Below are positions 1 to 26,830 of a stretch of DNA of 26,830 bases, one piece after another. The position numbers and the translations under genes were made by a program. The stretch is from a virus. The first letter of the stretch is position 1, and each line of letters starts with the position of its first letter. Below the pieces are notes generated by a model. The model saw nothing but the letters and a program-made list of their open reading frames with translations. It was not told the origin of the DNA and ran no database searches. The stretch is from positions 1 to 26,830 of the IMG/VR virus record IMGVR_UViG_3300049597_000173. One strand, written 5' to 3'.

Positions 1-103
1 ATTGATAACGCTCAACCTGCGAAAGCGCTCGCATTTCGTCAACAAAGGGAGTCAACTAATACAAGGACGTTGTTTACCGCCATAGCGATGGCTCCAACGG
101 TGG
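1..103 (-). other. left edge, downstream of hammerhead A; no convincing gene
   Basis: On the minus strand this is the start of the RNA released by cleavage of the ribozyme at 104-180. The only start with a reasonable Shine-Dalgarno (GGAG, 8 nt upstream) is an ATG at 83, which reads just 14 codons before a stop at 39. A second ATG at 34 is open to the window edge but has no Shine-Dalgarno. The strand has small inverted repeats (GCCAT/ATGGC near 81-94; GCGA/TCGC near 21-34). I cannot say whether this is a leader, a small RNA or the beginning of a gene that lies outside the window. Confidence 0.3.
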
Positions 104-180
104 CCGTAAGACTACTGCAGCGCAAGTGTTTAATTTTGCACAACAATAGTTTCGCCGAATGCACGGCTCATCAGTTACGG
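104..180 (-). ncRNA. hammerhead ribozyme A (type I, extended stem III)
   Basis: Read on the minus strand, the sequence has stem I strand CCGTAA (180-175), the core CTGATGA (174-168), stem II GCCG/CGGC with a 6-nt loop, GAAA (153-150), stem III, then TC and the second stem I strand TTACGG (109-104). Stem I is a perfect 6 bp. Stem III is longer than in the other four copies: CTATTG/CAGTAG (one G-U), a 2x2 internal loop, then GTGC/GCGC and a 14-nt loop. All invariant core nucleotides are present. Cleavage is predicted after the C complementary to base 110, between 110 and 109. The stop codon of the gene at 175-402 is in stem I. Confidence 0.9.
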
Positions 181-402
181 TGAATTATCGAAATCTTTTA
201 AGAAATCGCTAAATTGAGAATCGATCCATTCATACGGATCCCCGGTTCTCGCCTTGGCGACTCCATAAGGCATTTCGTTTGATTGACAATAATAGTCAAA
301 CAGTGCGTTAAATAAATTAACGGTTAAACCTTGTCCATCACGGAATCGATTAATGTCGATAGCGTAGCGGCGATTTAATACTTCAAAATCATTTACATTC
401 AT
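175..402 (-). CDS. hypothetical protein, 75 aa
   Basis: Not recognised. It is a soluble, acidic, aromatic-rich 75-residue protein (Tyr, Phe and Asp are common, for example the stretch LFDYYCQ at about 34-40), with no membrane segment or known motif visible. Its start overlaps the end of the 399-869 gene by 4 nt, so the two are translationally coupled. It is the last gene of its module: its TAA stop (177-175) forms part of stem I of hammerhead A. A start-proximal ATPase or nuclease motif is absent, so no function is proposed. Confidence 0.7.
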   Translation of the reverse strand: MNVNDFEVLNRRYAIDINRFRDGQGLTVNLFNALFDYYCQSNEMPYGVAKARTGDPYEWIDSQFSDFLKDFDNSP

Positions 403-869
403 AATGTATCCTTTATATATTCATATTTACCGTATTCACGGCATCTTAATTCTTCTTTAAACCATTCGCGCAATTGTCCTTGCACTTGAGCTTGAGTGTC
501 GAGTATCGCCATTATATGGTTGTCTGACAGTTCAGCTAGTGGGACATAGCGCTTTGGCTGATCACCTTTGGGACCGTAAGTGCCCCAATGCAAACTTCTC
601 CTGATTACGTCGAAAGAGTCATCAGAATAAATCGACAACTCATCGTATGGCGCATCGTCATGGCGATTACGACGAAGGTAATCATTACCTCCATCAACCA
701 TATACTCTTTACCGTTCTTATCGATATAGGTTTGGTAATGGTGACGGCTTAGCGATCGTAAGATCGTGCCATCAGGAGTTCGTATTTGGTTTAAGACGAT
801 AAAGCGTTGGGCAATGCCAAGCTCTTTCGCTATACTGTTTTCAGCTTTATTAGAAAATTCGTCTGTCAT
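399..869 (-). CDS. conserved phage hypothetical protein, 156 aa
   Basis: The middle of the protein (RTPDGT at 31-36, YMVDGGNDYLRR near 56-67, and RSLHWGTYGPKG near 91-102) resembles, from memory, a family of functionally unassigned proteins common in tailed phages that carry the same pattern of TPDG, VDGG-DY-RR and F/HWGTYG-GDQP-KY. No catalytic motif or membrane segment is evident. It sits in an overlapping string of genes (175-1350), starts 9 nt after the 878-1135 gene and overlaps the next one by 4 nt. The role is unknown; an early-expressed accessory protein is likely from the position. Confidence 0.75.
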   Translation of the reverse strand: MTDEFSNKAENSIAKELGIAQRFIVLNQIRTPDGTILRSLSRHHYQTYIDKNGKEYMVDGGNDYLRRNRHDDAPYDELSIYSDDSFDVIRRSLHWGTYGPKGDQPKRYVPLAELSDNHIMAILDTQAQVQGQLREWFKEELRCREYGKYEYIKDTL

Positions 870-877
870 AGTATTCC

Positions 878-1135
878 TTAAATCTCAAATACGACTAAGC
901 GACCAGGATTTTGCCATTCAGCAAATAATCCTTTAGAGCGCAATAGCTCTGTGATTTTAGGACTTACGCCAAACTCCCAATCGGGAATTCGGTATCCATC
1001 ATAATAATCACACCATAAGTAAGACGTAGCCTCTTCAGCAGAAATGCTAAAGTTGCCGTTATCGTCGCAGTGCTCATACACTGGACAACCGATTTTCTTC
1101 AAAGCCGTAAAGGCTGCTTTATATTTCATTTTCAT
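878..1135 (-). CDS. conserved phage hypothetical protein, 85 aa
   Basis: An 85-residue acidic protein with an F-S-I-S-A-E-E segment (28-34), a W-C-D-Y-Y-D-G-Y segment (41-48) and a C-terminal W-x-NPGRLVVFEI end. Small phage proteins with the same order (FTISAEE, WADYY, FGV-P-I, W-NPG) are common in phage genomes and have no assigned function; that match is from memory. Its start overlaps the stop of the 1132-1350 gene by 4 nt (coupling), and it precedes the 399-869 gene. No membrane helix or enzyme motif is visible. Confidence 0.7.
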   Translation of the reverse strand: MKMKYKAAFTALKKIGCPVYEHCDDNGNFSISAEEATSYLWCDYYDGYRIPDWEFGVSPKITELLRSKGLFAEWQNPGRLVVFEI

Positions 1136-1350
1136 AATGATTCCTTTGTGTTATTTAAAATTTCGTCATGAAATGCTAAGAAGTCTTTACATAGATTTCT
1201 CATACGCAAAAATGCGCTGCGCTCATGCTCATTCATATCAAGCGATTCTACATCATACGCTTCGCTCATAGCGTCCACACACTGTTCAAGTGCGCTTTCA
1301 GTATTTTCAAACATGCAATAAGACATGTTCGGTATGTTACTATTTGGCAT
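1132..1350 (-). CDS. hypothetical protein, 72 aa; first gene after hammerhead B
   Basis: Not recognised. A 72-residue soluble protein, acidic and Met-rich. It is the first gene downstream of hammerhead B: after the predicted cut at 1378/1377 the mRNA leader is 27 nt, contains AAAGGAAT, and leads into the ATG at 1350. Its stop overlaps the start of the 878-1135 gene. It therefore heads a four-gene module (1350 to 175) bounded by ribozymes B and A. Confidence 0.65.
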   Translation of the reverse strand: MPNSNIPNMSYCMFENTESALEQCVDAMSEAYDVESLDMNEHERSAFLRMRNLCKDFLAFHDEILNNTKESL

Positions 1351-1371
1351 AATATTCCTTTTATAATAAGT

Positions 1372-1421
1372 GTTAAAGACCTCTCACGAGGTTTCGTCCA
1401 TTGAGGACTCATCAGTTTAAC
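1372..1421 (-). ncRNA. hammerhead ribozyme B (type I)
   Basis: Minus strand, in order: stem I GTTAAA (1421-1416), core CTGATGA (1415-1409), stem II GTCC-TCAAT-GGAC (1408-1396), GAAA (1395-1392), stem III CCTC-GTGA-GAGG with a GNRA tetraloop (1391-1380), TC (1379-1378), and the second stem I strand TTTAAC (1377-1372). Every helix is perfectly paired and all conserved core bases are present. Cleavage is predicted between 1378 and 1377. The TAA stop of the 1417-1653 gene (1419-1417) is inside stem I, and the next gene starts 22 nt beyond the ribozyme. Confidence 0.96.
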
Positions 1422-1653
1422 TTAATACAGCAATCAACGTATCTTCATACGCTTTAACGAAAAAGCGGGTTTGCTCTTGCTCCGTTAAATGGCCACTTGT
1501 GCGAGCCATAAACTCATCACGAGTTTTATCCATACGTTGCTCTAATACGCTCATATCGCCATTGCCAACTTCTAGCCATATCTCATAAATACGGTAAAGA
1601 TCGGTATGGAGCTGAGTGAGCGCCAACGAAATCATAGTGTCTTTTACAGTCAT
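1417..1653 (-). CDS. hypothetical protein, 78 aa
   Basis: Not recognised. A 78-residue, probably all-helical soluble protein, slightly acidic, with no membrane segment. Its start overlaps the stop of the small membrane-protein gene at 1653-1763 by one base (TAATG). Its TAA stop is embedded in stem I of hammerhead B, which makes it the last gene of the module lying between ribozymes C and B. No function is proposed. Confidence 0.65.
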   Translation of the reverse strand: MTVKDTMISLALTQLHTDLYRIYEIWLEVGNGDMSVLEQRMDKTRDEFMARTSGHLTEQEQTRFFVKAYEDTLIAVLS

Positions 1654-1763
1654 TATATTCCTCTACTTTCTAAGTGTAAACCAAAAAACAAAAAAGCAAA
1701 AAAGACCATTAAGATGATTACCCATCCAATGATCTCTCCAACAGTCGGTTCTTTATAATCCAT
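1653..1763 (-). CDS. small single-pass membrane protein, 36 aa
   Basis: A 36-codon gene missed by length cut-offs. The protein begins MDYKEPTVGE and then has one long hydrophobic stretch (residues 11-29, IIGW to FFG, with VFFAFLFF at its core), ending in a short polar tail (HLESRGI). Both ends fit exactly: its ATG (1763-1761) overlaps the stop of the 1763-2086 gene, and its TAA (1655-1653) overlaps the start of the 1417-1653 gene, each by one base in TAATG. This nested coupling is the main support for it being real. The role is unknown; small phage membrane proteins sometimes act in exclusion or lysis control. Confidence 0.65.
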   Translation of the reverse strand: MDYKEPTVGEIIGWVIILMVFFAFLFFGLHLESRGI

Positions 1764-2086
1764 TAGTATTTTCCTTTACTATTGCGTGGATCAACGACAT
1801 AATCGTCGTCCAACTCTTGACGTGAGTTAAAGTTTACTTTATACTTAAAGCGACCACACTCTTTGATTACACCAGTGCCATCATCCATTAGGAGACGAGC
1901 ACGCTTAGTAATAGGCATAACCATATTCCAACGGTCATACACCAATGTGTCAAGCATAACAGACTCTTCAAGCTCGCGACCACTTAGGATATTTTCATAA
2001 TCCACAATAACGCGAAACTCGACAGACGTATACCACTTTCCGTCTATTTCTACGATAAAATCGTATGGTTTAAATTCTTTTTTCAT
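1763..2086 (-). CDS. hypothetical protein, 107 aa
   Basis: Not recognised. A 107-residue protein, apparently beta-rich (alternating hydrophobics in FIVEIDGKWYTSVEFRVIVDY near 10-30), soluble, ending in a basic tail. It is the first gene after hammerhead C: the leader after the predicted cut is about 20 nt and carries AAAGGAAA seven bases before the ATG. Its stop overlaps the start of the 36-aa membrane protein. Confidence 0.7.
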   Translation of the reverse strand: MKKEFKPYDFIVEIDGKWYTSVEFRVIVDYENILSGRELEESVMLDTLVYDRWNMVMPITKRARLLMDDGTGVIKECGRFKYKVNFNSRQELDDDYVVDPRNSKGKY

Positions 2087-2100
2087 AATATTTCCTTTTA

Positions 2101-2151
2101 ATATAAGACTGGATTTCTCCAGTTTCGTCGTTCCCGACTCATCAGTTATAT
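2101..2151 (-). ncRNA. hammerhead ribozyme C (type I)
   Basis: Minus strand: stem I ATATAA (2151-2146), CTGATGA (2145-2139), stem II GTCG-GGAA-CGAC (2138-2127), GAAA (2126-2123), stem III CTGGA-GAAA-TCCAG (2122-2109), TC (2108-2107), and the second stem I strand TTATAT (2106-2101). All three helices are perfect and the core matches the hammerhead consensus. Cleavage is predicted between 2107 and 2106. The stop codon of the 2146-2571 gene is the last three bases of the first stem I strand. The next gene starts at 2086. Confidence 0.96.
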
Positions 2152-2571
2152 GTAAGCATTGATCAATGCTGTTGAATAGTTAATAGATGCTTTTGCACGC
2201 TTTAAGTTTGCTTTATGGTCGCCAACATATTGAGACCATATCACTCCTGAGTTTTTAGCTCTAGCGTCTTTGTGTGTCATTAATTCTCTAATACGTGAAT
2301 GTCCTTCCATACCTACTGGAAATATATCCCACATTTTAGCTAATGCCCGGGCATCACCACTAATAAATGCCTTTTTATTAGCAGCATTAACTTCATTAAT
2401 CGCTTCTTTTAATACTTTCCATGAAGCAATTTCTTGGGCGCGCTCAGCGCTCAGCGTTGTTGCTACATCTTTAATAGCTGTAGATAAAACTGGACCACTG
2501 GCTTTTAAACCTTTGGTCATTGTTTTTGCAATTTTATTTATCTGTGCTGCTGTTACTTTAAAGCTTTTCAT
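2146..2571 (-). CDS. hypothetical protein, 141 aa
   Basis: Not recognised. A basic, Ala/Lys-rich, helical 141-residue protein (N-terminus MKSFKVTAAQINKIAKTM). The composition (many Lys, Ala and Ser, few aromatics) would suit a nucleic-acid-binding protein, but no motif proves it. It starts 22 nt after the DUF3102-like gene, with AAGAAGGAAT as its Shine-Dalgarno. Its TAA stop forms part of hammerhead C stem I. Confidence 0.65.
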   Translation of the reverse strand: MKSFKVTAAQINKIAKTMTKGLKASGPVLSTAIKDVATTLSAERAQEIASWKVLKEAINEVNAANKKAFISGDARALAKMWDIFPVGMEGHSRIRELMTHKDARAKNSGVIWSQYVGDHKANLKRAKASINYSTALINAYI

Positions 2572-2592
2572 AAGATTTATTCCTTCTTTATA

Positions 2593-3387
2593 TTATTTAA
2601 ATACTTCTTTTAATTGAGATTTAGCGTGCTTAATATGCTCTTTAATCTCTTTTGTGTTATTAAATACAGTGTTATTTTCTCTTTCAAGAGCTTTACACAC
2701 ATATCCATTGTTTTCAGCAAATGTTTTCATTTCTAAGATCCATGAATATAATTCAATATCGTCTAGAAATGCTTCGCGATGGCTTTCAATTACCATTTCA
2801 GAATATTGCTTTTTAACGATAGGCTTTAAATCTGAAATATCATTTTCAATTTCTTGATATTCAATTGCTTGCTTTTCGTAGAAAGCATCTAATTCTTGGC
2901 TAGTCATACCAGTTCGTTCTTCTTCAGCGAGCTCATAACCCGCTTTAGCGACAATTTCTCGCTCAGTTTCAGGTAGCTTTTTAAGAACTTCCTTAACTTG
3001 AGCAACGGTCATCTTTTCACCTTTAGCTAGTTTTTGCTCAACTAAAGCAACCTTTTCAGGATCGTTAGATGGTTTTGATAACTGTTGAAGAATAGTAATC
3101 GATTGGCTTGGAAGAAAATCAATTTTCCTCCCAAAGCGCTCATAGACTAGAATGCAGTTAATTGCGTTTTGTTTCTCAAATCCTACTTCTTCTAACCAAC
3201 TACCCCAACGACTATTTACGCCATTGCGAGTTGCTAATTTCTCATTTACTTCTTTGAGATGCTTACCAACTTCAAGATACGCTTCAACGGTGCGTTGAGC
3301 TGCATTAAGAACCAATTCCTTCTTTTCAGTTAGAAATTGCTCAATTTTTACATCTTTTACTTCGACGTCAATTACGTCATTTTTCAT
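2593..3387 (-). CDS. DUF3102-like coiled-coil protein, 264 aa
   Basis: The N-terminal third has the pattern of the DUF3102 family: a long helix ending in A-YLEVGKHLKEVNEKL (about 36-51), then W-G-SWLEEVGFEKQNAINCILVYERFG (about 62-86), the usual 'W-WL-GFS-A--M--F' signature. The rest is charged and predicted helical/coiled coil, with a K/E-rich middle. DUF3102 proteins occur on phages and mobile elements, often near DNA-processing genes, and have no settled biochemical role. It is the first gene after hammerhead D; the leader has AAAGGAGATCTT before the ATG at 3387. Confidence 0.65.
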   Translation of the reverse strand: MKNDVIDVEVKDVKIEQFLTEKKELVLNAAQRTVEAYLEVGKHLKEVNEKLATRNGVNSRWGSWLEEVGFEKQNAINCILVYERFGRKIDFLPSQSITILQQLSKPSNDPEKVALVEQKLAKGEKMTVAQVKEVLKKLPETEREIVAKAGYELAEEERTGMTSQELDAFYEKQAIEYQEIENDISDLKPIVKKQYSEMVIESHREAFLDDIELYSWILEMKTFAENNGYVCKALERENNTVFNNTKEIKEHIKHAKSQLKEVFK

Positions 3388-3406
3388 AAGATCTCCTTTT
3401 GTGAAT

Positions 3407-3457
3407 AATCTAAGACCACTTTCGTGGTTTCGTCGTTACCGACTCGTCAGTTAGATT
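3407..3457 (-). ncRNA. hammerhead ribozyme D (type I, CUGACGA core)
   Basis: Minus strand: stem I AATCTAA (3457-3451), core CTGACGA (3450-3444), stem II GTCG-GTAA-CGAC (3443-3432), GAAA (3431-3428), stem III CCAC-GAAA-GTGG (3427-3416), TC (3415-3414), and TTAGATT (3413-3407). Stem I is 7 perfect bp. The single core difference from the other copies (C for U) is at position 7 of the standard numbering, which is naturally variable in hammerheads. Cleavage is predicted between 3414 and 3413. The upstream gene's stop (3461-3459) lies just outside stem I. Confidence 0.95.
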
Positions 3458-3458
3458 G

Positions 3459-3629
3459 TTAGAACCATCCTAAGATTGCTCCTAGTGGGAATATAAATAC
3501 TCCACAAGCTCTTGCAATTGTTTTACCGTCCACTTGTAGCTGTGAAAAAAGTTTAACGATGTTTGCGATATAACCCAATACAGCGGCAATCACAACAACG
3601 ATAAACACGATAGAAAATGCTAATTCCAT
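3459..3629 (-). CDS. small membrane protein, 56 aa
   Basis: A 56-codon gene below usual ORF cut-offs. The protein begins MELAFSIVFIVVVIAAVLGY, a strong N-terminal membrane helix, then a short polar stretch (KLFSQLQVDGKTIARA, about 26-41) and a second hydrophobic segment ending IFPLGAILGWF. Similar two-helix proteins with a V-DGK-IAR linker and F-PLG-ILG end occur in many phages with no proven role (from memory). The Shine-Dalgarno is AAAGGAAT seven bases before the ATG at 3629. It is the last gene of the module between ribozymes E and D. Confidence 0.75.
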   Translation of the reverse strand: MELAFSIVFIVVVIAAVLGYIANIVKLFSQLQVDGKTIARACGVFIFPLGAILGWF

Positions 3630-3640
3630 TTTTAATTCCT

Positions 3641-3790
3641 TTATTTAGCTAATAAATATAAACCAATGTTACTAAAGGCGTAGCCAGTGTAAACAATAAG
3701 GTTTGGTAAAGATCCTTTGAAATATTGGTCTAATCCAATACCAAAGTAAACTAATCCAATCACAATGATTAAGTATTTCATTTCAAACAT
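3641..3790 (-). CDS. small hydrophobic protein, 49 aa
   Basis: A 49-residue protein whose first half is hydrophobic (MFEMKYLIIVIGLVYFGIGL) and whose second half has another apolar, Tyr-rich stretch (NLIVYTGYAFSNIGLYLLAK), so probably two membrane passes. Its ATG (3790-3788) overlaps the stop of the 3790-3960 gene by one base, and a strong GGAGG lies about 7 nt upstream of the ATG, within the end of that gene. Function unknown. A second in-frame Met at residue 4 could also be used. Confidence 0.65.
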   Translation of the reverse strand: MFEMKYLIIVIGLVYFGIGLDQYFKGSLPNLIVYTGYAFSNIGLYLLAK

Positions 3791-3960
3791 TATAAGTCCT
3801 CCACAGCTAGGAAATTTGCATTTCCAGCGAAGATTTCTTTAAACGCTTTGATGAGTTCATCATCGTTGAGCTTATAAGTAAAGCTTGAAGTATCACACTC
3901 CATATGTATGGCGCTAACCATACCTCCACGGTTAAAACCGTTATATATAATTTTATTCAT
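3790..3960 (-). CDS. hypothetical protein, 56 aa
   Basis: A 56-residue soluble acidic protein, beginning MNKIIYNGFNRGGMVSAIHM and ending in a helical segment (DDELIKAFKEIFAGNANF). The leader has GAAAGGAAAA before the ATG at 3960, matching the Shine-Dalgarno style of the whole leftward operon. Its stop overlaps the next ATG by one base. Not recognised. Confidence 0.65.
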   Translation of the reverse strand: MNKIIYNGFNRGGMVSAIHMECDTSSFTYKLNDDELIKAFKEIFAGNANFLAVEDL

Positions 3961-4096
3961 AATAATTTTCCTTTCAATAATAAAATAATTTAGTGAGGAT
4001 TTTTACGTTATCCTCGAAACGGTTGAGTTCGATTACTTTTACGTCGTTCTGTTCAACTCTGGCTCGACGGTGCTTCTATGGCTTTCACCATATTAT
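3961..4096 (-). other. leader between hammerhead E and the 3790-3960 gene; possible structured RNA or broken small ORF
   Basis: This 136-nt stretch begins at the predicted cut of hammerhead E and has no clean gene. It contains inverted repeats: gaggat/atcctc (3995-4000 with 4010-4015), and two interleaved pairs, gttga/tcaac (4022-4026 with 4053-4057) and cgtcg/cgacg (4042-4046 with 4065-4069). Their order A-B-A'-B' allows an H-type pseudoknot. Alternatively, an ATG at 4091 reads only 12 codons, while the next frame is open for 28 codons to a TGA at 3976-3974, as if one base were missing from a small gene. I cannot decide between the two. Confidence 0.4.
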
Positions 4097-4148
4097 GCAT
4101 AATACTACCTTTCGGTAGTTTCGGCTAATAAAGCCTCATCAGTTATGC
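4097..4148 (-). ncRNA. hammerhead ribozyme E (type I, GUA cleavage site)
   Basis: Minus strand: stem I GCATAA (4148-4143), CTGATGA (4142-4136), stem II GGCT-TTATT-AGCC (4135-4123), GAAA (4122-4119), stem III CTACC-GAAA-GGTAG (4118-4105), TA (4104-4103), and TTATGC (4102-4097). All helices are perfect. The residue before the cut is A rather than C, still within the NUH rule for hammerhead cleavage. The cut is predicted between 4103 and 4102. The TAA stop of the 4143-4331 gene (4145-4143) is in stem I. Confidence 0.95.
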
Positions 4149-4331
4149 TGATTTAAATGTATCATAAGTTTGTTTACTTACAACCATTGTCGTAATTTTA
4201 CTATAGTTTGCATCAACCCAAAGCGATAATTTGCTTGGATGGTTGTTGCTTGTAAAGTAAGATTTATCGTGTATCTTTTTAGATTTCGAAACTTTCGTTT
4301 CTACACCATTTGAGATTAAATAATAAAACAT
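4143..4331 (-). CDS. hypothetical protein, 62 aa
   Basis: Not recognised. A basic, Ser/Lys/Thr-rich 62-residue soluble protein (N-terminus MFYYLISNGVETKVSKSKKI). The ATG at 4331 has AAAAAAGGAAATAAC as leader and lies 13 nt after the stop of the 4345-4686 gene. It is the last gene of the first module of the leftward operon; its stop is inside stem I of hammerhead E. Confidence 0.65.
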   Translation of the reverse strand: MFYYLISNGVETKVSKSKKIHDKSYFTSNNHPSKLSLWVDANYSKITTMVVSKQTYDTFKSA

Positions 4332-4344
4332 GTTATTTCCTTTT

Positions 4345-4686
4345 TTAGTTAGTTTTTAATTTATCTAATTGCGCTTGCAATTTTGCCATTCTTTCGGCAA
4401 TTTTGCTTTCTTGCAATTTAGTACGTTCTGCTTTCTTAGCTTCACGTTCTTGACGCTTTACGTCTTTTTTCGCTTTATTCGCAGCTTTGATTTCTTTCTC
4501 AATTCTACGGAATTCGGCTTTCGCTTCATCTGTGAATTTTGCAGATTTATATCCATTTGCTTGAATAATATTCGATAATTCAACTGGATCCATAGTCTCA
4601 GTTAATACATTTTCTGTAATAACAACTTTAGTTTCAGTTAATACCAATTTACCATTAGATAATGTTACATTTAATTGATTTTTCAT
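4345..4686 (-). CDS. coiled-coil basic protein, 113 aa; first gene of the leftward operon
   Basis: The N-terminal half is an ordinary mixed sequence (MKNQLNVTLSNGKLVLTET). From about residue 50 to the end it is a highly charged, Lys/Glu/Ala-rich helix (for example KEIKAANKAKKDVKRQEREA), almost certainly a coiled coil. It is the promoter-proximal gene of the leftward transcript, and its ATG follows AAAGGAAATTATATATT. No function is recognised; such proteins can bind nucleic acid, but nothing here proves it. Confidence 0.7.
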   Translation of the reverse strand: MKNQLNVTLSNGKLVLTETKVVITENVLTETMDPVELSNIIQANGYKSAKFTDEAKAEFRRIEKEIKAANKAKKDVKRQEREAKKAERTKLQESKIAERMAKLQAQLDKLKTN

Positions 4687-4751
4687 AATATATAATTTCC
4701 TTTAAGTTAATATGAAGTTAATACAAAGATAATGATTAAGAGTATTGTTAA

Positions 4752-4856
4752 TATATTATTCCAGTTATCCGTTGGGATATTCAGTCATTTATAATGCTAA
4801 TAATACAACCAGTAAATCTTTATAATATTATTCCAGTTATCCGTAGGATATTCAGT
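4752..4856. repeat. two copies of a hairpin-bearing repeat
   Basis: Copy 1 (4752-4785) and copy 2 (4821-4856) share ATTATTCCAGTTATCCGT, then GGATATTCAGT, differing by two extra bases (TG) in copy 1. Each has a small inverted repeat, TATCC-gttg-GGATA or TATCC-gta-GGATA. They lie 65-170 bp upstream of the first leftward gene, so they may be operators or part of the leftward transcript's leader. Nothing identical is seen elsewhere in the window. Confidence 0.75.
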
Positions 4857-4932
4857 TAATCTAATAATAAATAAGGATCATTCAGTCAATACTCTCACTC
4901 TTTCCTTGGTTATGGACCTCAGGCACAAAAAA

Positions 4933-5174
4933 GTCGTTTAAAATCAATAACTTAGGGTGAGGCTGCCCAAAATGACCAAAATCTGTCAAAAAAGCCTTTA
5001 GAATCAATAACTTAGCTTTTCGGTAAAAGTCGTTTAGAATCAATAACTTAGAGAGGCTGCCCGTGGGTAAAATAGTCAATAGAATCAATAACTTAGGCGT
5101 TAGTAGCTCCATGGAAAGTTGTGCAAAATCAATAACTTAGGGCACTAAAATAGCCTTTAGAATCAATAACTTAG
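4933..5174. repeat. six direct repeats with core AATCAATAACTTAG (iteron- or promoter-like)
   Basis: Six copies of AATCAATAACTTAG end at 4955, 5015, 5051, 5095, 5140 and 5174, all in the same orientation, with centre spacings of 60, 36, 44, 45 and 34 bp. Most are preceded by a looser conserved half (AAAAgtcGTTTAG or AAAAtaGcCTTTAG), giving a unit of about 27 bp. Both the base identity and the spacer variability argue for a protein-binding array. A translated minus-strand reading across it (repeating KLLILNDF) is a by-product of the repeats. Candidates are a replication-origin iteron array or a cluster of promoters for a phage-specific polymerase. Confidence 0.85.
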
Positions 5175-5184
5175 AGCACCCTCC

Positions 5185-5412
5185 CTTAGGTATACTAAGA
5201 GACCATCCAAGGCATATCCGCCTTAGGTATACTAAGACATGGTTCTACGATGGGTAGAGATCATAGAGCATTCTCCAGCTGAAACCATGGCTTGGAGGCA
5301 AGGACTTGACGAAGATTATGAGTAAGCAAGTTGATACAATGACCACTACATCTTTTACCCACCCACTAACCATAGGCTGCACCAGGGACATATCCGCCTT
5401 AGGTATACTAAG
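5185..5412. promoter_or_regulatory. three copies of palindrome CTTAGGTATACTAAG
   Basis: The 15-mer CTTAGGTATACTAAG (arms CTTAG and CTAAG around a 5-bp centre) occurs at 5185-5199, 5222-5236 and 5398-5412. The second and third copies are identical over 27 bp, including the upstream CATATCCGC. Perfect palindromic arms suggest a dimeric repressor or activator site. Between copies 2 and 3 the only reading frame is 28 codons from the ATG at 5239, with no Shine-Dalgarno, so I do not call a gene there. Confidence 0.7.
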
Positions 5413-5667
5413 ACAGAGGGGTGCTGGTGATAATATATATACCCTATACTATAGCATATGTTATAGATACCTTAAGATATGCTAAACATAGGTTCTCTTA
5501 TAGAGTAGCTATAGATACCTTAAGAGTCGCTTAGCATAAATACTTAGCGATATATGTTAGGTTATATCTTATAACAAATCCTATAGGACTTAACTACACC
5601 TTAGTAAAGTCTGTCCTACGATGTTTAACATATCCTTAACGCTGTATAAACTTAAAGAATATAATAT
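5413..5667 (+). promoter_or_regulatory. AT-rich rightward promoter region
   Basis: 255 bases without a supportable gene, extremely rich in TATA-like steps, immediately upstream of the rightward gene at 5668. ATAGATACCTTAAGA occurs twice (5463-5477 and 5511-5525); its reverse complement resembles the left part of the 5185-5412 palindromes, so this may be a half-site family. Several -10-like hexamers are present, but I cannot choose a transcription start. The first gene has only AAAGA as a weak Shine-Dalgarno. Confidence 0.45.
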
Positions 5668-6090
5668 ATGAACGACCCACTAATCACAAAGATTAACGAA
5701 GCCTACACTAAATATGGCTTAGCATATAATGGCCCACCAAGGCATTTAAAGCAAGACGAGAAAATGTATCGTATATCCTGCTTGAGAGAAGAGATTGAGG
5801 AATATAACGAAGCCGACACTCTTACCGACCAGTATGACGCATTAATCGATTTGTTAGTATTTACTGTAGGCTCGCTCTACCGCCATGGCTTTCCCTTACA
5901 GGAAGGATTTAATGCGGTTATGGAATGTAATCTACAGAAGGTGCCCGGAAACAATCCTCACAAAGCAGATAAAGATCGTGCCGAATATAAAGGTGTCGAC
6001 CTAGTTAAACCTGCTGGCTGGACTGGTCCTGAGGACAAACTAACACAAATACTCGTAAAACACAACCTGGAGAAATCTAATGTTGGCTAG
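5668..6090 (+). CDS. MazG-like all-alpha NTP pyrophosphohydrolase
   Basis: A 140-residue protein with the all-alpha nucleotide pyrophosphatase signature: REEIEEY (40-46, the metal-binding E-E-x-x-E helix), then QYDALIDLLVFTVGSLYRHGFP (55-76) supplying the second acidic pair (D57, D61), and F--V---N--K at 83-95. Family members hydrolyse (d)NTPs to monophosphates plus pyrophosphate. Together with the next two genes it forms a nucleotide-pool module, and its 3' end overlaps the next gene by 11 nt. If the thymidylate-synthase-fold neighbour makes hydroxymethyl-dCMP, this enzyme could serve as the dCTP-removing step, but the substrate cannot be read from sequence. Confidence 0.8.
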   Translation: MNDPLITKINEAYTKYGLAYNGPPRHLKQDEKMYRISCLREEIEEYNEADTLTDQYDALIDLLVFTVGSLYRHGFPLQEGFNAVMECNLQKVPGNNPHKADKDRAEYKGVDLVKPAGWTGPEDKLTQILVKHNLEKSNVG

Positions 6091-6706
6091 CGATCCTAAC
6101 GCAAAGTTCCATGACGAGGACGATAGAAAATATTATACCACAGAGCTTACGCTAGGTGAATATATTGAGCGTGCTCAGATGGACGCAGACAGAGCCAGAA
6201 TGGAAGAAGCTGGAAAACGCTGGGAGATGCAAACAGCCCGAGAGAGACGCCTAGCGGCCTTGCTCGCTGAAGATCGCCCTTGCATAAATTATGAAACGGA
6301 AGATATCATGAAAGAAATAGATGCAGTAGATAGAGAATGCAAAGTAGCCACAAACGATAAAGTTGTCTTTGAGCCAGGAAAAGCTCCAAAGTTCGATGGC
6401 GGCAAAGCACCGATGCACTTAATCCCTGTAAAGCCACTTAAAGACGTCGCTGAGGTATTAGCATTTGGCGCTGATAAGTATGGTGCACAAAGTTGGCGTG
6501 AAGGTGAAATGATTGCCTGGTCAAGAAGTTACTCGGCGATTCTCAGACACCTAATGGCATTTCACTCAGGTGAGGATAACGACCCAGAGACCGGCAAGAG
6601 CCATTTAGCCCATGCAGCATGTTGTGTATTGATGTTATTAGAACACACATATGTTAATCCTGCAGGCGATGACCGCTTTAAGGATGGTGCTGAATTTAAT
6701 AAGTAA
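6080..6706 (+). CDS. DUF5664 dATP/dGTP diphosphohydrolase-like protein
   Basis: The first ~100 residues are charged and coiled-coil-like. The C-terminal half matches the DUF5664 (dGTP_diPhyd_N) pattern: KFDGGKAPMHLIP near 104-116, then AFGADKYGAQSWREGE, RHLMAFHSGEDNDPETGKSH, and LAHAACCVLMLLEH. Characterised relatives (MazZ of 2-aminoadenine phages) dephosphorylate dGTP/dATP, but many phages with normal DNA also carry this domain, and no PurZ or DatZ is in this window. The start at 6080 has GGAG seven bases upstream and overlaps the MazG-like gene. Substrate not assignable. Confidence 0.75.
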   Translation: MLASDPNAKFHDEDDRKYYTTELTLGEYIERAQMDADRARMEEAGKRWEMQTARERRLAALLAEDRPCINYETEDIMKEIDAVDRECKVATNDKVVFEPGKAPKFDGGKAPMHLIPVKPLKDVAEVLAFGADKYGAQSWREGEMIAWSRSYSAILRHLMAFHSGEDNDPETGKSHLAHAACCVLMLLEHTYVNPAGDDRFKDGAEFNK

Positions 6707-6728
6707 TAATAAACATAAAGACTATAAC

Positions 6729-7403
6729 ATGATATTAGGAACTAAGCTTAGAGTAAGTGATATTAGAAAAGCTTTTACCAAGATTGAACCTGACGAGAAC
6801 GGCCTATTAGAGATAGCTAACGCTACCTTTATAGCAGATGAAGATTCCATATTTGGAACTGTCAATCATGATTGGAATAAGCGTGAGCTGCAGTGGTATC
6901 TGAGTAAGAGCCTATCTGTTAATGATATACCTGCTCCTATACCTGCTATTTGGCAGAGTGTAGCCTCTACAGACGGTTATATCAATAGCAACTACGGTTG
7001 GTGTATATACTCAGCTGATAACGGCTATCAATACGATAAGGCTATAAGCGCTGTATTATCAGATAAGAGTAGTAGACAGGCTGTAATGATATACAACAGG
7101 CCTAGCATGCACGTTGACAGTAAGCTTAACGGTATGAAAGACTTTATGTGCACTAACACGGTGCAGCTGCTTATACGTAATAATACTTTATACTACCTTG
7201 TTTATATGAGGTCTAACGACGCTGTATACGGTTATAAAGGCGATTACGCGTGGCATAAGCATGTATATGATAAGGCCTACAGGGATTTATTGTTTAATTA
7301 TCCTGATCTGCAAATAGGTCCTATTGTGTGGAATGCTGCATCACTACACGTCTACAGCAGGCACGCTCAACTCGTACACGAATACAGAGCTGCTCACTCA
7401 TAG
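6729..7403 (+). CDS. thymidylate synthase-fold enzyme, predicted to act on dCMP
   Basis: 224 residues aligned by eye to thymidylate synthase: E53-L-Q-W-Y-L (TS Glu58 helix), R116-Q-A, C141-T-N-T-V-Q (catalytic Cys146), R161-S-N-D (TS Arg166-Ser167-x-Asp169; the Cys-to-Arg spacing of 20 is identical), and H207-V-Y209-S (TS His207-x-Tyr209). At the TS Asn177 position, R+11, this protein has D172. In T4-type dCMP hydroxymethylase the same Asn-to-Asp change switches the base from uracil to cytosine. I therefore predict a dCMP hydroxymethylase or methylase rather than dTMP synthesis. The frame is open back to 6651, but the ATG at 6729 keeps the TS N-terminus and lies just after the previous stop; its Shine-Dalgarno is weak. 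Confidence 0.75.
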   Translation: MILGTKLRVSDIRKAFTKIEPDENGLLEIANATFIADEDSIFGTVNHDWNKRELQWYLSKSLSVNDIPAPIPAIWQSVASTDGYINSNYGWCIYSADNGYQYDKAISAVLSDKSSRQAVMIYNRPSMHVDSKLNGMKDFMCTNTVQLLIRNNTLYYLVYMRSNDAVYGYKGDYAWHKHVYDKAYRDLLFNYPDLQIGPIVWNAASLHVYSRHAQLVHEYRAAHS

Positions 7404-7675
7404 CCTCACATACGCACTCATACGCGCGCGCTCGCACGCACTACACGACCAGTGTTATCTATTTAAACATATATCCACATATTAATGTCAATGCACTAAC
7501 CGTGCAGCCGGCAAACATATGCGGGCTATTGTTAAAATAGGTGCACTGGCTTGTTACCCGTGTGTGGGTGTTTTTCATATGTGCTGTGTCCCCAGGGTCA
7601 ATCCCGGACATATCTCGAGGACAGCAACAATTATATACATGCCTGTATCCCTACGCGGGCGCTAAAGGAGTTCTA
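7404..7675. other. 272-base gap before the terminase genes; candidate packaging (cos/pac) region
   Basis: No supportable gene. It starts with an alternating CGCGCGCGC-type GC-rich stretch (about 7421-7440), has a weak terminator at 7556-7575, and then inverted repeats (ATATGT/ACATAT and GCTGT/ACAGC) around 7577-7625. The frame of the next gene is open back to 7541, but the first credible start is 7676. A position directly before the small terminase gene is typical for cos or pac sites, so this is a reasonable place to look; that is inference. Confidence 0.4.
7556..7575 (+). terminator. weak rho-independent terminator
   Basis: ACCCG-TGTG-TGGGT (7556-7569, five pairs including one G-U), then a G and TTTTT (7571-7575). 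Short stem, so termination would be partial. It would separate the nucleotide-metabolism genes from the packaging genes. Confidence 0.4.
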
Positions 7676-8125
7676 ATGAAAGGTGATGCCAAGCGCAACA
7701 CACAAGACGGCATGACAGACGCTTACCAAGCCGCTCTCGCGCTACAACCTCACGTCGACAAAGCGGTGCTAGGATTACCTCCCGCTGCACGAGGATTGAT
7801 GGAAATTGCAATTCCGTTGCGCCCGGCCACTTGGTGGAACCCAATATTCATACAGCAATTGCGCAATTTATGTGAAGCGATGTACCTATGTTCATTCTAT
7901 CATCGTAAAGAGATTGACGCCGCTCATGCACAGAACGTCAACGATGCTATGAAATTCAACAAACTTGCCAATTCCAAGATTCCAGTGATTCGCGCTCTGC
8001 AAGTCACTCTCCAACTAACACCATCATCTTTGCACGGGCAAGCTTCGCAGCACGCTGCAGGTTCTGTCGCCGCGCAAGAGATTGCCGATATTCTCCACGA
8101 CGTCACGGATCTATATGCTGCCTAA
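7676..8125 (+). CDS. probable terminase small subunit
   Basis: 149 residues, mainly helical, with no known catalytic motif. It is assigned mainly from context: immediately upstream of HNH and large terminase genes, the usual TerS-HNH-TerL order. The text (AARGLMEIAIPLRPATWWNP, NKLANSKIPVIRALQVTLQLTPSS) resembles P27-type small terminases, which bind the packaging site and regulate the large subunit. The start at 7676 is chosen over the open frame from 7541 because AAAGGAG lies six bases before it. It overlaps the HNH gene by 11 nt. Confidence 0.6.
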   Translation: MKGDAKRNTQDGMTDAYQAALALQPHVDKAVLGLPPAARGLMEIAIPLRPATWWNPIFIQQLRNLCEAMYLCSFYHRKEIDAAHAQNVNDAMKFNKLANSKIPVIRALQVTLQLTPSSLHGQASQHAAGSVAAQEIADILHDVTDLYAA

Positions 8126-8426
8126 AAAGCCCAACAAAGCTCCACATCCGTTCTACAACTCGGAAGAGTGGCGCCGCGTGCGCAGGCAAGTCCTGCACCG
8201 CGATCAACATACTTGTGTTCAATGTGGCGTAAAAGCCGATAGGATGCAAGTTGACCATATTTACAGCCGCAAGGACTATCCTCAACTCGCACTAAAAGTG
8301 TCGAACTTGAGAACCCTATGCCCCACGTGCCACGCGCACCAAGCGACCTCATTCGGACGTAAAGCCGATTACAAAGAGCGTCCTATCATAAATTACAACG
8401 GTTATCCAGAAGGAACTGAGTGGTGA
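8115..8426 (+). CDS. HNH endonuclease (packaging-associated)
   Basis: 103 residues. Zinc pair C34-x2-C37, the HNH core D47-H48, N64, then C69-x2-C72-H73, and an upstream W19-R-R basic stretch typical of phage HNH proteins. In HK97-like phages an HNH protein next to the terminase is required for specific cos cleavage and head morphogenesis; the same position here suggests the same role. The ATG at 8115 is preferred (GGAT at 4-5 nt upstream) although the frame is open to 8082. The stop overlaps the TerL GTG start. Confidence 0.9.
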   Translation: MLPKKPNKAPHPFYNSEEWRRVRRQVLHRDQHTCVQCGVKADRMQVDHIYSRKDYPQLALKVSNLRTLCPTCHAHQATSFGRKADYKERPIINYNGYPEGTEW

Positions 8427-10054
8427 CATCAGAATGGTTTGACTATCCTCCCGAAGTGCTAAAGGCCATTAAGTCTGGCCCGATCCCCCGGGAGAGAGAT
8501 TTCTCAAAAATGAAGTGGGACGACCTCACAGACGGTGAGAAAGTAATCCTATTTATCGAAAAAGAGTGTAAAGTGCCTGAAGGTGCTTTAGTCGGTCAAC
8601 CGATCAAATTACTCCCATTCCAACGCGCGTATATTCGTGCTATCTATGACAACAAAGACGACGAAGGCGAGCGTTTAACAAGAACCGCGATCCTATCAAT
8701 TGCACGTAAAAACGGCAAAACAACGATTGTCGCACCTCTCGTCTTAGCTGCCATTATCGGCCCATTGGCCCCAAAGAATGCGCAGATTATCTCTGGAGCT
8801 CAATCACGAGATCAAGCAGGTATTCTATTTACCGCAATGCAGAAGATGGTTAACCTTAACCCAAACATGTCAAAGCGGACGCAAATCATTCCTTCCGGCA
8901 AACGCCTAAAAGGTATTGCAACAAACACAGAGTATAGAGCATTAGCCAAAGACGGACCTACCGCACAAGGCCTTTCGCCCTATATCGCCGTGCTTGACGA
9001 AACCGGACAGGTTGTCGGACCACGTGATGCCTTCATTGAAGCTATCACAACCTCACAAGGTGCGCATAAAGATCCAATGTTATTTGTGATCTCTACACAA
9101 GCCGCGTCCGATGGTGATATGTTATCGATTTGGATTGACGACGCTGAGCGTTCAACAGATCCTTCAATTGTGTGCCACGTTTACGAAGCCGAGAAAGATT
9201 GTAATCTACTTGACGAGCAACAGTGGGCATATGCCAATCCTGCGCTAGGTTTGTTCAGATCAAAAGACGATTTGAAACAGCAGTTAGAAAAAGCCTCCAG
9301 GATTCCGGCCGCTGAAGCTGCTGCACGAAATCTACTGCTCAACCAAAGAGTATCATTGTTAACACTGTTTATCGCTCCTTCCACCTGGAAAGATTGTGGT
9401 AAATCGACAGACATAGAACTCTTCAAGAATAACCCAGTCCATTTGGGCTTAGACTTATCTGCAAGAAACGACTTGACCGCAGCGATAGCCTCGGTGCGAG
9501 ATCCTGAAACAGGTGAGGTGCATAGCATCCCATTTGTGTTTACTCCACTAGATACACTAAGCGATCGCAGTCAAACTGACCGAGTGCCTTACGATCAGTG
9601 GGTGCGGGATGGCTTTCTCTATGCGTTGCCTGGCGCCCATCTGAATTATGAGATGATCGTCGATGAGCTGATTTCACGCACGGACGGGTGGGACATTGCA
9701 TCGTTGAGCTTCGACCGTTGGCGCATTGAGGACTTTAAGATCGCTTCTGAGAAAGCAGGATTTGCTCAAGAGGCGGAATGGATTCCCGTAGGCCAGACAT
9801 TTAAGGATTTCTCTTTACGGTTAGACGGCTTAGAGTCGTTGTTATTACAAAAACTGTTAAGACATGCTAATCATCCATTATTGAATATGGCCGCAGCCAA
9901 TGCGATTGTGATTACAGATCCTGCTGGTAATAGAAAACTTGATAAAAGTAAAAGTTCTCAACGTATCGACCCGCTGGTTGCTTTAGCAATGAGTGTCTAC
10001 TTATTGAGTGATGCAAATTTAGCGCAAACAGATATTGATTCAATGATTATCTAA
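8420..10054 (+). CDS. terminase large subunit
   Basis: 544 residues, GTG start with AAGGA five bases upstream. ATPase domain: Walker A RKNGKT (96-101, K100), Walker B IAVLDE (189-194, D193-E194). C-terminal RNase-H-like nuclease domain begins at LGLDLSA (D345) and continues through SLSFDRWRIEDF near 430. Length and motif spacing match Terminase_1 (HK97-type) proteins. It would pump DNA into proheads through the portal and cut the concatemer. Overlaps the HNH gene by 7 nt. Confidence 0.97.
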   Translation: MVTSEWFDYPPEVLKAIKSGPIPRERDFSKMKWDDLTDGEKVILFIEKECKVPEGALVGQPIKLLPFQRAYIRAIYDNKDDEGERLTRTAILSIARKNGKTTIVAPLVLAAIIGPLAPKNAQIISGAQSRDQAGILFTAMQKMVNLNPNMSKRTQIIPSGKRLKGIATNTEYRALAKDGPTAQGLSPYIAVLDETGQVVGPRDAFIEAITTSQGAHKDPMLFVISTQAASDGDMLSIWIDDAERSTDPSIVCHVYEAEKDCNLLDEQQWAYANPALGLFRSKDDLKQQLEKASRIPAAEAAARNLLLNQRVSLLTLFIAPSTWKDCGKSTDIELFKNNPVHLGLDLSARNDLTAAIASVRDPETGEVHSIPFVFTPLDTLSDRSQTDRVPYDQWVRDGFLYALPGAHLNYEMIVDELISRTDGWDIASLSFDRWRIEDFKIASEKAGFAQEAEWIPVGQTFKDFSLRLDGLESLLLQKLLRHANHPLLNMAAANAIVITDPAGNRKLDKSKSSQRIDPLVALAMSVYLLSDANLAQTDIDSMII

Positions 10055-10063
10055 GGAGATACT

Positions 10064-11968
10064 ATGGATTGGAGAGCTTATTTCACCGTTTCACCCGTGG
10101 AAATGTTAGTTGAAAAGATTAACGTTAGACATAAACCGCGTGGTGCTGACGGTGGCCAGTTCGATACTAAACAAGGTTGGAGTGTTACCGGTTTTGGTCA
10201 ATTTGATTCCAAAATCACCGCCGCAGGCGGGAGGAAAGAGTTTAACACACTTTCTGGCGTTCAAAAAGGGACGCTTGTCAAGCAAGCCATCATTACTTTG
10301 GCGGCAAGAGGCGGCTCTAAAGGTGGATCTGTTACAGCATCCGATATTACCGCAGCTATTTCGCAAATCACCGGAACCTTGCAGGGGAAGACTCTCTCTA
10401 ACGATGTTACAGGGGCTATACGTCAACTCCAAAAGAATGGTGAAATTTCGATCAAGACTAAGACTCAGCGAATTGCTATGGAAGGCGGTCACTGGACTTA
10501 CAAAGACGTAAACACCGGTAAAACGATCATCAATCCCATGACCGGTAAGGCTGCCCGTGGTAATACCATTAGTGGCGCTAAGGAAGTTGCTACGCGTGAT
10601 GTGCATAGCATCTCTGTGACTGCTGCTGGCAAGGCAAAGCTAACCGCCGCTGATCAAGAAGGTTTTAGATTAAACCAATCTTTATCTATAACTCGACCAG
10701 TTAAGTTTGACCCGGTTAAAGGTAGTTTAGCTGAAAAAGGGTTAGCTCTCCGTCAAAAGACTTTTCCTAATTCTCAATTAGCTCCTCAAGGTCGCGTTCA
10801 TTCTAACGATAAAGATGCGCCTGAGCTAATGACAAAAGAAGTCTTAGAAAAGAAATATTCAAAACTTTCCTGGTATGACGCCACGTCCTCTGCTCGAGCA
10901 AACGTAGGAGCAATGACCGGTAATCAAGAGTTACTTGACGCTGTAAAGCTTTCTAAAAACAACCCAAAAACTCCTGCTATGGCAACTGCTGCTAATCTTG
11001 GTCTAAAAGAACCTGATAAGCCGTATTATTCTCTACTAAACCCGTCTAACGGAAAAGGTAAAGAGATTACAAGAGATATGATGAATATTGGCAACTTGCT
11101 TTCTAACCCCAGTGGAATGAAAGAAGTGGTTAAGGCTGTCGATACTCCTCGCTTATATGGCGCTCGAGCCAACGGCACGATTAAAGGCACTACGAAAACA
11201 ATTTTAAGCGCGGCTGGGTTTGGGACTCCTACTAAAGAGAAACCAAACTTAAAACCAGCTACAGCGGCAGACAAAGCAAAGGCCAAGGCATTAGCAACAA
11301 CACTGGTTACTAACTTTAAAGAAACGCCTATTGCCCAGTTTGAAGAGAAATTTAAAGGTATGGCAAAAGAAATGCCAAATAACTTTGTTTACACTAATCC
11401 TGTAAGTGGCTTTAGAATGTCTTTTCAAAAGCACGCAATAGAGCCTTACCGCCCAATGATGAAAGACGATAATGGCAAAGAGTTTAAGATGTCTATTAGA
11501 ACTCCTGGCGAGCCGAGCCCACTAAAGTCTCGTAACTCAACAATGCCCTTATTTGTGCAATCATTTGATGCAGCAGTAAAAGATATTGTAACTGTTAATC
11601 TCAAAAACCCTTATACCAAGCATGATGCTTTTGCCGTAAACAGGGTGGATTCTAGAACTTCTCGCGAAGGAAAAGCAGCGGAAGTTAAAACGCTAAAAGA
11701 AACTGTGGCCAAAGCCTATGAGCGAATCAATCGTGCTAATCCTATTAAAGATTTAGGCGAGCAGATGAAATCTCAATGGAAAAGCCAAATAGGCAAGACC
11801 GTTGTAATTGGTGGCACTGCTAAGAATCCTAAGCGAAAGCTTTATACCGCAGATGACTACGAGAAGACAGTTAAAAATATCGACACAGCTGTTAAGAATT
11901 TCTTTCCAAATGGTAAACCACCCTCGATCTCTATCCCTTCGGATACTGGTCATTTAGAATTAGAATAA
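10064..11968 (+). CDS. single-subunit RNA polymerase-like protein, short N-terminus
   Basis: 634 residues, Shine-Dalgarno AAGGAG. Three blocks align by eye with T7-type RNA polymerases. Motif A: S-W-Y-D272-A-T-S-S-A, followed by GAMTGNQEL (T7 D537, then a G-x2-TG-x-E region). Motif B: K353-x3-K357-x7-Y365-G, the same spacing as T7 R627, K631 and Y639. Motif C: PLFVQSFDAA, then K-H520-D521-A-F (T7 NFVHSQDG, then H811-D812-S-F). A-to-B is 93 and B-to-C 156 residues (102 and 173 in T7). The region before motif A is half the T7 length and has a phage-virion-like RGADGGQF stretch and a possible winged helix (about 90-125). Family A DNA polymerase is the main alternative. Gene position among packaging genes hints at a virion-carried enzyme. 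Confidence 0.6.
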   Translation: MDWRAYFTVSPVEMLVEKINVRHKPRGADGGQFDTKQGWSVTGFGQFDSKITAAGGRKEFNTLSGVQKGTLVKQAIITLAARGGSKGGSVTASDITAAISQITGTLQGKTLSNDVTGAIRQLQKNGEISIKTKTQRIAMEGGHWTYKDVNTGKTIINPMTGKAARGNTISGAKEVATRDVHSISVTAAGKAKLTAADQEGFRLNQSLSITRPVKFDPVKGSLAEKGLALRQKTFPNSQLAPQGRVHSNDKDAPELMTKEVLEKKYSKLSWYDATSSARANVGAMTGNQELLDAVKLSKNNPKTPAMATAANLGLKEPDKPYYSLLNPSNGKGKEITRDMMNIGNLLSNPSGMKEVVKAVDTPRLYGARANGTIKGTTKTILSAAGFGTPTKEKPNLKPATAADKAKAKALATTLVTNFKETPIAQFEEKFKGMAKEMPNNFVYTNPVSGFRMSFQKHAIEPYRPMMKDDNGKEFKMSIRTPGEPSPLKSRNSTMPLFVQSFDAAVKDIVTVNLKNPYTKHDAFAVNRVDSRTSREGKAAEVKTLKETVAKAYERINRANPIKDLGEQMKSQWKSQIGKTVVIGGTAKNPKRKLYTADDYEKTVKNIDTAVKNFFPNGKPPSISIPSDTGHLELE

Positions 11969-11977
11969 GAGGTAGTC

Positions 11978-12304
11978 ATGAAATTACTCACTAAACAAGA
12001 CCTAGTCTCTAGCAATGCCGCGAACGCTACAGCAATCTTGCAGCTGTTATTGTCTGAAGAAGACGGCACTGTTCAAATTGATTTAGGAAATAATCTCCGG
12101 GCTGGGATGCAACTTGCCCAAACCTCTGATCAAATGGATACAGCTTATACTGCTCTTGAAGAGTGGGTGTTCTACGACTTTATGTTAGATGAAGAAGAGA
12201 AGACCATCATTATCGACGAAGATACTACCGGTGACTATGACTATGACTCGATTGAGGATGTCATTGAATACCGTTTAAATAAAATAATTGACCTTATAGA
12301 ATAA
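11978..12304 (+). CDS. acidic hypothetical protein, 108 aa
   Basis: Strongly acidic 108-residue protein; the second half is dominated by Asp and Glu (LDEEEKTIIIDEDTTGDYDY). The N-terminal half is helical. GAGG precedes the ATG. It sits 9 nt after the polymerase-like gene and 14 nt before the radical SAM gene, so it could belong with either. No motif is recognised. An acidic partner or substrate-carrier for the radical SAM enzyme is conceivable but unsupported. Confidence 0.6.
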   Translation: MKLLTKQDLVSSNAANATAILQLLLSEEDGTVQIDLGNNLRAGMQLAQTSDQMDTAYTALEEWVFYDFMLDEEEKTIIIDEDTTGDYDYDSIEDVIEYRLNKIIDLIE

Positions 12305-12318
12305 TTAGGAGATATAAA

Positions 12319-13773
12319 TTGGCTGTATTTGAAATTTTGGCTGAAAAGTCAGCAAACGATCAACGCACATTCTTTTACGATAACATGACAAACGTCTTAA
12401 CCGACGAAACAGGATTGTTATACGCTTTTCCTGATAAAAGAGCGGACAACTCAGTTCCTGCTAAAATATTTAGCAAGGATGAACCGCTTAAGAAGTCTAA
12501 GCAAATTGGCTTTCTAAAGATTCAGTTAGGATTAGGTTGTAATTACTCTTGTGATTACTGCTCTCAGAAGTTCGTTGAGCGCGCCGATTCGACGTCTCCT
12601 AAAGATATCGCCGATTTTATGGCTAAACTAGATAAACTAGATATCACCGAAGAAAAAGGTCTTAAAGTTGAGTTTTGGGGCGGCGAGCCTTTGGTTTATT
12701 GGAAAACATTGAAGCCTTTGGCAGAAGCTATCCGCGAGAAGTTCAAGGATTGGAAGAGACAGCCTAAGTTCGCAATGATTACAAACGGATCGATTCTCAC
12801 TGATGATATTATCGACTGGTTGATGATGCAAGACTTCTCAGTATCGATTTCACACGACGGTCCTGGCCAGCACGTGCGAGGCCCAGACCCATTCGACGAT
12901 CCTGAGACAAAGAAGCGTTTATTAGGCTTCTATCGCATGATGACACGCCTTAACAAAGGCATTAGCTTTAACTCTATGCTATCGTCAAAGAATAAGAGCC
13001 GTAAGGCCATTTCAGATTGGTTTAGAGAATTAACAGGCGATCCGAATATTTCGATCGGCGAAGGCGGCATTGTTGATGCGTATGACGAAGATGGTATTAC
13101 TAACTCGTTAATTACTAAGCAAGACCACTTTGAGTTTAGACGTCTAGCGTTTTCTGATATCTTTACATCAGGCGGCGATATCGCGTTTAAAATGCAACTA
13201 GATAAGATTAACAACTTTACTAGAGATGTGCTTTCGCATAAACACGCGTCGACATTACCTCAAAAATGTGGTATGGATTTAGAAGACGTGTTAGCTGTTG
13301 ATTTGCATGGAAATGTAATCACATGTCAAAACGTTAGTGCTGTAGAAACTTCTAAAAACGGCGAGTCCCACTTAGGTGGTTCACTCGACGACTATGATAA
13401 TGTTTCTATCACTACTTCTACTCATTGGGCAAAACGCGAAGAATGTCCTAAGTGTCCAGTGCTTCATCTTTGTAAAGGTGCATGTATGTTTCTAGACAAT
13501 AAGTTCTGGAAAATTTCTTGCGCTAACGCTTACTCAGATAACGTTGCACACTTTGCCTTAGCCTTTGAAAAGATGACTGGGTATATCCCAATCCACATTA
13601 AAAATGATGACTTACCTTTGGAACGCCAAGATGTCTTTGGTACGTTGTTTGAGCACAAAGAAGAGTCTGTTCGTAAGGTTATTCCTATCAAAATTGTGAA
13701 TCATATCGCAGAGATAGTGGATAACGTTCCTATCTACTCTAAATCGGAGGTCGCTTATGACAATCCAAGGTAG
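12319..13773 (+). CDS. radical SAM/SPASM protein-modifying enzyme
   Basis: 484 residues, TTG start after AGGAGATATAAA. The radical SAM cluster is C74-x3-C78-x2-C81, and GGEP (121-124) is the SAM-binding motif. The C-terminal SPASM domain is complete: C317-x13-G331-x4-C336, C376-x2-C379-x5-C385-x3-C389, C401, which bind two auxiliary 4Fe-4S clusters. SPASM enzymes modify peptides or proteins (sulfatase maturases, thioether-forming RiPP enzymes). The next gene overlaps by 17 nt and encodes a 16-Cys domain, an obvious candidate substrate. The reaction cannot be read from sequence. Such an enzyme is rare in a phage; the host must supply an electron donor for reduction of the clusters. Confidence 0.93.
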   Translation: MAVFEILAEKSANDQRTFFYDNMTNVLTDETGLLYAFPDKRADNSVPAKIFSKDEPLKKSKQIGFLKIQLGLGCNYSCDYCSQKFVERADSTSPKDIADFMAKLDKLDITEEKGLKVEFWGGEPLVYWKTLKPLAEAIREKFKDWKRQPKFAMITNGSILTDDIIDWLMMQDFSVSISHDGPGQHVRGPDPFDDPETKKRLLGFYRMMTRLNKGISFNSMLSSKNKSRKAISDWFRELTGDPNISIGEGGIVDAYDEDGITNSLITKQDHFEFRRLAFSDIFTSGGDIAFKMQLDKINNFTRDVLSHKHASTLPQKCGMDLEDVLAVDLHGNVITCQNVSAVETSKNGESHLGGSLDDYDNVSITTSTHWAKREECPKCPVLHLCKGACMFLDNKFWKISCANAYSDNVAHFALAFEKMTGYIPIHIKNDDLPLERQDVFGTLFEHKEESVRKVIPIKIVNHIAEIVDNVPIYSKSEVAYDNPR

Positions 13774-14662
13774 CGGCCCGATAGCCGTAAGTAATATTAG
13801 CACAGAAATAGGACAGGCACCGACCTACACGACTTCTTTGAGTTTCTTGAACGGGCAAATCAAACCAGCGATTCGCCCAGCAACTCCTAAGATGTCTGCG
13901 TTTTATGGCTTAAGTTTCTTTCAAAACACCACTGAAGGCAACTGCGCTAATGGTAACTGTACAGAGAACTGTAACTGCGGCAATATTCAGTGCACCAACT
14001 GCTTAATTGCAGGCGGTGTTGACTGTGTAAACTGCGACCCACAGCCGTTCTTGCAAACAGGTGCTAACTGCGCTTGTACGTATAACTGCACCACTAGCGA
14101 AGTTTCATATGCATGTAACTGTGCTTGCAACTGTTCTAAAATCATTTGCTCTAAATTACATGAAAAAGGCCTTATGGCTCCGGTAATTTTCTCTGCAGAC
14201 CAGGCTTACGGCCGTTGGCTCTACAAGAATGATAAGGCAGTTTATCGTGGTTATATCCGTTGGGCTCGTATTGTAACGGCTTGGATGGATGGTAAAGGCC
14301 CTGCATATATGCCTTGGATTAAAGATCCTGTAGCTCGCTCTGAAGCACAGAAGCTTGCAATTACTAAGATGGCCATTAAGATTGGTACACCTTGGTCTGA
14401 GCATATGGCTTACCGCATGGGCGCATTGAAGCAAGATAATTTCCGTGGTCGTGTATTGATGAACATTGGCGTTCCTATCTGCCGTTTGTTAGATAAAGTT
14501 CCTCGTATTCGTGAAAAGAATAAACGCCACCGCTTGCCAGTATTGTATGCAATGTGGGCTGCTTTCTATGTTAGTGATTTTATTGCTGGCACAGCTGCTC
14601 ATATCCATTCAGTAGTTGAAAAGTTTTCTGCAAAGGATGTCTCTCATGCCAAGATCGACTAG
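13757..14662 (+). CDS. phage structural-type protein with Asn-Cys-rich domain
   Basis: 301 residues in three parts. Residues 1-53 (GSGPIAVSNISTEIG and later PKMSAFYGLSF) match the short 'ISLSDI-EIG ... MSDFYG' module found at the N-terminus of many phage tail or minor structural proteins. Residues 62-131 hold 16 Cys in 69 positions, ten of them in Asn-Cys pairs. Residues 134-300 are a helical, Trp/Met/Arg-rich domain (YIRWARIVTAWMDGKGP, GTPWSEHMAYRMG) that I do not recognise. GGAGG lies 7 nt before the ATG, inside the radical SAM gene, so the two are coupled. I infer a virion protein whose Cys domain is the radical SAM substrate. A CDP sequence at 93-95 recalls the sulfatase CxPxR motif but lacks the Arg. 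Confidence 0.7.
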   Translation: MTIQGSGPIAVSNISTEIGQAPTYTTSLSFLNGQIKPAIRPATPKMSAFYGLSFFQNTTEGNCANGNCTENCNCGNIQCTNCLIAGGVDCVNCDPQPFLQTGANCACTYNCTTSEVSYACNCACNCSKIICSKLHEKGLMAPVIFSADQAYGRWLYKNDKAVYRGYIRWARIVTAWMDGKGPAYMPWIKDPVARSEAQKLAITKMAIKIGTPWSEHMAYRMGALKQDNFRGRVLMNIGVPICRLLDKVPRIREKNKRHRLPVLYAMWAAFYVSDFIAGTAAHIHSVVEKFSAKDVSHAKID

Positions 14663-14894
14663 AACGTTTCCAACACAAGCCGATAAAGATCGCTATGCTC
14701 GTAATATTGAGTATTACTTCAAAGTAGAAGTGCCTGGCAAAATCGTAGCAATGTCAGCAGCCGATCGCACTAAAGCATTAGAGATGACAAAGAATTACGC
14801 CGATACATTATCAGCTGTTTTTCTTCCGCATGATTATAATGCTACAGTGCTTGCTGGTATTCCAATTCCTGCCGTGCCTGCTAAAAAGAAATAA
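14646..14894 (+). CDS. small protein, tandem paralogue 1, 82 aa
   Basis: 82 residues from the ATG at 14646, which has AAAGGA 8 nt upstream; the frame is open to 14616. It overlaps the end of the Cys-rich gene by 17 nt. Its central segment (D-DRYARNIEYYFKVEVPGKIVAMSAADRTK) is homologous to that of the next gene, so the two arose by duplication. Soluble, helical, with a Pro/Ala/Lys-rich tail. Not recognised; co-translation with the Cys-rich protein suggests a chaperone, carrier or structural partner. Confidence 0.65.
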   Translation: MPRSTRTFPTQADKDRYARNIEYYFKVEVPGKIVAMSAADRTKALEMTKNYADTLSAVFLPHDYNATVLAGIPIPAVPAKKK

Positions 14895-14903
14895 GGAGAA
14901 TTT

Positions 14904-15215
14904 ATGTTAGAATTAAAAATAGACTCTCCTGCTGATCTTGATAACTACCGCGCAGATATTGTGCATTACACTGATATCGATTTGTCTGGCAAAATCTTAG
15001 CGTTGCCACAAGCACAGAAGGATAAATTCTTCAAGATGATGGATACCTATCCAGCCATTATTGAGCAATTACTTCCTCCTGGTGTAGACATTCTTGAGCA
15101 TATTCAAGGTAAACGCTTTGCTGCTGCAAACGCAAGTCCACATCCTGGTATTGATTTTTCTTACGATGATCCAATCATTAAAGAATACGATATTTGGAAA
15201 GCAAAACAAGTTTAA
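14904..15215 (+). CDS. small protein, tandem paralogue 2, 103 aa
   Basis: 103 residues, Shine-Dalgarno AAGGAG. Aligns with the preceding protein over about 55 residues: D-DNY-ADIVHYTDIDLSGKIL versus D-DRYARNIEYYFKVEVPGKIV, then a helix ending LLPPGVD versus FLPHDYN. It has an extra acidic C-terminal tail (FSYDDPIIKEYDIWKAKQV). No known domain. It is the last gene before a strong hairpin at 15224, so it ends the radical SAM / Cys-rich transcription unit. Confidence 0.65.
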   Translation: MLELKIDSPADLDNYRADIVHYTDIDLSGKILALPQAQKDKFFKMMDTYPAIIEQLLPPGVDILEHIQGKRFAAANASPHPGIDFSYDDPIIKEYDIWKAKQV

Positions 15216-15223
15216 ACAAATAA

Positions 15224-15266
15224 CCCTATCTTGAAGGCCTAACCGCTTTCTTGATAGGGATTTATT
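15224..15266 (+). terminator. long two-part hairpin, terminator-like
   Basis: CCCTATC (15224-15230) pairs with GATAGGG (15253-15259); inside are a symmetric TT/TT internal loop, a second helix GAAGGC/GCTTTC (one G-U) and a 6-nt loop CTAACC. The hairpin is followed by ATTTATT (15260-15266), an imperfect U-tract. It could attenuate transcription or protect the 3' end of the upstream mRNA. The next Shine-Dalgarno (AGGAG) starts two bases later. Confidence 0.6.
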
Positions 15267-15275
15267 AGGAGCATC

Positions 15276-15920
15276 ATGAACGTTACACCGATTAGTCCTA
15301 CCATTACTGGTAAGTTTCTAAACGAAAACCCATTATGGAATTATCCTATTTGGGCCGTTGAAACCGACTTTGACGATACATTTAATGAAGTACTTATGGA
15401 TGAGCTCTACTCAGTAGCACAGGAGATTTCTCGCTCACCGACCCCACATCACAGTCTTTGGGATTACCCAAGGCCTAATCTTACAATTCTTCGGAAGATG
15501 CTCGACACGACTGTTACAGCGTGTGCGTATAGCATTCCAGAATTAAAAGACCTTAAACTTACATTCAAATCTCACATGGGTTGGCCTAACGTCCGCTCGC
15601 CAGGTTTGACTATAGATAATCACGCACACCCAGACACCTCATTTGCGGCTACTTACTATGTGAAGACGCCTAAAGATGGCGGTGACTTGTTGTGCTATAT
15701 GCAAGACGGTTCTATTAAACGAGTTACACCTCGTCCTGGCTTGCTAGTTGTGTTGCCGTTTTATATGTTACACGAAGTTGAGATGAATACTTCTGACGAA
15801 CTTCGAATCTCAATCTCTGCAGACTATTTCCAAATCGTAGACGAGCACGCTGATAATGCTCTTGTCTTGAAGAGTTGGTGCGATGATATGATGAAAATCA
15901 GAGGACAAAATGTTCGCTAA
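15276..15920 (+). CDS. Fe(II)/2-oxoglutarate oxygenase 1 (2OG-FeII_Oxy_5-like)
   Basis: 214 residues. The double-stranded beta-helix core has H116-A-H118-P-D120 followed by TSFAATYYV, GGDLL (135-139), then PRPGLLVVLPFYMLH166EV and ELR177ISIS. This matches the phage-common putative 2OG-Fe(II) oxygenase family, in which H-x-D/H and a distal His bind iron and a distal Arg binds 2-oxoglutarate. Probable hydroxylase of a protein, peptide or nucleotide; the substrate is unknown. It is the first of three different oxygenases in succession and overlaps the second by 11 nt. Confidence 0.85.
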   Translation: MNVTPISPTITGKFLNENPLWNYPIWAVETDFDDTFNEVLMDELYSVAQEISRSPTPHHSLWDYPRPNLTILRKMLDTTVTACAYSIPELKDLKLTFKSHMGWPNVRSPGLTIDNHAHPDTSFAATYYVKTPKDGGDLLCYMQDGSIKRVTPRPGLLVVLPFYMLHEVEMNTSDELRISISADYFQIVDEHADNALVLKSWCDDMMKIRGQNVR

Positions 15921-16434
15921 ACTTAACAAAGCGTTTGATCCTGTGCCTTACGATATTACAAGCACAGGCGTAGGATTTCTTATAGATGGTAAAGGTATTC
16001 AATACTACGATATTGCTACTGACAAAGCACAATTCTTTGCGGTTATACCTGAGCGCTTTAGAAAAGAGTTCTGCCTTCACTTAATGCATATCGATCGAGA
16101 TATTCCTCCGCATATAGATGATAAGATTAGAACATCGATTAATTTCTATATTCTAACCGAAGACTGCGAGACTAAATACTTTCGAGTAAATAAAAAAGCA
16201 TCTACACAGCAAATAGAAAATCAAACTAACGGCGTTATCTTTGATGAGTCAGAGCTTACCTTTGTTGATAGCTTTGTGGCACAGCCAGGCGAGGCTTGGT
16301 TATTAGACGTCACGCTGCCTCACAGTGTAAAAGCTAATCCACACTTTAAAGAGCGCCTAGCGTTTTCATTATCTACTGGCACTTTCTCCTACTCAGAGGT
16401 GTTATCACTTCTAAAGGAGACAGGTTGCTTATGA
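15910..16434 (+). CDS. Fe(II)/2-oxoglutarate oxygenase-like protein 2
   Basis: 174 residues. PPH68-I-D70-D--RTSINFYI provides the H-x-D motif plus the following strand; AQPGEAWLLDVTLPH138SV gives the distal His, and ER149LAFSLS the 2OG-binding Arg. The arrangement fits a small cupin-fold dioxygenase related to aspartyl/asparaginyl hydroxylases or phage 2OG proteins. Sequence unrelated to oxygenase 1 beyond the motifs. Shine-Dalgarno GAGG; its end overlaps the desaturase start. Confidence 0.7.
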   Translation: MFAKLNKAFDPVPYDITSTGVGFLIDGKGIQYYDIATDKAQFFAVIPERFRKEFCLHLMHIDRDIPPHIDDKIRTSINFYILTEDCETKYFRVNKKASTQQIENQTNGVIFDESELTFVDSFVAQPGEAWLLDVTLPHSVKANPHFKERLAFSLSTGTFSYSEVLSLLKETGCL

Positions 16435-17108
16435 TAGCCATCATTTATACGCTCGTGACTTGCCACCTTTTAATGGCAATGAATACTTTATATATTCACA
16501 GACATCATACTCATAGAGCAATCCAATGGAATCCATTTATGGTTCACTTTTGGAGAGTCATCGCGTGGTTTGATGGTATTCATACGAAAGAGTGGGTCGC
16601 TCAGCATCGCAGACATCACATGTATACGGACGTGCCCGGCGATCCACATTCACCTAACATCCTTGGCATTTGGAATATCGCTGTTAAAGGTTTCTTTATT
16701 AACATTTGGGCTCGCTACGGCTCAACTCCTTGGAATACTGCCGAAGAGTTGAAAGTGCACGGTCGCGGAACGCCTGACGATTGGTTAGAGAAAAACGTTT
16801 ACACTCGCTTTCTACGCGGTGGTCCATTAGTATTACTTCTTATCGATGTCTTACTCTTTCAATGGATAGGCGTCGCTATTTGGATTATACAGATGTGTTG
16901 GACTCCTTTGCTCACTACAACTGTTGTGACCGGTCTTCTACATCATAAGCGTCGCCGTAATTGGCCTGGCGCAAGTATGTTTTTAATTGGTGAAGAGTAT
17001 CATATTAACCACCACACTCGCGCTGCGAATGCTCGCTTTGGTAAATATGATTTAGGTTATTTTTATATTTGGGTCAGTTCTAAACTAGGCCTATGTCGCA
17101 TACTATAA
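16431..17108 (+). CDS. membrane fatty-acid desaturase-like protein
   Basis: 225 residues from ATG 16431 (ATGA overlap with the previous stop); a TTG at 16425 sits at a better distance from GGAG and may be used instead. Three His boxes are present: HRHHTH (23-28), HRRHH (59-63), HINHH (191-195), the di-iron ligands of acyl-CoA/acyl-lipid delta-9-type desaturases. Hydrophobic segments lie near 2-18, about 81-93 and 132-170. It would insert a double bond into (or hydroxylate) a fatty-acyl chain at the membrane. It is shorter than the usual ~300 residues, but all three boxes are intact. Unusual cargo for a phage. Confidence 0.9.
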   Translation: MIAIIYTLVTCHLLMAMNTLYIHRHHTHRAIQWNPFMVHFWRVIAWFDGIHTKEWVAQHRRHHMYTDVPGDPHSPNILGIWNIAVKGFFINIWARYGSTPWNTAEELKVHGRGTPDDWLEKNVYTRFLRGGPLVLLLIDVLLFQWIGVAIWIIQMCWTPLLTTTVVTGLLHHKRRRNWPGASMFLIGEEYHINHHTRAANARFGKYDLGYFYIWVSSKLGLCRIL

Positions 17109-17119
17109 CAGGATAATAA

Positions 17120-17914
17120 ATGTTCTACGAAGATGTTACAAGTTTAATTCCATTCGATCTTGCAAAACTGCAAGCAGATGTCAAGCAGCACGTCTTTACG
17201 CTAGGCCGCCAAATTATTCAAGGCGAAGAGTATGAGACTCCTGCATATCATGGTTTTGGTGGATGGTCATTAACCTCTCGCACTGGCGATTGGAAAGATG
17301 GCTGGGATTTTTTCCAAAACGATGAAGGCGAGGCAATGGAAGTTTATTTTCCAAAAGATCGTGATAACTACGAAGCATTGAAGTTCTTTGACATTGCTCA
17401 CTCGATGGAGCATAAAAATCCTACACAAGGATATGTTGGTGAGATTGCAAGAGTTATCGACGAAATCACGCTACTAGGCCTAACTCCTAGACGCGTACGT
17501 GTAACCTGTTTAAAAGCAAGAGCAAAGTCTCTTGTGCATCGTGATTCGGACTCAGACGACTATATGGCTCGTCTACATATTCCTTTATTCACAAACAATA
17601 AATGTGTTTTTATCTGTAATGGAGTTAATCTCCACATGGAGGCCGGTAAAGCCTACGCAGTATGGGTAAACCAATGGCATCAGATTCGCAATGATTCTGA
17701 TGAAGATCGTTACCATATTATTATGGACTTTTACGATACCAAGAAAGTAACTAAAACATTTCACTATGACGGCGATATACAGCAACTTGATGACCTTGCA
17801 ACTCGCATGCGCGTGAATATTGATAAAGCAGTTATTTCACCCGAACTCTATGAGAAGTTCGAAACAGTTAGAAAATCATTTGTGACTAAAGGAGAGATTC
17901 CAATAATCGCATAA
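17120..17914 (+). CDS. aspartyl/asparaginyl beta-hydroxylase-like oxygenase (third 2OG enzyme)
   Basis: 264 residues. The C-terminal half has the aspartyl/asparaginyl hydroxylase pattern: LVH140-R-D142 (iron), ARLHIPLFTN (R151), GKAYAVWVNQWH187QIRN (distal His), and DR197YHIIMDFYD (2OG-binding Arg). Family members hydroxylate Asp or Asn side chains in proteins. Because the neighbouring Cys-rich protein is full of Asn-Cys pairs, an Asn-directed hydroxylase is suggestive, but this is inference. The N-terminal ~100 residues are not recognised. AGGATAATAA precedes the ATG. Confidence 0.85.
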   Translation: MFYEDVTSLIPFDLAKLQADVKQHVFTLGRQIIQGEEYETPAYHGFGGWSLTSRTGDWKDGWDFFQNDEGEAMEVYFPKDRDNYEALKFFDIAHSMEHKNPTQGYVGEIARVIDEITLLGLTPRRVRVTCLKARAKSLVHRDSDSDDYMARLHIPLFTNNKCVFICNGVNLHMEAGKAYAVWVNQWHQIRNDSDEDRYHIIMDFYDTKKVTKTFHYDGDIQQLDDLATRMRVNIDKAVISPELYEKFETVRKSFVTKGEIPIIA

Positions 17915-18047
17915 AGATTTCCCCCTAAGCTTCAATCCTTCCTATTGATATAGTCAGTCCCTAAACCGTTCATTCCCCCTTTCGTTGAGAAAGTGAAGCG
18001 TACCCTTAATACGTTTCATATTCTTAATTAACAGAAAGGAGTTTAGT
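17915..18047 (+). promoter_or_regulatory. 133-base gap with possible promoter
   Basis: No gene. A TTGAGA followed 16 nt later by TAATAC could be a sigma70-like promoter, and CTTTC-GTTGA-GAAAG is a small inverted repeat overlapping it. AAAGGAG precedes the gene at 18048. The gap marks the return from the modification block to virion/lysis genes. Confidence 0.35.
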
Positions 18048-18854
18048 ATGGATGATGCTACAATGCAACAAATGTATGCACACGTCATGGACAAACTAGG
18101 TTCCCACGAAAAGTCAATCGACTCAATTTGGGATCAAATCAATAAAGGGAGTAAAACTATGTATGAAATACCTGAAATTACTAACGTCTTTAAACCTCAT
18201 ACTGGAGGTGCCGGCGGCTATGGCATGGACGGTTTTGGCTTTGGTGGCAATGGCGGTGGTCTCTTGGCCGGTCTTCTCTTCGGTGCTCTCATCGGCAACC
18301 GAAATGGTGGCTGGTTGGGCGGCGCAGGCGGTGAAGGCGCTGCTAGCGGCGTTGTAAACCAAATCGCTACTACTGAAGTAATCAGCAAACTAGGCGACAT
18401 TCAAGGAGCTATTCCTTTGACTGCAGCCCAAACTCAAAACGCTATCCTATCTCAAAGCAATCAAATCGCTCAAGGTTTGACACAGTTAGGTAATACCGTT
18501 ATGAATGGTAACACACAAAACCTCTTAGCTACTAAGGATTTATCCACACAAGTAGCGCAAGGTAACGCAGTAATTCTGCAAGCAATTGCTCAGAACGAAG
18601 CACAAGCTCTGCGTGACAAGCTCTTCGCATTAGACGCATCTAACCGTGCTCTAGGTACTGAAGTAAATGTTACACAGAACGTAAATCAAATGCAACAACA
18701 AGCTCAACAGCAAGCTCAACTCCAAGGTATCTCCAGCTTATTGGCCGGTGTAGTACCTTTGATTTATCAGCGTGCTACCAATGACCAAATTAACATTGGT
18801 TCTGGTACCATGTCTGGTAACAGTGCTTCTAACGCTAACACAGCTATTCGCTAA
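18048..18854 (+). CDS. glycine-rich putative structural protein, 268 aa
   Basis: Residues 1-35 are helical; 52-100 are Gly-rich (GGAGGYGMDGFGFGGNGGG) with a hydrophobic LLAGLLFGALIG segment at about 71-82; residues 103-225 are a long Gln/Ala/Asn-rich helical region (TAAQTQNAILSQSNQIAQGL), and a polar Ser/Asn-rich tail closes it. No known enzyme motif. Composition and position suggest a virion component; the alternative is a membrane-active protein via the 71-82 segment. AAAGGAG is a strong Shine-Dalgarno. Confidence 0.6.
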   Translation: MDDATMQQMYAHVMDKLGSHEKSIDSIWDQINKGSKTMYEIPEITNVFKPHTGGAGGYGMDGFGFGGNGGGLLAGLLFGALIGNRNGGWLGGAGGEGAASGVVNQIATTEVISKLGDIQGAIPLTAAQTQNAILSQSNQIAQGLTQLGNTVMNGNTQNLLATKDLSTQVAQGNAVILQAIAQNEAQALRDKLFALDASNRALGTEVNVTQNVNQMQQQAQQQAQLQGISSLLAGVVPLIYQRATNDQINIGSGTMSGNSASNANTAIR

Positions 18855-18913
18855 TTAGTGCTATGAAAAACCTGTTGGGTTGAAGCTTGGGGGAGCGAAT
18901 TCCCTATAAGGTT

Positions 18914-18946
18914 CAGGAGGATAGTCAAAAGCTGTCCTCCTGTTTT
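18914..18946 (+). terminator. rho-independent terminator before the lysis genes
   Basis: CAGGAGGA (18914-18921) pairs perfectly with TCCTCCTG (18935-18942), followed by TTTT (18943-18946). The GGATAG at 18919-18924 can instead pair with CTATCC at 18949-18954, so an alternative fold exists. The element lies 27 nt upstream of the endolysin start and would limit read-through from the upstream gene. Confidence 0.75.
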
Positions 18947-18973
18947 ACCTATCCTAACCCCATAAGGATCAAT

Positions 18974-19588
18974 ATGACCCAAATTACTGCCGACAGCTTA
19001 GTAGCTGCCGATTTGACTGACGCAGCCACTGCTGCTAAAGTTAGTGACTCACTTGCCGCTGCTTGTGAGCGCTTTAATATCTCTGAACCACAACAAATTG
19101 CTATGTTCTTGGCCCAAGCGGCCCACGAATCTGGTAAATTCAAGGCCACTTCAGAGAACTTGAACTATTCCAAAGAAGGACTGCATGGCACTTGGCCAAA
19201 ACGATTCCCCACCGTCGCATCTGCAGAGCCTTATCACCGCCAACCTGAAAAGATCGCTAACAAAGTCTATGCTGACCGCATGGGCAATGGTGACGAGGCT
19301 TCAGGTGAGGGCTTCAAATACCGGGGACGTGGCTTTATTCAATTGACCGGCAAATCCAACTACCAATCCTTTTCAAATGATATTGGCAATCCAGATATTA
19401 TGGATAATCCAGATTTAGTTGCTCAACCAGAATATGCTGCACTATCTGCCGCATGGTTTTGGGACAAGAATAAACTAAACGCAATCGCAAGCGACGTAAC
19501 GGCTGTCACTAAACGTATTAACGGTGGCACAATCGGTCTTGCTGATCGCTCTTCTCATTATACTAAAGCGTTAGAGGTGTTCGCATGA
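18974..19588 (+). CDS. GH19 chitinase-like endolysin
   Basis: 204 residues from ATG 18974 (AAGGAT five bases upstream). The frame is open to 18887, but the extra residues would be encoded by the terminator hairpin, so I reject that start. Glycoside hydrolase family 19 features: AAHESGKF (catalytic E52), YADRMGNGDEASGEGFKYRGRGFIQLTGKSNY, and the later ALSAAWFW and VTKRINGG. Phage GH19 proteins cleave the peptidoglycan glycan backbone. No signal peptide, so a holin would be needed. Followed by spanin genes with a 4-nt overlap. Confidence 0.93.
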   Translation: MTQITADSLVAADLTDAATAAKVSDSLAAACERFNISEPQQIAMFLAQAAHESGKFKATSENLNYSKEGLHGTWPKRFPTVASAEPYHRQPEKIANKVYADRMGNGDEASGEGFKYRGRGFIQLTGKSNYQSFSNDIGNPDIMDNPDLVAQPEYAALSAAWFWDKNKLNAIASDVTAVTKRINGGTIGLADRSSHYTKALEVFA

Positions 19589-19917
19589 ACCCTATCCTAG
19601 GCGCTAAAATCGCCGCTGCAGTAGTTGCTCTACTTGTCGCCTTTTATATCGGCAAGAAACTTGAAGAAAACTATTGGCTAGAGCGCGAAGCACAGTTAGT
19701 GCAAAGTGTGTTAGAAGAAAAAGAGGCTTTAGAAAAGAAGGGAAAACTTCTATCTGATGCTTATCAACAACAAGCGGCAATTGCCACAGCTTCACAGAAG
19801 AAGCTATCCGTTGAGGTGAGAAATGAAATTAAAAAGTCTGATTATAATTGTGCCCTTCCTCCTGATGGGCTGCGCCTCATCAAGAGTGCAATTGATACAG
19901 CAAACGGCGCCAAATGA
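19585..19917 (+). CDS. i-spanin (Rz-like)
   Basis: 110 residues: one N-terminal membrane helix (GAKIAAAVVALLVAFYIG, about 6-23), then a charged coiled coil (ENYWLEREAQLVQSVLEEKE and beyond), ending in DYNCALPPDGLRLIKSAID, the typical Rz C-terminus. It spans the inner membrane and reaches through the periplasm to the outer-membrane spanin encoded in another frame inside its 3' end. Overlaps the endolysin by 4 nt. Confidence 0.85.
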   Translation: MNPILGAKIAAAVVALLVAFYIGKKLEENYWLEREAQLVQSVLEEKEALEKKGKLLSDAYQQQAAIATASQKKLSVEVRNEIKKSDYNCALPPDGLRLIKSAIDTANGAK

Positions 19918-20059
19918 TTTGGCTCAGCCGTGCCCTCCAATTGTAATGATATCGGAAGTAAAAACGCTAGGTGAGCTGGTCGAATTTACTGTAGACGTAA
20001 TCAACCAATACGGTGATTGTCGCAGTAGACACGAGGGCTTATCAAAATGGCAGAAGTAG
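19823..20059 (+). CDS. o-spanin lipoprotein (Rz1-like)
   Basis: 78 residues, starting inside the i-spanin gene in another frame (95-nt overlap). Signal peptide MKLKSLIIIVPFLL with lipobox L-M-G-C17, after which the mature protein would be lipidated and sent to the outer membrane (Ser at +2). The body has Pro/Cys pairs. Overlapping Rz/Rz1 pairs fuse inner and outer membranes in the last step of lysis, which supports a Gram-negative host. Confidence 0.85.
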   Translation: MKLKSLIIIVPFLLMGCASSRVQLIQQTAPNDLAQPCPPIVMISEVKTLGELVEFTVDVINQYGDCRSRHEGLSKWQK

Positions 20060-20670
20060 ACCAATCAAATGCAAAAGACACATTGTTGGGAGTGCTATCT
20101 TATATTGATAGTCCATTTAAGCTTGGCGTTGTTATACTGCTTGCTGTATTGGCTTTTTCTGGCTATTTTATTTACGCAAATCAGGCTCTATTAATAGGTG
20201 CCTATCAGAAAAGCCAAGAGCTACCAAGGATGGATTCGTCTAAATACGACGATGCTGCAAAGTTGCTATTTACCACGTTAAAGGTAGACTTAGTTGCTTT
20301 TCTTGAAATAGACCCTATTCTCGGTAAACGAGTTGTAGCGCGCGTCTACACTAAAGAAGGTAGAGTGAAGGATATTGACGGCCTTACTAATACGTTGTTT
20401 AATAAGAATGGTAGCAATAACACCGACGTGATTAGGTTAATGGCAGGTGAAATACCTTGCACTGAGTACGCTATTCCAAGATCGCAAATTGGATACTTTT
20501 ACAAAACTAAAGGTATCAACTGGACTTGTAGGGTTTCAGTGCCACCAGAGCCCAATGAATTTATTGGACAAATCACTGTTGGTTGGAAAGAACAACCTCC
20601 GCTTGGTATCGATAAAGTTGACACACACTACTTAACGATCGCTTCCGAGATGCTAATCAAGATGAAGTAA
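20047..20670 (+). CDS. single-pass membrane protein in lysis cassette, possible holin
   Basis: 207 residues: a short cytoplasmic N-terminus, one membrane helix (LGVVILLAVLAFSGYFIYA, about 26-44), then a ~160-residue soluble domain with two Cys, predicted mixed alpha/beta (FLEIDPILGKRVVARVYTKE looks GAF-like). It follows the spanins with a 13-nt overlap. No separate holin is seen, and a one-helix protein with a large periplasmic domain is the T4 T-holin layout, so holin is possible; it could also be unrelated. Confidence 0.55.
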   Translation: MAEVDQSNAKDTLLGVLSYIDSPFKLGVVILLAVLAFSGYFIYANQALLIGAYQKSQELPRMDSSKYDDAAKLLFTTLKVDLVAFLEIDPILGKRVVARVYTKEGRVKDIDGLTNTLFNKNGSNNTDVIRLMAGEIPCTEYAIPRSQIGYFYKTKGINWTCRVSVPPEPNEFIGQITVGWKEQPPLGIDKVDTHYLTIASEMLIKMK

Positions 20671-20688
20671 TAATAAAGGAGATATCAA

Positions 20689-21420
20689 ATGGATATCATT
20701 AATAAAGCGCTAACCTCACCTGTCGAACAGGTTGTAGGCACGACTGCGCCCACGTATCGATTTATTATCTCCACAGATGATGAAGACCGTGACGGCGATA
20801 TTGTAAAACAAGATGGTTGGGAGTTTGGTGAATTTAACGCAAACCCAATCGCTCTTTTGCAACACGACCATAAACAGCCAGTAGGCCGTTGGTCAAATAT
20901 TCAAACTCGTGCTCGCCAAAAAGGTGGATATGAGACTGTAGCAGATTTAACTCTAGCTCCACCTGTAAGTGATGTGCTGAAATACGCAAACGCTTTGGTT
21001 GAAGCTGGAATCTTAAACGCCACGTCTGTTGGCTTTGGTGTCAAAAACTTTGAGAAAAGAAAAGACGCCAATGGTCGACCAAGCCGTGGTATGATCGTTC
21101 ATAAGGCTGTGTTACGCGAGGTTTCTCTCGTATCAGTGCCAGCGAACGCAAACGCAATAAGGATCGCTAAATCCTTGGACATTAGTAATGATGTAGTTAA
21201 AACCTTTGTATCTGTTGACGGAACCGATTCCGGTATTGATGTCGACGATGATACACCATTACCACTTTCTGTGGCGCTTGAAAAGGCTCAAACACTTCTA
21301 GCTGCTGGACACAAACCTAGCATCACACACAATCCTAACTCTGTCTTCGGACAAGTAAAGATTAAAGACAAACAATTACTCGATGCTTATAATAAAGCTA
21401 AGAGTGTTTTAAACAAATAG
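20689..21420 (+). CDS. HK97-type prohead protease
   Basis: 243 residues. Catalytic residues of the U35/S78 family are visible: H59 (LLQHDH), S113 (NATSVGF) and E144 in VLREVSLVSVPANANA. The first ~170 residues are the protease; the remainder is a polar extension. It would trim the capsid protein's scaffold-like N-terminus in the prohead. Located 8 nt before the capsid gene, AAAGGAG Shine-Dalgarno. Confidence 0.93.
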   Translation: MDIINKALTSPVEQVVGTTAPTYRFIISTDDEDRDGDIVKQDGWEFGEFNANPIALLQHDHKQPVGRWSNIQTRARQKGGYETVADLTLAPPVSDVLKYANALVEAGILNATSVGFGVKNFEKRKDANGRPSRGMIVHKAVLREVSLVSVPANANAIRIAKSLDISNDVVKTFVSVDGTDSGIDVDDDTPLPLSVALEKAQTLLAAGHKPSITHNPNSVFGQVKIKDKQLLDAYNKAKSVLNK

Positions 21421-21428
21421 GAATAAAT

Positions 21429-22703
21429 ATGTCTATCGCACAAAAAATCGAAGCCGCTAAGTCCGCTATCGAAGCTAAGAAATCTGAACTCGCTACTTTG
21501 GCTCAAGCTGCTGCTGACGGTCAAGACGTTGACGCAGAAACCCTCGAGACTTTAACTAAGTCTATCGAGCAAGACAATGCTAAAGTTGAGTCTTTAGTTA
21601 AAGCTGAAGCTGTATTAGTACAGAAGTCTGCTCCTGCATTTATCCGTAACAAGTCTGCTAATGAGTATTCTTTCGAGAAGCAAGCATTGGTTGCTGTTAA
21701 GGCAAAAGTAGAAAACATGAGCCAATTGGCTGCTGCTGAAGCATTGTATGGCCAAGACTCTGGCACATACGCTGTTACTAAAGCTGCTACTCCAGAAGCT
21801 CGCACTGATGTTACCGGCTGGGCTGCTGAGCTCGTTCGTGAATCTTATGGTTCATTCCTCGAGTTACTCCGTCCTGCTGCTTTGTTGCCACAGTTGGCAG
21901 CTAAAGGTGGCGTAAGCTTGTCATTTGACGGCAGCAACCAAGTTATCGTCCCATTCTATGCTGGTTCTACAACCGCATTGGCTGGTGCTTTCATCGGTGA
22001 AGGTAAATCTATCCCTGTGAAGAAGACTTCATTCGGTAGCAAGACCATTCAGTCAAGCAAATTGGGCGTTATTACTGTAGCGACTTCTGAGATTCTCCGT
22101 AAGTCTACTCCAGCTATCGAGCCAATCCTGCGCGACGCTATCATCCGTGATACCGCTGCTCTGTTAGACTCTGTTGCTTTCTCTGCAGCCGCTGCAACTC
22201 CTTTGAGCCCAGCTGGTCTGTTGAACGGCGTAACACCTATCACTGCTACTGGCGTGACAACTGCTGAAGTTATCGCTGCTATGAAGCAAGCACTGAACGC
22301 AATGTCAGCTCAGAATCGCACCAGCAAGCCTGTTGCTTTGATGACTCCTGCCGTTCACCTCGGCTTGAGCATGACCATGACAGCTACTGGTTCGTTCGTA
22401 TTCCAAGGCGAGTTGGCTTCTGGCCGCTTGTTAGGTATGGACGTATTGGTATCTAATGCTGCTCCTGCTGACAGCATCATGATTGTTGACGCTGCTGAAG
22501 TTTACTTCGGTCTAGGCGCTCCTTCATTCGCCGTAAGCGACACAGCTTCGCTCCAAATGGACGACGCTCCTACAACCGGTCCTGCACTGAACGCTTCTAT
22601 GTTCCAGCAAGACATGTTGGCTATCCGCATGATCACAACCGCTGGTTGGGCTGATGTTCGTGGTGGCTCTGTACAGTTGATCGACGGCTTAGAAGGCGTT
22701 TAA
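21429..22703 (+). CDS. major capsid protein, HK97 fold
   Basis: 424 residues. Residues 1-70 are a charged coiled coil (delta/scaffold domain, MSIAQKIEAAKSAIEAKKSE), expected to be cleaved by the protease upstream. The remainder has the HK97-capsid features: E-loop, FGSKTIQSSKLGVITVATSEIL (spine helix region), RDTAALLDSVAF, and the P-domain. Followed by a strong terminator, consistent with very high expression; codon use is also more biased toward CTG, CGT and GGT than in its neighbours. Confidence 0.95.
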   Translation: MSIAQKIEAAKSAIEAKKSELATLAQAAADGQDVDAETLETLTKSIEQDNAKVESLVKAEAVLVQKSAPAFIRNKSANEYSFEKQALVAVKAKVENMSQLAAAEALYGQDSGTYAVTKAATPEARTDVTGWAAELVRESYGSFLELLRPAALLPQLAAKGGVSLSFDGSNQVIVPFYAGSTTALAGAFIGEGKSIPVKKTSFGSKTIQSSKLGVITVATSEILRKSTPAIEPILRDAIIRDTAALLDSVAFSAAAATPLSPAGLLNGVTPITATGVTTAEVIAAMKQALNAMSAQNRTSKPVALMTPAVHLGLSMTMTATGSFVFQGELASGRLLGMDVLVSNAAPADSIMIVDAAEVYFGLGAPSFAVSDTASLQMDDAPTTGPALNASMFQQDMLAIRMITTAGWADVRGGSVQLIDGLEGV

Positions 22704-22742
22704 TCTGTACCGATTCTTAATTTAACTATTAAGTAAATCTAT

Positions 22743-22781
22743 CTAGCCCATTCTTCGGAGTGGGTTAGAGTAGTTTTATTT
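22743..22781 (+). terminator. strong rho-independent terminator after the capsid gene
   Basis: 11-bp stem CTAGCCCATTC/GAGTGGGTTAG (two G-U) closed by a UUCG tetraloop (22743-22768), then AGTAGTTTTATTT. The stable loop and T-rich tail make this the most convincing terminator in the window. It separates capsid from ribonucleotide reductase genes. Confidence 0.9.
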
Positions 22782-22804
22782 ATTTAACATACAAGGAGTA
22801 GTAG

Positions 22805-24604
22805 ATGAGCAAAGGTATCGTACATGATATCGAAATAGATTATTCAAGAGATAGTCTATTTGATGAATTAGGTTTAATTCGACTCAAAGAGAGTTATATG
22901 ATGGAGTCTGAATCGAGCCCTCAAGAGCGCTTTGCATTTGTGTCATCTACTTTTGGTAGTAATCCCGATCACGCACAGCGTTTATATGAATATAGCAGTA
23001 AACATTGGTTGTCGTATTCGACGCCGATATTGTCTTTTGGACGGAGCAAACGTGGTCTACCGATTTCTTGTTTTCTTAATTACATTGAAGATTCGTCTGA
23101 AGGTCTGGTGGATAACCTGTCTGAGACGAACTGGCTTTCAATGCTTGGGGGCGGCGTTGGTATCGGTTTCGGCATTCGCTCTGCTGACGACAAGTCTACT
23201 GGTGTTATGCCACATCTCAAAATGTACGACGCATCTTCCTTGGCCTTCCGTCAAGGACGAACCCGTAGAGGATCGTATGCAGCATATCTTGATGTCTCCC
23301 ATCCCGATATTATCTCGTTCTTAGAAATGCGAAAGCCGACAGGCGATCAAAATATGCGCACCTTAAATTTGCATCACGGTATAAATATACCTGACGCGTT
23401 TATGGAGCTTATTGAGAAGTCTATGCTTGACGCTGACTTTGACGATTCATGGGAGTTAATTGATCCGGCTTCGAAAGAAGTTCGTGAAAAAGTATCTGCT
23501 AAAGATTTATGGCAAAAGATTTTAGAGCTACGTATGACGACTGGTGAGCCTTATCTCCACTTCATCGACGCTTCTAATCGTGCCTTACCTCAGCATTTAA
23601 AAGACTTAGGTCTTAAAGTCCATCAATCGAATCTATGTAGTGAAATCATTCTTCCCACAAACGAAAAGCGCACGGCGGTTTGCTGCCTGTCTTCGCTCAA
23701 CCTTGAGCACTATGACGCGTGGAAAGATAATTCGCTATTTTTAAAAGATGTGGCAGAAATGCTAGACAATGTATTACAGTATTTTATTGACAACGCTCCG
23801 AGCTCAATCAAGCGTGCAAAGTATTCTGCACTGCGCGAGCGTAGCATTGGCATTGGTGCGCTTGGCTTCCATGCATATCTCCAGCGAAACAATCTTCCGT
23901 GGGAATCTCCTATGGCAATTGGCCGCAACAAGAAAATGTTTGAGCATATTCGCGCCCAGCTAGACGCCGCTAATCAGCAATTAGGCTCAGAGCGCGGTGA
24001 AGCTCCTGACGCACTTGGCACTGGTCAACGCTTTAGTCACTTAATGGCCATTGCACCTAACGCATCTTCATCGATACTTATGGGCAATACGTCTCCTTCA
24101 ATCGAACCTTACCGAGCAAACGCGTATCGGCAAGACACGCTTTCGGGCTCGCATTTTACTCGCAATCGTTGGCTCAGCGCCATCATTATTGAGGAGGCAA
24201 AGCATCATAAAGAGGGTTGGATAGATGAAGTCTGGTCTTCGATTATCGCTAATGACGGGTCTGTTCAGCATCTTGATTGGATGTCAGAGTGGGACCGGGA
24301 TGTGTTTAAAACATCGATGGAGATTGACCAACGTTGGGTGGTCCAGCATGCTAGTGATAGAGCACGATGGATCGACCAAGCCCAGTCTCTCAATGTGTTC
24401 TTCAGGCCAGACTCCCACATAAAATATATTCATGCAGTCCACTTCCAAGCATGGAAGCAAGGACTAAAGACTATGTATTATTGTCGCTCCGATAAGATCG
24501 CTAAGGCGGATAAAATCTCCAAGAAGATTGAGCGCGAAGTAATAAAAGAAATTAACCTACATGACTTAACAGAAGGCGGCGAATGCTTAGCCTGCGAAGG
24601 ATAA
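22805..24604 (+). CDS. nrdA: class Ia ribonucleotide reductase, large subunit
   Basis: 599 residues, AAGGAG Shine-Dalgarno. Active-site cysteines: C89 (PISCFLNY), C278 (NLCSEI) and C293 (AVCCLSSLNL); the N-L-C-S-E block and GGGVGIGFGIRS are typical of the catalytic barrel. APNASSSILMGNTSPSIEP (finger-loop/phosphate site) is present. The C-terminal redox pair is C594-L-A-C597 two residues from the end. No ATP cone is seen at the N-terminus, so activity-site regulation is probably missing, as in many phage enzymes. Converts ribonucleoside diphosphates to deoxy forms with NrdB. Confidence 0.97.
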   Translation: MSKGIVHDIEIDYSRDSLFDELGLIRLKESYMMESESSPQERFAFVSSTFGSNPDHAQRLYEYSSKHWLSYSTPILSFGRSKRGLPISCFLNYIEDSSEGLVDNLSETNWLSMLGGGVGIGFGIRSADDKSTGVMPHLKMYDASSLAFRQGRTRRGSYAAYLDVSHPDIISFLEMRKPTGDQNMRTLNLHHGINIPDAFMELIEKSMLDADFDDSWELIDPASKEVREKVSAKDLWQKILELRMTTGEPYLHFIDASNRALPQHLKDLGLKVHQSNLCSEIILPTNEKRTAVCCLSSLNLEHYDAWKDNSLFLKDVAEMLDNVLQYFIDNAPSSIKRAKYSALRERSIGIGALGFHAYLQRNNLPWESPMAIGRNKKMFEHIRAQLDAANQQLGSERGEAPDALGTGQRFSHLMAIAPNASSSILMGNTSPSIEPYRANAYRQDTLSGSHFTRNRWLSAIIIEEAKHHKEGWIDEVWSSIIANDGSVQHLDWMSEWDRDVFKTSMEIDQRWVVQHASDRARWIDQAQSLNVFFRPDSHIKYIHAVHFQAWKQGLKTMYYCRSDKIAKADKISKKIEREVIKEINLHDLTEGGECLACEG

Positions 24605-24605
24605 C

Positions 24606-25592
24606 ATGACAACAAAGCTTACACTAACTGATGAGCGTCAGTCGTTTAAACCATTTAATTACCCGTGGCAATATGACGTTTGGCTAAAACATGAACAAGC
24701 TCATTGGCTCCATAGTGAAGTGCCTATGGCTGAAGATGCTAAAGATTGGAAAAAGAAATTAACTCCCGAAGAGAAACAGTTCTTGACCAATATCTTTCGC
24801 TTCTTTACACAAGGCGATATTGACGTGGCAGGCGCCTATGTTAAAAACTATTTACCATATTTTCCACAGCCTGAAACTCGTATGATGTTGCTAGGCTTTG
24901 CTGCACGTGAAGCCTTACATATCGCTGCTTACTCTCATTTGATTGAAACTCTTGGTTTGCCAGAGTCAACGTATAATCAATTCTTAGAGTATAAAGAAAT
25001 GCGCGATAAGCATGATTATGTTTTAGATATTAGTTCGAAGAATGGCACCATTGCCTCTACTGCCGAACATATCGCTGTATTCTCTGCCTTTACCGAAGGC
25101 CTGCAATTATTCAGTTCATTTATTATGTTATTGAATTTTGCTCGCCACGGTTTAATGAAAGGTATGGGTCAAATCGTTACTTGGTCGATTGTTGATGAGA
25201 CAATGCACTCCGAGTCGATGATTAGATTATTTAAAGAATATATCAAAGAGAATCCTGAGATTTGGAATGATGAGCTCAAATCAAAAATCTACTCTATCGC
25301 TGAAAAGATGGTAGAGTTAGAGGATAAATTTATCGATTTGTCTTTTGCTGGCGCTGATATGCGCGACTTAACTTCTCACGACGTTAAAGAATACATTCGT
25401 TATATTGCGGATCGTAGACTTATCTCGTTAGGAATGAAAGGCATCTTCAAACGTAAAAAGAATCCATTGCCGTGGGTAGAGAATATGATTAATGCTCCTG
25501 TGCATGGCAATTTCTTTGAAAACCGCGTTACTGATTACGCTAAAGGCGCTTTATCTGGTACGTGGAATGACGTATGGGGCAAGGCTGCATGA
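24606..25592 (+). CDS. nrdB: class Ia ribonucleotide reductase, small subunit
   Basis: 328 residues, one base after nrdA. Metal ligands D71, E102, H105, E164, E198 and H201 are all present with normal spacing, and the radical tyrosine is Y109 (E102+7). It generates the tyrosyl radical used by NrdA. The C-terminal tail (AKGALSGTWNDVWGKAA) is the NrdA-docking region. The chain is shorter than E. coli NrdB (375 aa) but normal for phage versions. Confidence 0.97.
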   Translation: MTTKLTLTDERQSFKPFNYPWQYDVWLKHEQAHWLHSEVPMAEDAKDWKKKLTPEEKQFLTNIFRFFTQGDIDVAGAYVKNYLPYFPQPETRMMLLGFAAREALHIAAYSHLIETLGLPESTYNQFLEYKEMRDKHDYVLDISSKNGTIASTAEHIAVFSAFTEGLQLFSSFIMLLNFARHGLMKGMGQIVTWSIVDETMHSESMIRLFKEYIKENPEIWNDELKSKIYSIAEKMVELEDKFIDLSFAGADMRDLTSHDVKEYIRYIADRRLISLGMKGIFKRKKNPLPWVENMINAPVHGNFFENRVTDYAKGALSGTWNDVWGKAA

Positions 25593-25756
25593 TGCGTGAA
25601 GTCTATGTTGGCAAGACAATCGTTTTACAAAACCAAAAATTTGAGGCAGACGAGTTCTACTTTGTAGAGACTCCTCTTGCCCTCGTAATAGTCTCATCTG
25701 GATGCGGAGTTTACGCAGACAGTGAATCCAATTCCAATGAAGGAGAAGAACAATGA
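25589..25756 (+). CDS. small hypothetical protein, 55 aa
   Basis: Begins in the ATGA that overlaps the nrdB stop (a second Met follows directly), and ends in a 4-nt overlap with the next gene. Residues 2-45 look like a small beta-barrel (YVGKTIVLQNQKFEADEFYF); the tail is polar and acidic. Not recognised. It is too short for a thioredoxin or glutaredoxin and lacks a CxxC, so it is not the missing reductant of the ribonucleotide reductase. Confidence 0.55.
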   Translation: MMREVYVGKTIVLQNQKFEADEFYFVETPLALVIVSSGCGVYADSESNSNEGEEQ

Positions 25757-26154
25757 ATGCAGTTTTAACACTCAAACCAGTTACCGACGCTAAAGGTAAC
25801 GTATGGCATGCAGGTCAAATCATCGGCCTACCGCCTAAAGTAGCCAAGACTTTTGTAGCATCTGGCGACGCCTTAGATATGGCTGGCACAAACTTTGCCA
25901 CCGCACCTACACCTGACAATAACGCCGCTGCGGTGAAAGCTCCAGCTGGTGCGGATTTCTCGTTGGCAACTGTAGGCATCAAGACTTTGTCTGGTAATAC
26001 ACCAGTTCCACCAAAGACGCCTAGGCCAGCGCCAGAGCCAACGCCTGAGCCAACTCCAGAGCCAACCCCAGAGCCAACTCCAGAGCCAACACCTGAGCCA
26101 ACTCCAGAGCCAACACCTGAGCCAACTCCAGAAGAGCCAGCACCAACAGTATAA
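25753..26154 (+). CDS. head-associated protein with PEPT repeats, 133 aa
   Basis: Residues 1-45 form a short folded domain (VTDAKGNVWHAGQIIGLPPKVAKTFVASGDA) like those of small head-completion proteins encoded next to the portal. Residues 80-133 are Pro-rich, with EPTP repeated eight times. The repeat is probably an extended rod or spacer. AAGGAG precedes the ATG. Function inferred only from position. Confidence 0.55.
   Translation: MNAVLTLKPVTDAKGNVWHAGQIIGLPPKVAKTFVASGDALDMAGTNFATAPTPDNNAAAVKAPAGADFSLATVGIKTLSGNTPVPPKTPRPAPEPTPEPTPEPTPEPTPEPTPEPTPEPTPEPTPEEPAPTV
26035..26130 (+). repeat. 12-bp tandem repeat encoding EPTP, eight copies
   Basis: Eight in-frame copies of GAGCCAACxCCx (third-position differences only) span exactly 96 bp. 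Copy number is expected to vary between relatives by slippage. Confidence 0.95.
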
Positions 26155-26178
26155 CTATAATCGGAAGGAGGAATCCCC

Positions 26179-26830
26179 ATGGGACTACTCAATAGTATTA
26201 AATCGCTCGTCGCTTCCGACAAAGAGAAAACATTGACCGCCGGTGGATGGGATACTATGGAAGGTTTATTTCCTAGGAACTTTACACCTGGCTGGTTTCA
26301 ACAAGGCTATACGCCTGGTGCCAGTAAAGCCTTTAATCCTGATGTAGCAGCCGCTATCTCGCTTTATAAACGAGCTCTTATGGCTGTGCCAACTAGACAC
26401 GTAAAACGAACTACCGACGGCGCAATTATCGAAATTCTCGATTCATCTGCGCTGGCTGGTGTCGTATTTCGCCCAAACATTTATATGACTTGGGCTGAGT
26501 TAGTCGGCGTTATTGTTGATGGTCTATTAACGAAAGGCGAGTTTGCTTGCTTCGTTGAGGAAGATGGTAGAGGTCGTCAATCGACTTTACACCCACTTCA
26601 TGATTACCAAATGATTGCTGCGCAAGACGGCTCTATCTTCTATCAAATAAACTTTCACGACTCGATCAAGTATTTAGGTCCTGAGTGGTCAAGTTGGACT
26701 GACGAAGAAGGTCGACTTTACATTCCTCAACGGTATGTAGTGCACGGTCGATTTGAAGTCGATCCTCGCAATCCTTTGAAAGCCATGGCTCCTTTACATG
26801 CTTACGCAAACTCAATCGGCTTAGGCTCGG
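26179..26830 (+). CDS. portal protein, N-terminal part (runs off the window)
   Basis: Open from ATG 26179 (GGAAGGAGGAAT upstream) to the window end, at least 217 codons. Text such as NPDVAAAISLYKRALMAVPTRHV, MTWAELVGVIVDGLLTKGEFACFVEEDGRGRQ, LHPLHDYQMIAAQDG and YIPQRYVVHGRF matches the HK97-type portal family, in which 12 subunits form the DNA channel at one head vertex. Its position after capsid and reductase genes, rather than next to TerL, is unusual. Confidence 0.85.
   Translation, partial: MGLLNSIKSLVASDKEKTLTAGGWDTMEGLFPRNFTPGWFQQGYTPGASKAFNPDVAAAISLYKRALMAVPTRHVKRTTDGAIIEILDSSALAGVVFRPNIYMTWAELVGVIVDGLLTKGEFACFVEEDGRGRQSTLHPLHDYQMIAAQDGSIFYQINFHDSIKYLGPEWSSWTDEEGRLYIPQRYVVHGRFEVDPRNPLKAMAPLHAYANSIGLGS

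Follow-up and report, generated by a model that had tools for sequence, protein, structure and literature searches.

What role might hammerhead ribozymes play when they are placed one after another between the genes of a phage operon? The operon in question occupies the left end of a virus record from IMG/VR (26,830 bases, analyzed at its full length and referred to here as the window), a contig fragment whose rightward genes include those for terminase, portal, capsid, endolysin and ribonucleotide reductase. The operon is transcribed leftward and consists of small genes, mostly without known function; none of them matched a Pfam model above its cutoff, and the matches obtained with PHROG were mostly to families of unknown function. 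The reading that we favor, with a probability of about 0.8, is that five elements in this operon are active type I hammerheads that would serially cut one leftward polycistronic RNA into mRNAs of two to four genes each, cleavage being predicted here from sequence.

Both strands of the window were searched with a hammerhead descriptor, which returned five full type I hammerheads, all on the minus strand, the coding strand of the operon. The strict form of the descriptor gave five hits on the minus strand and none on the plus strand, and there were none in 300 dinucleotide shuffles of the window. These are the same five elements that a first-pass annotation of this DNA had proposed as complete type I hammerheads, and the cleavage positions predicted by the descriptor (before 109, 1377, 2106, 3413 and 4102) are identical to those predicted earlier. 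In all five elements the core contains CUGAUGA or CUGACGA, together with GAAA and a cleavage triplet that is either GUC or GUA. Stem I, which is an open-ended helix, is 6–7 bp long and perfectly paired in every case, as the annotation had also stated, while stem II is 4 bp and stem III 5–8 bp in length.

In the direction of transcription, and with every feature on the minus strand, the operon is preceded by six sense-oriented copies of CTAAGTTATTGATT (4942–5174), which are promoter- or operator-like. Module 1 (4143–4686) contains genes M (4345–4686) and L (4143–4331). The stop codon of L (TAA, 4145–4143) falls within the 5′ strand of stem I of hammerhead 1 (4097–4148; stems I, II and III of 6, 4 and 6 bp; GUA triplet; cleavage between 4103 and 4102), and the junction occupied by this element is kept as an ortholog in all five related phages. 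Module 2 (3459–3960) contains K (3790–3960), J (3641–3790) and I (3459–3629), and is followed by hammerhead 2 (3407–3457; 7, 4 and 5 bp; cleavage between 3414 and 3413; loop II GUAA). Here the upstream stop (3461–3459) is located 1 nt ahead of the element; in the other four cases it lies within stem I. Module 3 (2146–3387), with H (2593–3387) and G (2146–2571), ends at TAA 2148–2146 in stem I of hammerhead 3 (2101–2151; 6, 4 and 6 bp; cleavage between 2107 and 2106; loop II GGAA). Module 4 (1417–2086), with F (1763–2086), x (1653–1763) and E (1417–1653), ends at TAA 1419–1417 in stem I of hammerhead 4 (1372–1421; 6, 4 and 5 bp; cleavage between 1378 and 1377; loop II UCAAU). Finally, module 5 (175–1350) contains D (1132–1350), C (878–1135), B (399–869) and A (175–402), and its stop (TAA, 177–175) is in stem I of hammerhead 5 (104–180; 6, 4 and 8 bp, with an extended stem III; cleavage between 110 and 109; loop II of 6 nt), an element that is kept in two of the relatives described below (G002 and L247). 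The module sizes of 2, 3, 2, 3 and 4 genes given by the annotation match the gene calls when open reading frames of 36 and 49 amino acids are counted.

The Rfam model Hammerhead_1 (RF00163) shares its core, stem order and cleavage triplet with the window elements. A search with the Rfam hammerhead models, which had been recommended as a check, gave a divided outcome: three of the five elements matched Hammerhead_1, at 32.5 (3407–3457), 30.2 and 29.3 bits, and all five fell below its gathering score of 34 bits. Two relatives each have one array member above that value, at 36.1 bits. A single window element matched RAGATH-1 (RF03152), at 30.3 bits, too low for that family's gathering score of 56.3. 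A covariance model made from 29 phage hammerheads, a training set that included four of the window elements and left out 104–180, found this omitted element at 39.4 bits (E = 3.8e-8). Minimum-energy folds calculated with 25-nt flanks retained all three stems in two of the five elements; in the remaining three, stem I was displaced by alternative pairings in a model that ignores tertiary contacts.

In the 29-sequence alignment 97.8% of the cells are paired and 12 pairs exhibit double changes. The covariation score is 0.643, compared with 0.153 for shuffles and no more than 0.068 for slid controls. A comparison was also made at ten orthologous junctions in five phages, for a total of 555 pair comparisons, of which 486 are identical, 67 compensatory and 2 one-sided. 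None is broken; loss of pairing in related phages had been named in advance as one of the observations that would count against the hammerheads. The annotation had ascribed the divergent but paired helices to selection and not to recent copying. Selection is upheld by the compensatory pairs and the absence of broken ones. The denial of copying holds only in part, since hairpins such as ACCACGAAAGTGGT and ACGCCGAGATGGCGT recur, as whole stems II or III, at junctions that are not orthologous. These repeats show that some exchange or copying of hairpins between hammerheads took place and that the helices are partly non-independent in origin, so that exchange accounts for some of the covariation of stems II and III. 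Because hairpin exchange cannot produce changes in stem I, these are the cleaner sign of selection. Two such double changes at orthologous junctions are ATCTAA/TTAGAT to GTCTAA/TTAGAC and ATGTAA/TTACAT to GTGTAA/TTACAC.

A second regularity concerns loop II and the bases flanking stem I. It was determined for hammerheads with a stem I of at least 6 bp (mostly exactly 6 bp), collected with search patterns that left the flanks unspecified. There are two main classes of loop II, NNAA tetraloops and YNNNU pentaloops. With the tetraloops, the base directly 3′ of stem I is U in 89 of 89 elements and a pyrimidine is found ahead of the stem in 85 of 89. With the pentaloops, the corresponding bases are A in 203 of 203 and A in 202 of 203. 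Knowing the class of the loop is therefore enough to give the base that directly follows stem I, in 292 of 292 elements. Four of the five window elements obey this rule, 104–180 being the exception. The correlation suggests a selected tertiary contact between loop II and stem I, and according to Perreault et al. 2011 (PMC3088659), such a contact is a general requirement for natural hammerheads that are fast at low magnesium. The rule also yields two sets of small natural hammerheads that are open to direct synthesis and assay.

The position of the elements relative to the genes was surveyed in viral (phage) contigs, which supplied 350 distinct type I hammerheads, using as a control 3137 CTGANGA sites without a hammerhead. 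An upstream stop codon is present at −13 to +1 of CUGANGA, a stretch that covers stem I and the CUGA core, in 253 of the 350 (72%), compared with 289 of the control sites (9%), and in 64 of the 350 the catalytic CUGA supplies the stop through its own UGA. From the cleavage site to the first open reading frame start the median distance is 27 nt. Since the stop is embedded in stem I or the core, this arrangement suggests that translation may gate cleavage, and it lends itself to an alternative in which cleavage is mainly a translation-coupled switch: a ribosome terminating within stem I or the core would block folding, so that cleavage would report the density of upstream translation. The frequency of embedded stops is in favor of this idea, which we nevertheless consider unlikely as the principal function, because genome compaction alone would also press the element against the stop.

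On the reading of the elements as serial processors of an mRNA, a single polycistronic RNA would begin in the divergent region to the right of 4690 and proceed leftward. Between cistrons, close behind the upstream stop, each hammerhead would fold and then cut itself, dividing the long RNA into separate mRNAs. Each upstream product would terminate in its stop codon followed by stems II and III and, from the expected end chemistry, a 2′,3′-cyclic phosphate. The downstream product would usually begin with a 5′-OH leader of roughly 20–30 nt carrying a ribosome-binding site. From what is generally understood of bacterial RNA turnover, such ends should resist 3′ exonucleases and decay that depends on a 5′-monophosphate, and each module might thus have its own expression and its own rate of decay. 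Self-cleavage would in this way do the work of terminators and promoters within the operon and of processing by RNases.

Relatives of the window provide further information. Searching with the terminase and with a motif identified two close relatives, and operon gene C led to two more. The motif used, TAGAATCAATAACTTAG, yielded mostly chance matches but did lead to L157 and L232. Per whole record there are 5 hammerheads in the window, 7 in G002 (L157), 7 in G001 (L124/L232), 8 in L247 (a 66.8 kb contig) and 7 in L249 (a 52.4 kb contig), and in each of the five phages the hammerheads all share a strand and a single operon region. Since the four relatives carry 7 or 8 in the same operon, the window presents a truncated view of a longer array. 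No closer cultured relative was found by DNA comparison; terminase matches among isolates are below 60% identity, the best being 52%, to HK97-like phages. Three cultured phages that possess gene C gave no match to the type I model, in a search run without a positive control. Of the genomes searched for a host, just one contained gene C, a MAG contig with the title Rubrivivax sp.

When 79 loci with homologs of gene C were collected irrespective of ribozymes, 5 were found to carry 6–9 hammerheads and 74 to carry none, and all 36 of the hammerheads are on the coding strand. The hammerheads are therefore dispensable for the genes that accompany them. Nine of the hammerhead-less loci were searched with Rfam, and no other ribozyme reached its gathering score. 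Arrays are also present in unrelated phage contigs, for example nine elements in 4.3 kb in G006 and seven in G003. In a neutral motif scan, 22 of the 68 loci having at least one full hammerhead had at least two, and in 85 of 85 loci with at least two, some of which overlap one another, all the elements share a single orientation.

Comparison of gene orders reveals how the operons differ. Using # to denote a hammerhead, the window reads M L # K J I # H G # F x E # D C B A # and G002 reads M # orfX # K J I # F x E # D C B A #. What chiefly separates the two is the H-G block with one hammerhead (module 3 is missing from G002), and a single G002 hammerhead replaces the two that flank this module. 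It consists of the I-side sequence of the window, followed by the leader of F, and the junction falls at the hammerhead 3′ edge. Orphan genes with a hammerhead of their own occur in G002, L247 and G001, and other orphan genes have been inserted without one. In L082 and L100 segments are reordered, with breakpoints at hammerheads. These comparisons are suggestive, although not proof, that the hammerheads mark boundaries of gene exchange. We rejected the stronger proposal that the hammerheads drive cassette exchange, because the events are too few and hammerhead-free insertions are also seen.

These boundaries could also be taken to mean that the elements act at the level of DNA, as repeats at which cassettes recombine, with RNA cleavage being incidental. 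The H-G junction, the orphan genes with their own hammerheads, the rearranged contigs and the hairpins common to different junctions would all fit. We regard this as quite improbable, because a DNA repeat has no need of an intact catalytic core, of compensation in stem I or of a rule relating loop II to the flank, and because several of the orphan genes entered without a hammerhead. A role for stems II and III as terminators or 3′-end stabilizers, with no cleavage, is very improbable. The elements do lie directly behind stop codons, and a promoter and terminator consensus scan flagged just one terminator-like minus-strand site inside the operon, which is stem III of 2101–2151. However, no proper U-tract follows stem III, and a hairpin function would neither preserve CUGANGA, GAAA, NUH and stem I nor put a stop before the cleavage site and a start after it. 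The patchy spread (5 of 79 operons) might point to selfish insertions that are decaying or without function, an idea contradicted by the unbroken pairing at orthologous junctions, the strong covariation and the strict strand and stop/start placement.

As a whole, the recovery of five elements against none in shuffled sequence, the covariation, the placement with respect to stops and starts, the uniformity of strand, the loop/flank rule, the lack in the consensus scan of any other terminator-like minus-strand site within the operon, and the cleavage reported for tandem prophage hammerheads of this kind (PMC3088659) support serial self-cleavage, and the processing of a phage polycistronic mRNA between its cistrons, as the first-pass annotation had read the locus, remains the best explanation of the structure, conservation, strand and placement of the elements. 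A fuller version, in which stop-embedded ribozymes punctuate a whole operon or are lacking from it entirely, gene blocks travel as cassettes with a ribozyme and ribosome termination gates cleavage, is offered only tentatively and may well not hold in its entirety.

How do these arrays compare with known systems? The annotation had held that hammerheads in phages are known singly and that serial processing was undescribed. This is contradicted by Perreault et al. 2011, who report that in prophages a single gene or a short block of genes is flanked by several hammerheads "on many occasions", with examples in Clostridium scindens, Azorhizobium caulinodans and a triple array in Agrobacterium tumefaciens. 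In that study, tandem arrays cleave in vitro, the triple array cleaves in E. coli, and the processing of long phage RNAs is put forward as a role. Clustered phage hammerheads are thus a kind known since 2011, and the window, with several coding-strand hammerheads flanking phage genes and gene blocks, belongs to it. The differences are of extent and arrangement. Their text names a triple array, compared with 5–9 elements across a whole operon here; the term "stop codon" is absent from the main text, and no cassette comparison was found in the parts consulted. Within the part of the literature covered by our search, and with priority not certain, the apparently new features are operon-wide arrays of 5–9 elements that are all-or-none among 79 loci, the embedding of stop codons together with the loop/flank rule, the gain and loss of cassettes, and the array in phage R4 described below. 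A later review (PMC6155905) describes the role of prokaryotic hammerheads as an open question; with arrays of 5–9 elements, fixed stop/start placement and pairing retained at all the orthologous junctions compared, mRNA processing becomes the leading answer, and one that can be tested.

The eukaryotic type I hammerheads of satellite DNA and retrozymes are likewise found in tandem, but there a single unit is repeated, yielding RNAs of unit length, whereas in the window each interval carries different protein genes. A closer parallel is Streptomyces phage R4, in which one operon carries nine type II hammerheads (Rfam RF02276) on its coding strand, 3–40 nt behind an annotated stop codon in every case; no paper on them was found in the literature covered. 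This phage resembles the window in having serial coding-strand hammerheads behind stops in one operon, and differs from it in the type II permutation and in being an unrelated actinophage that can be cultured. R4 on S. coelicolor therefore offers a cultured pair with nine hammerheads.

Sense-oriented CTAAGTTATTGATT repeats, with at most six copies per phage, precede the leftward operon in all five related phages, that is, in the window and its four relatives with hammerheads in the same operon. In the window they lie on the minus strand at 4942-5174, and in the relatives' loci they are found at 14746-14937 and 6816 (L244), at 675-815, 4247 and 8193 (L245), at 2455 (L247) and at 6112-6256, 9781 and 13573 (L249). 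Three of the five phages carry single internal copies. The repeat is a candidate promoter- or operator-like element. A near-palindromic element, CTTAGGTATACTAAG, occurs three times in the divergent intergenic region of the window (5176-5415).

Behind the first hammerhead in the order of transcription, a leader of 110-140 nt is conserved in the window (3961-4096) and in two relatives' records, G002 and G001; in the latter it possibly contains a short ORF (MQNDVKVIEL...). Some hammerheads possess long and variable inserts in stem III, namely those at 104-180 in the window, at 2333-2451 and 6008-6089 in L245, and at 7723-7819 (reverse complement) in L244.

Elsewhere in the window (12319-13773 and 13757-17914), a radical SAM protein gene lies within the structural region amid genes for small proteins, one of them cysteine-rich, and is neighboured by ORFs that, judged by sequence, resemble 2OG-oxygenases or desaturases. 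This region is possibly a phage-encoded modification cluster.

Among cultured phages, Agrobacterium phage OLIVR1 (MT234338, Schitoviridae) has one type I hammerhead (3960-4009), and a single operon of the unrelated Streptomyces phage R4 (NC_019414, 41776-49461, minus strand) contains nine type II hammerheads that exceed the Rfam gathering score. In R4 the annotated start codons of gp76, gp79 and gp81 overlap type II hammerheads or lie ahead of them, and these starts may be wrongly placed; most of each of the ORFs gp60.1, gp67.1 and gp75.1 lies on such hammerheads.
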